Source: Lacticaseibacillus mingshuiensis
GTDB taxonomy: Bacteria > Bacillota > Bacilli > Lactobacillales > Lactobacillaceae
Direction: 5' to 3'
NCBI RefSeq assembly: GCF_016861785.1
Contig: NZ_BOLS01000011.1
Location: 1-64,000 of the forward strand
Length of the DNA stretch: 64,000 nucleotides
The position numbers and the translations under genes are program-made. The notes below the pieces were generated by a model that was not told the origin of the DNA, searched no databases, and was given only the letters and a program-made list of their open reading frames with translations. Shown here piece after piece: positions 1 through 64,000 of the stretch. Each line of letters opens with the position of its first letter. The stretch's first letter is position 1.

Positions 1-253
1 TTGATCACGCTGTCGCCGTTGAAATCTGATCGCGCCAAGCCCCACAAGCAAGGCGCCCGCAGTATCCTAATCTAAAATCACGCAAACACACTGGCAATGC
101 TTAAAACGACACCTCGACCGGTGTGTTTGTCGTACATAGGGACCAAAATATTCATTTTCGATTCTGATCTTTTTTCAAAAAAGCGAGAATCGACGAAAAA
201 TCTAAACATGCACAAAAATTCGGCCGAAATTTGGGCACATTGACAAAACTGAA
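1..253. other. Intergenic stretch before valS terminator, no gene identified
   Basis: No convincing coding region is seen. One plus-strand frame is open from the window edge to a TAA at 73-75 and could be the last 24 codons of a gene that begins outside the window, but the tail is too short to identify. At about 158-195 there is a hairpin (TCGATTCT pairing with AGAATCGA, with an inner T6/A6 stem). Its role is unknown. Confidence 0.4.
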
Positions 254-297
254 AAAAAGAGGTGGGACAAAACAAAAGTTTTGTCCCACCTCTTTTT
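254..297 (-). terminator. Intrinsic terminator of valS
   Basis: A perfect inverted repeat with GAGGTGGGACAAAAC arms and a 4-nt loop lies directly after the valS stop. On the minus strand it is followed by a run of T, so it reads as a Rho-independent terminator. The inner arm GGGACAAAAC/GTTTTGTCCC is the same as in the hairpin ending the repeat element at 8243-8278. Confidence 0.85.
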
Positions 298-312
298 ATA
301 GGCAAACAGCCA

Positions 313-2958
313 TTACTTCGCTGCTTCGAGTTCTTCGATTCGAGCTTGAGTCGCCTGCAATTGGGCTGCATAGTCCGCCTGCTTGGCCTTTTGCTCGTCG
401 ATCACCGCAGCCGGTGCCTTGGCCAAAAAGCCTTTGTTGCCAAGCTTCTTTTCAACGCGCTCGATCTCTTGCTGGAACTTCTTCACGTCTTTTTCGAGCT
501 TGGCGATCTCCTCGTCTAGGTCGATCAGTTCCGCCAACGGGACATAGACCGTTGCGCCCAAGATCACGGCACTGGCGGCCAGCGCCGGGGTGTCGATGCC
601 AGCGCCAAACGTCATCGTCTTGCTGTGAACGAACCGGTCGATGAAGTCGCGGTTTTGCTCGAAGATCGGCGCCAGACTTTCATCCTGCAGCTTAACCATG
701 ATGTCGATCGGGCTGGACAGTGGCGCATTCACATCGGCGCGAATGCCACGAACGGCACGAATGAGCTCGATGATCGCCGACATCTGGGTCACCGCTTCGG
801 CATTTTCAAATTCAGGATGCACAACCGGATAGCTCGCCGTGACCAGGGATTCGCCAATGTGTGGCATCGTCAACCAGATCTTCTCGGTAACAAATGGCAT
901 GATCGGCTGAAGCAGACGCAACGTTTGATCCAGCACATAGCGCAGATTGACGCGTTTGGCCGCCTTGGCCCGCTCATCATCGCCGGTCAAGACCGCCTTG
1001 GCCATTTCGATGTACCAATCGGCCAATTCATTCCAGATAAAGTTGTAGAGCGCCCGGTCGGCTTCGCCAAACTCGAATTTATCAAAAAGATCGGTGACCT
1101 GCGCGATGGTGTCATTCAAGCGAGCGAAGAGCCACTGATCAGACAGATCGAATGTGGCAGGATCTGGCTGCTGGTCGGCGGTGGTGTCTTCGAGATTCAT
1201 CAGGACAAAACGGCTCATGTTCCAGATCTTGTTGATGAAGTTCCAGGCCGAATCCATTTGCGTATACGAGAACCGCGTATCCTGGCCCGGCTTGTTGCCT
1301 TGAGTCAGGAACCAGCGCAGCGCATCGGCCCCGTATTTTTCGATGATGTCCATCGGATCGATTCCGTTGCCGAGTGACTTGCTCATCTTCCGGCCCTGTT
1401 CATCGCGCATCAGGCCATGGATCAAGGTGTACTGGAACGGGCGCTCGCCGGTGAATTCGAGGCCTTGGAAGATCATGCGGGCGACCCAAAATGGGATGAT
1501 GTCGTAGCCGGTGACCAGCGTGTTTGTCGGGTAGTAGCGCTTGAAATCCGGCGCGTCGGTATCCGGCCAACCCATGGTCGAAAATGGCCACAGCGCGCTG
1601 GAGAACCAGGTGTCGAGGACGTCATGATCCTGCTCCCAATTTTCCGCGTCTTCAGGGGCTTCCATGCCGACATACAGCTCGCCGCTTTGCTTGTTGTACC
1701 AAGCAGGAATGCGGTGGCCCCACCACAGCTGACGAGAAATGACCCAGTCGTGAATGTTTTCCATCCAGTTGAGGAACGTGTGCTCGAAGCGATCCGGCAC
1801 AAAGGTCACTTTGTTGTCGCTTTGCTGGTTCTTGATCGAGGCTTCGGCCAGTGGCTTCATCTTCACGAACCATTGGGTGGACAGCCGTGCTTCGACCTGA
1901 ACCCCTGTCCGCTCGGAATGCCCAACGGAATGGACGATTGGATCGATCTTGATCAGATCACCGCTGGCCTGCAGATCTTTGACCAAGGCTTTGCGGCAGT
2001 CAAAACGATCCATCCCCTCATATTTGCCGGCATTTTCATTCATCGTCCCGTCGTCGTTCATGCAGTTGATGCGCGGCAGGTCATGGCGCAGGCCAACTTG
2101 GAAATCGTTGGGGTCATGGGCCGGCGTGATCTTAACGGCACCAGTTCCGAACTCCGGATCCGCGTGCTCATCGGCGATGATCGGAATCTTGCGGCCGACG
2201 CCAGGCACAATGACCTCTTTGCCGATCACATCTTGATACCGAGCATCATGGGCGTTCACGGCAACGGCGGTGTCGCCGAACATGGTCTCCGGGCGGGTCG
2301 TTGCGATCTCGATACCGCCTGGGGTGCCATCTGCGTATTTGTAGATCAAATGGTAAAATGCGCCCTGATCATCTTGGTGAATGACCTCGATGTCGGAAAG
2401 CGCTGTGCGTGCCTGCGGATCCCAGTTGACGATGTACTCACCGCGGTAGATCAGGCCCTTGTTGTAAAGATCGACAAAGACTTTCCGCACCGCCTTGGAG
2501 AGGCCGTCATCGAGGGTGAAACGCTCGCGGGAATAATCCAGCGAGAGCCCCATTTTTGCCCATTGCGCATGGATGATCGCCGCATATTCATCCTTCCAGT
2601 CCCAAACTTGCTGGATGAATTTATCGCGGCCGAGATCATAGCGACTGATGCCCTGCTCGCGGAGCTTGGCTTCGACCTTCGCCTGCGTCGCGATGCCGGC
2701 GTGATCCATCCCCGGCAGATACAGTGTGTCATAGCCCTGCATCCGTTTTTGGCGAATGATCATGTCCTGCAGCGTCGTATCCCAGGCATGGCCCATGTGG
2801 AGCTTGCCGGTCACGTTCGGCGGCGGAATGACGATGGAATAAGGTTTCGCCTTTTTATCGCCGCTTGGTTTGAAAACGCCTTGATCAAGCCACTTTTGAT
2901 AGCGGCCCGCTTCGACTTCCTGAGGGTCGAATTTCGGCGCAAGTTCTTCTTTACTCAT
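313..2958 (-). CDS. valS: Valyl-tRNA synthetase
   Basis: Class I aminoacyl-tRNA synthetase that charges tRNA-Val in the cytoplasm. The protein has about 881 residues, the usual length. The HMGH signature lies near residue 55, KMSKS follows near residue 525, and the C-terminus is the family's lysine- and glutamate-rich coiled-coil arm. A longer frame opens at 2985, but ATG 2958 is preferred because AGGAGG sits about 6 nt upstream and because valS proteins begin with this MSKEEL-type N-terminus. The gene is preceded by a T-box leader with a GUC specifier and followed by a strong terminator, so it is probably transcribed alone and induced by uncharged tRNA-Val. Confidence 0.97.
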
Positions 2959-2984
2959 ATTTTTCCTCCTGCGTGTGTCTGACA

Positions 2985-3215
2985 AACAAAAAAGCCCGTC
3001 CTAAAAAATAGGACGAGCATGCTCGCGGTACCACCTAACTTGAAGGTGCCACAAACGGCGCCTTCCACTCAAGCCTTCTAACGGGTGGCCCCGGCCGCTT
3101 CTACTGACTTCAAAGCGGCTGCTCGCAAGCTACAACGATCGGTTTTTTCAAGGCTTGCACCATCCGCCTTGTCGCTGAAAAAAAACTCGACCGCCCTCTT
3201 GTTCATCGCGTTACC
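2985..3215 (-). promoter_or_regulatory. T-box leader of valS (valine specifier)
   Basis: The minus strand carries the T-box core AGGTGGTACCGCG at 3024-3036, followed by a terminator hairpin GTCCTA/TAGGAC with T6 at about 2988-3020. Upstream are stem I-like elements: a GATGGTGCAAGCC apical motif and a GAAGTCAGTAG segment whose GTC is the likely specifier codon, matching tRNA-Val. In this family uncharged tRNA pairs with the specifier and with the T-box bulge and favours the antiterminator. I read the specifier by eye; a covariance-model fold would confirm it. Confidence 0.9.
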
Positions 3216-3218
3216 GTC

Positions 3219-3247
3219 ATTATAGGTGGGCAGCGCCAGCGCGTCAA
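3219..3247 (-). promoter_or_regulatory. valS promoter
   Basis: On the minus strand TTGACG (3242-3247) is followed by a 17-nt spacer and a perfect TATAAT (3219-3224). The -35 hexamer contains the TGA stop codon of the upstream efflux gene (3244-3246), so the promoter starts inside that gene's end. Confidence 0.85.
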
Positions 3248-4641
3248 CGGGTCGCAGAAGTTTCCTTCTGCGAAAGATGGTTTGCCGCCACAGCTGCCAG
3301 CAACGCAATAAGGGCCAAGCCCGCCAGTAGCGCAAAGCCCAAGCCGCTGCCCAAGCGTGTGGCCGCGCGCACGGAGCGCCCTGTCCCCACCGCGGCAATG
3401 ACCGCCGCCAGCATGCCAGTCGAGAGCGAGCCAGAGTATTGTTGCATCATGTTGAACAGCGAGTTTTGATCTGCCTTGTTGGCCACCGGCACCAACTGAC
3501 TTGCCTCGGACATCGTGTTGCCAAAGCCGCTATTGAACCCGATGCGCAACACAATGAAGAGCAAGGTGATCAGGGCCAGCGTCAACTGACCGGTGAGCAG
3601 CGAAAACAACCCCGTGCCAAGCAAGACCAAGGCGCCACTGAACAAGATGAGCCGGCGCAACCCATGCTGGTCGTAAAGACGCCCGGCAAAAGGCGCAACG
3701 ATGGCCCCGATCATGGCCCCTGGAAACAGAATCAGGCCAGCCACCAACGCATTTTCCCCAAGGACGTCTTCAATAAATAGAGGAATCAGAAACGAAGCGC
3801 CAATATTGATGAATTGCAGGAGAAAATACGTCACCAGGCGCAGGCTCAGCACCCGATCGCGCAAAATATGCCAATCAAGGAGCTGCGTGCCGCCGCGCCG
3901 AATATGAATCACCTGAGCGCCGAGCAACACCACGGCCACCGCCAGCCACAGCCAAAATGACCTGCTGGTAAACCCGGTCTGACCCGCTGCGTTGAACGCC
4001 CAGACCAAGACGGCGAAAAAGAGTGAGAGCAAGGATAGCCCCAGCACATCAAACTTGCCGGCGGTGCGACTGGCCTTGGTCCGAATCGTCGCCTCACCTA
4101 GCACTCCGACCAGGATGATGAGTGGCACGATCACCCAAAAGATCCAGCGCCAGCTCAAGGCGTTGGTGAACAGCCCGCCATATGTGGGGCCGAGCGCCGG
4201 CGCAAGAGAGATCATCATCTCCGCCAAGCCCGTATAGGTCCCGAGTTGCCGCTTTGGGACGCGCGTGAAAATTATTTCGAACAACAGCGGGGTCGACAGC
4301 CCGGTAGCCAGCGCCTGCAAGAGCCGCCCTGTCATCAGCAGGGCAAAATCTGGCGCCGTGGCACACATGACCGCGCCAGCCAGGCTAAATAGAAAGGCCG
4401 CGCGGAAGATCTGACGGCCATCAAAGCGTTTGAGCAGGTAGGCGCTGGCCCCCATGACAATGGTGACCAGGAGCAGATAACCAGTGGTCACCCATTGCAC
4501 GGTGGTCAACGACACATGAAGATCCGCCATCAAGGTCGGAAACGTGACGTTCATCGAGGTCTCGATCAAAATGCCAAGAAAAGAAAGTAAAGCCGTCGCC
4601 AAGATCGCCAATTGGGTCCGGCGTGTTAATCGTTCAGTCAA
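3244..4641 (-). CDS. DHA2-family multidrug efflux transporter (MFS)
   Basis: A 465-residue hydrophobic protein of the major facilitator superfamily, DHA2 (drug:H+ antiporter, EmrB/LmrB-like) group. The N-terminal half shows the family pattern ETSMNVTFPTLMADL, then QWVTTGYLL, and a GRLLQALATG segment in helix 4, followed by LGPTYGGLF in helix 5. It should export lipophilic compounds at the membrane; the substrate cannot be told. The start is a TTG at 4641 with AGAGGA upstream. It lies downstream of the rex terminator and is probably its own unit. Its stop codon overlaps the valS promoter. Confidence 0.85.
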   Translation of the reverse strand: MTERLTRRTQLAILATALLSFLGILIETSMNVTFPTLMADLHVSLTTVQWVTTGYLLLVTIVMGASAYLLKRFDGRQIFRAAFLFSLAGAVMCATAPDFALLMTGRLLQALATGLSTPLLFEIIFTRVPKRQLGTYTGLAEMMISLAPALGPTYGGLFTNALSWRWIFWVIVPLIILVGVLGEATIRTKASRTAGKFDVLGLSLLSLFFAVLVWAFNAAGQTGFTSRSFWLWLAVAVVLLGAQVIHIRRGGTQLLDWHILRDRVLSLRLVTYFLLQFINIGASFLIPLFIEDVLGENALVAGLILFPGAMIGAIVAPFAGRLYDQHGLRRLILFSGALVLLGTGLFSLLTGQLTLALITLLFIVLRIGFNSGFGNTMSEASQLVPVANKADQNSLFNMMQQYSGSLSTGMLAAVIAAVGTGRSVRAATRLGSGLGFALLAGLALIALLAAVAANHLSQKETSATR

Positions 4642-4674
4642 ACTAGAATCCTCTTTTCACGGCGACCCGCGGCC

Positions 4675-4740
4675 ATGCAAAAACGCATCCGCCAGCCCGC
4701 CTGTAATTTTTCGTTACAGCCGGCGCTAACACGGATGCGC
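4675..4740 (-). terminator. Terminator downstream of rex
   Basis: A long hairpin (CGCATCCG pairing with CGGATGCG, plus CTGTAA pairing with TTACAG near the loop) is followed on the minus strand by TTTTT. It lies 65 nt after the rex stop and before the efflux gene, so it probably ends the rex transcript. Partial readthrough into the efflux gene is possible. Confidence 0.7.
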
Positions 4741-4804
4741 ACCCAGACACTTTCACTTGTCGCTTAGTTTAACACGTTTTTCCCCATCGCGCCATGGCTT
4801 CCGG

Positions 4805-5446
4805 TTAGTCGGCAAGCTGCTGATGATGGGCCGTGAACAGTAAACTTTGCAATTCAGACGTCAGATCGATGTAGCGAATCGTCGTCGTCGGCAGGCAAAC
4901 AACCGGCTGTGGCGCAAACGTCAAGATCGCGTCGATGCCGATGCCCTCCAGCGCCGGAATCACCTGCGGCTGCGCGCTTGACGGCACCGCGATGATCGCC
5001 GTTTTGATATCTGGCGTGACCCGCATCGCAAGCTCGCGAAAATCATACACCGGCACCCCACCGATCTCGGTGCCGATCTTCGCCGGATCGATATCAAATG
5101 CCATCGTGATATTCAGATCCGGGTTGCGGCGAAAATTGTTCTCAATTAGCGCCGCGCCTAATCCCCCGCAGCCAACCAGCAAAATATTTTCAGCGTCCTG
5201 CACCTCAAGCAGTTTGCCAAATTCGTCGACCAGCGTATCCACACTGTACCCATACCCACTTTTTCCAAGCTCCCCAAAACTGGAAAAGTCGCGACGAATC
5301 GTTGCCGATGGGATATGAATGATCTCGCTCAACCGCTCTGAGCGAATGCGCTTGACCCCTTGCTGCTGCAATTGCTGGACCGCGCGATAGTAAAGTGGAA
5401 TACGCCGCACCGTTGCCTTTGACACCCGCGCTCTCGCGTTCAGCAT
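4805..5446 (-). CDS. rex: Redox-sensing transcriptional repressor Rex
   Basis: A 213-residue DNA-binding repressor that senses the NADH/NAD+ ratio. The N-terminal winged-helix part (about residues 1-80) carries RIPLYYRAVQQL and SATIRRDFSSFGELGKSG. It is followed by a Rossmann fold with GCGGLGAAL near residue 90 and a C-terminal swapped helix. The open frame reaches 5506, but ATG 5446 has GGAGGTGG 5 nt upstream and gives the standard Rex N-terminus. The leader contains a dyad close to the Rex operator, so autoregulation is likely. Rex typically controls fermentation and respiration genes in Firmicutes. Confidence 0.95.
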   Translation of the reverse strand: MLNARARVSKATVRRIPLYYRAVQQLQQQGVKRIRSERLSEIIHIPSATIRRDFSSFGELGKSGYGYSVDTLVDEFGKLLEVQDAENILLVGCGGLGAALIENNFRRNPDLNITMAFDIDPAKIGTEIGGVPVYDFRELAMRVTPDIKTAIIAVPSSAQPQVIPALEGIGIDAILTFAPQPVVCLPTTTIRYIDLTSELQSLLFTAHHQQLAD

Positions 5447-5472
5447 CGACGCCACCTCCGTCCCAAAAATGT

Positions 5473-5490
5473 TTGTTAATCCATTCACAT
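5473..5490. promoter_or_regulatory. Candidate Rex operator upstream of rex
   Basis: The dyad TGTTAA-TCCA-TTCACA (5474-5489) matches the Rex consensus TTGTGAA-N4-TTCACAA at all but one inner position per arm pair. It sits about 30 nt upstream of the rex start, where a repressor could block its own transcription. The same dyad form is also compatible with a Crp-type TGTGA-N6-TCACA box. Confidence 0.6.
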
Positions 5491-5575
5491 AGTAGCGTAT
5501 CACCATGACGGAAATGGCGCAAGCATTAAGTGTTAGCGATTACATCGAAGCCGTTTTGTGGCCCCTGCAAAATGC

Positions 5576-5612
5576 AAAAAACTCGCCTCACCGTCATTTG
5601 GTGAAGCGAGTG
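5576..5612 (-). terminator. Terminator of the ezrA-iscS-thiI region
   Basis: On the minus strand ACTCGCTTCACC pairs with GGTGAGGCGAGT across a 7-nt loop, followed by TTTTTT. It lies just after the thiI stop. Confidence 0.9.
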
Positions 5613-5620
5613 TCTGAGGA

Positions 5621-6838
5621 CTACAGCAATTCCGAAATAATGTCCTGTTGCTGATCCATGAACTGATCGGACCCCTTGATGACGGTCGTTTTGACGCCAT
5701 CAAGGGCGCGCTGCATCAGCCCATCGATGTCGAGCTTACTTTCAAAGTAGCGCGCGCGATCAAGATTCGGCTTCGTCTTCGGTGCCGGCGGAGCAAAAAT
5801 TGTGCAGCAATCCTCAAATGGCATGATCGACAAGTCATACGTGTCGAGATCCTGGGCCACTTTGATGATCTCATTTTTGTCCATCGTCGCGACTGGCCGA
5901 ATGATTGGGAACGTGGTGACATCATTGATGGCCACCATGCTCTCCAGTGTCTGGCTAGCCACTTGGCCGACTGATTCGCCGTTGAAGATCGCCAGTGCCC
6001 CCACTTTTTTCGCCAAGGCCTCTGCCAGGCGCAACATCAACCGGCGTTGCACCGTCATCAGATACCCTTCCGGCACGTTTGCCTTGATGGTCTCTTGAAT
6101 TTCTGTGAACGGGACCTGCATGAAGCGGATATTGCCGGCATATGGTGCGAGCTTGGCGGTCAGTTGCTTGGCCTTGTTCAACGCACTGTCGCTGGTGTAT
6201 GGCGGCGAGAAAAAGTGGACCATTTCCAGATCGACGCCGCGCTTCAGGGCATAATACCCAGCGACAGGGGAATCGATGCCGCCTGACAACATCAGCACCG
6301 CTTTGCCCGCCGTGCCGACAGGTAACCCACCGGCACCGAGAATCTTGCGTGTCGACAGATAGATCGCCTCTTTGCGCACCTCGACGCGCAAGATCAGATC
6401 CGGATCCTTCATCTTCACGACCAGATCCGGCCGCGCCTCAACGAAAAAGTCACCCATGTTCAGATTCATCGCGTTGGTGTCCAGTTCAAAACTGTGATCC
6501 GACCGACGGGTATTGACCTTATAGCTACTACCGAGCGGCGCCGTTTCATTCATCAGTTGCAAGGCCGCTTCGTGGACCTTCGCCATGTCTTTTTCAACGG
6601 CAACACTTGGCGAATAGGACTGAATGCCAAACACGCGGGACAGCCGATCCATGACGGCATCGGAATCCTCCCCGTTCAGCTCAATGTGCAAACGGTCGCG
6701 TTTCGGCCGAATCGTCAGCGCCGGAAACTCATGCAGCGCCTTAGTCACATTGCCATTCAGGCGGCCGATGAACGCTTGGCGATTTTTCCCCTTGGTGGAC
6801 AGCTCGCCGTAGCGGACCATGATCTCAGAATATTGCAA
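5621..6838 (-). CDS. thiI: tRNA 4-thiouridine synthase ThiI
   Basis: ATP-dependent tRNA sulfurtransferase that makes 4-thiouridine at position 8 of tRNA and may also supply sulfur for thiamine. The 405-residue protein has the N-terminal THUMP region and a PP-loop [12 protein letters not shown] near residue 185. A Cys pair lies in the [10 protein letters not shown] segment. It lacks the C-terminal rhodanese domain of the E. coli enzyme, as is normal in Firmicutes, so sulfur should come directly from the desulfurase encoded 13 nt upstream. The start is TTG 6838 with AAAGGAAG upstream; this gives the conserved [15 protein letters not shown]-terminus. Confidence 0.96.
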
Positions 6839-6851
6839 ACAAATCTTCCTT

Positions 6852-8015
6852 TCAGTTGTGGGCGGGTTGTGGCATCAATGGCGCAAACTTCGCATAGAGC
6901 TGGTCAAACGCGGCATTGAACGCATCGGCCTCGGCGAGGGTGTTGTATTCGTCCAAGCTGACGCGAATCGCGCTGGTGGCGACGTTCGATTGAATATGCA
7001 TTGCCTGAAGGGTGCTGCTTTCGGTGCCTTTTTTCGAGCTGCAGGCACTGGTGGTGGAAATATAGATCTCGTGCTGTTCAAAGGCATGGACGATCGTCTC
7101 GCCGCGAACGCCCTTGATGGCAAAACAGAGAATGTGCGGCGCAAAATCCGGCGTCTCTTGACTGAAGATGACCACATTATCGAACTGGCGCACATGGTCA
7201 TAAATACGCTGCTTGATCGCGCGCTGCTTGGCGACTTTTTGGTCCTCGTCGGTCAAAAGCAGGCGCAGGGCCTTGGCCATCGCAGCGATTGCCGGCGTAT
7301 TTTCGGTGCCGGAGCGCAGGTTACTTTCCTGCCCGCCCCCTGTCAGCAATGGCGCAATGTGCCGCGTTTTTTTCGCATAAATAAAGCCCGTTCCCCGCGG
7401 CGCATGGAACTTGTGTCCGGAAAAGGTGATGAAGTCGATGCGCGGATCGCGCAACGCCGGCATCAGCCCCTTGCCGATCGCCTGGACCGCGTCAACGTGA
7501 AAATGAATCGCCGGAAAATCGTCCAGCACCCGGGCGCAGGCCTGAATCGGTTGCTCGGCGCCGATCTCGTTGTTCACCGCCATGATCGACACCAGAATCG
7601 TGTCCTCCCGTATCGCCGCCCACAAGTCCTCGGGATCGATAAAGCCGCGGTGATCGACAGGCAGGTACGTGACCTCAAAGCCGAGACTTTCCAGCTGCTT
7701 CATCGTGTTGATGACAGCCGGATGCTCGACGCTGGTGGTGATCAAATGGCGGCCAAAGGGGCGTTTCTCGATTGCCGTACCCTTGAGCACCCAGTTGTCG
7801 CCTTCCGTGCCGCCGCTGGTGAAAAAGATCTCCTCCGGCTCAGCCCGAATCAAGCCGGCGATCTGTTTGCGCGCGCTTTGCAGCATCTCATCGGCCTTGG
7901 TCCCGACGGCATGCAGGCTGCTGGGATTGCCGAAGAAATACTCGCTGACTTTGCGGTAAGTGTCGAGCACTGCCGGCAACGCCTTGGTCGTCGCAGAATT
8001 GTCAAAATAGATCAT
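6852..8015 (-). CDS. iscS: Cysteine desulfurase (IscS/NifS type, ThiI partner)
   Basis: A PLP enzyme of 387 residues that removes sulfur from cysteine as a protein persulfide. The N-terminus [10 protein letters not shown] is typical. The PLP lysine lies in [13 protein letters not shown], and the active-site cysteine is in [12 protein letters not shown] near residue 325. It is encoded 13 nt before thiI, and in Firmicutes such dedicated desulfurases feed tRNA thiolation; a second desulfurase, SufS, is in the suf operon at 35.1 kb. RBS AAGAAGGAA precedes ATG 8015. Confidence 0.95.
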
Positions 8016-8091
8016 CGTTGTTCCTTCTTTTAAGTAAGTTGTGGCAAGTATAGCAAAAGCACGCTCTATTGTACATTTTTTCTAGGCACGA

Positions 8092-8280
8092 AAAAAGGAA
8101 GTGGGCCAAATGTCGCTTTTGGGTCCGACAGGTAAGTGTTCCAAGCGCCAGGTCCGAACTTGGGACCAGGCGCTTGGATCCTTAGCTGCTCGGACCCGGA
8201 CATTTGGCCCACGACACTGCCATCACATTGGTGCACTATACAGGAACTGGGACAAAACAAAAGTTTTGTCCCAGTTCCGC
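8092..8280. repeat. Family 2 structured intergenic repeat, copy 1
   Basis: About 185 bp, nearly identical in layout to 25142-25335. It contains nested perfect stems. The outer stem is GTGGGCCAAATGTC (8101-8114) with GACATTTGGCCCAC (8199-8212). Inside it GGGTCCGA (8121-8128) pairs with TCGGACCC (8190-8197), and then TCCAAGCGCC (8140-8149) with GGCGCTTGGA (8169-8178). At the centre GGTCC pairs with GGACC. A separate 16-bp perfect hairpin follows at 8243-8278. In this copy the final hairpin has no T run on either strand. The element lies between ezrA and iscS, both on the minus strand. No transposase or coding potential is evident. Confidence 0.85.
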
Positions 8281-8307
8281 GTTGTCTCATCTGTCCCGCC
8301 GCCGTCC

Positions 8308-10014
8308 TTAGAACAACGAATCAGTCCGCTGGTTCAGATAATCATTTTCCACTTTTTTATAGCTGCCCGGCTCGACCTTTTCAAGCGCGCTGGCAATAGT
8401 GTCGGCTGCCGCTTGATAATTGTAGCGCGAATACTGGGTCTTGCTTTGAATGGCGGCCTTGGCCACCTCTTCGTGATTGGTCTTGTAACGGTTGGCGTAT
8501 TGCAGCAATTGCTCCGTCATCCCCGCTGCATCGACCAATGCGCGGCTTTGGTCCTTGAGCTGATCGATGTCCTCGGCGATCTTGATCAGATTTTTTGCCA
8601 CCTCGTCCATGTCGATCTTGGTCTGATTCAGATCATCATTAAGGTCGTCCACTTCTCCCGTGACTACCCGGAAAAAGTCGAGGTAGGTCTTCGGCAATCC
8701 TGGTAGCGAATGCCGCGAGACCTCGTACTTGATGTCGCGCAGATCCATCTCAAATTGGGTCGCGGAGTCGTCTGCTTTTTGCTCGCTGGCACGAAGCCCG
8801 ACCACGCTGGTATTGATGGCAACTTGCTTGGCTTCGATGTCATGCAAGGCGTTTTTCGTCTCGGTGAACTGATCCAAGATCACAGAGTAGACGGCGGTGT
8901 TTTGCTGAATCGCATCCTGGGCCCGCGTGAAGTCCTCGTTCAGGCGGTTGATCTGGTTCTGCAGACTCGCCGCGTCCTGGAGCTCGTTGTGATTCAGCGT
9001 GTAGCTTTCGTTCAGGTGATTGAGCTCACGCATCAGCGTGTTATTTTGCTTGGTCGCATGGGCGATGAACTTGGCCAGTGAATTGTGCTGACTCATCACC
9101 GCTTTTTGGGCGACCAATTCTTTTTCCATCACCGCATACAAGGCGTCGATACTCGTGGCCACATCATCCGTATTGGCCTTTAGCGCGTCCAACTGGAGCC
9201 CGGCGATCTGCGTTTGCGCCTTGGCCAATTTGGCTTGAATGACCTGAACCCCACCAGGCACGTCTTCTGTGAAAACAAAATGGCGCTGGGTGAGCGTTTC
9301 GTGGCCGGTCTCGATCTCAGTCAGCTGGGCCGGAAATTCATTGACCACGGCGTTGACCAGTGGTGGCAGTGTTTTGACCTGATCCTGCAAGGTGCGGACC
9401 TGCTTATTGACCGCATCCAACTGCGATTTGGCGGCCTCGTGATCACCGGAATCGTTGGTCACACTGACTTCCTTGAGCGCCTCGCCAATCGTCTCAAGGG
9501 ACTGCTCCAGGGTGTTCAGGGCCTCGCCGAAGGAAAAACTCTTCGCCAGGATGGTCTTGCGGGCCTCTTGATAATCATCCCGCAACTTGAGCATGCGGGT
9601 CCGGTTCTCGGCTTCGCTGGCCTTGAGCTGGGTCAACGCGGTCCGCACCTCGCCCAGTGCCTTGCGGGTGTCGAGCATGAGCTGGTCGATCGCCTTCATG
9701 CCGCTATTGACGACAGAAAAACGAAACTGCCGGTTGGCCTGTTCGACATCCAGCAACTGTGTCTGCAGATCCGTCAGATTCTTTTCGGTGAGTTGCTGAT
9801 ACGTGCGCTGCCACTTGGTGAAGGTCTTCAAACTTTCACCGGACAACCGCAACTGCTCAATGCTGCGAATCATGCCGGTCAACTCACCGGTATCCAGCGC
9901 CGCTACCGTTGCGTCCAGCTCCTTGATCTCATGCGTCAGATGGGTCTGCCACGCCCAGATCCCGACCCCCGCCAGGATGACAACCAGCAAAATAATTATG
10001 ATCATCCAAAACAT
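8308..10014 (-). CDS. ezrA: Septation ring formation regulator EzrA
   Basis: A 568-residue membrane-anchored cell-division protein that modulates FtsZ ring assembly in low-GC Gram-positives. The first 25 residues form one membrane segment (MIIIILLVVILAGVGIWAW). The rest is almost wholly helical coiled coil (spectrin-like repeats), consistent with the usual EzrA length of about 570. RBS GGAAGGTG lies before ATG 10014. The order ezrA-iscS-thiI is common in lactobacilli, although here a repeat element separates ezrA from iscS. It is divergent from the fRMsr gene. Confidence 0.95.
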   Translation of the reverse strand: MFWMIIIILLVVILAGVGIWAWQTHLTHEIKELDATVAALDTGELTGMIRSIEQLRLSGESLKTFTKWQRTYQQLTEKNLTDLQTQLLDVEQANRQFRFSVVNSGMKAIDQLMLDTRKALGEVRTALTQLKASEAENRTRMLKLRDDYQEARKTILAKSFSFGEALNTLEQSLETIGEALKEVSVTNDSGDHEAAKSQLDAVNKQVRTLQDQVKTLPPLVNAVVNEFPAQLTEIETGHETLTQRHFVFTEDVPGGVQVIQAKLAKAQTQIAGLQLDALKANTDDVATSIDALYAVMEKELVAQKAVMSQHNSLAKFIAHATKQNNTLMRELNHLNESYTLNHNELQDAASLQNQINRLNEDFTRAQDAIQQNTAVYSVILDQFTETKNALHDIEAKQVAINTSVVGLRASEQKADDSATQFEMDLRDIKYEVSRHSLPGLPKTYLDFFRVVTGEVDDLNDDLNQTKIDMDEVAKNLIKIAEDIDQLKDQSRALVDAAGMTEQLLQYANRYKTNHEEVAKAAIQSKTQYSRYNYQAAADTIASALEKVEPGSYKKVENDYLNQRTDSLF

Positions 10015-10213
10015 ACTTATTACACCTTCCGCTGACCCCCGCGCCGCTTCATTGCATTTTCAGTGCAAGTCCTTTAAAATTCAGCTAATGAACTCACTTG
10101 CACCGCGCGTAGTCCTTATCTCATAGTATCGCAAAAAAGGGCTTAACTTAAAACCTATTTCTGCTATTTTATAAGAAAAGACGGCGCGCGGCCTGATATT
10201 TGGAGGCGCAACC

Positions 10214-10696
10214 ATGTCAACCATCGATAGCTTATTGCCAGCCCAACTAGATGCCTTGTCTGCCGATGAGACCAACCCGATCACCATTTTGGCGAATGCC
10301 AGCGCGGTGATCAATGCGGCGATGTCGGATCTCAACTGGGCAGGTTTTTACCTTTATAATAGGAAGACAGACTCGCTGGACCTCGGCCCCTTCCAAGGCC
10401 TCGTCGCGTGCACCCACATTCGGCCCGGCAGTGGTGTAGTCGGCACCAGCTTTGCCGAAAAGCGCGCCTTCGTCGTTGCCAACGTCCACGAATTTGCGGG
10501 CCACATCGCCTGCGATGCCGCTTCAAATTCGGAGGTCGTCGTGCCTTTGATCGTGAATGGCGAAACGGTCGGTGTTTTGGACATCGACTCCCCGCTGCTT
10601 GCCCGGTTTGATGAGGACGACCTGGCCAGTTTGCAGGAAGCCGCGACGGTGTTAAGCGCGCACCTTGACGCCACGTTGCTCGCCGCGGTATACTAG
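10214..10696 (+). CDS. Free methionine-(R)-sulfoxide reductase (GAF domain)
   Basis: A 160-residue single GAF-domain protein of the fRMsr (MsrC) family, which reduces free methionine-R-sulfoxide in the cytoplasm. Two of the three classical cysteines are visible: one in GLVACTHI (near residue 70) and the catalytic one in HIACDAASNSE (near 101). The third, normally in a GVCG motif, is replaced by Val (GSGVVGTSF). The catalytic and resolving pair is retained, so activity is still plausible. ATG 10214 has GGAGG 8-9 nt upstream. The rpsD promoter lies inside its 3' end. Confidence 0.9.
   Translation: MSTIDSLLPAQLDALSADETNPITILANASAVINAAMSDLNWAGFYLYNRKTDSLDLGPFQGLVACTHIRPGSGVVGTSFAEKRAFVVANVHEFAGHIACDAASNSEVVVPLIVNGETVGVLDIDSPLLARFDEDDLASLQEAATVLSAHLDATLLAAVY
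10665..10694 (+). promoter_or_regulatory. rpsD promoter
   Basis: TTGACG (10665-10670), an 18-nt spacer and TATACT (10689-10694) lie within the last codons of the preceding gene. They point to the folded rpsD leader. Confidence 0.8.
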
Positions 10697-10704
10697 TTCG
10701 CGTG

Positions 10705-10868
10705 TAAAATAATGCAGCAGTGAACGGCATGGTCGGCTCCAGTTGTGCGACCCGTTGAGGAGAGCGCAGTAACCGCGGCTGCAATGGCGAAGTGCTTAGC
10801 GCAACTGTCCGTGTGTTGAGTTCACAAATTCATTATTTTACTCCAATAAAATTTTTGGAGGAAATACC
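10705..10868 (+). promoter_or_regulatory. Structured rpsD leader, probable S4 autoregulatory RNA
   Basis: A 160-nt leader with nested helices: TAAAATAATG (10705-10714) pairs perfectly with CATTATTTTA (10831-10840), GTGAAC pairs with GTTCAC just inside, and CAGTTGTG pairs with CGCAACTG further in. After the closing stem a separate hairpin CTCCAA (10841-10846)/TTGGAG (10855-10860) covers the ribosome binding site. In many bacteria S4 represses its own mRNA through such leaders. Assignment to a known family needs a covariance search. Confidence 0.7.
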
Positions 10869-10870
10869 TT

Positions 10871-11482
10871 ATGTCTCGTTACACTGGTCCTCGCTGGAAG
10901 CAGTCCCGTCGTTTGGGTCTGTCCCTTTCCGGCACTGGTAAAGAACTTGCTCGTCGTCCGTACGCCCCTGGCGATCACGGTCCTAACAGCCGTCGTAAGA
11001 TCTCTGAATACGGCACCCAGCTGAAGGAAAAGCAAAAGCTTCGTTGGATGTACGGTTTGAACGAGCGTCAGTTCCAGAACTTGTTCATCCGCGCCGGCAA
11101 GATCAAGGAAGGCACCCATGGTGAAAACTTCATGGTCCTGCTTGAGACTCGTCTGGACAACATCGTTTACCGTCTCGGCCTGGCTTCCACCCGTCCGCAG
11201 GCGCGTCAGCTGGTTTCCCACGGCCACATCACGGTCGATGGCAAACGCGTTGACATTCCTTCCTACGAAGTTGCCGTTGGTCAGGTGATCGGTCTGCGCG
11301 AACGCAGCCAGAACCTGGACATCGTCAATGCTTCGCTTGAAGGTACGGTTTCCCGTCCTGCTTACGTCACCTTTGATGACAACAAGAAGGAAGGCTCCCT
11401 CGTTCGTCTGCCGCAACGCGACGAACTTGAACCAGACATCGACGAAGCGCTGGTCGTTGAATACTACAACCAGAAGCTGTAA
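10871..11482 (+). CDS. rpsD: 30S ribosomal protein S4
   Basis: A 203-residue primary 16S rRNA-binding protein. It has the N-terminal S4 segment [16 protein letters not shown] and an S4 RNA-binding domain at about residues 93-155 ([27 protein letters not shown]). It has the usual length for Firmicutes and strongly biased codon use. TTGGAGG lies 9 nt before ATG 10871. It is transcribed alone from its own promoter and is followed by a strong terminator. Confidence 0.98.
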
Positions 11483-11539
11483 TCAAAAACGCCACCAAAG
11501 CTTTTGCCGGACATTGCCCGGTGCAAAGCGGTGCAACAA

Positions 11540-11577
11540 AAACGTGTCAGTCTTTCGAGGCTGGCACGTTTTTTTGC
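11540..11577 (+). terminator. rpsD terminator
   Basis: ACGTGTCAGTC pairs with GGCTGGCACGT across a short loop and is followed by a run of seven T. Confidence 0.9.
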
Positions 11578-11589
11578 GGAAAATTAGCT

Positions 11590-12171
11590 TCAAGAATGGT
11601 TGTGAATTGAGCCCGCCTCTTTCAGCGCGCCCGCCGTCGCGTTTTGGAGTGTCCCAATCAAAATGTGTATGTCATCCAGACTTTCCTCTTGGCCATGCAG
11701 TAACCACTCACGCCAAATGCCGTACACGCCTGCGCTCATAAAAGTCACCCAGTACCTGCGCTTGGTCGCATCAAGATCTTCCCACTCACTGCCTTGAGCG
11801 TAGTAGCGCGCCATATTGTCGGTGAAGATCTGCTGAATAATGTATTCGTAATTCCGCGTGGCGGCTAATGCCAGATCTGCAGAAAAATCTGAAAAGAATG
11901 CCGCCATATCCCGCAATTTTTCCTCAGACGGCACCTGTCGGATCACATCCTCAAAGATCTCCTCGATCTGAGGCGCGAAATACGCGTGAAGAATGTCCTC
12001 TAGCGCCTGATAGTTGCGATAAAATGCCATCCGGCTGACGCCAGCGCGCTTGATCAGATCAGTCACCTTGATCTCGTTCAGGTCATGCATCTGCAGCAGC
12101 TGCAAAAGCGCAGTCGTCAAATATTGTTGCGAATCCTCTTTGATCTGTTGCGCGTGCTTCGTCGCTGCCAT
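11590..12171 (-). CDS. TetR/AcrR-family transcriptional regulator
   Basis: A 193-residue regulator with an N-terminal TetR helix-turn-helix (about residues 15-60, KVTDLIKRAGVSRMAFYRNY) and a helical C-terminal ligand domain of the kind found in DhaS-like TetR proteins. It is divergent from the NAD(P)-dependent reductase at 12374, which is its most likely target. Its promoter is TTGTAA (12253-12258), 17 nt, TACACT (12230-12235) on the minus strand. Together with the reductase it has less GC-rich codon use than the flanking genes, hinting at acquisition as a pair. Confidence 0.88.
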   Translation of the reverse strand: MAATKHAQQIKEDSQQYLTTALLQLLQMHDLNEIKVTDLIKRAGVSRMAFYRNYQALEDILHAYFAPQIEEIFEDVIRQVPSEEKLRDMAAFFSDFSADLALAATRNYEYIIQQIFTDNMARYYAQGSEWEDLDATKRRYWVTFMSAGVYGIWREWLLHGQEESLDDIHILIGTLQNATAGALKEAGSIHNHS

Positions 12172-12373
12172 ATCACTTTCTCCTTTATGTCACACATGCC
12201 AGTAACCTGCTTGTCTCGAACTCGACGACAGTGTACCTTAATGACGCTGAGGTTACAAATGTTTCTCAGTTAAAGAAAACAAATGATTCGCAGCGGCAAC
12301 TCGCGCGGAGCCAATACTTGACTCATCTGAGAACAACGCGAGATTGCTGCAGGACATGAGGAGGACAATTAAA

Positions 12374-13384
12374 ATGGCAACCTATTTAGTCACTGGTGGC
12401 ACCGGCTTCGTTGCAAGCTGGGCAATCGTCACCTTACTCAAACGAGGCGAGAAGGTGCGTACCACCGTTCGCTCAGAAGAAAAAGGGAAAACACTCAAAC
12501 AAGCCTTGAGTCAGTACACAGACACGACCGCCCTCAGTTTTAAGGTCGCAGATCTAACTGATGCAATCTCATGGTCTGCTGCGATGCGAGACATCGAGTT
12601 CGTCTTACACATTGCTTCACCAATGAGCGCTGACAATCCAGATGATGAGGCGGCCGTGATGAAGCCAGCCATCGATGGGACGCTAAATGTTCTCAAGGCA
12701 GCAGTTGCAGCCCATGTCAAACATGTGGTGATGACATCCTCACTGGCAGCCGCGACCCCGCCAAGTTCGGAGACCAATCAGGCCATCGATGAATCTTATT
12801 GGACGGACCCAACGAATCCTGAGCTTAACGCTTATCGCCGATCAAAAGTCCTGGCAGAGCAAGCCGCATGGGACTATATGAAAACGCAAACTGAGACTGC
12901 CTTCACGACCGTTCTTCCTGGCGCTATTTTTGGTCCAATTCTGCAACCGCAAAACACCCACTCGGTCCAGGTCATTCAGCAAATGATCGTCCGCCACGTG
13001 CCAAATCCCAAGATCAGCTTTGAGATCATCGACGTCCGGGACCTGGTCGATCTGGAGATACGGGCTGTGAACACTCCTGCCGCAAACGGCCAGCGCTATA
13101 ACGCGATCTCCGAAAGCATTGCGATGCGCGACATTGCCAAGACATTGAAGAGCGATGTTCCCGAACTTGCGAGCCGCGTGCGGACGTCCCAACTGCCAGA
13201 CGCCATCCTTCGACTCGCCGCAAAAAAGGCACCTGAACTGAACGCAATTGTCGGGATGCTTGGCCGCAAATTTGCGCACACCAACCAGAAAGCCATTCGC
13301 GAACTAGATTGGCATCCCCGGCCGGCCAAAACGACCGTGATCGATACAGCCAAAAGTCTTTACGCGTTTAATTTATTGAGCTGA
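12374..13384 (+). CDS. NAD(P)-dependent extended SDR reductase (dihydroflavonol reductase-like)
   Basis: A 336-residue oxidoreductase of the extended short-chain dehydrogenase group, similar to dihydroflavonol-4-reductase and aldehyde/ketone reductases. It has the nucleotide-binding TGGTGFVAS near residue 8, a HIASP segment after the central strands, a catalytic Ser stretch MTSSLAA, and the YxxxK pair in AYRRSKVLAEQ near 160. The substrate is unknown. ATG 12374 is chosen over the upstream ATG 12344 because GAGGAGG lies 9 nt before it and the protein then begins directly with the Rossmann strand. It is likely controlled by the divergent TetR gene. Confidence 0.88.
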   Translation: MATYLVTGGTGFVASWAIVTLLKRGEKVRTTVRSEEKGKTLKQALSQYTDTTALSFKVADLTDAISWSAAMRDIEFVLHIASPMSADNPDDEAAVMKPAIDGTLNVLKAAVAAHVKHVVMTSSLAAATPPSSETNQAIDESYWTDPTNPELNAYRRSKVLAEQAAWDYMKTQTETAFTTVLPGAIFGPILQPQNTHSVQVIQQMIVRHVPNPKISFEIIDVRDLVDLEIRAVNTPAANGQRYNAISESIAMRDIAKTLKSDVPELASRVRTSQLPDAILRLAAKKAPELNAIVGMLGRKFAHTNQKAIRELDWHPRPAKTTVIDTAKSLYAFNLLS

Positions 13385-13482
13385 CACCTCTAATTGTCTG
13401 ATTTCTTCTGGGACCGCTAACCACACCTCACCTCTAAATCGCGATATAATGAGACCCAAATACAGACTCCCAGGAGGTCATC

Positions 13483-14073
13483 ATGGAGATCGCAGTCAAA
13501 GAACAGCTGATCGCGCAAACAACGGCTCGGTACGCCCCGAACATCCCTGCCGCCAGTATCCACAAACTGGCGCTACTGGCAGATCAAGTCTATTTTCCCC
13601 GCAATAGCACCATTCTTGAGCTTGATGAGCCGCAAGAGCAGGTCTATCTGATTTAAGACGGGCTTGCGCGGTCCTCGGCGGTCGATGAACAAGGCCATCT
13701 GATCGTGAAAAACTTTATGCTGGAAGGCGATTTTCTCATCGGCGAAAGCCTGTTTTCGGCCACCAGTACCGAAAGCTTTAGCGCGATCGAGGACCTCCAT
13801 TGTTTGCGGTTTGCGGCCGCGCAGATGAAGCCCATTTTGATGGCCGACGCGGCCCTGACGCAACTGTACATCGCGGTGCTTGAGGACACCCTGCGCTACA
13901 AGATGCGGCGCGAATACGGTTTTCAAAATTTGGATGCGGCGGCCCGCTATCAGGAATTCCGGGCGCTTTTTGGCAAGGCGGAAGCCCGGATTCCGCAAAA
14001 CCAGATCGCCTCCTACATCGGCATCACGAAAGAAAGTTTGAGCCGCATCCGCAAGAACCTGGCGAGTCGTTAA
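13483..14073 (+). pseudogene. Crp/Fnr-family regulator interrupted by a stop codon
   Basis: One continuous frame of 196 codons encodes a Crp/Fnr-type regulator but carries TAA at codon 58 (13654-13656). Before the stop is a cyclic-nucleotide-binding-like beta region (VYFPRNSTILELDEPQEQVYLI). After it come the rest of the sensor domain (IVKNFMLEGDFLIGES) and a C-terminal winged helix (IPQNQIASYIGITKESLSRI). ATG 13483 has AGGAGGTCATC upstream, and TATAAT lies at 13445-13450, so expression signals are intact. A single-base change from AAA, CAA or GAA would create the stop. ATG 13705 could give a truncated product with the DNA-binding domain. It could also be a sequencing error. Confidence 0.8.
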
Positions 14074-14141
14074 CATAGATCAACGCGCCGCGCCCCACCC
14101 CTTGGTATTCTAAGTTCATCAAATAGATGGAGGTCATGACA

Positions 14142-15083
14142 ATGACAACTTACGAAAACCAACAAGCGTGGCGCGATGTGCAAGACTTTTTACCGGCAGC
14201 TTATCACTATACTGAGACATACCACCCGGTCGAAGAACAATGGAACTGGCGCGGGAACGGCGTACACCTGGACACTTTCCGCAACCCGAACGCAAAGGCG
14301 AAGATCATTCTGTTTCATGGCGTTGGCACCAACGGCCGGCAGATCTCGATGATCATCGGCGGCCCGCTCGCACAGGACGGCTACGAAACGATCACCGTCG
14401 ACATGCCGACTTATGGGGTCACTGATGTCGCGCCGCACACGATCATCAGCTATGATGACTGGGTCCAGTGCGGCTCCGACCTGATCGACAGCGAACTCGC
14501 AAAGGATGATCGGCCGATCTTCCTGTATGGCTTGTCCGCCGGGGGCATGGAGACCTACCATGTCGCGGCGCGGAACAAAAAAGTTCGTGGCATTATCGGC
14601 ATGACCTTTTTGGACCAGCGGAGCAAAGACGTCCAAATGACCACGACCAATAACTGGTTCTGGGGGACGTTCGGCATTCCGCTGACGAAAATGGCGACTA
14701 GCATCGGCTTATCCGGCTTCAAGATGAAAATGAGCATCCCGTCGAAGATGTCCGCCCTGGTCAATGATCCTGACTGCTTGAAGATCTTGCTCAAGGATCG
14801 CACATCCGGCGGCAACCGGGTCTCGATGCGCTTCATGAACACGTATATGACCTATGCCCCGGATATCGAACCGGAAGATTTCACCGTCTGCCCCGTTTTG
14901 CTCACCCAACCCGATGCGGACCGGTGGACCCCGCAGCGACTCAGCGATCCATTCCTCGATCGGCTGACTCAGGTCCAAGTCACACGCACGACCCTGCGCA
15001 ACGGCTCGCATTACCCGATCGAAGCCACCGCCTTGGCCGATCTGCATGACGCGATCAGTGACTTCCTGCAGCGTAACCTGTAA
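14142..15083 (+). CDS. Alpha/beta hydrolase
   Basis: A 313-residue alpha/beta-hydrolase-fold protein. It shows the oxyanion-region HGVGTNGR near residue 62, a nucleophile elbow GLSAGG near residue 132 (Ser within GxSxG), and a C-terminal histidine in NGSHYPIE near residue 288. It has no signal peptide, so it should be cytoplasmic; substrate unknown. The upstream ATG 14127 overlaps the GGAGG site, so ATG 14142 is preferred. It follows the broken Crp/Fnr gene and may have been its target. Confidence 0.85.
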   Translation: MTTYENQQAWRDVQDFLPAAYHYTETYHPVEEQWNWRGNGVHLDTFRNPNAKAKIILFHGVGTNGRQISMIIGGPLAQDGYETITVDMPTYGVTDVAPHTIISYDDWVQCGSDLIDSELAKDDRPIFLYGLSAGGMETYHVAARNKKVRGIIGMTFLDQRSKDVQMTTTNNWFWGTFGIPLTKMATSIGLSGFKMKMSIPSKMSALVNDPDCLKILLKDRTSGGNRVSMRFMNTYMTYAPDIEPEDFTVCPVLLTQPDADRWTPQRLSDPFLDRLTQVQVTRTTLRNGSHYPIEATALADLHDAISDFLQRNL

Positions 15084-15113
15084 GCGGCCACCAGCCTCAC
15101 GCCCCTCAACTCG

Positions 15114-15166
15114 AAAATGGCGACATCCAGCTCGGCAATTGTGCCGAACGGAATGTCGCCATTTTT
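15114..15166. terminator. Terminator between the hydrolase and tex (convergent genes)
   Basis: AAAATGGCGACAT pairs with ATGTCGCCATTTT, with an inner TTCGGCA/TGCCGAA-type stem and T5 on the plus strand. A-rich flanks could let it act in both directions. Confidence 0.85.
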
Positions 15167-15217
15167 GATCTGCAAAAGAGAGCGCTTGCCTGTCACACGA
15201 TGGCAACTAGTTCGTGA

Positions 15218-17392
15218 TCAGTCCTCATCCGGATCGATCATGGTCAGCTCGATTCGTTCACGTTCCATATCCACCTCTGTGATCCAAACAGTCACAATGT
15301 CGCCGACAGCAACGACACTGCTGGCATCACGGACATGTTTTTTCGCCAGCCGCGAGATGTGGACCAGACCGTCGTGCTTGACGCCGATATCGACAAACGC
15401 GCCGAAATCCACCACGTTCCGCACCGTGCCTTGCAGCTCCATGCCAGGCTGCAGGTCTTCCATCGTCAACACATCCTTGCGCAAAAGTGGGGCAGGCATC
15501 TGATCACGCAGATCACGGCCCGGATGCTGGAGGCTGGCCACAATATCCACTAAGGTCGCGGCTCCGACTGTTCCCAACAGTGGCACCGGATCAACTTTTG
15601 TCAGCGTCGCCGTTTTTGCGGCGTCGCCAAGATCGGCCGTCGACAGATTTGCGGCATGAAGCAAGCGCTTCGCCACCCCATAGCTTTCCGGATGAATGTC
15701 CGTATTGTCCAGCGGTTCAACGCCGCCGATGATGCGCAGGAACCCGACTGACTGTTCAAAGGCTTTGGGGCCAAGGCGCGGTACATTTTGTAACGCCATC
15801 CGCGTGGTGTAACGGCCGTGTTCGTTGCGGTAAGCCACGATATTGGTCGCGGTCGTCTTGGTCAGCCCAGAAATGCGCGTGAGTAGCGGCACGCTGGCAG
15901 TATTGAGATCCACGCCGACCTGATTGACGGCCCGTTCGACCACGGCATCGACCTCGCTGGCCAGGGCCTTTGCCGGCAGGTCGTGTTGATATTGGCCGAC
16001 CCCGATCGATTCGGGATCGATCTTGACGAGCTCGGCTAACGGATCCTGCAAGCGGCGGCCGATGCTGATCGCACTGCGCTGTTCAACTTGCAGCTCAGGA
16101 AATTCGTCGCGGGCCAGCTGGCTGGCGGAATACACGGATGCCCCGGCTTCGTTGACGATCACGTAGAAGATCTCGCGATGAATTTTTTTCAAGGTGTCGG
16201 CCACAAACTGCTCGGATTCGCGACTCGCGGTACCGTTGCCGATCGCGATCATGGTGACATGGTACTGCTCCAGCAGGGCGGTGAACTCCGCTGCAGCCAC
16301 AGCGCGCTTGGCAGCAGGCGCAGGCGGAAATGGATAGATCACGGCCTTGGTGAGAAATTTCCCATTTTCGTCGATGACGGCGAGTTTGCACCCGGTCCGA
16401 TACGCCGGATCAAAGCCCAGCACCACGCGGCCCTTGAGCGGCGCCTGCATCAACAGATTGTACAAATTTTTCCCGAAGACTTCGATCGATTTGGTGTCGG
16501 CGGTCTCCGTCAATTCATTGCGCAGGTCGCGCTCGATGGCTGGACCGATGAACCGCTTGTAGCTGTCCTCATACGCGTCTGTGACAAACTGCGTCGCCTG
16601 ACTGCGCTGGTGGTGGCCGATCAGTCGCTCATGCAAGTGTTGCAAAATAGGGCCGGTGGCGACTGTCACCCTGACCGTCAAAATTTTTTCTTTTTCGCCG
16701 CGATTGATCGCCAGCGTGCGGGTCGGAGACATCTCGTTGACCCGCGCGCTGAAGTCATAAAATTGTTGGTAGACCCTTTTTTCATCAAGCGCTTTGGCCT
16801 TGGGCTTGAGTGCGACCTCGATCTTCCCGTTTTTGGTGGTGTAGGTGCGGACCCAGTTGCGTAGCGCGGCCTGATCCGCATAATTTTCTGCCAGGATCTC
16901 ATGCGCGCCAGCCAAAACCTCGGTGACACTCTTGACCTTCTTGGCCGGATTCACATAGCGCCTCGCTTGCTGGCGGAGGTCCTCGGCGGGAAAACGGCTG
17001 ATCCAATCCGCAAATGGGGCAAGCCCCTGCGACCGCGCGACCGTGGCTTTGGTCTGGCGTTTTGGTTTGTATGGCAGGTAGAGATCTTCCACATCCTGCA
17101 TTTTGGTGGCGGCATTGACCTGTTGCGTCAACTTCGGCGTGAGCTTGCCCTGTTCCTGGATGCTTTTCAGCACCGCGGCTTTGCGGTCTTGCAAGGCCGT
17201 CGCACGCTGAAAAGCGGCCTCGATCGTCTGTATCTGGACCTCATCAAGACTACCAGTGCGTTCCTTCCGATACCGAGCAATAAATGGCACCGTGTTGCCC
17301 TCTTGCATCAGTTCAAGCACCGCGCTGATCTGGCGGCTGGTGATGCCGGTGAGTTCATTTTTCACGAGCTGTAGTGTCTGTGCTTCGATCAT
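15218..17392 (-). CDS. tex: RNA-binding transcriptional accessory protein Tex
   Basis: A 724-residue cytoplasmic nucleic-acid-binding protein of the Tex/YhgF family. The N-terminal HTH-like region includes QEGNTVPFIARYRKE. A central YqgF/RNase H-like domain follows (VVLGFDPAYRTGCKLAV near residue 320), then helix-hairpin-helix repeats (LTRISGLTKTTATNIVAYR). The C-terminus is an S1 domain (LQGTVRNVVDFGAFVDIGV near residue 655). The length matches the family. RBS AAGGGATG is before ATG 17392. The gene is single; about 225 nt without a gene separates it from the next one upstream, with a TATGTT-A-AACATA palindrome at about 17430-17445. Confidence 0.95.
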   Translation of the reverse strand: MIEAQTLQLVKNELTGITSRQISAVLELMQEGNTVPFIARYRKERTGSLDEVQIQTIEAAFQRATALQDRKAAVLKSIQEQGKLTPKLTQQVNAATKMQDVEDLYLPYKPKRQTKATVARSQGLAPFADWISRFPAEDLRQQARRYVNPAKKVKSVTEVLAGAHEILAENYADQAALRNWVRTYTTKNGKIEVALKPKAKALDEKRVYQQFYDFSARVNEMSPTRTLAINRGEKEKILTVRVTVATGPILQHLHERLIGHHQRSQATQFVTDAYEDSYKRFIGPAIERDLRNELTETADTKSIEVFGKNLYNLLMQAPLKGRVVLGFDPAYRTGCKLAVIDENGKFLTKAVIYPFPPAPAAKRAVAAAEFTALLEQYHVTMIAIGNGTASRESEQFVADTLKKIHREIFYVIVNEAGASVYSASQLARDEFPELQVEQRSAISIGRRLQDPLAELVKIDPESIGVGQYQHDLPAKALASEVDAVVERAVNQVGVDLNTASVPLLTRISGLTKTTATNIVAYRNEHGRYTTRMALQNVPRLGPKAFEQSVGFLRIIGGVEPLDNTDIHPESYGVAKRLLHAANLSTADLGDAAKTATLTKVDPVPLLGTVGAATLVDIVASLQHPGRDLRDQMPAPLLRKDVLTMEDLQPGMELQGTVRNVVDFGAFVDIGVKHDGLVHISRLAKKHVRDASSVVAVGDIVTVWITEVDMERERIELTMIDPDED

Positions 17393-17618
17393 GCGATCAT
17401 CCCTTATTTTTTTCTGGGCGATTGTCCCTCACTATGTTTAACATAAGATCGCAAAATCGTCCACGATGAGGATCGCGGATGAAGAAGCCGCTTCAGGGCA
17501 GTCAGTCGTGACAGGAAAAATTGGCTGGTGTCGGCATTTCAGAGCCCAGCCCCCTCCAATTGCGCCGTACCGGCCGCACCGTGGCCAGTTGCGAGGCCAT
17601 GCGGTTTTCCACTGGTCT

Positions 17619-19088
17619 TTACTCGTGAAGCCCACCCTTGTGCCACGGATCCATCAAACTGACAAGCAGGCTCACCCCCATGATCAGGCAAGCCCAGATC
17701 GCCAGCCAGTGAAAGCCTTGAAAAAGAATCGTCCGCAGCAATGGCACCAGGTTGCTCGGCAATTTTGCAGCGGAGGCAGCACTGCTGATCGCGTTGAGCT
17801 GATCGATCTTGAGTTTGCCAGAATGCGCCGCGATCGCGTGGCGGAAGGTGGTGTTGAGACTCAGCGACAACATCGACAGCACCAAGGTGGAGCCAATCGT
17901 CCGAATCAAGGCGTTGAGCGCGGTGGCCGAACCCACTTGGCGCTTTGGCACCGCGTCCTGGACTGCGACTTGGGCAGTGCTCGTCACGACCCCCGCTCCC
18001 AGGCCAAACAAGCCGCCCGCGACGACTACGAACCCGACGCTGCTCGTTTGCCAGATAAACGCCAAGATCAGCACTGCGGCGAACATCACCAAGCTCCAGC
18101 GCCGCACCACCGATTTTTCCGAATGGCGTGCAAGCAGCGGTGCGTTGAGCCGGGTCCCGACGGCCAGCATAACGGATGATGGCACCAGCAAAAATCCACC
18201 TGCCAGGGCCGTCAGTCCGTAGACCCCCTGGCCCCACATTGGAATGTAGCTGTTGACGAAACTTAAAACGCCGTATTGGCAAAACATCAGCACATTTTTT
18301 GCCATGTAGGACCAATTGCGAAACAGCCCCAACGGAATGATTGGATCAACGGCGCGATGCTCGATCCAAAAGAAGAACACGCCAACGACCACCGTGATCA
18401 CGGCCGTCGAACCGACCAGCCCCAGATTCGGCGTCTGTGCGCCGAGTGCCTGAATCATCAGCATCAGTGCAATGATCGTCGTGGCTAAGCTCAATGCCCC
18501 ACGATAATCGATCGCCTGGCGGTTTGGCGTGAACGACTCCTGGTAGTTGCGACAGATCAGCCACATCATGAACAAGCCGATCGGAATATTGATAAAAAAG
18601 ACCCAGCGCCAGCCCAAACTATCCGCGATCCAGCCACCGATCAACGGCCCGATTGCAGATGCGATCGAATACGCCGCATTGGCATTGCCGACCTGCTTCA
18701 CGCGTTGTGCGGTGGGCAGTTGCGTGCCGTAGATCACATATGGCAGTTGCACCATCGCGCCAGCGCCGATGCCCATCGCCAGGCGCGCGCCGATCAGCAT
18801 GTACATGTTGACGGCGAGGCCCTCAGTCAATGAGGCAAGCACAAAAATTCCTGTCCCGATCAAGATCAGTGGCTTTGTGCCAAACCGTTCCGCGAGTTTG
18901 GTCCAAAGCGGGGCTGTGACCGCCATCATCAGAAAATAGGCCGTCAGCACCCAGCTCATCAGCCGGATCCCACTGAGGTCATCAACGATTGCCGGAATGA
19001 CGGTTGCCACGATGGTCGATTCCAAGCCGACCATCACATTTGACAGCGCAAAGGCACGCATCGCAATGTTTTGTTTTTTGTTGTCCAT
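17619..19088 (-). CDS. DHA2-family multidrug efflux transporter (MFS), MerR-controlled
   Basis: A 489-residue membrane transporter with about 14 predicted helices, of the DHA2 EmrB/QacA type. Family patterns include ESTIVATVIPAI in helix 1, WVLTAYFLMMAVTAPLW in helix 2, and GARLAMGIGAGAMVQLP and AIGPLIGGWIADSLGWRW in helices 4-5. It should export drugs or dyes with proton antiport; substrate unknown. ATG 19088 is chosen because GAGGAGG lies 8 nt upstream. A divergent MerR gene and a 19-bp-spacer promoter between them indicate inducible activation by that MerR protein. Confidence 0.88.
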   Translation of the reverse strand: MDNKKQNIAMRAFALSNVMVGLESTIVATVIPAIVDDLSGIRLMSWVLTAYFLMMAVTAPLWTKLAERFGTKPLILIGTGIFVLASLTEGLAVNMYMLIGARLAMGIGAGAMVQLPYVIYGTQLPTAQRVKQVGNANAAYSIASAIGPLIGGWIADSLGWRWVFFINIPIGLFMMWLICRNYQESFTPNRQAIDYRGALSLATTIIALMLMIQALGAQTPNLGLVGSTAVITVVVGVFFFWIEHRAVDPIIPLGLFRNWSYMAKNVLMFCQYGVLSFVNSYIPMWGQGVYGLTALAGGFLLVPSSVMLAVGTRLNAPLLARHSEKSVVRRWSLVMFAAVLILAFIWQTSSVGFVVVAGGLFGLGAGVVTSTAQVAVQDAVPKRQVGSATALNALIRTIGSTLVLSMLSLSLNTTFRHAIAAHSGKLKIDQLNAISSAASAAKLPSNLVPLLRTILFQGFHWLAIWACLIMGVSLLVSLMDPWHKGGLHE

Positions 19089-19105
19089 GCTGTTCCTCCT
19101 CATAG

Positions 19106-19147
19106 TTGCAAGCACAACCTTACGCGGTTACACTAGGTGTAAGTCAA
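19106..19147. promoter_or_regulatory. Overlapping divergent promoters with a MerR-type operator
   Basis: For the efflux gene, TTGACT (19142-19147) and TAAGGT (19117-19122) on the minus strand are 19 nt apart, the stretched spacing typical of MerR-activated promoters. The perfect palindrome TTACAC-TAG-GTGTAA (19128-19142) lies in that spacer. For the merR gene, TTGCAA (19106-19111), 17 nt, TACACT (19129-19134) on the plus strand overlap the same palindrome, so the regulator would also repress itself. Confidence 0.8.
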
Positions 19148-19166
19148 GCAATGCTAAGGAGAAAAA

Positions 19167-19589
19167 ATGCGAATTCAAGAAATGGCCGCGAAATACGGTC
19201 TCACCACATATTCACTACGCTTCTACGAGCGAAAAGGCCTGCTCCATCCGGGGCGTGACAGCCGCGGTGACCGCGATTACTCCCAGGAGGACCTTGCCGC
19301 CCTTGATCGCATCGTGCTGTATCGCCGCGCCGGCCTGTCCGTCGAGCAGATTCAAACAATTTTCGCTGGCATGGAAACAACCGAGATGATCGCGCTGTTG
19401 ACCAGGACACGCGCACAAGTGGTCGACCAGCTCGCCGAGATGCAGGAGACCCTCACTTTTTTGACCGCCAAGATCGCTCACGAACGCCAGCGGCTGGCGA
19501 CGGGCGGTCAGCACATCCCGACCCCGGCAGAGGATGCGGCATTGGGGTTGCCGAAGGATGTCTCTGGAAACGACATCGATCGCCATTGA
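19167..19589 (+). CDS. MerR-family transcriptional regulator
   Basis: A 140-residue regulator. The N-terminal MerR helix-turn-helix and wing span residues 1-70 (MAAKYGLTTYSLRFYERKGLL, RDYSQEDLAALDRI). A dimerization helix follows (residues 80-118) and then a short tail without the cysteines used by metal-sensing relatives. It is divergent from the DHA2 pump and most likely activates it on ligand binding. The leader AAGGAGA precedes ATG 19167. Confidence 0.92.
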   Translation: MRIQEMAAKYGLTTYSLRFYERKGLLHPGRDSRGDRDYSQEDLAALDRIVLYRRAGLSVEQIQTIFAGMETTEMIALLTRTRAQVVDQLAEMQETLTFLTAKIAHERQRLATGGQHIPTPAEDAALGLPKDVSGNDIDRH

Positions 19590-19670
19590 TCAGCTCGCGT
19601 CCATCTTTCGACTGATGCAGACAGGGCATATTTTTTATATACTCATGAAAATCAGTTATTTGGAGGACTT

Positions 19671-20120
19671 ATGAAAAAGACATTCAAGAAGGCCCTTGCG
19701 TTGGCTTTCATCCCGTTACTGCTGCTGACCGCCTGCAGCCAGCCGCAGACCACCACCACGACCACCAGTCAGGCAAGCTCGACTCAGACGGCCACGCCCG
19801 CCAGCATGATGGCGGCGATCGAAGACCGTGGCCTGCCGATCAGCAACCAGCAGGCGCTGGATGAAAACGCGTTGGCAAAGCTCGCCAGTCAGGTCGGCGG
19901 CGACCTGACCAGCGCCGCGACGTTCACCAACGATACGGGCGTCAAATTCGTGCTCGTGATCACCAAAAGTAGCGCCGATGCGACGGCGGTGCGCAGCTAC
20001 TATGCCGGCCAAAATTGGCATGTCACCAGTGATCCGAGCCGCCGCATCGTTTTTGCGGCCGAGCGTACGCTCAAGCAGAGCTGGTTTGATAAATACAAAG
20101 TGCCTGTTTTGCGCAGCTGA
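19671..20120 (+). CDS. Predicted lipoprotein of unknown function
   Basis: A 149-residue secreted lipoprotein. Residues 1-22 form a lipoprotein signal peptide with lipobox LLTAC (Cys 22). A Thr/Gln/Ser-rich linker of about 25 residues follows (TTTTTTSQASSTQTAT), then a small globular domain of about 100 residues ending FDKYKVPVLRS. It should be tethered to the outer face of the membrane. No family is recognised. GGAGG lies before ATG 19671. Its neighbours (merR, a small coiled-coil gene) give no clear hint of function. Confidence 0.85.
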   Translation: MKKTFKKALALAFIPLLLLTACSQPQTTTTTTSQASSTQTATPASMMAAIEDRGLPISNQQALDENALAKLASQVGGDLTSAATFTNDTGVKFVLVITKSSADATAVRSYYAGQNWHVTSDPSRRIVFAAERTLKQSWFDKYKVPVLRS

Positions 20121-20132
20121 GGACGTGCGACC

Positions 20133-20160
20133 TTGCATTTTTCCGGTCGCCGCGTATACT
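20133..20160 (+). promoter_or_regulatory. Promoter of the small coiled-coil gene
   Basis: TTGCAT (20133-20138), a 16-nt spacer and TATACT (20155-20160) lie 30 nt before the ATG at 20190. Confidence 0.6.
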
Positions 20161-20189
20161 GTTGTCATCACAACAAAGAAGGTGCCCCG

Positions 20190-20396
20190 ATGACCGATGA
20201 TGAATACGATGCCTTGATCACCAAGCTTGGCAAGCTCAACGACGCGCGCCAACAGCTGGAGGATTATGATTACCCCAGCGCCATGGCGAAGGGCTACTCC
20301 GGCCGCGGCCTGTCGCTGCAGGAGATCAAAGACAAGCTCGCGGCATTGAACGAAGAGATCACGCAACTGGAAGCCAAACGCGATAGTCAGGAATAA
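20190..20396 (+). CDS. Small coiled-coil protein, unknown function
   Basis: A 68-residue acidic, helical protein. Heptad-like leucine spacing is seen in LITKLGKLNDARQQL and in IKDKLAALNEEITQLEAK, separated by a Gly-rich turn (KGYSGRGLS). It lacks a signal or membrane segment. The frame opens at 20133, but ATG 20190 has AAGAAGGTG upstream and its own promoter. No family is recognised. Confidence 0.75.
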   Translation: MTDDEYDALITKLGKLNDARQQLEDYDYPSAMAKGYSGRGLSLQEIKDKLAALNEEITQLEAKRDSQE

Positions 20397-20400
20397 CAAA

Positions 20401-20447
20401 ACGGCGATGCCTGTCCGATTTTTCGGAAAAGCATCGCCGTTTTTTTC
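20401..20447. terminator. Terminator between the small gene and the symporter gene
   Basis: ACGGCGATGC pairs with GCATCGCCGT; an inner TCCGA/TCGGA stem and T7 follow on the plus strand. It sits between convergent genes. Confidence 0.9.
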
Positions 20448-20474
20448 TCAATTTTACTCACACTGGCCGGTCAC

Positions 20475-21716
20475 TTAGGCCGCTTTTGCCTGCTTACTCA
20501 AGGTCCGCAACCCCGGTAAGGAAAGCATCACGATAAAGCTGATCAGGTACAGCGCGGACAAGAAGCCCATGGTGACCATCAAGTTGTAGCGGTCCATCAA
20601 CAGGCCAATAACCACTGAGGAGAACCCGCCGATCGCCCGGCCGACGTTCATGATGACGTTGTTGGCCGTGCTGCGGATTCGCGCAGGATAAAGCTGGCTG
20701 ATGACCGCGCCATAGCCGCCAAACATCCCGTTGGAGCAGAAACCAACGATGGCGCCGATGAAGACCAGGACGGTGGCGGAGCGCGCCAGCGTGATGGCAA
20801 ACACGATCATGGCACTGGCCAAAAGAAACAGGCCAAACGCCCAACGCGGGCCAATCTTATCCAAAATGTTGCCAAATACCACCATGCCAAGGCACATCCC
20901 GACGATCGTTGCGATCATCCACAGCGCGGAGCCGGAAACGGATAGCCCTTGCTGCTTTTGAACGATCACAGGCAGCCAGTTCATCAGGCCGAAGTAACCG
21001 GCGATCTGGACAATGGTCATCACCATCAGGCCCAGGGTTTGAGCGGCCAGATGGGGCGTGGCAAACAGCGCGCCGAAACTGACTTTTTCATGTTTGACTT
21101 TTGCCTCGGCCCGCGCCGCCAGAAAATCATCGGATTCCTTAAGGTGACGGCGCACGAAGAAGGTCAAGATCACCGGGAAGACCCCCAGCAAAAATAGCGC
21201 GTGCCAGCCCCACCGAGGAATGATGAAGGACGCGGCCAACGCGGCGATGATCGCCCCAATCTGGCCGCCGATCGCCGCGACAGAAGTCATTCGCCCGATC
21301 TGGTGCTTGTCAAAGCTTTCCGCGATCAGCGCGATGCCCACGCCATACTCCCCACCGGCCCCGATGCCGGCCAGAAAACGCAGGAAGTAGATCATCCATA
21401 AGTTGTTGGCAAACGCCATGGCCGCCGTGGCGATGGCGAAGATCAAGATAGTGTGCGAGAACGTTTTGACTCGCCCGTATTTATCCCCGAGCAAACCAAA
21501 AAGTGCCCCGCCGACTAACATCCCGATGTTGGTGATCGAGCCGATCAAACCAGCCGCCCCACTTGAGATGTGGAGTTCGGCGATGATCGGGGTCAAGGAA
21601 AACGAGAGAAACATGATGTCCATGTTCTCCAGCGAAAACCCTGACGCGGTGGACGCGATCACGAGTTTCTGCTCGTGAGTAGCGCCGTCAACAGTGTGCA
21701 CTTCTGCTTGATTCAT
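20475..21716 (-). CDS. MFS metabolite:H+ symporter (AAHS/MHS-like)
   Basis: A 413-residue, 12-helix major facilitator transporter resembling the aromatic-acid and metabolite:H+ symporters. Signatures are GFSLENMDIMFLSFSL in helix 1, LFGLLGDKYGRVKTF (the D-x-x-GR loop 2-3 motif), and FLRFLAGIGAGGEYGVGIAL in helices 4-5, which is typical of this group. It imports an organic acid or related solute; the substrate is not determinable. Two starts are possible: TTG 21734 overlaps the GGAGG, so ATG 21716, 10 nt after it, is preferred. A GGCCG/CGGCC hairpin lies just upstream of the RBS. It appears monocistronic. Confidence 0.85.
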   Translation of the reverse strand: MNQAEVHTVDGATHEQKLVIASTASGFSLENMDIMFLSFSLTPIIAELHISSGAAGLIGSITNIGMLVGGALFGLLGDKYGRVKTFSHTILIFAIATAAMAFANNLWMIYFLRFLAGIGAGGEYGVGIALIAESFDKHQIGRMTSVAAIGGQIGAIIAALAASFIIPRWGWHALFLLGVFPVILTFFVRRHLKESDDFLAARAEAKVKHEKVSFGALFATPHLAAQTLGLMVMTIVQIAGYFGLMNWLPVIVQKQQGLSVSGSALWMIATIVGMCLGMVVFGNILDKIGPRWAFGLFLLASAMIVFAITLARSATVLVFIGAIVGFCSNGMFGGYGAVISQLYPARIRSTANNVIMNVGRAIGGFSSVVIGLLMDRYNLMVTMGFLSALYLISFIVMLSLPGLRTLSKQAKAA

Positions 21717-21773
21717 ATTCAATTTTGCCTCCAAAATGGCCGCTCTCTGTCGGCCGTTATTTTGTTCTGATTC

Positions 21774-21802
21774 ATTGTGGCACTAGAATGCAGGCGGCGC
21801 AA
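21774..21802 (-). promoter_or_regulatory. Possible promoter of the MFS symporter gene
   Basis: TTGCGC (21797-21802), a 17-nt spacer and CACAAT (21774-21779) on the minus strand. The match is moderate. Confidence 0.4.
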
Positions 21803-22007
21803 GGGGCAATTAGGCGATGCGCGCGCCAGATAACAATTTGACCGCGTGTGCGCCGCTCGGTTTCGACGCAGATGCCGATTCTGCCCGGACTCGACCCATC
21901 CCGCTATTGATCACATTGATAGCGGTTCCGTTAGCTTGCCTCACGCCGTCTGAAACGCACGCAGCAAGAACCGAAAAAGAATCAGTTGCGGCAACGCCCC
22001 CATTTGC
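21803..22007. other. Intergenic stretch with nothing recognised
   Basis: This is the rest of a gap of about 320 nt between the symporter gene and the small gene at 22036. I see no coding frame with a ribosome binding site, no repeat shared with other parts of the window, and no RNA-like fold beyond the terminator at 22008. Confidence 0.5.
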
Positions 22008-22037
22008 AAAAAAGCCGGGCCTCTGCCCAGCTTTTTT
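22008..22037 (-). terminator. Terminator of the DUF2187-like gene
   Basis: AAAAAAGC-CGGGC / GCCC-AGCTTTTTT hairpin that overlaps the stop codon of the minus-strand gene. It has T6 on the minus strand and A/T flanks on both sides. Confidence 0.8.
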
Positions 22038-22299
22038 AGTCGTCGGTCCCAGTCAGCGGCTCAAGCGCCTGATAACTGATCACGATTTTCGAATTCAATT
22101 CCTCTTTTGCGGCTTGTGAGATCTTTGGGCACGCGGAAAAATCGATCATGCAGGAATTTTTATAACGCTTTGTGATCACGCCTTGCGCCTGCTTGCCGTC
22201 CAGTAGCGCAGAGCGAAACCGCATCACTTGTCCTTCATGAAACTGCGCGTTGACCTCATTTTCTTCGAACAATTCCCAGTGCTGTTGTGGTCTTGCCAT
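22036..22299 (-). CDS. Small protein, DUF2187-like
   Basis: An 87-residue soluble protein. The middle (EGQVMRFRSALLDGKQAQGVI, then NSCMIDFSA) resembles the small beta-barrel DUF2187 proteins of lactobacilli, which have a G-x-V-x-F ... G-x-V ... N-S-x-x-V-D pattern. The function of that family is not established. ATG 22299 has AAGGGAG 6 nt upstream; a GTG directly before it also exists. A TATAAT at about 22397-22402 on the minus strand may be its -10 box. Family assignment is by eye and uncertain. Confidence 0.6.
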   Translation of the reverse strand: MARPQQHWELFEENEVNAQFHEGQVMRFRSALLDGKQAQGVITKRYKNSCMIDFSACPKISQAAKEELNSKIVISYQALEPLTGTDD

Positions 22300-22302
22300 C
22301 AC

Positions 22303-22612
22303 AGACTCCCTTCATTGTCCGTCGCTCAGTCCGGCCGCGGTCCGCGACGTCGGCTTCCGCAGCTTGGCCCCCCATCGTGGCGAGCACCATTGTCTTCATT
22401 ATACCTGAGTGCGGCGAGCTTTTGGGCCCGATTTTTAATTATTTTATAATTCTCACAATCAAATCCATTTCCGGTATTTCTTACATAAGACTATCCCGGC
22501 ACAATTCACCCCACTATTTTTTAATAAAAATAGGTCTGGCTGTGAGGCCCCAAAGCAGACGGCGCGGCGGGTTTGTGCTACACTGCCGCTGTGAGCGAAA
22601 GGAGAGACAAAC
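22303..22612. other. Divergent intergenic region, AT-rich centre
   Basis: About 310 nt between divergent small genes. It holds a TATAAT on the minus strand (22397-22402), an AT-rich core at 22435-22540 with a weak CTATTTTT/AAAAATAG stem, and a TACACT before the plus-strand gene at 22613. No gene was found in it. Confidence 0.5.
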
Positions 22613-22951
22613 ATGCATGAGATTCCAGAAACAATGGCAGCGGTCGCAAACTTGGTAGACAAGGCGCGGGCGCGGGGCGAGCAGACCAGCGAAGACGATG
22701 TGATCGGTGCAGGCCTTCGCAACTGGATGCAGGAGTTGCTAGACGAGGCAATCGAAGGCGGCTATCTCACCGCGGCCTGGACCCCGACTGGCTTTCAGGT
22801 GACGGATATCAACGGCACCGTCATTTACGCTGGCGCCGAGCTCGTGGCGTCCGCGCAGATCGCCTCGTTCAAAACCGACGCGCATCGCACCCTGATGCAC
22901 GTCCAGACCACGATGCGCCAACTGATCGATACTGGGAAAATTCCGCTGTGA
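22613..22951 (+). CDS. Hypothetical protein
   Basis: A 112-residue soluble protein of no recognised family. The N-terminal half is helical and acidic (ETMAAVANLVDKARARGEQTSEDDV). A central beta-like segment WTPTGFQVTDINGTVIYAG follows, then a helical end (RTLMHVQTTMRQLIDTG). AAAGGAGAG lies 8 nt before ATG 22613, so the start is well supported. The next small gene begins about 17 nt after its stop and is probably co-transcribed. Confidence 0.7.
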   Translation: MHEIPETMAAVANLVDKARARGEQTSEDDVIGAGLRNWMQELLDEAIEGGYLTAAWTPTGFQVTDINGTVIYAGAELVASAQIASFKTDAHRTLMHVQTTMRQLIDTGKIPL

Positions 22952-22967
22952 GCGAGGCTGCTTGGGC

Positions 22968-23243
22968 ATGATGGGACCAGACACTGCGACGTTGATGCTT
23001 GCAACGTTGACACTGGCGATCGGCTTTTATAGCGGGCTGACCACGTGCCACCTCACCCATGCCGTTCCTCGGGCAATGCTGCGAGCCGTTTTCGTCGTAT
23101 TACTGGCCGCGTGCTACCTCGCGTACTGGAACCATGGCATGCCCGCCGATCAAAGCAGCTGGGTGATCATCGCAGGTGGGTGTTGTGCGATGTGCTTCCG
23201 CTATGGGGAACTCTTGGGCGATCGTGCCGAGGGCAAAGAATAA
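22968..23243 (+). CDS. Small membrane protein, unknown function
   Basis: An approximately 91-residue protein with three hydrophobic segments: TLMLATLTLAIGFYSGL, MLRAVFVVLLAACYLAYW and SSWVIIAGGCCAMCF. It has several cysteines, including a CC pair and CxxC-like CCAMC, and a charged cytoplasmic end. The ribosome site is weak (GCGAGG) and either ATG 22968 or 22971 could be used. It lies close behind the hypothetical gene at 22613, so both may form one operon. No family is recognised. Confidence 0.6.
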   Translation: MMGPDTATLMLATLTLAIGFYSGLTTCHLTHAVPRAMLRAVFVVLLAACYLAYWNHGMPADQSSWVIIAGGCCAMCFRYGELLGDRAEGKE

Positions 23244-23297
23244 GTTTTTCGTCAGCGTTCACAACGCCTCTCAAGGCCTGTTTAGTGTGTCTCGAGG

Positions 23298-23331
23298 CGC
23301 CAACCGAGGATCTTTGTCGGTTGGCGTTTTT
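23298..23331 (+). terminator. Terminator of the small membrane protein operon
   Basis: CGCCAACCGA pairs with TCGGTTGGCG across a 9-nt loop, followed by T5. Confidence 0.9.
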
Positions 23332-23454
23332 GCGTTTCCACAACCAGGAAAACTTCATTCGATCCAAGTGCCCTGCCCACGTCGAAATGCCAAGTCCCCA
23401 AATCGAGACCTGGCATTTATTGCGAACACCCCCGACAAATCCTGACCCCAATCT

Positions 23455-24123
23455 TCACCGCTCGGCAAACTCGCGATGCAGTCGCGTGTAGCGTTGATAC
23501 AGGGGCTCCCCGATCAAAGTGTCATACTCCAAGCGTCTGATGTGGAACGCCGCAAGCGCTGGCATCAGGAGATGCATCCCCCCAAAAGCCAAGAAGTCGG
23601 CTGTCTGCACACCCAAACTTTTCTTTGAATCCATGAGCAGCCCCTGCAGTGTCACGCGCCGACCCGTTTCAACATAGATGAATGCGGCCAGATGCCGGAG
23701 ATCTGCGGTCAGCTGCTCGACTTTAATATCGGAGCGCTGATCGAGGACGACTGTAAAAGCCGATGCGTTGATGGCCAGAACGCGTGCGAGAATCGCGATC
23801 AGGTAGGGATAAAGTGGATCTTGCTTGCCACTTGCCAGTTGAAACGTCCGGAAAGGCAACCACAGAAGTTGTGCTTTCATCGATCGACCGACTTGACCGA
23901 GCACCTTATTCAACCGCTGGGGACTTGCGATATGCGCCTTTGATTCCGCCCCAGGATACCAGCCCGCAGGATTGAGGCCTTCCGTCAAGGACTGACTGAA
24001 CCGGGCGCCTTCCGCCCAAGCAGTGAGCGAGACCACCATTTGGGTCGGGTCGGTAAAGGATTCATCCAAAAAGAGAACCGGCCCCTGTTTGCCAACTTGC
24101 GCGGGAAGTCCGATGGTGGCCAA
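23455..24123 (-). CDS. DUF3800-like protein, possibly the 3' part of a split gene
   Basis: A 222-residue protein resembling DUF3800: an N-terminal strand GPVLFLDESFTDP with the DES motif, and a C-terminal SKKSLGVQTADFLAFGG that matches the family's second acidic motif. The function is not established; these proteins often sit in accessory and mobile regions. The listed start is TTG 24123, but there is no good ribosome binding site. The frame stays open upstream to a TAA at 24181-24183 that ends the HTH gene in the same frame. The two ORFs may therefore be one HTH-DUF3800 gene cut by a nonsense mutation. Confidence 0.6.
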   Translation of the reverse strand: MATIGLPAQVGKQGPVLFLDESFTDPTQMVVSLTAWAEGARFSQSLTEGLNPAGWYPGAESKAHIASPQRLNKVLGQVGRSMKAQLLWLPFRTFQLASGKQDPLYPYLIAILARVLAINASAFTVVLDQRSDIKVEQLTADLRHLAAFIYVETGRRVTLQGLLMDSKKSLGVQTADFLAFGGMHLLMPALAAFHIRRLEYDTLIGEPLYQRYTRLHREFAER

Positions 24124-24180
24124 AGGTGTTTTCCCGCCGACTGCGATCGCCGTCCCCAGCGCTATTCTTTTCTGGACGGA

Positions 24181-24378
24181 TTACTCAAGTCCAGGTGGCA
24201 TTTGGCGTGTCCCTTTTTTGAGTTGCCGCAAATAGGACTTGACCTTCCGCTTCGTCACGGTCGTCGTTCGCTGCTGCCGCAACACACGCGTCACCGTGGT
24301 TGGGGCCAAGCCGATCTGCCTGGCAAGCTCGGCGCGGGTGACGCCATGTTCGACCAAGTATTTGAGCGTCACTGTCAT
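24181..24378 (-). CDS. Small helix-turn-helix protein (same frame as the DUF3800 ORF)
   Basis: A 65-residue DNA-binding protein. Residues 12-35 (TRAELARQIGLAPTTVTRVL) form a clear helix-turn-helix of the LacI/XRE kind, followed by a basic helix (TVTKRKVKSYLRQLKKGTR). ATG 24378 has an excellent AAGGAGG 6 nt upstream. The TAA at 24181-24183 is followed by at least 19 open codons in the same frame that lead into the DUF3800 ORF without a new ribosome binding site. It may be a free-standing regulator or the N-terminal domain of a broken longer protein. Confidence 0.7.
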   Translation of the reverse strand: MTVTLKYLVEHGVTRAELARQIGLAPTTVTRVLRQQRTTTVTKRKVKSYLRQLKKGTRQMPPGLE

Positions 24379-24482
24379 GGTGGACCTCCTTGTCCGGCTG
24401 AGCATATTGTTACCGCTTTCCCCGGCGTCGTTTTATAATCATCTTGTCTAATAGATTACGTTTTTTAAGGAGGAGATTTCAG

Positions 24483-25103
24483 ATGACCAGCTATCCACGA
24501 AGAGATCCTGTTGAAGACCGCCTGCTGACACCGGAAAATAGTGCGCTGCTCGTGATCGATTATCAGCCGACCCAGATCAGCTCGATTCGCTCGATCGACC
24601 ATCCGACCTTGATCAACAATATCGAGATGACCGTGAAACTTGCGCAAGCGTATCAAGTGCCGATCATTTTGTCGACCGTGAACGTCGCTACCGGCCGGAA
24701 CAAGGACACCGTGCCCCAATTGAAAAAACTGCTCGAAGGCACACCAACGATCGACCGCACCAGTATCAATGCGTGGCAAGACCAAGACTTTGTCGAAGCC
24801 GTTAAAAACACTGGCCGCAAGCACCTCGTCATGGCTGCCTTGTGGACCGAAGCCTGCCTCACTTTTCCAGCGCTCGACGCCTTGCGAGAAGGCTATTATG
24901 TCCATCCGGTTGTCGATGCGGTCGGCGGAACCTCCGTTGTGGCGCACGAAACGGCCCTGTCGCGCATCGCCCAAGCCGGCGCGGAGCTGACCACCAATGC
25001 CCAGTTGGCCTGTGAATGGCAGCGCGACTGGAATCGCACGGCCACCGTCCCAGATTTTGTCCAGCTGCTACTTGGAGCCGGCGACTTTATCTCACTGGAA
25101 TAG
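24483..25103 (+). CDS. Isochorismatase-family cysteine hydrolase
   Basis: A 206-residue cytoplasmic hydrolase of the isochorismatase-like (YcaC/nicotinamidase) fold. The catalytic triad candidates are Asp in ALLVIDYQPTQ near residue 25, a lysine in the middle region, and Cys in ALWTEACLTFPALDA near residue 125. The substrate is unknown. ATG 24483 has AGGAGGAG 9 nt upstream; the longer frame from 24444 has none. A TATAAT near 24454 with TTACCG 18 nt before it is a plausible promoter. The gene is followed by a repeat element whose last hairpin can serve as its terminator. Confidence 0.88.
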   Translation: MTSYPRRDPVEDRLLTPENSALLVIDYQPTQISSIRSIDHPTLINNIEMTVKLAQAYQVPIILSTVNVATGRNKDTVPQLKKLLEGTPTIDRTSINAWQDQDFVEAVKNTGRKHLVMAALWTEACLTFPALDALREGYYVHPVVDAVGGTSVVAHETALSRIAQAGAELTTNAQLACEWQRDWNRTATVPDFVQLLLGAGDFISLE

Positions 25104-25141
25104 CGACGATCGCGCGCGGTTACCAAAAACGCGATGAGACG

Positions 25142-25335
25142 CAAAAGGAAGTGGGACAAATGTCGATCTTGGGTCCGACAGGTAAGTGTTCCAAGCGCCA
25201 GGTTCGAACTTTGGACCAGGTGATTGGGACCTTAGCTGCTCGGACCCGGACATTTGGCCCACGACACTGCAGTAACATTAGTGCACCATACAGGAACTGG
25301 GCCAAAACAAAAAGTTTTGGCCCAGTTCCTTTTTT
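25142..25335 (+). repeat. Family 2 structured intergenic repeat, copy 2, ending in a terminator
   Basis: Second copy of the element at 8092-8280, in the same orientation. The outer stem is GTGGGACAAATGTC (25151-25164) with GACATTTGGCCCAC (25249-25262). The GGGTCCGA/TCGGACCC stem is kept; the TCCAAGCGCC stem is partly degraded. The end hairpin GGAACTGGGCCAAAAC (25293-25308)/GTTTTGGCCCAGTTCC (25314-25329) differs from copy 1 by an A-to-C change that is matched by T-to-G on the other arm. T6 follows, so this copy works as an intrinsic terminator between the isochorismatase gene and the convergent channel gene. Confidence 0.85.
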
Positions 25336-25381
25336 GCGTTTTGGGCAAACGCCGACACACGGCGCCCCAGAACCGCTCATC

Positions 25382-26395
25382 TCATTCTCGCGGTTTTTGC
25401 TCGTCCTTGGACGCCTGCAATCGCTGCTCCCGCGCCGCTTTTTGCAACTCGAACCACTTGCCCATTTTCTGCTCAAATTGGGCCTGCTCGGTCGGCGACA
25501 TATGATCAAAACGCCGCTCGACCTGATGGCGCCAGCGCGGATCAACACTCGTATCTAACCATTGATGTAGATTGAAGACGTCTGCGTCGCCCCCATCCGC
25601 CCTGCGTTTTTCAACCGGTGTCTCGTGAGCTGCAGTCGTCGCGCGTGACCCGCGGCCAGGTTCCTGTCCGCCTGTCGTCCTGGGCTGGCGGCCCGGCAGC
25701 GACCCGCTCGTGCGGCCCGAGGCTTCACGCCAGGCCTTGCGAAAATCGCGCACCCCATCGGCTGTCAATGACACGAAATCCGCTTGCTGGTCGCTAGGCA
25801 AAGTCGCCACATCGTACATCTGCTGGCGCGCCTGACTGTTGAGCAAAAACATCAGAATCGGATACGCCAGGTAGAAAATGACGGCAAAATCCGGCAGGAA
25901 AAAGGCGACGACCAACATTGCCAGACTCATCAAGTCCAAGTAGCGGTTGGCGGTGCCGTAGATCTTGGTGTAGACCTTCTGCATCTCAGATTTTTCCGTG
26001 TATTGCAAATGGACGATTGCCTTGGCGAGGTAGCGAAACAGGAAGTTGACCGCGACCTGCAACCCGCCATACAGAATCACCGACACGCGTGTCGTGTGCA
26101 AGGCCATCATGTTCGTGAACAGCGGCATCAGCGCCAGCAGCGCCAAGAAAGCCATGTCGAGAATCAGGATGCGGTACGTCATCGTCTCGATCTCGGAAAA
26201 CGCGGTCCCATGTTGATACCACATATTGGCCACGAAAATAAAACTGACCAGGAAAATACCGACCGCTTTGCCCAGCTGCAGATAATTCGCCCAGGAATCA
26301 TGCATGACCGGCGGAATATTCAACACCATGATCGTGATGATGATCGCGATGATCGCATCACTGAAGGCGTCCAGCCTGTTCTTTAATTTTTCCAT
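25382..26395 (-). CDS. TMEM175-like (DUF1211) potassium channel with a long C-terminal tail
   Basis: A 337-residue membrane protein. The N-terminal RLDAFSDAIIAIIITIMVL has the F-S-D motif in the first helix, which is the signature of bacterial TMEM175 K+ channels (DUF1211). Six hydrophobic segments end near residue 190. The remaining 145 residues are hydrophilic: a Gly/Arg/Thr-rich linker (about 225-265) followed by a charged helical region (RWRHQVERRFDHMSPTEQAQ). Bacterial TMEM175 proteins are usually about 200 residues, so this tail is an extra domain of unknown role. It lies 10 nt before the UPF0637 gene's end and is probably co-transcribed with it. Confidence 0.82.
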   Translation of the reverse strand: MEKLKNRLDAFSDAIIAIIITIMVLNIPPVMHDSWANYLQLGKAVGIFLVSFIFVANMWYQHGTAFSEIETMTYRILILDMAFLALLALMPLFTNMMALHTTRVSVILYGGLQVAVNFLFRYLAKAIVHLQYTEKSEMQKVYTKIYGTANRYLDLMSLAMLVVAFFLPDFAVIFYLAYPILMFLLNSQARQQMYDVATLPSDQQADFVSLTADGVRDFRKAWREASGRTSGSLPGRQPRTTGGQEPGRGSRATTAAHETPVEKRRADGGDADVFNLHQWLDTSVDPRWRHQVERRFDHMSPTEQAQFEQKMGKWFELQKAAREQRLQASKDEQKPRE

Positions 26396-26405
26396 GTGTG
26401 CCCTC

Positions 26406-27008
26406 CTATGCGTCTAACAACCCGGCGTAAAGCGGCGCCAGCATCCCCACTCGGCGCTGAATATCGGCCCACAACTCATCCGGTGCGGCGAACAACGGAT
26501 CCGTGGCAAGATACGTCTGCCCGATCAGCAGCTCCCCTTTTTGCGTGGTCGCATAGCGCTGGCTGAGTTTGGCAAAATTCGTCGCGTCAAGTGGCAGCAC
26601 CGCCTTTTGCGTGTGATCCCCGGAAAGCTCGAACTGAGTCGGCAAGCTGTCCGCCTGCGCGCCAAGGCGCGCAAGGTCGAATTTCACCCCAGTGGCCTTG
26701 CTTTCCTGAAGCAGCGCCAGCCACACAAACAGGCGATCATCCCACAGCCCCACCTCGATGTGCGGCTGCATTTTATACCCGCGGGTACTTGTCGCCAGCG
26801 CCAGCCAAGTATCCGGCGGCGGATTTTTGTGCCGTCGCAGATGTTTGGCCAGATGCACGGTCTGCGTCGGCAGGCCCTCGGCGGCGAGCTGATCCGCCAG
26901 CGTTTGGCCGGCGATCACGAATTTAGGATCGAGCAACGTGCGAATTTTTCCTAACCGCCCGGCCAAGGTGGGGTCTTCGAAGATGGTAAAGTCAGCCGTT
27001 GTAAACAC
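26406..27008 (-). CDS. UPF0637/DUF1054 (YktB-like) protein
   Basis: A 200-residue soluble protein of the UPF0637 family, with FTTADFTIFEDPTLAGRLGKIRTLLDPKF at the N-terminus (split here by the family's typical F-x-x-x-D-F start) and the conserved PHIEVGLWDDRLFVWLALL core. The function is unknown. The frame opens with GTG 27017, but that codon abuts the AAAGGG site. GTG 27008, 8 nt from AAAGGG, gives the family's usual short N-terminus and is preferred. It is divergent from the YueI-like gene. Confidence 0.85.
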   Translation of the reverse strand: MFTTADFTIFEDPTLAGRLGKIRTLLDPKFVIAGQTLADQLAAEGLPTQTVHLAKHLRRHKNPPPDTWLALATSTRGYKMQPHIEVGLWDDRLFVWLALLQESKATGVKFDLARLGAQADSLPTQFELSGDHTQKAVLPLDATNFAKLSQRYATTQKGELLIGQTYLATDPLFAAPDELWADIQRRVGMLAPLYAGLLDA

Positions 27009-27091
27009 GGCGTTCACCCTTTCTGCTATACTAGATAGGACCTATGTTAGCGCTTTTGAGCATTCGATAACAGCCCCCAAGGAGGATCCCG

Positions 27092-27544
27092 ATGGCAGAC
27101 GACCAAAACCAGATGCAAGACCACCTCAACTCCGCGCTGTACGGCCCGCCGCAGACCAAGCCTGACGAACGACGCCACTACCTCGGGTCGCTGCGGGAGC
27201 GCACCGCGCTGTTTGTGGACAATCAAACGTTGCGCGAGCCAACCACATTGGCCCAGGTGCAGCCCCTGCTCAAACAGTATGCGGCGCAGGCGAATTTCAA
27301 ACTCCTGCTCAATGGCAAACTGCCGGCTGAGCTCACTGCCCCTTACATGACAGAAGCGACGCAGCTTGGCCTGCCATTCACCCTTGTTTCGGATGAGACG
27401 GCGCAGCCTGAAGAAACCGCGTGCGGCCTTTTGATCACCAGCGACGAGGCGATCGATCACGCCGACATCTTTTTGCCAAAGCAGGCGGCCCAGGCGCCAA
27501 AGGACAAACCGAGCCTGTTTGACCGGCTGTTTGGTGAGCACTAG
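27092..27544 (+). CDS. YueI family (DUF1694) protein, paralogue 1
   Basis: A 150-residue soluble protein of the DUF1694 (YueI) family, with the conserved block PDERRHYLGSLRERTALFV near residue 25, a central KLLLNGKLP strand and a C-terminal NQTL...LFDRLFG tail. The function is not known. AAGGAGG is 8 nt before ATG 27092 and TATACT at about 27027 may be the -10 box. A second, more diverged member is encoded at 32617-33024. Confidence 0.85.
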   Translation: MADDQNQMQDHLNSALYGPPQTKPDERRHYLGSLRERTALFVDNQTLREPTTLAQVQPLLKQYAAQANFKLLLNGKLPAELTAPYMTEATQLGLPFTLVSDETAQPEETACGLLITSDEAIDHADIFLPKQAAQAPKDKPSLFDRLFGEH

Positions 27545-27567
27545 CGCAACCTGACAATGCAGGACAC

Positions 27568-27599
27568 AAAACGCGCGGCAGTCGCCTGCGCGTTTTCTT
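27568..27599 (+). terminator. Terminator between the YueI-like gene and rarA
   Basis: AAAACGCGC and GCGCGTTTT arms with an inner GGC/GCC stem, followed by TCTT; short T tract, ends 18 nt before rarA. Confidence 0.65.
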
Positions 27600-27617
27600 C
27601 ATTAAAGAAGGGATATT

Positions 27618-28895
27618 ATGCAACAACCACTCGCATATCGCATGCGGCCACGCAACTTGGACGAGGTCGTCGGTCAGCAGCACCTTGTTGGCCCCGACCA
27701 GATCATTCGCCGAATGGTGGTGGCCAAACGCCTGAGTTCAATGATTCTATATGGCCCGCCTGGCACGGGCAAGACCAGCATCGCCAGCGCGATCGCCGGC
27801 ACCACCAAATACGCCTTTCGCATGCTGAACGCGGCCACCGACACGAAAAAAGATCTTCAGATCGTGGCGGAGGAAGCCAAGATGAGCGGCACCGTGATCT
27901 TGCTGCTGGACGAGATTCATCGGCTGGACAAAACAAAGCAGGACTTTTTGCTGCCGCTTCTTGAAAGTGGCAGCATCGTCCTAGTTGGCGCGACCACCGA
28001 AAATCCTTACATGAGTATTTTGCCTGCCATCCGCTCACGGTCGCAGATCTTCCAAGTCTTCCCGCTGACGCCTGACGATATCAGCGCGGCGATCGACCGG
28101 GCGCTGGCCGACAAGGAACGCGGCCTCGGTAGCTACCCGGTCCGCCTGGATGAGGATGCGCGCGCGTTTCTCACCACCGCGACCAACGGCGATCTGCGCA
28201 GTGCCCTGAACGCGCTGGAGCTTGCGACGTTGTCCACACCGGAAACGGACGATGAGATTCACCTGACGCTGGCCGTGATGCACGAATCGCTTCAGCAGCG
28301 CGCCATCGCCGGTGATGCCGATGGCGACGCGCATTACGATATCATTTCCGCCTTTCAAAAATCGATTCGCGGCTCCGATGTCGATGCGGCCCTCCATTAC
28401 CTCGCAAGACTGATCACGATCGGCGACCTGCCAAGTATTTTGCGGCGTCTCTTAGTCATCGCCTACGAAGACGTCGGCCTCGCCAACCCTCAGACCGCGA
28501 GCCGAACGCTCACCGCGATTCAATCGGCGGAGCGGCTCGGCTTGCCTGAGGGGCGCATCCCCCTCGCCAACGCCGTGATCGATCTGTGCCTCGCGCCGAA
28601 AAGCAACAGTGCGATGAGCGCGATCGATGCCGCGCTGGCCGACATTCAAGCGGGCCACGCCGGCAGTATTCCCGACGATCTGCGCGATGCCCATTACAAA
28701 GGCGCCGCAGCGTTGGGCCACGGGGTCGGCTATCAGCTCCCGCACAATTTTCCAGGCGGCTGGGTCAAACAACAATATCTGCCGGATACGCTGGTGGGCC
28801 ATCACTACTACGCGCCGAAAAATACCGGCAAGTATGAACAGGCCTTGGCCGCCCAACTGACCCGCCTGCACGATTTGGAAAAACGCAGCAAATGA
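27618..28895 (+). CDS. rarA: Replication-associated recombination protein A (AAA+ ATPase)
   Basis: A 425-residue AAA+ ATPase of the RarA/MgsA/WRNIP1 family that acts at stalled replication forks. Walker A is YGPPGTGKTSIA (near residue 46), Walker B is LLLDEIHRLDKTKQD (near 96), sensor 1 is GATTENP, and the C-terminal tetramerization region includes YEDVGLANPQT and HNFPGGWVKQQYLPD. Length and motifs are complete. AAGAAGGG precedes ATG 27618. The downstream 6S RNA gene is a common arrangement in lactobacilli. Confidence 0.96.
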   Translation: MQQPLAYRMRPRNLDEVVGQQHLVGPDQIIRRMVVAKRLSSMILYGPPGTGKTSIASAIAGTTKYAFRMLNAATDTKKDLQIVAEEAKMSGTVILLLDEIHRLDKTKQDFLLPLLESGSIVLVGATTENPYMSILPAIRSRSQIFQVFPLTPDDISAAIDRALADKERGLGSYPVRLDEDARAFLTTATNGDLRSALNALELATLSTPETDDEIHLTLAVMHESLQQRAIAGDADGDAHYDIISAFQKSIRGSDVDAALHYLARLITIGDLPSILRRLLVIAYEDVGLANPQTASRTLTAIQSAERLGLPEGRIPLANAVIDLCLAPKSNSAMSAIDAALADIQAGHAGSIPDDLRDAHYKGAAALGHGVGYQLPHNFPGGWVKQQYLPDTLVGHHYYAPKNTGKYEQALAAQLTRLHDLEKRSK

Positions 28896-28952
28896 AGCGC
28901 TGTCATTCCCGCCATTCTGTCTTTTAAAGCGGTTTCGCCCAAGCAAGGATTC

Positions 28953-28981
28953 TTGCGCGATCGGCGGTTCAGTGCTACCAT
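28953..28981 (+). promoter_or_regulatory. Promoter of the 6S RNA gene
   Basis: TTGCGC (28953-28958), a 17-nt spacer and TACCAT (28976-28981) lie just before the predicted 5' end of the RNA near 28988. Confidence 0.7.
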
Positions 28982-28987
28982 AGAGTC

Positions 28988-29217
28988 ATGGAAGTTCTAA
29001 GGTGTGCGCGCTTCCCATCTATCAGTTGACCGAACAGTCTCACCACATTGGGACCGGAAGTGGCAGGCATCGTGTTGTTCTTTCACTGAATGACTGACGT
29101 GCATGTCGTCTAGTCCCACCTACTGAAAAGCGGGTTTCAACTTAACGGGAAGAAAACGGCACCACTAGGCTTTCGTATAAAGTGCAAACTTTAGGCCGGC
29201 ATCTGCCGGTTTTTTCT
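28988..29217 (+). ncRNA. ssrS: 6S RNA (lacto-usp type)
   Basis: About 229 nt without coding capacity, with its own promoter and a terminator (CCGGC/GCCGG plus T6 at 29196-29216). The 5' segment CTAAGGTGTGCGC pairs with the 3' segment GTGCAAACTTTAG over 12 of 13 positions, forming the closing stem of a long rod with an internal bulge, as in 6S RNA. The position between rarA and a universal stress gene matches the RNA first described as the lacto-usp motif and later equated with 6S RNA. 6S RNA binds the housekeeping RNA polymerase and lowers its activity in stationary phase. Confidence 0.85.
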
Positions 29218-29240
29218 TTGCCCAGCAATCAGCCGCGCAG

Positions 29241-29268
29241 TTGTTTTGCCGCAGGGCTTTGTTACAAT
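29241..29268 (+). promoter_or_regulatory. Promoter of the small membrane protein gene
   Basis: TTGTTT (29241-29246), a 16-nt spacer and TACAAT (29263-29268), about 38 nt before ATG 29307. Confidence 0.6.
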
Positions 29269-29306
29269 GGTTTCATGATAATTTTTGCACACGAAGGGAC
29301 CCGCTT

Positions 29307-29597
29307 ATGCTGATCAGAATCGTCTTTGTCTTGTACGCCATCTTACTCTTTGCGCTCGCCGCTTACCTGTTTGGGTATAAAAAACACGGCTTTCTCACCC
29401 GCCAGACCGTGTCGGAAAAAACGGGCCAGGCCTTACGCAACTATGCGTGGTTCATTTTGATTGCCGGTGTGATCGCCTTAGTGCCGGTGATCTGGCAAAA
29501 CGCAATCGTCGATATTCTCGCGCTTTTGATTGGCGCGGTGAGTGTCGGCGTACTTGGGCTGCGCCTGCCAACCCTGATCGAAGATGACGAAGAATAG
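29307..29597 (+). CDS. Small membrane protein, unknown function
   Basis: A 96-residue protein with three hydrophobic segments: MLIRIVFVLYAILLFALAAY, YAWFILIAGVIALVPVIW and IVDILALLIGAVSVGVLGL. It has an acidic C-terminal tail (EDDEE). ATG 29307 is preferred because AAGGGA is 8 nt upstream; the longer frame from 29241 overlaps the promoter. It lies between 6S RNA and the usp gene. No family is recognised. Confidence 0.75.
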   Translation: MLIRIVFVLYAILLFALAAYLFGYKKHGFLTRQTVSEKTGQALRNYAWFILIAGVIALVPVIWQNAIVDILALLIGAVSVGVLGLRLPTLIEDDEE

Positions 29598-29652
29598 CGT
29601 CTGGTTTCATTTCATGCGCCAATAAAGTACAATTAAAGCGGAGGTGATGGCA

Positions 29653-30153
29653 ATGTTACAACAATACAAGCATATCTTGGTCGCGATCGACGGCTCTTAT
29701 GAATCCGAGCTTGCCTTCCAGAAGGCGGTTGCCGTCGCGAAACGAAATGACGGCGAACTCGATCTTGTCAACGTGGTAGACACACGCTCTTTCTCGAACG
29801 TGTCGAGTTTTGATACCAACATGGTGGAATCAGTGGCCGCTACCGCCAAAAAGACGATGGAAGACTACATCGACCAAGCACATAAGGCCGGTCTGGAAAA
29901 GGTCACCTATAGCATCGAATACGGCGCGCCGAAAACACTGATCGCCCGCGATCTGCCAAAGAAGCTCTCGATCGATCTCATCATGATCGGCGCCACTGGG
30001 CTCAATGCGGTCGAACGTCTGTTGATCGGCAGCGTCACTGAATACGTGACCCGCAACGCCGAATGCGACGTCCTCGTGGTCCGCACCGACTTGAACAACA
30101 AGCCGGCCCTGGCAACCACCAAGGCACCAAAGAAACAGGCGCCAAAGAAATAA
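29653..30153 (+). CDS. Universal stress protein, UspA family
   Basis: A 166-residue UspA-fold protein, cytoplasmic. It has the N-terminal HILVAIDGSYESELAF with the ATP-contacting Asp, and the ATP-binding signature G-x2-G-x9-G-S in GATGLNAVERLLIGS near residue 117. A short Lys/Pro-rich tail (KAPKKQAPKK) is unusual for the family. ATG 29653 has GGAGG 8 nt upstream; two earlier in-frame starts (29644, 29647) overlap that site. A tandem array of family 1 repeats begins on the base after its stop codon, without a separate terminator. Confidence 0.93.
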   Translation: MLQQYKHILVAIDGSYESELAFQKAVAVAKRNDGELDLVNVVDTRSFSNVSSFDTNMVESVAATAKKTMEDYIDQAHKAGLEKVTYSIEYGAPKTLIARDLPKKLSIDLIMIGATGLNAVERLLIGSVTEYVTRNAECDVLVVRTDLNNKPALATTKAPKKQAPKK

Positions 30154-30440
30154 GGGTGCGTAGCGGGGCGCTTTGGGGTGAGCGGCTAATTTGGGAATGG
30201 CGCTTGGGGCCGCACTTAGCCCCGAGTGACAGTCCCAATTAGACGTCTCACCCCTGCCCCGCGAAGCCCAACTGGAAAAGGGTGCGGAGGCCCGCGGGCT
30301 GGCCGGGCAGGTAACTTGTCTCGTGCACTTGAGGCGGTCTTCGCCTCGAGTGCACGAGACAGTTAGATGTCCCGGACATGCGGGCCGAAGCCCAACTATA
30401 AGGGTGCGTAGCGCAGCTTGCGTTTCGCCCGCCACACCAA
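30154..30440 (+). repeat. Family 1 structured tandem repeats, array A (two full units and one partial)
   Basis: Units begin GGGTGCG at 30154, 30280 and 30402 (periods 126 and 122 bp) and end AGCCCAACT. Unit 1 has paired blocks GCGGGGC/GCCCCGC, GGGGTGAG/CTCACCCC, CTAATT-GGGA/TCCCAATTAG and an apical CGCTTGGGGC/GCCCCGAGTG. Unit 2 has different bases that still pair: GGCCCGC/GCGGGCC, and a 19-bp apical stem starting GTCTCGTGCACT with a single G-U pair. Unit 3 is cut after about 30 nt and runs into the terminator at 30441. The array starts directly after the usp stop codon. Confidence 0.9.
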
Positions 30441-30491
30441 AAAGATCGCCCCACCAGACACTAAATTCTGTCTGGTGGGGCGATCTTTTGC
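30441..30491. terminator. Bidirectional terminator, usp/repeat array versus the XRE regulator
   Basis: AAAAAGATCGCCCCACCAGACA pairs almost perfectly over 21 bp with its complement across an 8-nt loop. A runs on one side and T runs on the other make it suitable for both convergent transcripts. Confidence 0.92.
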
Positions 30492-30496
30492 ATCTT

Positions 30497-31372
30497 TCAC
30501 GCCAGTTCGCGCCGGCTGGTCTCAGTCTCCAGGGCTGCTAACAGCTGCGGCGAGTGGTTGACCCGGGCAAGCGCCACGGCGATCTGATAATTTTCATCTG
30601 CGCGCTTATCGGCCAAGGCATCATACGCCCGTGCCTGGAGCGCGTACAATTCGTCGAGCAGAAAAAGGCTGTCGTGTTTTGTTGCAAAGTCGATGCCAGT
30701 TTTCACATTGGTCAGGACGGCCGCATACTCTTCTAATTCGAAAAAGACGCGACTGATGTGCCAAAAGATCGTGATCACAACATCGAGGTAGCGGCCTTCC
30801 GGAAAAGGCGCATCATGAAGCAGGGCCAGCGCCTGGTCGATATAGACCCGTGCGCGTTCATGTGTCCCTTTTTCGGCATAGGCGAGGCCCAGGCCCAGCG
30901 TCGCCATGATGGTGAGCAGATCGCGGTCCTTGACCAACATCGGCGTCAGCACACGGCCGAAGTAATAGATCGCCTCGTCTGGGGCTTTATGAGCAAAAAG
31001 CTCCACCATCCCCGAGTAATAGTTGAACCGGCGCTTGTCCTCTTCCGTGGTGAGTTTTTCCGAACGGACCTTGGCCAAAAACTCGGCGGCTTGGGGATAA
31101 GCCCCGCGGCGCAATGCCTTGTCAGTGTCGCTGAGTGATTGCTGAATGCTGTCGTGATTAGCGACGACGATATCATCCATGGTGATATCCAGCCGCCCGA
31201 TCAGACGCATCAAGATATTCATACTCGGCACCTTGTTGCGCTTTTCGATCAGGCTGATGGTCGCCTGGGTGCAAATATCCTTGGCCAACTCGGCTTGCGA
31301 AAGGCCTTTGAGTTTGCGATAGTAGCGGACCCTTTCCCCCAAGATCCGCAGTGGTCCCTGTTCTCGTTGCAT
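30497..31372 (-). CDS. XRE-family regulator with TPR-like domain (RNPP/Rgg-like)
   Basis: A 291-residue regulator. Residues 10-65 form a Cro/CI-type helix-turn-helix (LGERVRYYRKLKGLSQAELAKD, ATISLIEKRNKVPS). The rest is a helical repeat domain like the TPR domains of peptide-sensing PlcR/Rgg regulators. Such proteins often bind short exported peptides, but I found no small precursor gene beside it. AAGGGAG lies 8 nt before ATG 31372. The leader holds a GCCTGC/GCAGGC hairpin near 31395-31411, and TATAAT is at 31443-31448 on the minus strand. Confidence 0.85.
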   Translation of the reverse strand: MQREQGPLRILGERVRYYRKLKGLSQAELAKDICTQATISLIEKRNKVPSMNILMRLIGRLDITMDDIVVANHDSIQQSLSDTDKALRRGAYPQAAEFLAKVRSEKLTTEEDKRRFNYYSGMVELFAHKAPDEAIYYFGRVLTPMLVKDRDLLTIMATLGLGLAYAEKGTHERARVYIDQALALLHDAPFPEGRYLDVVITIFWHISRVFFELEEYAAVLTNVKTGIDFATKHDSLFLLDELYALQARAYDALADKRADENYQIAVALARVNHSPQLLAALETETSRRELA

Positions 31373-31565
31373 GACTTACACTCCCTTAGCTGGTGCCTGC
31401 GTCAGGCAGGCGAGTTCCCTACGCTCTTTTTTCCATAACATTATTATACTGGCGAGTATGAGTTTTGGCTAGTTTTTTCGGGCGCGTATCGGCGCGTATC
31501 ATTGAAGTCTAAGCAAACAAAAAAATTTATAAGATTGTGTTTCAGCGTAAAGATAACAGAATATA

Positions 31566-31597
31566 AAAAACCGCATCAATCGATCAGATGCGGTTGC
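31566..31597 (-). terminator. Terminator of the DUF2785 operon
   Basis: On the minus strand AACCGCATC pairs with GATGCGGTT across 9 nt, followed by TTTT. Confidence 0.88.
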
Positions 31598-31623
31598 GGA
31601 AATTTTCACGTAGTCAGACGAAA

Positions 31624-32601
31624 TTAATAGACGTCGATTATTTTTTGTAAATAGTCAATGACACCCTTCGGCATGTCAGAGCGGATGATCAGCGCCTCCA
31701 GCAAGCGCGAGCGGTTGTACCAGCGGTTCCAAAACGCCTCCGATTCGCGTGGTCGCATGGTCGTCACGCGTTTTTGCCAACTCGTTAAGCACATCACGAG
31801 CGACTCCGCGTAAAACTGATGCTTCACTGCCAGGTTGGTCAGGTAGCCCGCGATGCGCTGATCCTCGCCGAAGACCAGGGCATCATCCATGCGCTGCCAC
31901 CCTTCCAGCACCGTGGCCATCAGGAAGAGTTTGTGCCCGCGGCTCAGCGCCTTGACCTGACTCAACTCATCGGCGAGGTTGCCGATATGCGTGTACGCGT
32001 GCGCCCACCCCTGCGGATCGACATAGCCGCGCCCATCGCGCTCGAGGATAATGTAGGTAGCAAAATTCAGCGTGAGCGCCTCATACGCTTCGGCCGATAG
32101 CACGTGATAGCGGCTGTCCGCATACACGAGGCCGGATAGCAACATCACCGCAAAACTGCGCAGAAAGACCGCATCATTTTGCGGCTCGAGAATGTGCGCG
32201 AACAGCACATCGGGTTGCTGGAGATACGTGGCCAACCAATCGATCTGGGCAACGGTGAAGGCATCCGCCTGAAACAGATCACCCATCAGGAAAAAGACGC
32301 CCTTGTCACGTACCGCAGGACTGAGGCTCGCCAGGTGGTCCATGAGAAAACTCAACTCTTCATCGCTGATCTTGGGATCGTTGCTCCCTTTGATGCGCTT
32401 GCTGATCGACGAGATCCGCGCGAGGGCACGCATATCATCATCCGGTGTGGTGATCGGGGTCTCTTGAAAAGCCGGCCGGGCGTTGTAGATCTCACCCAGC
32501 GCATCTGGCAAGTGTTTGAAGACCTTGCCATCGAGCAATTGTTTTCGAAGCGTCTGCATCGCGTCTTTGACCGTTTGCACGGCCTCTTGTTCAGTTGCCA
32601 T
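31624..32601 (-). CDS. DUF2785 family protein
   Basis: A 325-residue helical, soluble protein of the DUF2785 family, recognised by RDGRGYVDPQGWAHAYTHIGNLADEL near residue 200 (shown here in the family's G-W-x-H-A-x-x-H pattern) and by helical repeats throughout. The function is unknown. RBS GGAGG precedes ATG 32601. It is 15 nt downstream of the YueI-like gene, so the two form an operon ended by the terminator at 31566. Confidence 0.82.
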   Translation of the reverse strand: MATEQEAVQTVKDAMQTLRKQLLDGKVFKHLPDALGEIYNARPAFQETPITTPDDDMRALARISSISKRIKGSNDPKISDEELSFLMDHLASLSPAVRDKGVFFLMGDLFQADAFTVAQIDWLATYLQQPDVLFAHILEPQNDAVFLRSFAVMLLSGLVYADSRYHVLSAEAYEALTLNFATYIILERDGRGYVDPQGWAHAYTHIGNLADELSQVKALSRGHKLFLMATVLEGWQRMDDALVFGEDQRIAGYLTNLAVKHQFYAESLVMCLTSWQKRVTTMRPRESEAFWNRWYNRSRLLEALIIRSDMPKGVIDYLQKIIDVY

Positions 32602-32616
32602 ATGAGCCTCCTTCTG

Positions 32617-33024
32617 TCATAGCAAGATCGGGCGGCTGATCTTTTCAGTCGGATGGGCAAGCACCCAGCCAAAATCGTTGACCAGCGGCGTTTTTTTCAC
32701 CCGCATCCCCGGCTGGGCCATGATGGTGAACGGATAATCATACGCCAGGGCTTGCTGCATGTATTGGGTGATCAGGGCCTGGTTCATCAGGCCATTGAGA
32801 TAGATCCGGTACTGCGGATATCGCGTGAGTACCTCGTCGAGCAGGTCAAAAATGCGGGGATCATGCAGCTGGCCGATGGTGACCGCCATCGCCACCCGCT
32901 CGCGAAAATTGCCAAGGAATTCGCGCTTTTCATCCGGCTTGATCGTCGACAGGCCCAATGCCTTCGCCTTGATAAAATCATTCAGATCTTCTGCCACCGT
33001 GCCCACCTGCCTTTCGCGTTCCAT
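32617..33024 (-). CDS. YueI family (DUF1694) protein, paralogue 2
   Basis: A 135-residue soluble protein with the DUF1694 block PDEKREFLGNFRERVAMAV near residue 30 and a central YRIYLNGLMNQALI. It is a diverged paralogue of the protein at 27092-27544. It is the first gene of a pair with DUF2785. ATG 33024 lies after a TATAAT-like element close to the start; the ribosome site is unclear (GGCAGGTGGGC lies inside the reading frame). The function is unknown. Confidence 0.8.
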   Translation of the reverse strand: MERERQVGTVAEDLNDFIKAKALGLSTIKPDEKREFLGNFRERVAMAVTIGQLHDPRIFDLLDEVLTRYPQYRIYLNGLMNQALITQYMQQALAYDYPFTIMAQPGMRVKKTPLVNDFGWVLAHPTEKISRPILL

Positions 33025-33155
33025 TATAGCATTTCATGGGTGCGGTGCGGGCTGGGCGGTCTGAGCAGCTAGTGCGGCCTCCGTACTTGTATCCATCCTC
33101 CGCGCTCACCACTTGCTTTCCCCAAAGATCGACACGCCTCTATCTTCGGTCATAT

Positions 33156-33189
33156 CAAAAAAACCGGAACAACGAGCATTCCGGTTTCT
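33156..33189 (-). terminator. Terminator of the suf operon
   Basis: On the minus strand AAACCGGAA pairs with TTCCGGTTT across 9 nt, followed by a T run, about 60 nt after the sufB stop. Confidence 0.9.
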
Positions 33190-33249
33190 AAATGGCATGC
33201 GCCGCGACCCAATTTTGGTCAAAAGCTCCAGCCCATCGCGACTTGGCGC

Positions 33250-34686
33250 TTACCCGACCGAACCGTCCATTTCCATGGAGATCAAACGGTTGAGCTCCAC
33301 CGCATATTCCATCGGCAGTTCCTTGGTGAACGGCTCAACGAAGCCCATGATGATCATCTCGGTGGCCTTGGCCTCGGAGATACCGCGGCTCATCAGATAA
33401 TAGAGCTGCTCTTCTGAGACCTTGGAGACTTTGGCTTCGTGTTCCATTGCGACGTTTGCATTATGGATCTCGTTATACGGAATCGTGTCGCTTCGACTTT
33501 TTTCGTCCATTAAGATCGTGTCGCACTCGACATGGCAAAACGCGCCATCCGCTTTTTTCGTGAAGCGGACCGTGCCGCGATAATCCACCGCACCGCCGTC
33601 TTTGGCGATCGACTTGGAGACGATGCTGGATGAGGTGTTCGGCGCATTGTGGATCATGCGCGCACCGTTGTCCTGATCGACGCCGGCACCGGCCACCGCG
33701 ATCGAGAGCATCGTGCCGTGCGCGCCTTCGCCATCGAGGTAGACGCTCGGATACTTCATCGTGGTCTTGGAGCCGAGATTGCCATCGACCCATTCCATCG
33801 TGGCATTCTTCATCGCCTGGGCGCGCTTGGTCTCCAAGCTGAAGACATTCTTGGACCAATTTTGAATCGTGGTATACCGCGCATAGGCGTCATCCTGGAC
33901 GAACACCTCGACCACGGCGGCATGCAGGCTGTCCGAGCTGTAATTCGGCGCCGTGCAGCCTTCCACGTAATTGATATGCGCGCCAGGCGAGACAATGATC
34001 AGCGTGCGCTCGAACTGGCCGGTATTTTCCGCATTGATGCGAAAATACGACTGAATCGGCACATCCGTTTGGACCCCTTCCGGCACATAGATGAAGCTCC
34101 CGCCGGACCAAACGGCACCATTGAGGGCCGCAAACTTATTGTCGGTCGGATGGACCAGTGTGCCAAAATACTGGCGCACCAGGTCCTCATGCTCGCGCAA
34201 CGCACTGTCCATGTCCATGAAGATGATACCGAGCTTATCGAACTCGTCCTTCATGTTGTGATAAACAACTTCCGATTCATACTGGGCGCTGGCGCCGGCG
34301 AGATACTTGCGCTCCGCTTGCGGTACGCCCAGCCGATCGAATGTGTTTTTGATCGTGTCCGGCACATCTTCCCAATCGCGGTACGTCTTGTCAGTCGCCT
34401 TTTGAAAATACAGCATGTGCGCAAGGTCGAGGTCTGACAGATCTGGCCCGTAATCCGGCATCGCCAGCTTCAGATAGGTGCGATAACTGGCCAAGCGGTA
34501 ATCGAGCATCCACTGGGGCTCCCCTTTTTCCTTGGAGATCGCCCGCACCGTGTCTTCCGTCAGCCCGCGGCCGGTGGAAAAAACGGGCTTGATGTCATCT
34601 TTAAAGTCGCCCGGATTGTCATCGGGTAAAAAGTCGATGTCCGCGGCGACCTGTTCGTTGTTTTTCGTATTCTTCGTTTCAGTCAT
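33250..34686 (-). CDS. sufB: Fe-S cluster assembly protein SufB
   Basis: A 478-residue scaffold component of the SufBCD complex that builds Fe-S clusters in the cytoplasm. It shows the C-terminal core with [20 protein letters not shown], the conserved Cys region, and [20 protein letters not shown]. The length is typical. It is the last gene of sufCDSUB and its start overlaps the sufU stop by 8 nt, which suggests translational coupling. Confidence 0.97.
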
Positions 34687-35125
34687 GTCGCTCCCCCTTA
34701 CTCAAGGCTTGACTTGCCGCCTTCCAGGCCAGCGTGGCGCATTTGATGCGGGCAGGAAAATCATGGACGCCCTTTAAGATCGCCGCATCCCCCAACGCCT
34801 CTTCGGCTGGGGCGTGGCCATCGATCACCAAAGTGGAAAAGGTCTCGACAAGTTGTTGCACGGCGGCCGGTGTTTTTCCGATGATCAGGTCAGTCATCAA
34901 ACTGCCCGAGGCCTGCGAGATCGTGCAGCCGCTGCCGGAAAATTTGGCGTCGGCGACCCGTCCGTCGCTCAGCTTTAGCTGCAAGGTCAGCACATCGCCG
35001 CAGCTGGGATTCTGCAGGGTGACACTGTGGTCGTAGTCCGGCAGTGTCCCGTGGTGCCGCGGGTGATAGGCTTCATCCAAGATGACTTGGCGATAGAGTT
35101 GATCCAGCTTAGATAACGGCATCAA
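34679..35125 (-). CDS. sufU: SufU, IscU-like sulfur-transfer/scaffold protein
   Basis: A 148-residue protein of the SufU type. The three cysteines are in NPSCGDVL (near residue 40), [10 protein letters not shown] (near 66) and RIKCATLAW (near 128); in SufU these bind Zn and accept sulfur from SufS. The spacing insert between the second and third cysteines is that of SufU, not of IscU. It overlaps sufS by 17 nt and sufB by 8 nt. Confidence 0.95.
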
Positions 35126-36311
35126 AGACCCTCCTTGCCGACTGGACGGCCGCGATCAGCCGATCGATGTCCGCCTCATTGTTGTAGACGCCCACACTCG
35201 CGCGAACGGTCGCCGGCACGCCAAGCCGCGCCATCAATGGCTGCGCGCAGTGATGCCCGGCGCGCACCGCGACTTGTGCCTCATCCAAGATCGTGGCGAC
35301 ATCATGCGGATGCACCCCGGTGAGGTTGAACGAGACAATGCCGATGCTGGCCTCGTCGCCGTACAGCTGAATGCCATCGATCGCGGCCAAGCCCGTGCGC
35401 AGCCGCGCGACCAACGCCTGTTCGTGCGCCCGCACCGCAGCCAGGTCCAGCGTTGCCATGAAATCAAAAGCGGCCCCGAGCCCGATCACGCCAGCGATGT
35501 TCGGCGTGCCCGCCTCGAACTTCAGCGGCACCTCGGCCCAGGTGGTGTCTTGATCCATCACCGTGTCGATCATCTCGCCGCCAAATTGCACCGGCGGCAT
35601 TTTTTCCAGCAAGTCATACCGCCCGTACAAGGTGCCAATGCCGGTCGGCCCGTACATCTTATGGCCGGAAAAGGCAAAGAAGTCCGCCCCCATGGCCTGC
35701 ACATCGACCGGCAGATGTGCGATCTGTTGCGCGCCGTCGACGACCATGAAGCCGCCATTGGCATGAACGCGGTCGGCTAATGGCCGAATCGCGACTGCCC
35801 CACCGGCCACGTTCGTCACCGAGGCCAGCGCCACAATTTTCGTGCGCGAACTGATCAACTGTGCGACCTGGGCCGCATCGGTGTTGCCATCCGCCTGAAC
35901 GGGCGCGATCACAAATGTCGCTCCGGTCCGCTCGGCCAGCTGCTGCCAGGGAATGAAGTTGCTGTGATGCTCCGCGCCGGACACGAGAATCTCATCTCCG
36001 GGCCGCACCACCACTGGGCCAAAACTGGCGGCCACCAAATTTAGGCCATCGGTGGTGCTACGGGTATAGACGATCTCCTCCGGCCGCGCCGCATGAATGT
36101 GCGCGGCGATCTGCTGGCGGACCGCCTCGTATTTTTCCGTGGTCGCATAAGCCAACTGGTACAACCCGCGATGCACATTGGCGTTATCTTCAACATAATA
36201 ATCGTGCAAGGCAGCCAGCACCGCCTGCGGTTTCTGACTGGTCGCCGCCGAATCCAGATACGTCAGCTCTGGATGCGCCGCGAAAAATGGAAATTGCTCA
36301 CGCATCCGCAT
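35109..36311 (-). CDS. sufS: Cysteine desulfurase SufS
   Basis: A 400-residue class II PLP desulfurase. It has the N-terminal YLDSAATSQKP, the PLP lysine in FFAFSGHKMYGPTGIG near residue 220, and the active-site Cys in RAGHHCAQPLM near 355. It donates sulfur to SufU for Fe-S assembly. Its start overlaps the sufD stop by 14 nt. It is distinct from the ThiI-linked desulfurase at 6852. Confidence 0.97.
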   Translation of the reverse strand: MRMREQFPFFAAHPELTYLDSAATSQKPQAVLAALHDYYVEDNANVHRGLYQLAYATTEKYEAVRQQIAAHIHAARPEEIVYTRSTTDGLNLVAASFGPVVVRPGDEILVSGAEHHSNFIPWQQLAERTGATFVIAPVQADGNTDAAQVAQLISSRTKIVALASVTNVAGGAVAIRPLADRVHANGGFMVVDGAQQIAHLPVDVQAMGADFFAFSGHKMYGPTGIGTLYGRYDLLEKMPPVQFGGEMIDTVMDQDTTWAEVPLKFEAGTPNIAGVIGLGAAFDFMATLDLAAVRAHEQALVARLRTGLAAIDGIQLYGDEASIGIVSFNLTGVHPHDVATILDEAQVAVRAGHHCAQPLMARLGVPATVRASVGVYNNEADIDRLIAAVQSARRVFDAVI

Positions 36312-37317
36312 TCACCAGCGTTTCATCGATCGTGTCAAATAATTCCTGCTTCAATTCGGAATCCGCGATCTCGCCCAGGCCCGCTTCCAAGAAGCCGCGA
36401 ATCACGAGGCGCTTGGCCAAAGCTTCCTGGAGCCCGCGACTCATCAGGTAATACATTTGCCGCGCGTCGACTCGGGTGACTGAGGCGGCATGGCCCGCCG
36501 TCACATCATTTTCATCGATCAACAGAATCGGATTGGCATCGCCGCGCGCATCTTGATTGAGCATGAGCACCCGATTTTCCTGCTGGGCATCACTGCCTCG
36601 GGCGCTCTTCACAATGTGGCCGATGCCGTTGAAGATCAGGTGCGCCTTGTCCGTGATCACCCCGTGCTGATTGATGTGGCCAACGGTTTTTTGCGCCTGG
36701 TTCGTCACCGCGGTCACATAACCGACATGCTGACGCCCGCTGGCAAGCACGCCGACGTTGATCGTCGCATGCGCCCCGAGGCCATTGAGGTTCACCGTCG
36801 CCAGACTTGCGCCGCTGTTGTGGGAAAAACCGGCGATGGTCCAATTCAGCGTGGTGCCGGCGCCAAGATCGACGGTCCGCTGCACCACCGCGACCGGCGC
36901 GATGAAGGCATCATAGGTGAGCCAATCGACCGTGGCCCCGGCGTCTGCGCTCAGCCACACGCCCACCCCCAGCACATCGCCATCAGCCTGCCAACGCTCC
37001 TGCAGCACCACATGCGCGTCCTCGCCGACATGAATCTGAATCACGCCGCCGCCAGTGGCCGGGCCGCGCAAAACGATTGGCGTGTCCGCATGAAAGCCGG
37101 CGGGCACGTCGATCGTGGTCACCTGTTGCGGCGCCGCCAACAACCAGCTGTCCAGCCCGTTGACCGGCTTTTGCGTCAGCCGATGCGGATGGGCCACTGC
37201 GACCGCAGTCGGGGCGACCACATCGGCCGGCGCGCAAGGCGTGTCATCCTTGCCCTGCGCCAAATACCGCGCCAAATGAATTTTCGGCGTGTTTGGCAGT
37301 GTCAACGTCTCAGGCAT
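36298..37317 (-). CDS. sufD: Fe-S cluster assembly protein SufD
   Basis: A 339-residue SufB-like partner in the SufBCD scaffold complex. The C-terminal DENDVTAGHAASVTRVDARQ and MYYLMSRGLQEALAK blocks are diagnostic. The N-terminal 90 residues are divergent, as is usual. The start is ATG 37317, which lies inside the end of sufC (ATGCCTGA overlap); the longer frame to 37383 would run back into sufC. Confidence 0.95.
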   Translation of the reverse strand: MPETLTLPNTPKIHLARYLAQGKDDTPCAPADVVAPTAVAVAHPHRLTQKPVNGLDSWLLAAPQQVTTIDVPAGFHADTPIVLRGPATGGGVIQIHVGEDAHVVLQERWQADGDVLGVGVWLSADAGATVDWLTYDAFIAPVAVVQRTVDLGAGTTLNWTIAGFSHNSGASLATVNLNGLGAHATINVGVLASGRQHVGYVTAVTNQAQKTVGHINQHGVITDKAHLIFNGIGHIVKSARGSDAQQENRVLMLNQDARGDANPILLIDENDVTAGHAASVTRVDARQMYYLMSRGLQEALAKRLVIRGFLEAGLGEIADSELKQELFDTIDETLVNADA

Positions 37318-38077
37318 TGGCGTCACCCACTTTGAGATGCTCGTACCCTGTCTTTTCCAATGACTTCGCCAGATCCGCACCACCGGTCTCGATGATCTCG
37401 CCGTCTTTCATGACCGATACCACATCCGGCACGATATAATCCAGCAGGCGCTGGTAATGCGTAATGATCAGACTGGAAAATTCCGGCCCGCGCATCAAGT
37501 TCACGCCATGGGCCACGATGCGTAGCGCATCGATGTCCAGCCCGGAATCGATCTCATCCAGCATCGCCAGGCCCGGGTGGACCATCATCAGTTGCAGAAT
37601 CTCGTTGCGCTTTTTTTCACCGCCGGAAAAGCCTTGGTTCAAATAGCGATCCGCCATATCCTCAGGCATCTTCAAGATCGCCATCGTCTTGTCGAGGTCC
37701 TTCAAAAACTGCATGATCGGCACCTGATCGTCTTCCGGCCGCCGCGCATTGATCGCCGCCCGAATAAACTCCGCGTTGGTGACGCCGGAGATCTCCGCTG
37801 GGTACTGCATGCCTAAAAACAGGCCGGCCCGGGCGCGCTCATCCACACCCAGGGGCAAAATACTTTGGCCATCGAGCACAATGTCGCCCTGGGTCACCAA
37901 GTAGCGTGGGTTGCCCATGATGGTCTCGGCCAAGGTCGATTTCCCGTTCCCATTTGGCCCCATCAGCGCATGAATCTCGCCGGATTTGATCGTCAGATTC
38001 ACCCCGCGCAGAATTTCCGGATGCTCGGGTTCTTCCTTGACTTTGACATGCAGATCTTTGATCTCTAAAATACTCAC
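37310..38077 (-). CDS. sufC: Fe-S assembly ATPase SufC
   Basis: A 255-residue ABC-type ATPase that drives the SufBCD complex. Walker A is GPNGNGKSTLAE near residue 39, the signature is FSGGEKKRNEI near 148, and Walker B is LAMLDEIDSGLDIDAL near 168. The start codon is GTG 38077 with AGGAGG 8 nt upstream. It is the first gene of the operon and overlaps sufD. Confidence 0.97.
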   Translation of the reverse strand: MSILEIKDLHVKVKEEPEHPEILRGVNLTIKSGEIHALMGPNGNGKSTLAETIMGNPRYLVTQGDIVLDGQSILPLGVDERARAGLFLGMQYPAEISGVTNAEFIRAAINARRPEDDQVPIMQFLKDLDKTMAILKMPEDMADRYLNQGFSGGEKKRNEILQLMMVHPGLAMLDEIDSGLDIDALRIVAHGVNLMRGPEFSSLIITHYQRLLDYIVPDVVSVMKDGEIIETGGADLAKSLEKTGYEHLKVGDANA

Positions 38078-38106
38078 AAACGTCGCCTCCTAAAGCTTCT
38101 TGCCTA

Positions 38107-38135
38107 ATTGTACGGCATCTAATTGTCTAAAACAA
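38107..38135 (-). promoter_or_regulatory. suf operon promoter
   Basis: TTGTTT (38130-38135), a 17-nt spacer and TACAAT (38107-38112) on the minus strand, 30 nt before the sufC start. No operator motif is recognised. Confidence 0.75.
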
Positions 38136-38298
38136 ACGGCGACAACCCGTCTCTTGATCCAGGCAGACCATCCAACTCAATGTACCATATTTTACGAGCC
38201 AGCTCGCCTCACTTCAAAACAAATTGAGAAGCCCCGCATCATTGGCCGCGAATTTGTTATGATAACTGGGTAAATTCAAATCGAAAGGAACGTCCAAG

Positions 38299-38700
38299 AT
38301 GGCCAAAACGCAAACGCCCAGTCCCTATGAACAGGCACATCCGCATTACGTCAAAAAGCTAGGCCGGCTGATGGTGCTCTTTATCGGCGGAGGCTTCCTC
38401 CTGGCTGTGGCTTGCGATAGTTGGATGACGATCAAAGGCTACCGCGGCCCCTGGTATCTCGGCCGCGACAGTTTTGGACACATGGCCAATACCAATATCA
38501 GCCCCTTTGTTTTCTTCTTGATCTTGGGGCTGCTTTTGACCACGCTCGCCGCCCTGCTCATGGACTGGCGGGGCACATGGCAACGCGCCCGAACCGCGCC
38601 GAAACCATTTATCGGAACGGTGGTCGCGATCGCGGTCATGATTGGGCTGTTGGTTTTGTTTGGGCCAGACATTTGGCATTTTCTCAGCCAAGTCGCATAA
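38299..38700 (+). CDS. Small membrane protein, unknown function
   Basis: A 133-residue membrane protein with three hydrophobic segments: RLMVLFIGGGFLLAVAC, ISPFVFFLILGLLLTTLAAL and FIGTVVAIAVMIGLLVLFG. The N-terminus is hydrophilic with a His/Tyr-containing stretch (HPHYVKKL). No family is recognised. GAAAGGAA precedes ATG 38299. It is divergent from suf and 60 nt upstream of the SDR gene, with which it may be transcribed. Confidence 0.75.
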   Translation: MAKTQTPSPYEQAHPHYVKKLGRLMVLFIGGGFLLAVACDSWMTIKGYRGPWYLGRDSFGHMANTNISPFVFFLILGLLLTTLAALLMDWRGTWQRARTAPKPFIGTVVAIAVMIGLLVLFGPDIWHFLSQVA

Positions 38701-38759
38701 AGCAGGGAAAAACAGGCGCAGGTTGAGTCACGACCGTATGCAGAAAGAAGGAAAATGGA

Positions 38760-39458
38760 ATGAAATTGGACACACAAACAATTTTGATCATCGGCGGGAC
38801 CTCTGGTTTTGGGGCGGCAGTCGCCGTTCAGGCCGCAGCGCAAGGCGCCAAGGTGCATGTGATCGGCCGCAATGCAGACCGGCTGCAAATTTTTTTAGCC
38901 AGCCATCCCGAGCTGACTGGCACCGCACTGGACGCCACTGATGAAGCGGCGCTCCAGGCTTTCTTCACCACCCATGCGACATTTGACCATCTCGTCTCCA
39001 TGCTGGGCGGCGCGGCCAGTGGCGGCTTTCTCTCCGATCGAACCGCTATTCGTGAGGCGATCGAAGGCAAATTTTTTGCCAACCTTCAGCTTGCCCAGAT
39101 CGCGTCCCCACATCTTCTTCGCAGCATGACGTTCACGGCCGGCTCGGGTGGCCACCCTAATGACGCGGCTGGGGCGATCGTGGGCAACCAGGCGATCGCC
39201 ACCATGGTCCAGGGGCTGGGGGTCGAACTTGCGCCGCGTTTGCGCGTCAACGTGGTCTCCCCGTTTTGGACGCCGACTGGTCTGTGGCGCACGATGCCGG
39301 ACGCGCAGCAAAAGCAGCAAGCGGACGCCTTGGCCAGTAGTATCCCGCTTGGCCGCGTCGGGACGATCGATGAAGTTGCAGCGGCCTACCTTTTCGCCAT
39401 GACAAACACCTTCATGACAGGCCAGGTCCTGCACATCGATGGCGGCGTGGATCTTTAG
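38760..39458 (+). CDS. SDR-family protein lacking the usual Tyr-Lys pair
   Basis: A 232-residue short-chain dehydrogenase/reductase fold protein. It has the cofactor loop IIGGTSGFGAAVA near residue 10, an LGGAASGG segment replacing NNAG, and the C-terminal VNVVSPFW and HIDGGVDL. Where classical SDRs have Y-x-x-x-K, this one reads AIVGNQAI, so both catalytic residues are missing. A subset of SDR-like proteins shows this; they may use other chemistry or be non-enzymatic. AAGAAGGAAAA precedes ATG 38760. Confidence 0.85.
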   Translation: MKLDTQTILIIGGTSGFGAAVAVQAAAQGAKVHVIGRNADRLQIFLASHPELTGTALDATDEAALQAFFTTHATFDHLVSMLGGAASGGFLSDRTAIREAIEGKFFANLQLAQIASPHLLRSMTFTAGSGGHPNDAAGAIVGNQAIATMVQGLGVELAPRLRVNVVSPFWTPTGLWRTMPDAQQKQQADALASSIPLGRVGTIDEVAAAYLFAMTNTFMTGQVLHIDGGVDL

Positions 39459-39486
39459 CCGTTGCTCGCACCGGCAAGACGACAGA

Positions 39487-39522
39487 CAAAAACACCAGCC
39501 CACAATGGACTGGTGTTTTTGT
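39487..39522. terminator. Bidirectional terminator between the SDR gene and metI
   Basis: AAAAACACCAG pairs with CTGGTGTTTTT across about 11 nt, between convergent genes. Confidence 0.9.
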
Positions 39523-39532
39523 GCCTGACAGC

Positions 39533-40231
39533 TTAGTGATGCAATTTTTTGGCAATGATATCGCCGACAAACTGAACGATGAAGACCATGATCAAGATCA
39601 AAATCGTGGCGACCCAGATCACGTCGTTCTTGAAGCCGTTGTAGCCGATCTGAATGGCGAGGTTCCCCAAGCCACCACTGCCGATCGCCCCAGCCATCGC
39701 GGTCAACCCGATGACCGAGATAATGGTCAGAACGCCGACACGGACGAGCTCAGAAAGGCCTTCGCGCAGGTAGACACGCCACACCATGGCCAGCGGCGAG
39801 AGACCCATCGCTTCGGCCGCTTCAACGACCCCAGGATCGATGGTCAACAACGCATTTTGCACCTGCCGCGCGAAAAACGGGGCAGTGCCTGCGACCAACG
39901 GCACCAACGCCGCAGTCGGGCCGATACCGATGCCGACCAGCGCCCGAGTGACTGGATCCAAGACGGCGAGCAAAATGATAAACGGAATCGCGCGGAAAAT
40001 GTTGACGAGCTTATCGAGGATAAAATACGCCGGGCGACTTTCCCACAAGCCGTGGTCGTCGGTCAGCACCAGCAAGACGCCGAGCGCAAGGCCGATGACG
40101 CCGGCGATCACCGACGTCCAAAAGGTCATGTAAATGGTGTCCTTGGTGGATTGGATGAAGCCCGTGTCGCCGCTCCAGTTCTCAACGACATTTGGCATGA
40201 TCTTCTCGATCCAATTTTCTAATCCGGTCAT
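39533..40231 (-). CDS. metI: Methionine ABC transporter permease MetI
   Basis: A 232-residue inner-membrane permease with about five helices. The EAA-loop segment [24 protein letters not shown] near residue 140 (the coupling helix that contacts MetN) identifies the MetI group. It works with MetN and MetQ in D/L-methionine uptake. Its start overlaps the metN stop by 4 nt. Confidence 0.95.
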
Positions 40232-41289
40232 GCGGGGGTCTCCTCCTTTCCATCCAGGGCGACCACGGTCACATCATTGTCATGCAGATAGGTAAAGGCC
40301 CGCGCAAGGTCTGCGCTTGTCCCGGACAGCACCACGATCAAGTTACCAAACGGGGTGCCCTGCAGGATCTGGATGTCGCCAAACAAAATGTTGGCCGTGA
40401 CTTGGTAGTCTTTAAACAGCGTTGCGACAAGTGGCTGGTCCGTGCTCGCACCGACATAAGTCAGCCTGAGCAGGCGATCGCTTGGCGCCAAATTTTGCAC
40501 AGCCGGCTCTTGGCGAACCGCTTCAAGCGCCGCATCCAACTGAATGGTGGTGTCGATGAAGTCCTTGGTCAGCTGCTCTTTCGGCTGGGCAAAGATCTGA
40601 AGGAGATCGCCGCGCTCAATGATCCGGCCGGCGTCCATCACCGCGACCTTGTTGCAGATCTGCTTGACGGCTTCCATTTCATGGGTGATCAAAACGATCG
40701 TCAGGCCCAACGTTTCATTCAGATGCTTGAGCAGATCCAGAATCGATGAGGTGGTTTTGGGGTCCAGCGCGCTGGTCGCTTCATCAGAGATCAGGATCTC
40801 GGGGTCACTGGCCAACGCCCGGGCAATGCCGACACGCTGTTTTTGGCCCCCGGATAATTCCGCCGGATACGCATCCGCGCGTTCGTCCAGACCGACGAGT
40901 TTCAGCAGGCTATCAACTTTGGCCTTGATCTCCGCCTTGCTCTTGTGGCCTTTTAGGGGAAAAGCCACATTTTCAGCAATGGTGCGGGAATTCATCAGGT
41001 TAAAATGCTGGAAGATCATGCCGATGCGCTGGCGCTCCTGGCGCAACTGCTTCGCGTTCAGGCTCAGCATGTCTTGCCCAAGCACCAGGCTCTTGCCACC
41101 GGTCGGGCGCTGCAACAGGTTGATCGTGCGCACCAAGGTGGATTTGCCGGCGCCGGAATACCCGACAATGCCGTAGATATCGCCTCGGCTGACGGTCAGA
41201 TCGACATGATCGACCGCGTGTACTTCCTGCCCTTTTTCACTGAACTGCACATCGATCTGTTGCAGCTCGATCACTGTTTCACTCGCCAT
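40228..41289 (-). CDS. metN: Methionine ABC transporter ATP-binding protein MetN
   Basis: A 353-residue ATPase. Walker A is [12 protein letters not shown] near residue 42, the signature is [15 protein letters not shown] near 145, and Walker B is [13 protein letters not shown] near 168. The last 90 residues form the NIL domain, which in MetN senses internal methionine and inhibits transport. It is between metQ (21 nt) and metI (4-nt overlap). Confidence 0.96.
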
Positions 41290-41310
41290 GTTCTTCCTCG
41301 TTTCTCTTGA

Positions 41311-42123
41311 TTACTTCCAAGCTGGAACGGCTGCGCCTTTGTAGTACTTCTTGATCAAAGCCGCGGTGCGATCAGACTGATAAGCCTTCACGATCTTCTT
41401 GTAGGTCTTGTTGTCCTTATCCTTGCTGGACTTTGCGGCGATGATGTTGATCCATGGATGCGCCGCCTTGTTCAGATCGGAAACGGCGATGGCCTTGTCT
41501 GGGTTGAGGTCGGCCGCCGCAGCGATATCGTTGGTGACGATCGCGGCTTGCACATCGTTCAGGCTACGGGCAACTTGGGCCGCATCCAATTCGGAGATCT
41601 TCAGGTCAAGCTTGTTGGTCTTGATGTCCTTGACCGTTGGCTGGCTCGCATCATCCAACTTGATGATGCCTTCCTGATCCAGCAACTGAAGCGCACGCCC
41701 TTCGTTAGATGGATCGTTTGGTACGGAGACGGTGTCGCCCTTCTTGAGATCCTTCAGCGACTTGATTTTGTTGGAGTAAGCGCGGATCGGTGCGATGTAA
41801 GTATCGCCGACAGACACGATCTTGGTGCCATTCTTCTTGTTCCAGTTGCCGAGAAAATCATAGTGCTGGAACGAGTTGAGCTGAATGTCGCCGGCTTCCA
41901 GAGATTTGTTTGGCTTGTTGTAATCACTGAACTCGACAAGCTTGATGTCGACATTTTCCTTCTTCAGGCGCTTTTGAATGTCTTTCCAGATCGGCAAGTC
42001 GTTTGCCATGATGCCGACCTTCACGGTATCAGGGCTGCTGGCACTGCTATTCCCACAAGCCGCCAAAGCCAAAACTGGTGCGATCACTGCTGCTGCCAAA
42101 GCTAATTTTTTTAACAATTTCAT
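41311..42123 (-). CDS. metQ: Methionine-binding lipoprotein MetQ
   Basis: A 270-residue substrate-binding lipoprotein of the NlpA/MetQ family. The signal peptide ends in the lipobox LALAACG (Cys near residue 24), and conserved blocks include KVGIMAN, NKPNKSLEAGDIQLNSFQHY and VSVPNDPSNEGRALQLL. ATG 42123 is preferred, with AGGAGG 9 nt upstream; the longer frame up to 42192 reads into the T-box terminator. It is first in the metQ-metN-metI operon. Confidence 0.96.
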   Translation of the reverse strand: MKLLKKLALAAAVIAPVLALAACGNSSASSPDTVKVGIMANDLPIWKDIQKRLKKENVDIKLVEFSDYNKPNKSLEAGDIQLNSFQHYDFLGNWNKKNGTKIVSVGDTYIAPIRAYSNKIKSLKDLKKGDTVSVPNDPSNEGRALQLLDQEGIIKLDDASQPTVKDIKTNKLDLKISELDAAQVARSLNDVQAAIVTNDIAAAADLNPDKAIAVSDLNKAAHPWINIIAAKSSKDKDNKTYKKIVKAYQSDRTAALIKKYYKGAAVPAWK

Positions 42124-42168
42124 GATGATTATCCTCCTAATGTTTGCCCCAAACGCGGATCGTTGCCA

Positions 42169-42450
42169 CAAAAAAAATCCGCTCCTAACCAAAGTTAGAA
42201 GCGGATCATCCGCGGTACCATTCTAATTCGACCGTGCGTGCACACACAGTCCTCGCTAACGGGTCGTTTTCAACCCGTGTGCAAGATAATGGTTGCCACC
42301 CATTGCAGCCTTACCGCCAAGCGGTTCGGTGCACCGATCCGTGAGCCATGTTCGCGACCACCTGCTTCCCCGCTCTCAGCTAACCGGGTTTTCTGTGCAG
42401 CTCAGTGATCACTACTCTCTCACATCGTTCGTTTGTTGCGTTGAATTGAC
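42169..42450 (-). promoter_or_regulatory. T-box leader of metQNI (methionine specifier)
   Basis: The minus strand carries the T-box core AATGGTACCGCGG (42210-42222), followed by a terminator with 13-nt arms starting ATCCGCTTCTAAC and a run of eight T (42170-42206). Upstream lie a GAGAGAGTAGT stem I start and a GCGAACATGGCTC segment whose ATG is the probable specifier. The operon should be induced by uncharged tRNA-Met. T-box control of methionine genes is the norm in Lactobacillales. Confidence 0.9.
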
Positions 42451-42454
42451 TATG

Positions 42455-42483
42455 ATACTAATCAACTTTCAAAGCCCTGTCAA
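42455..42483 (-). promoter_or_regulatory. metQNI promoter
   Basis: Perfect TTGACA (42478-42483), a 17-nt spacer and TAGTAT (42455-42460) on the minus strand, directly before the T-box. Confidence 0.8.
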
Positions 42484-42526
42484 GCAGTTCTCGCAAAATA
42501 ATTTTCCATTCTTGCGCCACGCCGCG

Positions 42527-42817
42527 TCAGGCCTTGATCTCCGCAATCCAATTATTCTTGCGCTCAGGGTCGTCCAGCAGCGCCGGGGTCGCGTTGGCCG
42601 CCTCGTTCACGGCAACGACTTGCCCAGAAAGCGGCGCATCCAGATCGAGCACCGCCTTTTCCGCCTCAACGGATAAAAACGCGTTGCCGACTGTCACCGT
42701 TTCACCAACGGCTGGCAACTTTGCAAACTTGATCTTGCCAAACGCTTCTTGCGCGCCTTCCGTCAGACCGATACGCACCCGGTCATTTTCTGTTTCCTGC
42801 CAAAAATATTGCGCCAT
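42527..42817 (-). CDS. GcvH-like lipoyl-domain protein
   Basis: A 96-residue protein resembling the glycine-cleavage H protein but shorter than the classical 125-130 residues. It has the GLTEGAQEAFGKI N-terminal block and the lipoyl-lysine hairpin FLSVEAEKAVLDLDAPLSG near residue 54. No gcvT or gcvP is visible in the window, so it more likely acts as a lipoate carrier, as GcvH does in lipoate relay, than in glycine cleavage. It is the last gene after rodA, 3 nt downstream, and therefore co-transcribed. Confidence 0.85.
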   Translation of the reverse strand: MAQYFWQETENDRVRIGLTEGAQEAFGKIKFAKLPAVGETVTVGNAFLSVEAEKAVLDLDAPLSGQVVAVNEAANATPALLDDPERKNNWIAEIKA

Positions 42818-42820
42818 GAG

Positions 42821-44038
42821 TTATACCCCCTGCTTCTGAAACGAATCGTTATCGCCGGAAAACATATAGCTTTGATGATGGAACCGCATCGATAAGACCA
42901 TCCCCACCGACAGCATATTCGCCAGCAGGAACGACCCCCCTTGTGAGATAAAGGGCAGCGGAATCCCGGTCAGCGGCAACAGGCCGATGTTCATCCCGAT
43001 ATTTTCAAAAATGTGGAACAGAATCATCATGATCACGCCGGTGGTGATGTACGCGTAAAACTCGTTTTTCGTGTCGAAGATCACGCGGATCATTTGGTAG
43101 ATCAACAAGAAAAACAGCAAGATGACGATCGCGCAGCCCAAAAACCCAAATGCTTCGCCGATCACCGAGAAGATCATATCCGATTCGCGCACCGGTACGG
43201 TCACTTTCAGGTTGTTGAAGCCCCGCCCCGTCATTTCACCGGAGCCGATCGCCTTCATCGACTGCCACAGCTGATACGAATCGCTACTTGCCGCGCCAGA
43301 TGGGTTGCGCCAGGAATCGATACGCGCGAACTGATAGGCCTTGAACCCGAGCTTGTCCAAGATCGCGCGGCCCCAGTCGGTCGTGACCATGGTCAACGCC
43401 CCGGCGCCGACCACACCGACCCCTGCACCGACGGGAATGATGATCTTCCAGGTGACCCCGGAAACCAGCACGACCCCCGCGTAGATCGCGGCAAAAACCA
43501 ATGAGGTCCCGAAATCGTTTTGGAGCTTCAAAAGCACGAGCACTGGCAGCGTCCACAGCAGCATTTCGCCCAACAAACGCCAGTCGTTGAGCGTGGTGTG
43601 GCGAAAACGGGCGTTGTGCTGCGAGACCACCCGCGCCATCATCAGAATGTAGGCGGGTTTCATGACCTCAGAAGGCTGAAAGGTGATGCTGCCCATCCGA
43701 AACCAGCTCTTGGCCCCGGTGTTGTTGAAGACTTGTGGGTCATACTTGACCAGCACCAGCACCAATAACCCGATGCCCAGCGCGTACAATAGCGGCGCCA
43801 CCCGCCAGAGCTGCTCGGCATCAAACTGCATCACGATGAAAATGCCGACGCCGCCGATCACATACCACACCGCCTGCATGATCATGGCATGCCGCGGTGT
43901 GCCGATCGTCGGACTCGTATCATGACTGACGGCCATATAGATCGCCACCATGCCGACCAGCGCCAGCAGCATCACGGATAAAATGATGCCGTAATCGATT
44001 CGGTTGCCCTTTTTTTCAGGCGTCACTTCCTGCGCCAT
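42821..44038 (-). CDS. rodA: Rod-shape peptidoglycan polymerase RodA (SEDS family)
   Basis: A 405-residue membrane glycosyltransferase of the FtsW/RodA/SpoVE family that polymerizes lipid II for side-wall growth. About ten hydrophobic segments are present. Family blocks are GAKSWFRMGSITFQPSEVMKPA (split by the conserved Q-P-S-E), ESDMIFSVIGEAFGFLG near 275, and LPLTGIPLPFISQGGSF near 360. ATG 44038 with GAAAGAGGTG upstream is preferred over the frame start at 44080. Its place with mreB favours RodA over FtsW. Confidence 0.93.
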   Translation of the reverse strand: MAQEVTPEKKGNRIDYGIILSVMLLALVGMVAIYMAVSHDTSPTIGTPRHAMIMQAVWYVIGGVGIFIVMQFDAEQLWRVAPLLYALGIGLLVLVLVKYDPQVFNNTGAKSWFRMGSITFQPSEVMKPAYILMMARVVSQHNARFRHTTLNDWRLLGEMLLWTLPVLVLLKLQNDFGTSLVFAAIYAGVVLVSGVTWKIIIPVGAGVGVVGAGALTMVTTDWGRAILDKLGFKAYQFARIDSWRNPSGAASSDSYQLWQSMKAIGSGEMTGRGFNNLKVTVPVRESDMIFSVIGEAFGFLGCAIVILLFFLLIYQMIRVIFDTKNEFYAYITTGVIMMILFHIFENIGMNIGLLPLTGIPLPFISQGGSFLLANMLSVGMVLSMRFHHQSYMFSGDNDSFQKQGV

Positions 44039-44118
44039 TGCACGCACCTCTTTCCTTGTCCTATTTTCCAAAAAGGCCACCTCGGCAACAAGTCCGACGC
44101 GGCCAAGATAACGAAAAA

Positions 44119-44340
44119 TTAAGCGCGGTGCAGATGATACTCCGAAATGAGAAAGTTCGTCGCGTCGTCCATCGTCTTGAACCGGTTGGCCGTTGTCGCG
44201 CCGGCGACGTAAGCCAAGAAGCGGTCCTCTTCCGTCTGAATATAGCCGATCTCATTTTTCCCGACTGTCAGGACAGTGACGGTGTGCCCATTGCGCGTCA
44301 CTTCTTCTTCCGTGACACTGATACGTTGTTCTTTTGCCAT
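44119..44340 (-). CDS. DUF2969 family protein
   Basis: A 73-residue small soluble protein, DUF2969 type, regularly found between yidD and rodA in lactobacilli. It has KNEIGYIQTEEDRFLAY near residue 30 and a helical end (MDDATNFLISEYHLHRA). The function is unknown; the constant neighbourhood suggests a link to cell shape. It begins 2 nt after yidD. Confidence 0.82.
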   Translation of the reverse strand: MAKEQRISVTEEEVTRNGHTVTVLTVGKNEIGYIQTEEDRFLAYVAGATTANRFKTMDDATNFLISEYHLHRA

Positions 44341-44342
44341 AT

Positions 44343-44630
44343 TTACCCTCGATGATAGTTAAAATTCGCTGCTTCGGCCATATTCTTCTCTGGATCCGGG
44401 TTGCGCCGTAGCGTGAAAAAGTCCGGCACGGGATCGAGCCCGCCAGGCACAAATGGGTTGCACCGCAAAATGCGCGCCAAGCCCATGATCAACCCTTTGA
44501 CGGCACCGTGTTTGAACAGCGCCTGGATCATGTACGTCGAGCAGGTCGGATAATACCGACAGCTCGGCGGCAACAGCGGCGAGATAAAGCGCTGGTAGCC
44601 TTTGACCAGCCACATCAAGACGCGTTTCAC
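44343..44630 (-). CDS. yidD: Membrane protein insertion efficiency factor YidD
   Basis: A 95-residue protein of the YidD (alpha-hemolysin-like) family. It has the N-terminal amphipathic helix and the cysteine-rich motif [18 protein letters not shown] near residue 22, then [14 protein letters not shown]. It aids membrane-protein insertion with YidC. It lies in the mreB-epuA-yidD-DUF2969-rodA cluster. Confidence 0.94.
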
Positions 44631-44640
44631 ACTGCTCGCC

Positions 44641-44811
44641 TCACTTCAGAAAATCAAAAATATGTTGCCAGGTCTCCGGGTCAAAAACAGCCCAGGGATT
44701 CCCGCCGCCGATCGCATAGCCGAGCATTGCCCCTAAAACGATCATGAGCAATGCCAATAAAAGACCGCAGCCCAATTTCTTGGTCACACGCTTTGCGTGA
44801 TCCGTGTTCAT
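44641..44811 (-). CDS. EpuA-like small membrane protein
   Basis: A 56-residue protein with one membrane segment ([20 protein letters not shown]) followed by [21 protein letters not shown], the signature of the short EpuA/'RNA polymerase subunit beta'-annotated proteins near mreB in lactobacilli and streptococci. ATG 44811 has AGGGGGG upstream; the longer frame runs back into mreB. The function is not established. Confidence 0.82.
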
Positions 44812-44827
44812 CTGCGGCCCCCCTGCC

Positions 44828-45817
44828 TTAATATTGCTTGTGATGTGCGATGTTATCCAGTAATGTGCCAGTGCCCAATGCGACGGCGTCCAGTGGATCA
44901 TCCGCCAGCAGGACCGGCACCTTGAGCTCAGAGGCAAACAGCTGGCTGATGCCCTTAAGCAATGCCCCGCCGCCTGTCAGCATGACGCCCCGATCGATGA
45001 TGTCCGCAGACAGCTCCGGTGGCGTCTTTTCCAAGACATCCTTGGCCGCGGAAACGATCTGCATCATGGTATCATGCAGCGCCTCGGCGACTTCCGGCGA
45101 GGTCACTTCGACCTCACGCGGCAAGCCCGTCGCAATGTCGCGCCCACGGACTTCGATGGTCTCTTTTGGATCAGCTTCAAACACGGCGCCGATCTGAATC
45201 TTGATCTGCTCGGCTGTGTGCTCACCAATCAAGAGCTTATGCTTGTTTTTGACATAAGCCGCGATCGCCGCATCCATCTTATCGCCCGCCAGACGCAAAC
45301 TGCGACTAGTGACGATCTCGCCCATCGACAACACCGCGATGTCCGACGTCCCACCACCAATATCGATGACCATGTTGCCCTGCGGCTGGAAAATATCCAA
45401 ACCGGCACCAACTGCGGCCACCTTTGGCTCGAATTCCAAGTAGACACGGCCGCCGCCGGATTTCTCAGCGGCCTGAATGATCGCCTTTTGCTCGATCGAC
45501 GTGATGTTGGTCGGCGCGCAGATCAGAATATTTGGCTTAGATAAAAAGCCCTTCACGTTCAATTTATTAATGAAATACTCAAGCATCGCTTCGGTGATGT
45601 CAAAATCCGCGATCACGCCGTCTTTAAGCGGGCGAATCGAACGGATGTTGCCAGGGGTGCGGCCGACCATTTTGTAAGCCTCGGTCCCTACCGCTAACAC
45701 TTTGCCACTATGTGTATCGATCGCGACTACCGACGGCTCATTCAGAACAATGCCCTTACCCTTGACATTGATCAGTACGTTGGCGGTTCCCAGATCGATT
45801 CCGATGTCTTTTGCCAT
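44828..45817 (-). CDS. mreB: Rod-shape actin homologue MreB/Mbl
   Basis: A 329-residue bacterial actin that guides side-wall synthesis. Signatures are IGIDLGTANVLI (phosphate 1, residues 5-16), DIGGGTSDIAVLS (phosphate 2, near 160) and MLTGGGALLKGI (adenosine motif, near 288). It may be the Mbl paralogue, which in lactobacilli sits after the atp operon. GAGGAG lies 8 nt before ATG 45817. It leads the epuA-yidD-DUF2969-rodA-gcvH-like cluster. Confidence 0.95.
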   Translation of the reverse strand: MAKDIGIDLGTANVLINVKGKGIVLNEPSVVAIDTHSGKVLAVGTEAYKMVGRTPGNIRSIRPLKDGVIADFDITEAMLEYFINKLNVKGFLSKPNILICAPTNITSIEQKAIIQAAEKSGGGRVYLEFEPKVAAVGAGLDIFQPQGNMVIDIGGGTSDIAVLSMGEIVTSRSLRLAGDKMDAAIAAYVKNKHKLLIGEHTAEQIKIQIGAVFEADPKETIEVRGRDIATGLPREVEVTSPEVAEALHDTMMQIVSAAKDVLEKTPPELSADIIDRGVMLTGGGALLKGISQLFASELKVPVLLADDPLDAVALGTGTLLDNIAHHKQY

Positions 45818-45870
45818 GATCTCTTCTCCTCAATATTCGCTAACAGTGCATTATACCACAGACGCTGCGC

Positions 45871-46107
45871 CTACTTGAATATCAGCGGCAGACTCTGCGC
45901 GCTTTGAACCAGCGATAAGACGAACTCGCTGACGTTATAGCCGATCGCGATCGCAAGGAACATGACAAGCAGCTGACTGGCCCGTACCTGATGCGGCTTG
46001 AACCATTTATTCATGTCTAAACTCAGCAGCAGCTTGAACGTCAGGGTGATGAAAAAGAAATGCGACAACAGCGTCACCAGCCCAGAAAGGCCCATACTCT
46101 GATACAT
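45871..46107 (-). CDS. DUF1146 (YwzB-like) membrane protein
   Basis: A 78-residue protein with two membrane segments (GLVTLLSHFFFITLTFKLLL and LLVMFLAIAIGYNVSEFVL), DUF1146 family. It is conserved between atpC and mreB in Bacillales and lactobacilli; function unknown. ATG 46107 has AAGGAGGGG 5 nt upstream. A TATAAT at 46140-46145 (minus strand) with TTCGCG 18 nt before it suggests its own promoter. Confidence 0.87.
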   Translation of the reverse strand: MYQSMGLSGLVTLLSHFFFITLTFKLLLSLDMNKWFKPHQVRASQLLVMFLAIAIGYNVSEFVLSLVQSAQSLPLIFK

Positions 46108-46288
46108 CCACACCCCTCCTTGATTGACCACTGGCTTTCATTATACCGATATTTCGCGGTAAACGCGAACCGGTGAGAGGTCTTAAGAAATTATTCTGAA
46201 AATAGCGGGTGGGGGCTGGCGGCCGCAACGCAAAATGCCCAAACTTTCTTTCACCCCGACCATCCCGCGCACCTTTGCACCCTGAATC

Positions 46289-46336
46289 AAAAAAAGCGAC
46301 AGCCACCTGTGTTGGACACGGTGGACTGTCGCTTTT
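46289..46336 (-). terminator. Terminator of the ATP synthase operon
   Basis: AAAAAGCGACAG-CCACC pairs with GGTGG-CTGTCGCTTTTT just after the atpC stop; a T run follows on the minus strand. Confidence 0.92.
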
Positions 46337-46339
46337 TGT

Positions 46340-46771
46340 TTAGTTGCCGTTTTTGACGTTGATTCGGTTGATGGCGCGCTGCAGGGCCACTTGGGCACGC
46401 TGCAGTTCATCCGTATCCTGAGTCGTTTTGGCTTCTTCAATGCGCTTTTCGGCGCGCTGACGAGCCGCTTCGGCACGGGACAAGTTGATATCACGCGCAC
46501 GTTCAGCGGAATCGGCGACTACGGAGACGACGTTGTTGGACATCTCCATGAAGCCGCCATTGACCGCGATCGAGTCTTCGTGGCCTGGATTATCGACCCG
46601 GCGCACACGCACCTCACCGATCTCCAGAGGCGCAACAACTGGCTCGTGATTGGCCATCAGCCCCATTTCGCCAGAAGTCGTCTTCACGATGACCATGTTG
46701 GCATGGTGATCATAGACTTTACCATCCGGCGTCACGATGTTGACCGTCATCGGCGTTTTTTCATCAGCCAC
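46340..46771 (-). CDS. atpC: ATP synthase F1 subunit epsilon
   Basis: A 143-residue subunit of the central stalk of F1. The N-terminal beta-sandwich has TVNIVTPDGKVYDHHANMV and GEMGLMANHEPVVAPL, and the C-terminal helical hairpin has AERARDINLSRAEAARQRAEKRIEEA. The start is GTG 46771 with AAGGAGG 9 nt upstream. It is the last gene of atpBEFHAGDC. Confidence 0.96.
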   Translation of the reverse strand: MADEKTPMTVNIVTPDGKVYDHHANMVIVKTTSGEMGLMANHEPVVAPLEIGEVRVRRVDNPGHEDSIAVNGGFMEMSNNVVSVVADSAERARDINLSRAEAARQRAEKRIEEAKTTQDTDELQRAQVALQRAINRINVKNGN

Positions 46772-46785
46772 AGGCCCTCGCCTCC

Positions 46786-48264
<1,479 letters not shown>

Positions 48265-49191
48265 TTATTCAAGTGCTGCAGCACCGCCAACGATCTCGGT
48301 GATCTCGGTCGTGATGGCCGACTGTCGGGCCCGGTTATAGGTCACAGACAGATGAGAGATCAGATCATTTGCGTTATCGGTCGCACTCTTCATCGCGGTG
48401 GTCGACGCGGCATGCTCCGCTGTCTTCGCGTCCATAATGGCCCCGAAGATCAGACTTTCAGCATACTGCGGGAGAATCGCTTCAAGCACTTGTTCTGGAT
48501 CCGGTTCGGTGATGTATTCGATCGGCTTGTCCGATACTTCATCGACATCAAGGTCAGAGATCGGCAGCATCCGTTCAGCGCGGAAAGCCGATGTCAGTGA
48601 ATTGACATGATGGTTGTAGCAGACATAAAGCTCATCAAAGACACCACTATCGAACATCGTGACCGCGGTCTTAACGATCTCCCGCACCTCGTTAAAGGTC
48701 GGGATATCGGAGACCCCGCGGTACTCATAGGCGAGATTGACGCCACGGGCCTTGAAAAAGTCCGCGCCGACCCCACCGACAGCCATGATCACATAGTCAT
48801 CGGCAGCCTGATGATCTTGTTTGATCATCTGCATCATTGCCTTCAGAATAGTGCTGTTATACGCCCCGACAAGGCCACGGTCAGAGGTGATGACCAGATA
48901 ACCTGTTTTCTTGACAGGACGCTGCTCCAAAAGTGTGGCCAACTGCAGACGTGCTTTGTTGCCATCGCCGGCAAGCTCTGTGGCTTGTTCGCGTTCGATG
49001 GCGAGCAGCTGAGCGGCCGCCAAGTGCGTGACGATCTCACGCACTTTACCGGCATAGAGCTGATATTCACCAGCTCGCTTTTCGATCTGGGTCAATTTTG
49101 CCCCGGAGACCATCTGCATGGCCTGCGTGATCTGACCTGTTTTCTTGGTCGAAGCGATCTGGCGTTTGATGTCCATCAATGATTCAGCCAT
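48265..49191 (-). CDS. atpG: ATP synthase F1 subunit gamma
   Basis: A 308-residue rotor shaft. The N-terminal helix [24 protein letters not shown] and the C-terminal helix [21 protein letters not shown], which form the coiled coil within F1, are both clear, and [13 protein letters not shown] lies near residue 100. AGGAGG precedes ATG 49191. Confidence 0.98.
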
Positions 49192-49202
49192 GCGGCACCT
49201 CC

Positions 49203-51271
<2,069 letters not shown>

Positions 51272-51285
<14 letters not shown>

Positions 51286-51763
51286 TGGCATCACCTAAGC
51301 CTTTGATGTAATCGTCGATCAGCGCCTGCTGATCGGCTGCGTTCAGTTCCTTACCGATGATCTTCGTTGCAATTGCAACGGAGAGTTCGGCAACGTCGTC
51401 CTTCGCACTCGCAAGCGCATCTTGGCGCTCTTGGGCGATGTCGGCACTCGCATTTTGCTTCAACGTCGCGACTTCTTGCGTCGTGGTATCGAGCATTTGC
51501 TGACGCTGCTTTTCACCGTTTTCCTTCGCCGTATTGACGATCTTGACGGCATCGGCGCGGGAGTTCTTGAGCTCTGCCTCACGCTTTGCTTGGAGGGTCT
51601 GCGCCTCATTACGCGCGTTTTCTGCGTAATCCAGGTCACCATCGACCTTGGTCTGGCGCTCTGTCATGATCTTGGTGACTGGTTTCCACGCAAAATGCCC
51701 GACCAAAATAAGCAGGACAACAAACGTCGCGACCAGAAAAAGCGTATCACCTAATGTAGCCAT
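51272..51763 (-). CDS. atpF: ATP synthase F0 subunit b
   Basis: A 163-residue stator stalk protein. One N-terminal membrane helix (LFLVATFVVLLILVGHFAW) is followed by a long charged coiled coil (NARNEAQTLQAKREAELKNS and onward). AAAGGAGTG precedes ATG 51763. Confidence 0.97.
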
Positions 51764-51801
51764 TGATCATGCCACTCCTTTCTAGACAAGATAGTCGGTG
51801 C

Positions 51802-52017
51802 TTACTTGGCGAGTAGCAACATGAACGCGATAACGATCGACATGATCGGAACAGCTTCGATCATGCCGACACCGATGAACATGGTCCCACGAAGCTGACC
51901 GGAGATCTCCGGCTGGCGTGCCATACTCTCAAGCGTCTTGGAGATGACTTGGCCGTTACCATAGGATGCGGCAAGCGCGGCAAAGGCGGATGCGATAGCA
52001 GCTGCGATGTAGTTCAT
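51802..52017 (-). CDS. atpE: ATP synthase F0 subunit c
   Basis: A 71-residue proteolipid that forms the rotor ring. Two helices flank the polar loop [14 protein letters not shown], and the proton-carrying Glu is in GVGMIEAVP near residue 54. The Na+-binding residues of sodium enzymes are not evident, so it is proton-driven. AGGAGG lies before ATG 52017. Confidence 0.98.
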
Positions 52018-52032
52018 ATTCTTTTCCTCCTA

Positions 52033-52749
52033 TTATTCCGAAACTACCTTGTGCGAGGTGTAGACCATCGCCAGGGTGACAAAGATATATGCTTGGATCG
52101 AACCAATGAAGACTGAGAACCCTTGCCAGATGATCTCCAGCAGGAATCCTGCAACAAAGCTGACTGGACCGCCAGCACCGGAAAATGCAAGCTGTCGAAC
52201 AAGCAGAAGCAGGACTTCCCCAGCATAGATATTCCCATAAAGACGTAGCGCCAATGTGATAAAGTTGGTAAACTCTTCGATCACATTGATCGGTGCCAAA
52301 AATGCAACTGGCGAAACGTATCCCTTCAGATACCCGGAAATGCCCTTGACAGCGACCCCGAAGAAATGCGACATCACTAGGACGATCAGCGCGAGGCCCA
52401 TCGTGATCACAGGATCAGCAGTCGGCGAGCGGAACCAGGTCAAACCGCCAGCATCGACCTGGAAGATCAGCCCAATCTGGTTGCTGACAAAGATGAAAAC
52501 AAACAGCACCAATGCCAGAAGCCCAAATCGATTGCCTTCAGGACCCGGCATCGCCTGTTTGACGATTCCATTGGTGAAGTCGATCAGATATTCCAAGACA
52601 TTTTGCTTGCCCCCTGGTCTCAGCTGCGGCTTGCGCGCCAGCCAAAAGAGCAAGAAAAATACGATCACGGCGGAGACCAAGATCGCAATGTCGTTGGTCA
52701 GATTGAAATGGAGCCCGAGAAATGTAACATAGGGATATTTTTCGTTCAC
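52033..52749 (-). CDS. atpB: ATP synthase F0 subunit a
   Basis: A 238-residue membrane subunit forming the proton half-channels. The essential Arg is in FITLALRLYGNIYAGEVLL near residue 165, and the last helix includes GSIQAYIFVTLAMVY. The start is GTG 52749: AAGGAGG lies 8 nt upstream, whereas the longer frame reads through that site. First gene of the operon; no atpI gene precedes it. Confidence 0.96.
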   Translation of the reverse strand: MNEKYPYVTFLGLHFNLTNDIAILVSAVIVFFLLFWLARKPQLRPGGKQNVLEYLIDFTNGIVKQAMPGPEGNRFGLLALVLFVFIFVSNQIGLIFQVDAGGLTWFRSPTADPVITMGLALIVLVMSHFFGVAVKGISGYLKGYVSPVAFLAPINVIEEFTNFITLALRLYGNIYAGEVLLLLVRQLAFSGAGGPVSFVAGFLLEIIWQGFSVFIGSIQAYIFVTLAMVYTSHKVVSE

Positions 52750-52875
52750 AGAATTCACCTCCTTGCAAAACTGACTCGCTAGTATGTATGAAAGCCGCAA
52801 GCGGCCGTGCTTGCCAGCGCGCGAGTTTTAAAAATCGCGGTATGACGGATACAGATCCCCCAAAACACAACCATT

Positions 52876-52904
52876 ACTGTAACACCATTCACATGAAAAG
52901 ACAA
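52876..52904 (-). promoter_or_regulatory. atp operon promoter with an overlapping Rex/Crp-like dyad
   Basis: TTGTCT (52899-52904), a 17-nt spacer and TACAGT (52876-52881) on the minus strand. The dyad TGTGA-ATGGTG-TTACA (52878-52893) covers the spacer and the -10 box and fits TGTGA-N6-TCACA with one mismatch. It shares ATGTGAATGG with the site upstream of rex. The leader is about 120 nt. Confidence 0.6.
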
Positions 52905-53121
52905 AACGATTCATGGTTTTTTAATGCCTACCACACGGGGCTTTTCATCGTTTTTTTCAGTGAAAGCGGCTTCTTTTCAGCCGGATGGCGGTGCAGTTTG
53001 ACAAGTGTATGACGGACGCCACGCAAGCGCGCGACACTGAACCGCAACTCCCCTGTTTTACACCTTGTAAGTACGAAATGCTAGTCATCCCCGCAACTTT
53101 AGAAAATCGTAAGCTGAAAAA
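52905..53121. other. Intergenic stretch upstream of the atp promoter
   Basis: AT-richer sequence with a small CGGCT/AGCCG hairpin (about 52974-52990). No gene is seen; the frames that cross it lack ribosome sites and family similarity. Confidence 0.5.
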
Positions 53122-53530
53122 GGGTGCGTAGGCTCGCGGGATGGTGGGGTAGCTAACTTGGCTTGGGCGCTTGGTGGCGCTCTTAGCCACCGAGTGCACA
53201 AGACAGTTAGATGTCCCCACCATTCGAGCCGAAGCCCAACTGCAAGGGGTGCGGAGCGGGGCGCTTTGGGGCGAGCAGCTAGTTTGGCCCAGACGCTTGG
53301 GGCTGGTCTTGGCCCCGAGTAACTGGGTCAACTAGATGTCCCACCCCTGCCCCGCGGAGCCCAACTAAAAAAGGGTGCGTAGGCTCGCGGGATGGTGGGG
53401 CAGCTAACTTGGCTTGGGTGCTTGGTGGCGCCCCTTGCCACCGAGTGCACAAGACAGTTAGATGTCCCCACCATGCGAGCCGGAGCCCAACTGCAAAGGG
53501 TGCCCAGACTCACGATGCTCGAAAACGGCG
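53122..53530 (+). repeat. Family 1 structured tandem repeats, array B (three full units and one partial)
   Basis: Units start GGGTGCG at 53122, 53247, 53373 and (partial) 53498, a period of 125-126 bp, separated by short A-rich joints. Units 1 and 3 have GGCTCG/CGAGCC, GGTGGGG/CCCCACC, CTAACT/AGTTAG and an apical GGTGGC/GCCACC stem. Unit 2 instead has GCGGGGC/GCCCCGC, GGGGCGAG-type and GGGGC/GCCCC stems. Each unit ends AGCCCAACT. The array lies downstream of upp and upstream of the atp promoter and is antisense to both. Confidence 0.9.
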
Positions 53531-53534
53531 GCAT

Positions 53535-53564
53535 CAAAAAAGGTTGAGCTTTCACTCAACCTTA
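53535..53564 (-). terminator. upp terminator
   Basis: On the minus strand AAGGTTGAG pairs with CTCAACCTT across 6 nt, followed by T6. Confidence 0.9.
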
Positions 53565-53576
53565 ATAGTAGCATCT

Positions 53577-54206
53577 TTACTTTGTCCCAAACAACCGGTC
53601 ACCTGCGTCACCAAGTCCTGGCACGATATAGCCATTTTCATTCAGATGATCATCGAGCGCAGCGGCGTAGATGTCGACATCCGAATTTTCGTCTTGAACA
53701 GCCTTGACCCCTTCAGGCGCCGCAACCAAAACGACCAGGCGAATGCTCTGGGCGCCGCGCTTCTTCAGCGCCTCGATGGCCATGTTAGCGGAGCCACCGG
53801 TCGCCAGCATTGGATCGACAATGATCATGTCACGCTGGTCGATGTCAGCAGGCATCTTTACGAAATACTCGTGCGGCTTAAGCGTCTTTTCATCGCGGTA
53901 CATGCCGACGTGGCCGACCTTGGCTGCCGGAATGAGTTCCAAAACGCCATCGACCATGCCCAATCCTGCGCGCAAGATCGGCACGATGCAAAGCTTCTTA
54001 CCAGCGAGCTGCTTTTGAACCGTTTTGCCCATCGGGGTCTCGATCTCGACGTCCTCCAGTGGCAGGTCGCGCGTGATCTCGTACACCATCAACTCCGCGA
54101 TCTCGTTTGCGATCTCGCGAAACTCTTTGGTGCCTGCATTCTTATCCCGAATCAAGGTCAGCTTATGCTGAATCAGCGGGTGGTTCAAAACCGTAAATTT
54201 GCCCAT
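53577..54206 (-). CDS. upp: Uracil phosphoribosyltransferase
   Basis: A 209-residue pyrimidine salvage enzyme that makes UMP from uracil and PRPP. The PRPP-binding loop [21 protein letters not shown] is near residue 130 and the C-terminal uracil-binding [17 protein letters not shown] is intact. AAGGAGG is 10 nt before ATG 54206. It follows glyA, with a stem-loop in the gap, in the conserved order glyA-upp-atpB. Confidence 0.98.
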
Positions 54207-54235
54207 GCAAGGGTCCTCCTTCGATCATATGACAT

Positions 54236-54268
54236 GCGCCTTGCCGCCCACGCGGGGCAACAAGGCGC
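54236..54268 (-). promoter_or_regulatory. Hairpin in the upp leader
   Basis: GCGCCTTG pairs with CAAGGCGC, with an inner GCCC/GGGC stem, 30 nt before the upp start. There is no T run after it on the minus strand, so it is not a simple terminator; it could influence processing or stability of the glyA-upp mRNA. Its role is unknown. Confidence 0.4.
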
Positions 54269-54292
54269 AACTGTAAGTGCACAAAACCTTTC

Positions 54293-55525
54293 CTATGATA
54301 AAGGATGAGCCCCTGTGAGCGCAAGTACTGACTGGCGAATTTCATCAAGTTTTGCTTGATCGTCGCGCTCAGCAATGGCCCGTGAGATCAAATGGGCGAC
54401 TGTCTTGCATTCAGCCGGGCTAAAACCGCGCGTCGTGATCGCCGCAGTCCCAACGCGAATAGCCGAAGTCTTGAACGGCCCATTTTGCTCGCCAGGAATC
54501 TGATTCTTGTTGGCTGTGATCATCACGCTGTCCAGTAAGTCTTGCACCTGCCGGCCATTGAGCCCGTAGCCCGTTACATCGACCAACACCAGATGATTGT
54601 CGCTGCCGCCCGAGATCAACCGCAGCTGCGGATCATCCAGGAAGCCCTCGCACATGGCTTGCATGTTGGTGACCACGGCCTTGGCATAATCCTTGAACTC
54701 CGGACGCAGCGCCTCGCCCAAGGCAACAGCCTTTGCCGCGATCACGTGATCCAGTGGGCCGCCTTGCGTGCCGGGGAAAACAGCGGCGTTCAGCGCCTTG
54801 CCATATTGTGCCTTGGCCAAGATCATGCCGCCGCGGGGGCCGCGCAAGGTCTTATGGGTGGTGGTCGTCACGACATCAGCATACGGCACCGGATTTTGGT
54901 GCTGCCCACCCGCGACAAGCCCGGCGATATGCGCCATGTCGACCATCAAAAACGCGCCGACGCGATCCGCGATATCGCGGAACTTGGCAAAATCGATGGC
55001 GCGGCTATAGGCAGAGGCGCCGGCGACGATCATTTTCGGATGCAGCTCAAGCGCCTGCTCGAGGATCCGGTCGTAGTCGAGCAACCCGGTCTCGGGGGCC
55101 ACGCCGTAATGATAGAAGTGATAGATCTTGCCGGAAAAATTCATCGGCGCCCCATGCGTCAAATGGCCGCCATCGGTCAGATCCATGGCCAGCACCTTGT
55201 CCCCATTTTCCAAAAAGGCACTGTAGGCGGCTTCGTTGGCCTGCGAGCCGGAATGTGGCTGAACGTTCGCGTATTCGGCGCCAAACAACTCCTTTGCGCG
55301 GTCGATCGCCAGTTGCTCGATCACATCGATGTATTGATTGCCGCCATAGAACCGGTGGCCGGGATAACCTTCCGAGTACTTGTTCGTGAGCACGGAGCCC
55401 TGGGCGGCGCGAACCGCCGGACTCACAATGTTTTCTGAGGCGATGAGTTCAATGTTGTGCTGCTGGCGTTCTTCCTCATCGTGAATCGCACCAAAAACGG
55501 CCGGGTCTTGCGTCATCATGTCCAT
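54293..55525 (-). CDS. glyA: Serine hydroxymethyltransferase
   Basis: A 410-residue PLP enzyme that interconverts serine and glycine and loads tetrahydrofolate with a one-carbon unit. It has the N-terminal [13 protein letters not shown], the PLP lysine in [17 protein letters not shown] near residue 227, and [15 protein letters not shown] near 52. ATG 55525 with GGAGGG 8 nt upstream is preferred over 55546. Confidence 0.97.
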
Positions 55526-55576
55526 AAAAAAGCCCTCCATTTTCAAGATAGCCTCATCATATCAGAACATTGTCAT

Positions 55577-56587
55577 TCAGTCTTGCGAAAAGTGTTCGTT
55601 CCCAGCGGATTTTAATAGGCGGTTCATGTAAGCGGCACCGAGGCCATCTGCCGGAAATGCTTGGGCGAGAATCAGCGTCACCGTGGGATGCAGGTCGAAC
55701 CAGCGCAGCCCCGCAAACAGCGCGTGCGTCGCCGTGGTGACATCGCTGCCTAGCGTGTACGTCGGCACAGCCGGGTCGACCGTCGTCAAAATATCATCAC
55801 AGGCCAACACCCCAAATGGCTGACCACTTGCCTGCGCCCAGTCGATCGCGGCCGGAAATTGCGCCGGGGTATCCACCACCACGACCTGAGCCGCTGGGGC
55901 GTAATGTTTGTATTTCATCCCAGGCGCTTTGGGCGTCTCCTTGGCGCCAACGTGATGATGATCGGATTGCACCTCGCCGATCACCGGCGCCAGCTCGGCC
56001 GGGCCGATCTTGCCGGGCCGCAAGATCGCCGGTGGCTGCACGGTCATGTCGATCACCGTCGACTCCACCCCAACCGTTGTGGGCCCATCATCGAGCACAC
56101 CGGCGATGCGGCCGTCAAAATCATGCAGCACATGTTCGGCGCGGGTGGCGCTGGGTTTGCCGGAAATATTTGCGGATGGCCCGACGATCGGCACCCCCGC
56201 CTCGGCGATCAACGCGCGCGTCAATGCGCTGGCCGGCATCCGAAACGCCGCCGTCTGCAGGCCGCCTGTGACCACCATCGACAAGGCGCCAGGCAAAATC
56301 GGCAGAATAATGGTCAACGGACCAGGCCAAAAAGCGGCCATCAATTTTGCGGCATCCGGTGTCACAGTCGCAAACCGTGCCACCATCGCGGGATCCGCGA
56401 CCGTCACGATCAGCGGGTTATCCGCTGGCCGATGCTTCGCCTCAAATACCTTGAGGGCCGCCTTCGCGCTGGTTGCATCCGCCCCCAGCCCATAAACGGT
56501 CTCGGTGGGAAAAGCGACGACCTCCCCCGCCCGAATCAGCGCCGCCGCTTCCGCCAGATCATCCTTACCAAATTTTTTTGTTTCCAT
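55577..56587 (-). CDS. L-threonylcarbamoyladenylate synthase (Sua5/TsaC type)
   Basis: A 336-residue enzyme for the first step of t6A tRNA modification. The YrdC domain (residues 1-200) has VVAFPTETVYGLGADA and KHRPADNPLIV. The C-terminal Sua5 domain (about 235-330) is linked by a segment with PGMKYKHYAP. It has the two-domain Sua5 form normal for Gram-positives. GAGGGGAT precedes ATG 56587. Confidence 0.95.
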   Translation of the reverse strand: METKKFGKDDLAEAAALIRAGEVVAFPTETVYGLGADATSAKAALKVFEAKHRPADNPLIVTVADPAMVARFATVTPDAAKLMAAFWPGPLTIILPILPGALSMVVTGGLQTAAFRMPASALTRALIAEAGVPIVGPSANISGKPSATRAEHVLHDFDGRIAGVLDDGPTTVGVESTVIDMTVQPPAILRPGKIGPAELAPVIGEVQSDHHHVGAKETPKAPGMKYKHYAPAAQVVVVDTPAQFPAAIDWAQASGQPFGVLACDDILTTVDPAVPTYTLGSDVTTATHALFAGLRWFDLHPTVTLILAQAFPADGLGAAYMNRLLKSAGNEHFSQD

Positions 56588-56626
56588 TATATATCCCCTC
56601 GTCTCGTGCCTTGGTTCAGATCGATT

Positions 56627-57457
56627 TTAAAATGCCAGCCGCACCATCCGCGGATGGCCGGCCATATCTTGCCGGAACGTCGCCGTCGCTTCCGGCACCG
56701 CCGCCGCAAACAACGCGGCCAGGGCGGGCTGCTGATGATAGCCAAATTCTAGATACACGCACCCGCCTGGCGTCAGATGGGCGCCGACCTGCTCGGTGAA
56801 CGCTCGAAATAACGCGAGCCCCTCCTCTTCGGCAAACAGCGCAAGGCCAGGTTCAAACTTGAGCGTGCTGGCGTCCATCACCGGCGTTTCGCTGCGCGCG
56901 ATATACGGTAGATTGGCGATGACAAAATCAAAACGCTGATCGCCCAGCGCCGCAAACAAGTCGCTTTGCACAAAAGTCGCCTGACGCTTCAATCGTGTCG
57001 CGTTCCTCTGGGCAACGGCCAAGGCCGCAGCTGACACGTCGCTGAGCGTCATCCGACAATTCGGCAAGAGCTGTGCCAACGTGAGGCCGATCACGCCACT
57101 GCCAGTGCCAACATCCAGCCCGCTGGTCGCATTGGCCTCATCTTCAGCCGCCCAGGCCACCAACTCTTCCGTTTCAAATCTGGGAATCAAAACAGCCGGT
57201 GTCACGTTGAACAGGTCCCCGTAAAACGGGGCGACACCGACGATGTATTGCGGCGGCTCATTGTTTTGCAGGCGGGCGACATCTTCTTGAAACTGCGCCC
57301 ACAACGCAGGCGGCATCGCGTCGCCGCGGTGGAGCTGCAGGCCACTGGGCGAAAAGCCGCCCCGAATCTCAAGCACATACCGCGCCCCATCCGCATCATT
57401 GCGACCGGCCAGCTCACCCGCCGCCCAGCGTAGCGCCTGGTCATAGGTCTCAGTCAT
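56627..57457 (-). CDS. prmC: Peptide chain release factor glutamine methyltransferase PrmC
   Basis: A 276-residue SAM-dependent methyltransferase that methylates the GGQ glutamine of release factors. It has the helical N-terminal domain, [12 protein letters not shown], the SAM loop [16 protein letters not shown] near 120, and the substrate motif NLPYIARSE near 184. The usual form of that motif is NPPY; the Pro-to-Leu change is noted, but Asn, Pro and Tyr are kept. Its start overlaps the prfA stop by 8 nt. Confidence 0.95.
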
Positions 57458-58529
57458 TGATCGATTCCAGCTTATTCGTCTGATCCTGCACGATCAGCGC
57501 GTCGATGATATCCGCAAGCTCCCCGTTCATGATGCGGTCCAACTTGTTGAGGGTCAGATTGATGCGGTGGTCCGTCACCCGATTTTGCGGGTAATTGTAG
57601 GTCCGGATGCGCTCCGAGCGATCTCCTGAACCGATCGCCGTTTTCCGCTTGGCCGCATATTCATCCGCGTTTTGGCTTTCGTAAAAATCATAGACACGCG
57701 AGCGCAAGATCTGCATCGCCTTGGCGCGGTTTTGCTGCTGGGAACGTTGGTCTTGCATGGTGACCACGATGCCTGTCGGTAAATGCGTCATCCGCACCGC
57801 ACTGGACGTCTTGTTGATATGCTGCCCACCAGCACCGCTGGAGCGGTAAACATCGGTGCGAATGTCTTTGGGGTCGATATCGAGATCCACCTCATCGTAT
57901 TCCGGCATGACCCCGACCGTGGCCGTTGACGTATGCACCCGGCCGGCGCTTTCTGTGACCGGCACGCGCTGCACGCGATGCGCCCCATTTTCGTATTTAA
58001 GCTTGGAATAAACGCTCTCGCCGGTGATCAAAACAGAAACTTCCTTATAGCCGCCGACCTCGGTTGGATTTTCATCGATGATCTCGGTGGTCCAGCCCTG
58101 CTTTTCCGCGTACTTCATGTACATCGACAAGAGGTCGCCGGCAAACAGGCTCGCCTCGTCGCCGCCAGCCGCGCCGCGGATCTCCATGATGATGTTCTTA
58201 TCATCGTTGGGGTCCTTGGGCAGCATCAGCCGCTTGATCTGATCTTCCAGCTGGCCCTGCTCCGGCTCAAGTGAAGCCAAGTCCTCCTTGGCCAACTCCT
58301 CCAGTTCGGGATCCTTGCTGGTCGCAAGCAGGTCCTTGCTTTCCTCGATGTCGTCTTTGACCTGCTTGTATTTGCGGTAGGCGGCGACGACCTCGCGCAT
58401 GCTGCCTTCCTCTTTTGACAACGCCATGTAGCGCTTCGTATCCTGAATGACTTCCGGATCGCTCATCAATTCCTGCAGTTCGTCATAGCGATCCAGCAAG
58501 CCATCCAACTGTTCAAAGATCTTATCCAT
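57450..58529 (-). CDS. prfA: Peptide chain release factor 1
   Basis: A 359-residue release factor that reads UAA and UAG. The codon-recognition PVT tripeptide is in [15 protein letters not shown] near residue 185 and the GGQ loop is in [18 protein letters not shown] near 230. It is complete in length. AGGAGG lies before ATG 58529, between tdk and prmC. Confidence 0.98.
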
Positions 58530-58537
58530 GTTGCCTC

Positions 58538-59119
58538 CTAGGCCTTTAACTCTTCAGGCGGAAAATAATAATGGTGCCGGCAGACCGGAAAATAGCTCTC
58601 GTTGCCGCCGATCTGTATCTGCTCGCCGGAATAAACGGGCACGCCGTCATGCACGCGCAAGTTCATCGTGGCTTTTTTGGCGCAGAACCAGCAGATCGTT
58701 TTCATCTCTTCGATCTTGTCGGCATACAGGAGCAGGTATTTAGACCCCTCAAACAACTCATTCTTGAAATCATTTTTCAGGCCAAACGCCATCACCGGAA
58801 TGTGGAGCTCATCGACGACCTTCGCGCATTCAAACACGTGATGCTTTTCCAAGAACTGCGCTTCATCGATCAGCACGCAGGCCGCGCCGGCATCCAGTTC
58901 CTTGACTAGGTCAAAGACGTTGGTGTCGTGGTGAATCGGCACAGCCGCGCGTTCCATGCCGATGCGGCTGGCGATCACGCCCACGCCAGATCGATCATCG
59001 ACCGCGCTGGTCAAGATGATCACTTGCTTGTGCTGCTCCTCATAGTTATGGGCGACTTTCAAGATCTCGATCGTTTTCCCCGAGTTCATCGCGCCGTAGC
59101 GGAAAAATAATTGCGCCAT
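58538..59119 (-). CDS. tdk: Thymidine kinase
   Basis: A 193-residue type II thymidine kinase. The P-loop [13 protein letters not shown] is near residue 10, Walker [10 protein letters not shown] near 83, and the zinc-ribbon cysteines are in ICWFCAKKA (near 142) and FPVCRHH (near 180). GGAAGGAG precedes ATG 59119. It heads the tdk-prfA-prmC-sua5-glyA run. Confidence 0.97.
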
Positions 59120-59363
59120 GGTGAAGCTCCTTCCTTATTCTGCACAAACAACGGGCGTCTGCGCAAAAACACTGGCTCCAGTATACCAAATTTCACGAGA
59201 TTGAACACGGCTGGCGGTGGCAAGCGGTTCTCAGTTTCGGTGATTTGGGTGGATGAAACTGGTCGATGAGTCGCCGCCCTGTTTCTCCGCTTAAGTTTTG
59301 CCGTCGTTCCGCCGCGGGGCCTGAAGATATGCTATCATCAAAGATAAACAAGGGGGGACGCAA

Positions 59364-60737
59364 TTGACAACGCGCAATTCCGCCAAAGCCGGCCTGGCCA
59401 CGATCGTCGGGCGCAGCAGCTATTGGTTTTTACACACATTTCTCAAAGGCGGCAGTTCGCTTCCCGGCAAACTCGCACAGCGCATCGACCCGAGCGTTTT
59501 GGCCGCGCTGGGCAAAGATTATGACGTGATCGTCGTCACCGGCACCAACGGCAAGACGCTGACCACCAATTTGATCGTCAAAGTGCTCCGCCAAAAATAT
59601 GACGACATCTTGACCAACCCCACCGGTAGCAACATGATGCAGGGCATCATCGCCGCCTTTTTGGCCCATGGTCGCGGCAAGTCCCGTGCTGGCCAACGCA
59701 AATTAGCGGTGCTGGAAGTCGATGAAGCCAACGTCGCCCCGGTCGCCAACTACTTGCATCCCAAGATGTTCGTGTTGACCAACATTTTTCGCGACCAAAT
59801 GGACCGCTATGGCGAGTTCTACACGACTTACCAAAAGATCCTGAACGGGATCCAGCTAGACGCTAGCGCCCAAGTCATCGCAAATGGCGATGCGCCGATC
59901 TTCAGCTCCCGGCCGCTGGACAATCCCGTTTCCTATTATGGGTTTGAATTGGCGGACCAAAGAACGACAGACGTCATGGCCCCGCCGAACACGGATGGCG
60001 TGCTTTGCCCCGTTTGTGAGCACATTTTGCACTACCGCGGCATCACTTATGCCAACCTCGGCAATTATTTCTGCCCGAATTGCGGCTTCAAGCGTCCCGC
60101 GCTGGCTCATGCCGTGACGGCGGTGCGCGACCTCACGCCGACCAGCTCCCAATTTGCGATCGACGGCCATGAATTTTCCCTGCAGATCGGTGGCACGTAT
60201 AACGTCTACAATGCGCTGGCTGCGTACACGGTCGGCGCCGCATTTGGCATCACCCCCGCGCAAGTCAGCCAAGCGTTTGCCTATGACGAGAAAGTGTTTG
60301 GCCGCCAAGAGGAGATCAGCCTCGATGGCAAGGCCGTCACCTTGATCTTGGTGAAAAATCCGGTCGGGCTCAACGAGGTCCTCGCCATGATCCAGCGCAA
60401 TCAGGAACCATTTTCCTTTGCGATGCTGCTCAATGCAAAATACGCAGATGGCACCGACACTAGCTGGATCTGGGACGGCAATTTCGAACAATTGGTTCAA
60501 AGCGGCAAAGCCACCAGCTACCTGGTCGGCGGCGAGCGCTACAAAGATATCGCGTTTCGGATGCAAGTCGCCGGCGTGCCGGAAGCCGAATTGGTTCAGC
60601 GCCCCGATCTCGGCGACGTGATCACCGCGCTCAAAGAAGCCCCAAGCCAGCATGTCTATGTGCTGGCGACCTACACCGCCGTGCTGCAGTTGCGCAAGAA
60701 ATTAAGCGAGGCTGGCTATATCAAAGCTGGTTTTTAA
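59364..60737 (+). CDS. murT: Lipid II isoglutaminyl synthase subunit MurT
   Basis: A 457-residue Mur-ligase-like protein, the ATP-using half of the MurT-GatD complex that amidates D-Glu of lipid II. It has the ATP loop VVTGTNGKTLTTNLI near residue 55, a zinc-ribbon with two C-x2-C pairs (VLCPVCEH near 215 and FCPNCGF near 236), and the C-terminal DUF1727 region. The start is TTG 59364 with AGGGGGG upstream. Normally gatD follows immediately; here no gatD is found on either side, and a remnant of a family 1 repeat begins 5 nt after the stop. Confidence 0.93.
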   Translation: MTTRNSAKAGLATIVGRSSYWFLHTFLKGGSSLPGKLAQRIDPSVLAALGKDYDVIVVTGTNGKTLTTNLIVKVLRQKYDDILTNPTGSNMMQGIIAAFLAHGRGKSRAGQRKLAVLEVDEANVAPVANYLHPKMFVLTNIFRDQMDRYGEFYTTYQKILNGIQLDASAQVIANGDAPIFSSRPLDNPVSYYGFELADQRTTDVMAPPNTDGVLCPVCEHILHYRGITYANLGNYFCPNCGFKRPALAHAVTAVRDLTPTSSQFAIDGHEFSLQIGGTYNVYNALAAYTVGAAFGITPAQVSQAFAYDEKVFGRQEEISLDGKAVTLILVKNPVGLNEVLAMIQRNQEPFSFAMLLNAKYADGTDTSWIWDGNFEQLVQSGKATSYLVGGERYKDIAFRMQVAGVPEAELVQRPDLGDVITALKEAPSQHVYVLATYTAVLQLRKKLSEAGYIKAGF

Positions 60738-60741
60738 AACA

Positions 60742-60790
60742 GGGTGCGGAGGGTGCGCGGGCTGGCCGAGCATAGAACTAAATTCACAAC
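60742..60790 (+). repeat. Truncated family 1 repeat remnant after murT
   Basis: GGGTGCGGA and then TGCGCGGGCTGGCCGAGCA match the first 30-40 nt of a family 1 unit (compare 30280-30310). The rest of the unit is missing. It lies where gatD would usually begin. Confidence 0.65.
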
Positions 60791-60800
60791 CTATTCCTAA

Positions 60801-60840
60801 CAAAAAGGCGACACGCAGAATTATGCGCGTCGCCTTTTGC
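60801..60840. terminator. Bidirectional terminator between murT and manA
   Basis: AAAAAGGCGAC pairs with GTCGCCTTTT, with a CGC/GCG inner stem, between convergent genes. Confidence 0.88.
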
Positions 60841-61815
60841 TTATTCTTCAGCCTTGCCCGGCGTGGACGTGATGATGTCCATGTCGCCGGTGAATGCCCA
60901 GTGTTCGATCTGATTTGGAATGATGAAGTGGATGCCTTTTTTGATCGGATAGGACTTGCCATCCGCTTCGAAGGTGCCGTTGCCGGCCAAAACAGAGACC
61001 AGCGTGTATGGCGCCTCGCGATCAAAGTCCAAGGACCCCTTGAGCTGAATGCGATAAACAGAGAAGAACGGTGACAGCGGAGCGGTCACAAAGGTCGTGA
61101 CAGTCGAGTCGCCGCGTTTTTCCGTTTGAATGTCGAGCTTTGGATCCTGGGATGGCACAGTGGTCGTGTCGATGCTTTGCTGCAGGTGCAGCTCACGCTT
61201 TTTCCCATCGGCGCCGACGCGGTCGTAATCATACAGCCGGTATGTCGTGTCGGAGCTCTGCTGAGTCTCGAGCACCATGATGCCCTTGTTCAGCGCGTGG
61301 ATGGTGCCACTTGGAACATACACAAAGTCACCAGTCTTGACCGGCACCTTGCGCAGCAGATCGTCCCAATCGCCGTCATGGATCATCTGCGCCAATTCCT
61401 CGCGGGTCTTGGCGTGATGGCCGTAAATGAGATACGAGCCGGGATCGGCTTCGATGACATACCAGCACTCGGTCTTGCCGAGCTCGCCGGGACGCTCGTG
61501 GGCCTTTGCGTAGGCATCATCTGGGTGCACCTGCACCGAGAGGCTATCGTTGGCATCGAGGATCTTCGTCAACAGCGGGAAGACTTTCCCCTGCTGATGG
61601 CCAAAATACTCCTGATGATCCGCCCAGGCCTGGTCCAGCGTCAAGCCTGCCAGCGGACCATTTTCGATCACGTTCGGGCCATTTGGATGCGCCGAGATCG
61701 CCCACAGCTCGCCGATCTTGCCGTCTGGAATGGTGTAGCCAAAATCGGTCTCAAGCTTGCGCCCGCCCCAGATCTTTTGATGAAAGACTGGTTCCAAAAA
61801 AATTGGTTCCGTCAA
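60841..61815 (-). CDS. manA: Mannose-6-phosphate isomerase, class I
   Basis: A 324-residue zinc enzyme that interconverts mannose-6-P and fructose-6-P. The metal-ligand blocks SVQVHPDDAYA and GKTECWYVIEA near residues 95-120 and the VPSGTIHALNKG motif near 170 are present. The start is TTG 61815 (MTEPIFLEPVFHQKIWGG), with AGGAG 8 nt upstream; the longer frame to 61911 would enter the next gene. The length equals that of other lactic acid bacterial enzymes. Confidence 0.94.
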   Translation of the reverse strand: MTEPIFLEPVFHQKIWGGRKLETDFGYTIPDGKIGELWAISAHPNGPNVIENGPLAGLTLDQAWADHQEYFGHQQGKVFPLLTKILDANDSLSVQVHPDDAYAKAHERPGELGKTECWYVIEADPGSYLIYGHHAKTREELAQMIHDGDWDDLLRKVPVKTGDFVYVPSGTIHALNKGIMVLETQQSSDTTYRLYDYDRVGADGKKRELHLQQSIDTTTVPSQDPKLDIQTEKRGDSTVTTFVTAPLSPFFSVYRIQLKGSLDFDREAPYTLVSVLAGNGTFEADGKSYPIKKGIHFIIPNQIEHWAFTGDMDIITSTPGKAEE

Positions 61816-61861
61816 AATGTTCACTCCTATCCTGTTTCGTACAGGCCTCATTCTAGCATAT

Positions 61862-62860
61862 TCAGGCCGGTGATGAAGCGCTTGCGAGAAATCCGGCCAC
61901 GATTTCGTCACGCCTGGCCAAAAAATCTAGGTTGACCCGCGGATGCACGCGGTTCGTCAGCACGATGAGCCCGCGCTGCAGTTGCGGCTGCAGGAGCCAA
62001 AACGTGCCAGTGTACCCTGTGTGGTACAGCCACAACGCCCCGGCCCCCTGGCGCAAGTCCCAGCCCAGGGTGCGTCCCAGTCCATTTTTCGTCTGGTCAC
62101 GCACCAGATCGCGGTAGGCCAGCGCCGGAAACGCAGCCGCCTGACGCGTGCCAAACACGAACTCCGAAAATCGCACCAGATCACCCAACGTCGCAAACAG
62201 TCCGGCAGCGCCGCTATGTGCCCCTAAGATCGCACTTTTGGGATCATGCACCAGCCCGCGCCGCACCCGCTGCGTCGTGTCATCATAGCTGGTTGGGACG
62301 CACTGCGCCGGATCCGGGTGAAAACTCGCCCCACTCAGCCCAAGCGGCGTGAGCACCCGCGTTTCGATCAGGTCCTGAATCGGCGCCCCATAGATCGTTT
62401 CCAGCGCCCAGCCTACCAGCAGCAGATTAACGTCCCGGTAAACGACTTGCCGATCACATTCACCCGTGACCTGCATCGCCTCGATCAACGCCGCCTTCAG
62501 TGCTTTGGCCGGCAAGCTGTCGCGGTGTGGAATGTAGCCCTCAAGCCCCGACGTGTGCGTCAGCGCCTGGCGAAATGTGGTCGGCTGGTGAAATCCTGGA
62601 ATAAAGTCCGCCAATGCCGCATCCGGCGTCACCCGTTTTTCCTCAACCGCTTGTAAAAAGACGGTGGTGGTGCCCAGCACCTTCGTCAGGCTAGCTAGAT
62701 CATAGGCCATGTTCGGGCGCAAGGGTTCCGCCGTGGGCAACACCTGCGCCATGCCTGCCACATGCGTTGCAACGCTGTCTGGCGCCAAGACTGCCCAGCT
62801 AGCCCCTGGCACAATGTGGTCGGTGATCAATTGCGTGATCGCGTCATCTGTTTCTGTCAT
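61862..62860 (-). CDS. Serine beta-lactamase-family (class C-like) hydrolase
   Basis: A 332-residue protein of the beta-lactamase/DD-peptidase/esterase family. The nucleophile motif S-x-x-K is in YDLASLTKVLG near residue 58, a Tyr-containing second motif is VVYRDVNLLLVG near 140, and the third is HTGYTG near 285. There is no signal peptide, so it is likely cytoplasmic; such proteins are often esterases or peptidases, not resistance enzymes. ATG 62860 has AAGGAG 5 nt upstream. The gap to manA is 46 nt. Confidence 0.85.
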   Translation of the reverse strand: MTETDDAITQLITDHIVPGASWAVLAPDSVATHVAGMAQVLPTAEPLRPNMAYDLASLTKVLGTTTVFLQAVEEKRVTPDAALADFIPGFHQPTTFRQALTHTSGLEGYIPHRDSLPAKALKAALIEAMQVTGECDRQVVYRDVNLLLVGWALETIYGAPIQDLIETRVLTPLGLSGASFHPDPAQCVPTSYDDTTQRVRRGLVHDPKSAILGAHSGAAGLFATLGDLVRFSEFVFGTRQAAAFPALAYRDLVRDQTKNGLGRTLGWDLRQGAGALWLYHTGYTGTFWLLQPQLQRGLIVLTNRVHPRVNLDFLARRDEIVAGFLASASSPA

Positions 62861-62876
62861 ACGGACTCCTTTTGCG

Positions 62877-63731
62877 CTACAGCACACTGAACCACATGGT
62901 CAACCGGTTCGGCCCGGCCGCCATCAAGTAGCGCTTCTTTTCATCATAATGATAGGAGCTTCCCGGCGCGGTGGCAAGGTTCGCGCGCAGCAGCCGCAAG
63001 ATCAGCGTGTTGGGTACCACCAGATTGACATACTTGGCGCCAAAATGGTCCGGCATGGGCGGCAGCGCGCGTGGGTCCTCCTCCAGCGTCAGCATGATGT
63101 GCATGGTGGCGTTGCCGACCGTCAGCGAAAATTGGCCAGGTGACTGCTTGCCCGGCAGCTCGTCAAACCCAAGCACCTGCGTCACATACGGGAGCGTCTC
63201 TGCCAGCGAATGCACCCGCACGACCAGTTGCCCCAGGGTGGTCCCGACCGGCATCGTGCGCTCGTCCGCCCCGCCCGCAAACAAAGCCGGTGCAGCGGCG
63301 ATTCGGTCCGCACTGCGCCAGCGATACCCCGGCGGCTTGGTCGGTCCCTCTTCGTCATAGGCAAACGTCACCGCATTGCCAAGCGGATCGACCGTCGTGA
63401 AGCCCAGCCCCCAAGTGGTGGTAAAACCTTGCACCTTTTCCCGGGCGGACACCCGCCGATACGCCGCCAGCAGGCTTGGCCGAGTGGGCAGCATCACCGA
63501 AAACCCGCTGAGGCCCGTCAACGGCCCATTTGGCTGAAGCCCCACGACTTCTTGCAAGATCAGCAAAACTTTGCGGTCAGCGTGAATGCCCAGCATCACC
63601 TGCTTCTCTTTTTCCTGAAGGGTCTCAAACCCCATTTGCCGATACCAGTCTGCGACCGGCTCAGCCTCCGCCACTTTCAGCGCGATGAAACCGATGCGTG
63701 TGGCCGCATCCAAAATAAAATGCCCCTTCAC
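62877..63731 (-). CDS. Two-domain VOC (glyoxalase/dioxygenase-fold) protein
   Basis: A 284-residue protein of the vicinal-oxygen-chelate superfamily, similar to CatE-like proteins. The first module is RIGFIALKVAEAEPVADWYRQ through VDPLGNAVTFAYD, the second LGQLVVRVHSLAETLPYVTQ to the C-terminus. Metal-binding His and Glu positions are not clearly conserved, so enzymatic activity is uncertain. Three starts are possible; GTG 63731 has AAAGGGGG 8 nt upstream and gives the usual HFILDAATRIG N-terminus. It precedes the beta-lactamase-family gene by 16 nt. Confidence 0.78.
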   Translation of the reverse strand: MKGHFILDAATRIGFIALKVAEAEPVADWYRQMGFETLQEKEKQVMLGIHADRKVLLILQEVVGLQPNGPLTGLSGFSVMLPTRPSLLAAYRRVSAREKVQGFTTTWGLGFTTVDPLGNAVTFAYDEEGPTKPPGYRWRSADRIAAAPALFAGGADERTMPVGTTLGQLVVRVHSLAETLPYVTQVLGFDELPGKQSPGQFSLTVGNATMHIMLTLEEDPRALPPMPDHFGAKYVNLVVPNTLILRLLRANLATAPGSSYHYDEKKRYLMAAGPNRLTMWFSVL

Positions 63732-63799
63732 GACCATCGCCCCCTTTGCGCAAAGCATACACGCAGACGAGGAAAAAAGCTGGAATCCGGTCTGGAAAA

Positions 63800-64000
63800 G
63801 GGTGCGCAGGCTCGCGGGATGGAGGGGCAGCTAACTTGGCTCGGGTGATTGAGGCGCACTTCGCCTCGAGCACACGAGACAGTTAGATGTCCCCGCCATG
63901 CGAGCCGAAGCCCAACTGCAAAAGGGTGCGCAGGCTCGCGTTTAGGGGTGGGCAGCTAGCTTGGCCTAGGTGCTTGGTGGCGTCCCTTGCCACCGAGTGC
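63800..64000 (+). repeat. Family 1 structured tandem repeats, array D (one full unit, second cut by the window end)
   Basis: Units start at 63800 and 63924 (period 124). Unit 1 has GGCTCGCG/GCGAGCC arms and a long apical stem whose GATTGAGGCG pairs with CGCCTCGAGC; it ends AGCCCAACT. Unit 2 begins with the same GGCTCGCG and is truncated by the window edge in its GGTGGC/GCCACC apex. The array lies upstream of the VOC gene start and reads away from it. Confidence 0.88.

Follow-up and report, generated by a model that had tools for sequence, protein, structure and literature searches.

ERIC/IRU, REP/BIME, Correia and bcr1 elements are interspersed imperfect palindromes whose size or mosaic arrangement resembles that of the repeats described here; unlike any of them, the present family has one fold common to a genus, spelled with mostly different helix letters. 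Integron attC arrays likewise consist of tandem folded units with a strand-specific fold, and group II introns and retroelements offer an analogy as structured RNAs in which target-primed copying leaves a precise end and a ragged one. The arrays studied here differ from the former in having no integrase over cut-off and no cassette genes, and from the latter in that four genomes with more than 100 units have no reverse transcriptase (RVT_1) match.

In kind, the family stands nearest to small interspersed repeats such as BOX and ERIC. The authors of PMC3049150 judge BOX, RUP and SPRITE of Streptococcus pneumoniae to be parasitic; these are small Firmicute repeats with predicted RNA stem-loops, and BOX has tandem inner units in variable number, features that recur in our family. 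In that description BOX is a composite boxA–boxB–boxC with proposed IS-like ends, whereas here each unit is a complete rod, and, unlike BOX, the arrays are open-ended with a 3′-truncated tail. Arrays of complete units, 5′-precise and 3′-ragged ends and the pairwise replacement of helices across the genus set the family apart from the BOX/ERIC kind as a whole. REPs accompany Y1-type transposases, according to PMC2817692; in our family, by contrast, Y1 presence does not follow copy number. The consulted portions of PMC2267715 and PMC1590033 name Lactobacillus once, for L. johnsonii.

The array lies between upp and the ATP synthase gene atpB, both antiparallel to its folding strand, in the window, a stretch of 64,000 nucleotides of Lacticaseibacillus mingshuiensis DNA. 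A sequence-only reading had described a tandem array of about 125 bp here, and this is borne out by Tandem Repeats Finder (53117-53503, period 125, 3.1 copies, score 404), by a covariance model, R1, and by the NCBIfam neighbours (Table 1). Its three full units stand; the partial fourth shrinks to a probable, imperfect remnant of 18 nt, 5′ part only, below our counting cut-off for fragments. Inspection located the helix pairs that had been named, GGCTCG/CGAGCC and GGTGGC/GCCACC in units 1 and 3, and GCGGGGC/GCCCCGC and GGGGC/GCCCC in unit 2, which is unlike the other two in most helices and pairs equally well. The predicted folding energy of unit 1 is −72.9 kcal/mol; shuffled sequences average −44.9 ± 4.0, and none of 200 was as good (z −7.0). 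Between the array and upp, a hairpin followed by a T-run resembles, by inspection, a upp terminator.

Table 1. Repeat units, fragments and related features of the window; positions are counted from its first letter.
Feature	Position	Strand	Basis and remarks
T-box leader	3006-3215	−	Rfam, 118.7 bits
Second, sequence-distinct hairpin repeat	8100-8216	+	
Gene before second array	29653-30153		Universal stress protein models match, below their cut-offs
Second array, two units	30153..30397	+	R1; first unit flush with stop codon of gene 29653-30153
Lone 5′ fragment	46250..46283 (end approximate)	−	Directly behind T-tract, TTTTTTTGATTC
atpB	52033-52740	−	NCBIfam
Unit 1, type A, full rod-like hairpin	53121..53241	+	R1, 129.9 bits; fold z −7.0
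Unit 2, type B, helices swapped as pairs	53246..53366	+	R1, 106.7 bits
Unit 3, type A, near copy of unit 1	53372..53492	+	R1, 134.8 bits
Probable trailing 5′ fragment, unit 4	53497..53514 (about)	+	Score 10.5 (counting cut-off 12); inspection
upp	53577-54206	−	NCBIfam
Lone 5′ fragment	60741..60772 (end approximate)	+	Just 3′ of stop codon of MurT-like gene
Third array, two units	63799..64000 (second unit reaches C11:64044, beyond the window)	+	R1

R1 was built on an alignment, A1, drawn from 83 units of the best 30 blastn loci (locus L007 dropped as a duplicate of L003), of which 69 were left after a 95% identity filter. Units are about 121 nt long, and the RNAalifold consensus of A1 is a single rod of 40 pairs: a basal stem, a G/A-rich internal loop, a second stem, a 5′-side bulge with UUA, a long upper stem and a terminal loop bearing CUU. 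A kink-turn at the basal internal loop, considered by eye, was dropped, as the loop G at column 9 varies. In A1, 96.0% of cells are paired; shuffling the columns brings this to 80.7 ± 0.5%, and sliding one side along by 1-3 columns to 32-42%. Two-sided changes occur in 24 of the 40 pairs and in 466 cells (148 ± 14 in shuffles), and for five measures of covariation none of 500 shuffles reaches any observed value. The units are related and the shuffles ignore relatedness, a point answered in part by the slid controls and by other lineages. Five of these, folded separately from 14, 14, 15, 6 and 35 units (the last being L. zeae and G027 joined), each gave the same single-rod layout, including the TTA bulge or uneven loop and the CTT terminal loop, in helix letters that are mostly not those of A1. 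A UUA bulge and a CUU loop are common to six lineages. The covariation of the unit helices is overwhelming, and the view that paired changes reflect selection on a fold is supported, with values far above controls in the 69 non-redundant units and paired change recurring in the five other lineages.

Changes in the second and upper stems take a particular form, in that helix letters swap as whole blocks with few intermediates. Because every lineage has its own consensus, the pattern suggests that units are homogenised within genomes. Over the shorter distance between our genome and its sister species, 34 orthologous unit pairs (those with at least 0.88 identity, which excludes faster-changing units) differ at 3.8% of paired and 7.4% of unpaired sites; among 98 base pairs changed between the two species, 4 were changed on both sides and kept, and 48 involve a non-standard pair.

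The folded form had been left as RNA or DNA, and this can now be narrowed to a single strand, RNA or single-stranded DNA. Consensus pairs of A1 include 378 G-U against 34 A-C, and for each of the 69 units the fold of the plus strand is better than that of the complement. Most of the G-U excess is owed to a handful of fixed wobble columns, and the bias is modest (51 versus 32) once only columns with no more than 15% G-U are counted. In the five other lineages the G-U:A-C counts are 58:9, 56:2, 68:9, 14:0 and 154:4, made on the plus-strand consensus, which favours G-U. A less biased test is offered by recent one-sided changes in the 34 orthologous pairs, where exchanges between Watson-Crick and G-U outnumber those between Watson-Crick and A-C by 46 to 16 (p 1.8e-4). 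The reverse-strand consensus also folds, more weakly (−40.0 versus −51.4 kcal/mol; 28 pairs, G-U 31, A-C 40). The plus strand is therefore the folded one, and the excess of G-U over A-C makes this a single-strand fold rather than a double-strand cruciform. RNA is the best fit and most likely the folded molecule, single-stranded DNA being less likely.

With the array as blastn query, its own genome (G000) returned 52 matches, and with R1 at least 150. We counted 192 units in 105 arrays within 607 kb of G000, composed of stretches picked because R1 found units there and so not a random sample; the genome total is at least 192. Single units make up 49 arrays, doubles 35 and triples 12, with eight arrays of four units and one of five. 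The count derives from 226 R1 hits, less 34: two that repeated the array at the window end and 32 that scored under 37 bits, many of the latter on the opposite strand of counted units. GC content ranges from 0.55 to 0.72. A second, sequence-distinct hairpin repeat is found in three very similar copies, in the window (Table 1), at L166 16330-16446 (+) and at L144 4491-4607 (−), which score 35-36 bits with R1 and fold at −76 to −86 kcal/mol. Its layout is that of the main unit, with an outer helix GTGGGCCAAATGTC/GACATTTGGCCCAC or close, then a 5′ bulge, and CTT in the terminal loop. A search of 301 loci with a fixed-sequence pattern of the copy at 8.1 kb came back empty, since the outer helix is not the same in the other two copies.

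Where arrays sit relative to genes was determined with our own simple hexamer-based gene finder. By this measure, four of the 105 arrays overlap a predicted gene and the rest are intergenic. In 52 arrays the upstream gene is on the same strand, and 27 of these start within −1 to 6 nt of its stop codon; none of the 57 arrays whose 3′ end meets a converging gene lies at such a distance (the two nearest at −4 and 7). Among 21 same-strand arrays farther off, a terminator is called in 10 and a T-run stands right before the array in 15. Several T-runs before arrays carry TTTTTTTGATTC or a close form, and this short leader lies between different terminators and the array start at L149, L133, L154, L184 (two), L135 and window position 46283 (−), as if it were copied or chosen along with the element. 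Downstream of the 27 stop-codon arrays a terminator is called in 8; the scan finds one at 43 of 94 array-free convergent gene ends. In 50 of 105 arrays the preceding gene is on the other strand; its start codon is 60-100 nt away in 22 of them. Beside arrays with such a divergent gene, 25 of 33 best −35-like hexamers start 0-19 nt away (an uncontrolled count). At L213 of L. zeae, inspection indicates that the 5′ edge of an array can touch the ribosome-binding site. Arrays in G000 show no strong orientation bias relative to genes, with 34 opposite to both neighbours and 29 along both.

The two ends of an array are not alike. Arrays begin at the edge of a unit, which often abuts a stop codon or terminator. 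Across the 103 of 105 arrays included in the count of end fragments, 77 have a 3′-truncated unit (13-90 nt, median 29) behind the last full unit, and two have a leading 3′ fragment, both from internally deleted mini-units. Linkers before the trailing fragment are 0-9 nt, of no constant length. Mini-units with basal stems alone, the inner hairpin being absent, also occur at L168 (about 9772-9802, −) and L200 (near 1450-1495, +), and are likely deletions between hairpin arms.

Comparison with the sister species L. yichunensis gave 39 orthologous arrays, 37 of which have their 5′ edge in the same place within 6 nt. Unit number, by contrast, differs freely, for example 1 versus 6. In the 37 orthologous arrays compared, the best unit pair has an identity of 0.90-0.99 in 30, 0.84 in one and 0.72-0.80 in six; the flanks of these six are 88-99.7% alike. 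In our genome, neighbouring units (85 pairs) have a median identity of 0.738 and units of different arrays 0.736; the best partner of a unit in another array reaches a median of 0.905, and up to 0.99. Simple tandem duplication was accordingly rejected as the source of the arrays: a minority of neighbours are near-identical, but most resemble each other no more than units from separate arrays do. Nor does rolling-circle copying of a single unit account for arrays whose members are dissimilar. Types A and B alternate among neighbours in 53 of 85 cases with one helix label (42 expected, p 0.011) and in 51 with the other (45 expected, p 0.11), so avoidance of like neighbours is only weak.

Gains and losses were also sought. 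Two places were called empty in G000 and filled in the sister species: one begins right at a terminator T-tract, and its spacer also differs; the other corresponds to the lone 5′ fragment near 60741, in whose place the sister holds a full unit and a fragment. Lone 5′ fragments may be deletion products. We found no fresh insertion, the most closely inspected empty site (L185 versus L246) having a differing spacer and therefore not being a simple one. Two L. paracasei plasmids differ at the same mannose-PTS locus by one whole unit and a mini-unit. In the upp–atpB gap itself, the L. yichunensis array is shorter and lies on the same strand as ours. L. suibinensis and L. suilingensis carry different units there, which follow the upp stop codon directly and are on the strand of upp; in most other named species examined, R1 has no match at this place.

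R1 matches occur in 26 of 30 Lacticaseibacillus genomes (E 0.01, our own included), the four without being G009, G012, G022 and G025, and in 22 of 26 genomes reached via named upp loci (E 0.001); the two sets overlap (G021 and G060 share coordinates, and others seem identical), so these counts are not independent. Matches number at least 138 in L. yichunensis, 134 in L. kribbianus, 116 in L. jixianensis, 40 in L. zeae and 33 in L. chiayiensis and, outside the genus, 19 in Schleiferilactobacillus shenzhenensis and six each in S. perolens and Lapidilactobacillus luobeiensis. Under stricter filters, none of 79 other genomes of the order (nine of the same family) gave a match. A longer size class of the family is present at L241 843-1365 (−) of L. 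jixianensis, where three relatives of 171 nt (27-31 bits, period 176) stand in tandem beside 125-nt units. With an L. zeae unit as query, matches were obtained in 14 of 72,556 plasmid records, five from Lacticaseibacillus and nine from Pediococcus, and in none of 50,697 phage records. Units do cross genera on plasmids, because casei-type units occur on these Pediococcus plasmids (for example NZ_CP035153.1 8397-8513).

No Rfam family accounts for the units. Searches of Rfam at gathering and E-value level, with the window units and 16 loci of other lineages, returned no family over its gathering score on a unit; a microRNA family match on the L288 unit (28.7 bits against a gathering score of 100, E 0.07) was taken as chance. 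To judge by titles and opening abstract lines, none of the papers listed in literature searches deals with the family, an earlier account in the L. casei literature being possible. The sequence-only reading would have been overturned by an absence of covariation or by membership in a known family, and neither was found with the methods used here. The units are many, short, intergenic and non-coding, with a stable hairpin if transcribed, as in BOX/ERIC-like repeats. They are not intrinsic terminators, as the hairpin has no U-tract directly after it (the units end, by inspection, in AGCCCAACT or close forms, with a linker, the next unit or a fragment behind), nor CRISPR arrays, with linkers of a few nt and mostly dissimilar units.

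The search for a driver turned to enzymes encoded in the genomes. Y1_Tnp is found in 13 and RVT_1 in 11 of the 30 genus genomes, with no clear relation to copy number. G000 has three Y1 matches and no RVT_1 match; RVT_1 is also unmatched in G006, G011 and G021, which like G000 have more than 100 units each, and Y1_Tnp in G006, G011 and G014 (119, 103 and 104 R1 matches), so that G006 and G011 have neither. The Y1-type RAYT looked for in REP/BIME systems is thus not a regular companion of high copy number. An integron integrase over the curated cut-off was found in none of the 30 genomes, and weaker tyrosine recombinase matches to the integrase model occur in all 30 and likewise in all 14 controls. 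Reverse transcriptase, Y1 transposase and integron integrase were accordingly rejected as drivers.

On balance, we read the units as a non-coding, non-autonomous interspersed repeat family of Lacticaseibacillus, selfish and BOX/ERIC-like, with an RNA-type fold unusually well kept. In such a family, host replication or recombination enzymes would make new copies, starting at the 5′ end of a unit and often stopping short of its 3′ end. Copies that fold badly would either fail to spread or not be tolerated as part of a transcript, and the single-strand fold would be kept for that reason. Transcription of an array right behind a stop codon would give a strongly structured 3′ UTR, any effect on RNA decay or read-through being a by-product. 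Copy number and spread, covariation, strandedness, unit turnover at fixed places, near-identical units at different loci and the polar array ends speak for this reading. Counting against it are that neither a mobilising enzyme nor a fresh insertion was found, the modest strand bias outside the fixed wobble columns, the few two-sided changes kept between sister species, the weaker fold of the reverse strand and the 50 arrays behind an opposite-strand gene. Long-term keeping of the fold across the genus would also suit a host function, and we rank second, as rather unlikely, a host-useful RNA element: 3′-UTR hairpins that fix mRNA ends or block read-through and exonucleases, or a landing place for an RNA-binding protein. 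The strand-specific fold with its fixed G-U positions, the bulge and loop shared by six lineages, the halved divergence of paired sites between sister species and the 27 arrays at stop codons, 8 with a terminator called downstream, are all consistent with such a role. It sits poorly with the 50 arrays whose preceding gene is on the other strand, with the inverted units in the upp–atpB gap of L. suibinensis and L. suilingensis and the R1-absent gap of most other named species examined, and with the four genus genomes that have no R1 match and the free variation in unit number between sister species.

The remaining readings concern how the units arise or move. The boldest is a bacterial SINE-like element, a gene-less structured RNA or single DNA strand of about 121 nt whose copies would start exactly at the 5′ end, break off randomly and land at sites that include terminator T-tracts; units would move from locus to locus, and the copying step would enforce the fold. 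In G027, the sole closed genome tested for fork orientation, which begins at base 1 with a gene that looks by eye like dnaA, a turning point at 1.45 Mb leaves 48 of 67 arrays running against the fork (46 and 47 with two other cut points), as lagging-strand-primed copying would give; G006 and G011, with neither reverse transcriptase nor Y1, also carry units, and we consider this identity unlikely. An ordinary MITE moved by a resident IS transposase would explain small, intergenic, many-copy hairpins that reach plasmids. It appears quite improbable given tandem same-way arrays, the lack of phage matches to the L. zeae unit, a GC content far from AT-rich, and ends that, by eye in A1, form no terminal inverted repeats (AGGGTGCGGAG at one end, AGTTGGGCTTCG inward from the other). 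A target duplication of constant length was not seen, and the empty site inspected is not clean. Long hairpins are prone to quasi-palindrome correction, and template switching of this kind could match the arms at the DNA level, with no selection on the fold, and produce the whole-block changes of the second and upper stems. That one-sided bulges and fixed G-U pairs persist, that wobbles are strand-asymmetric and that paired sites diverge less makes such an artefact very improbable. Least probable of all is an attC-like role, as in integrons, in which the units would be gene-less cassettes recombined as single-stranded DNA: head-to-tail arrays of unlike units, a strand-specific fold with extra-helical bases and a unit-precise difference between two plasmids recall it, but the genomes hold no integron integrase over cut-off and the arrays no cassette genes, and the 5′ end of the unit has no attC core box.

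If the units are indeed a selfish, BOX/ERIC-like family, genomes of a genus in wide use for food and probiotics carry anything between a few copies and hundreds of a strongly structured repeat next to stop codons and terminators, in L. zeae among others and on plasmids of L. paracasei and L. rhamnosus. The family is a rare data set in which single-strand covariation can be traced within one genome and across a genus, and it makes testable whether such repeats spread via a folded RNA or a folded DNA strand. The hairpins may also shape RNA 3′ ends in these bacteria.
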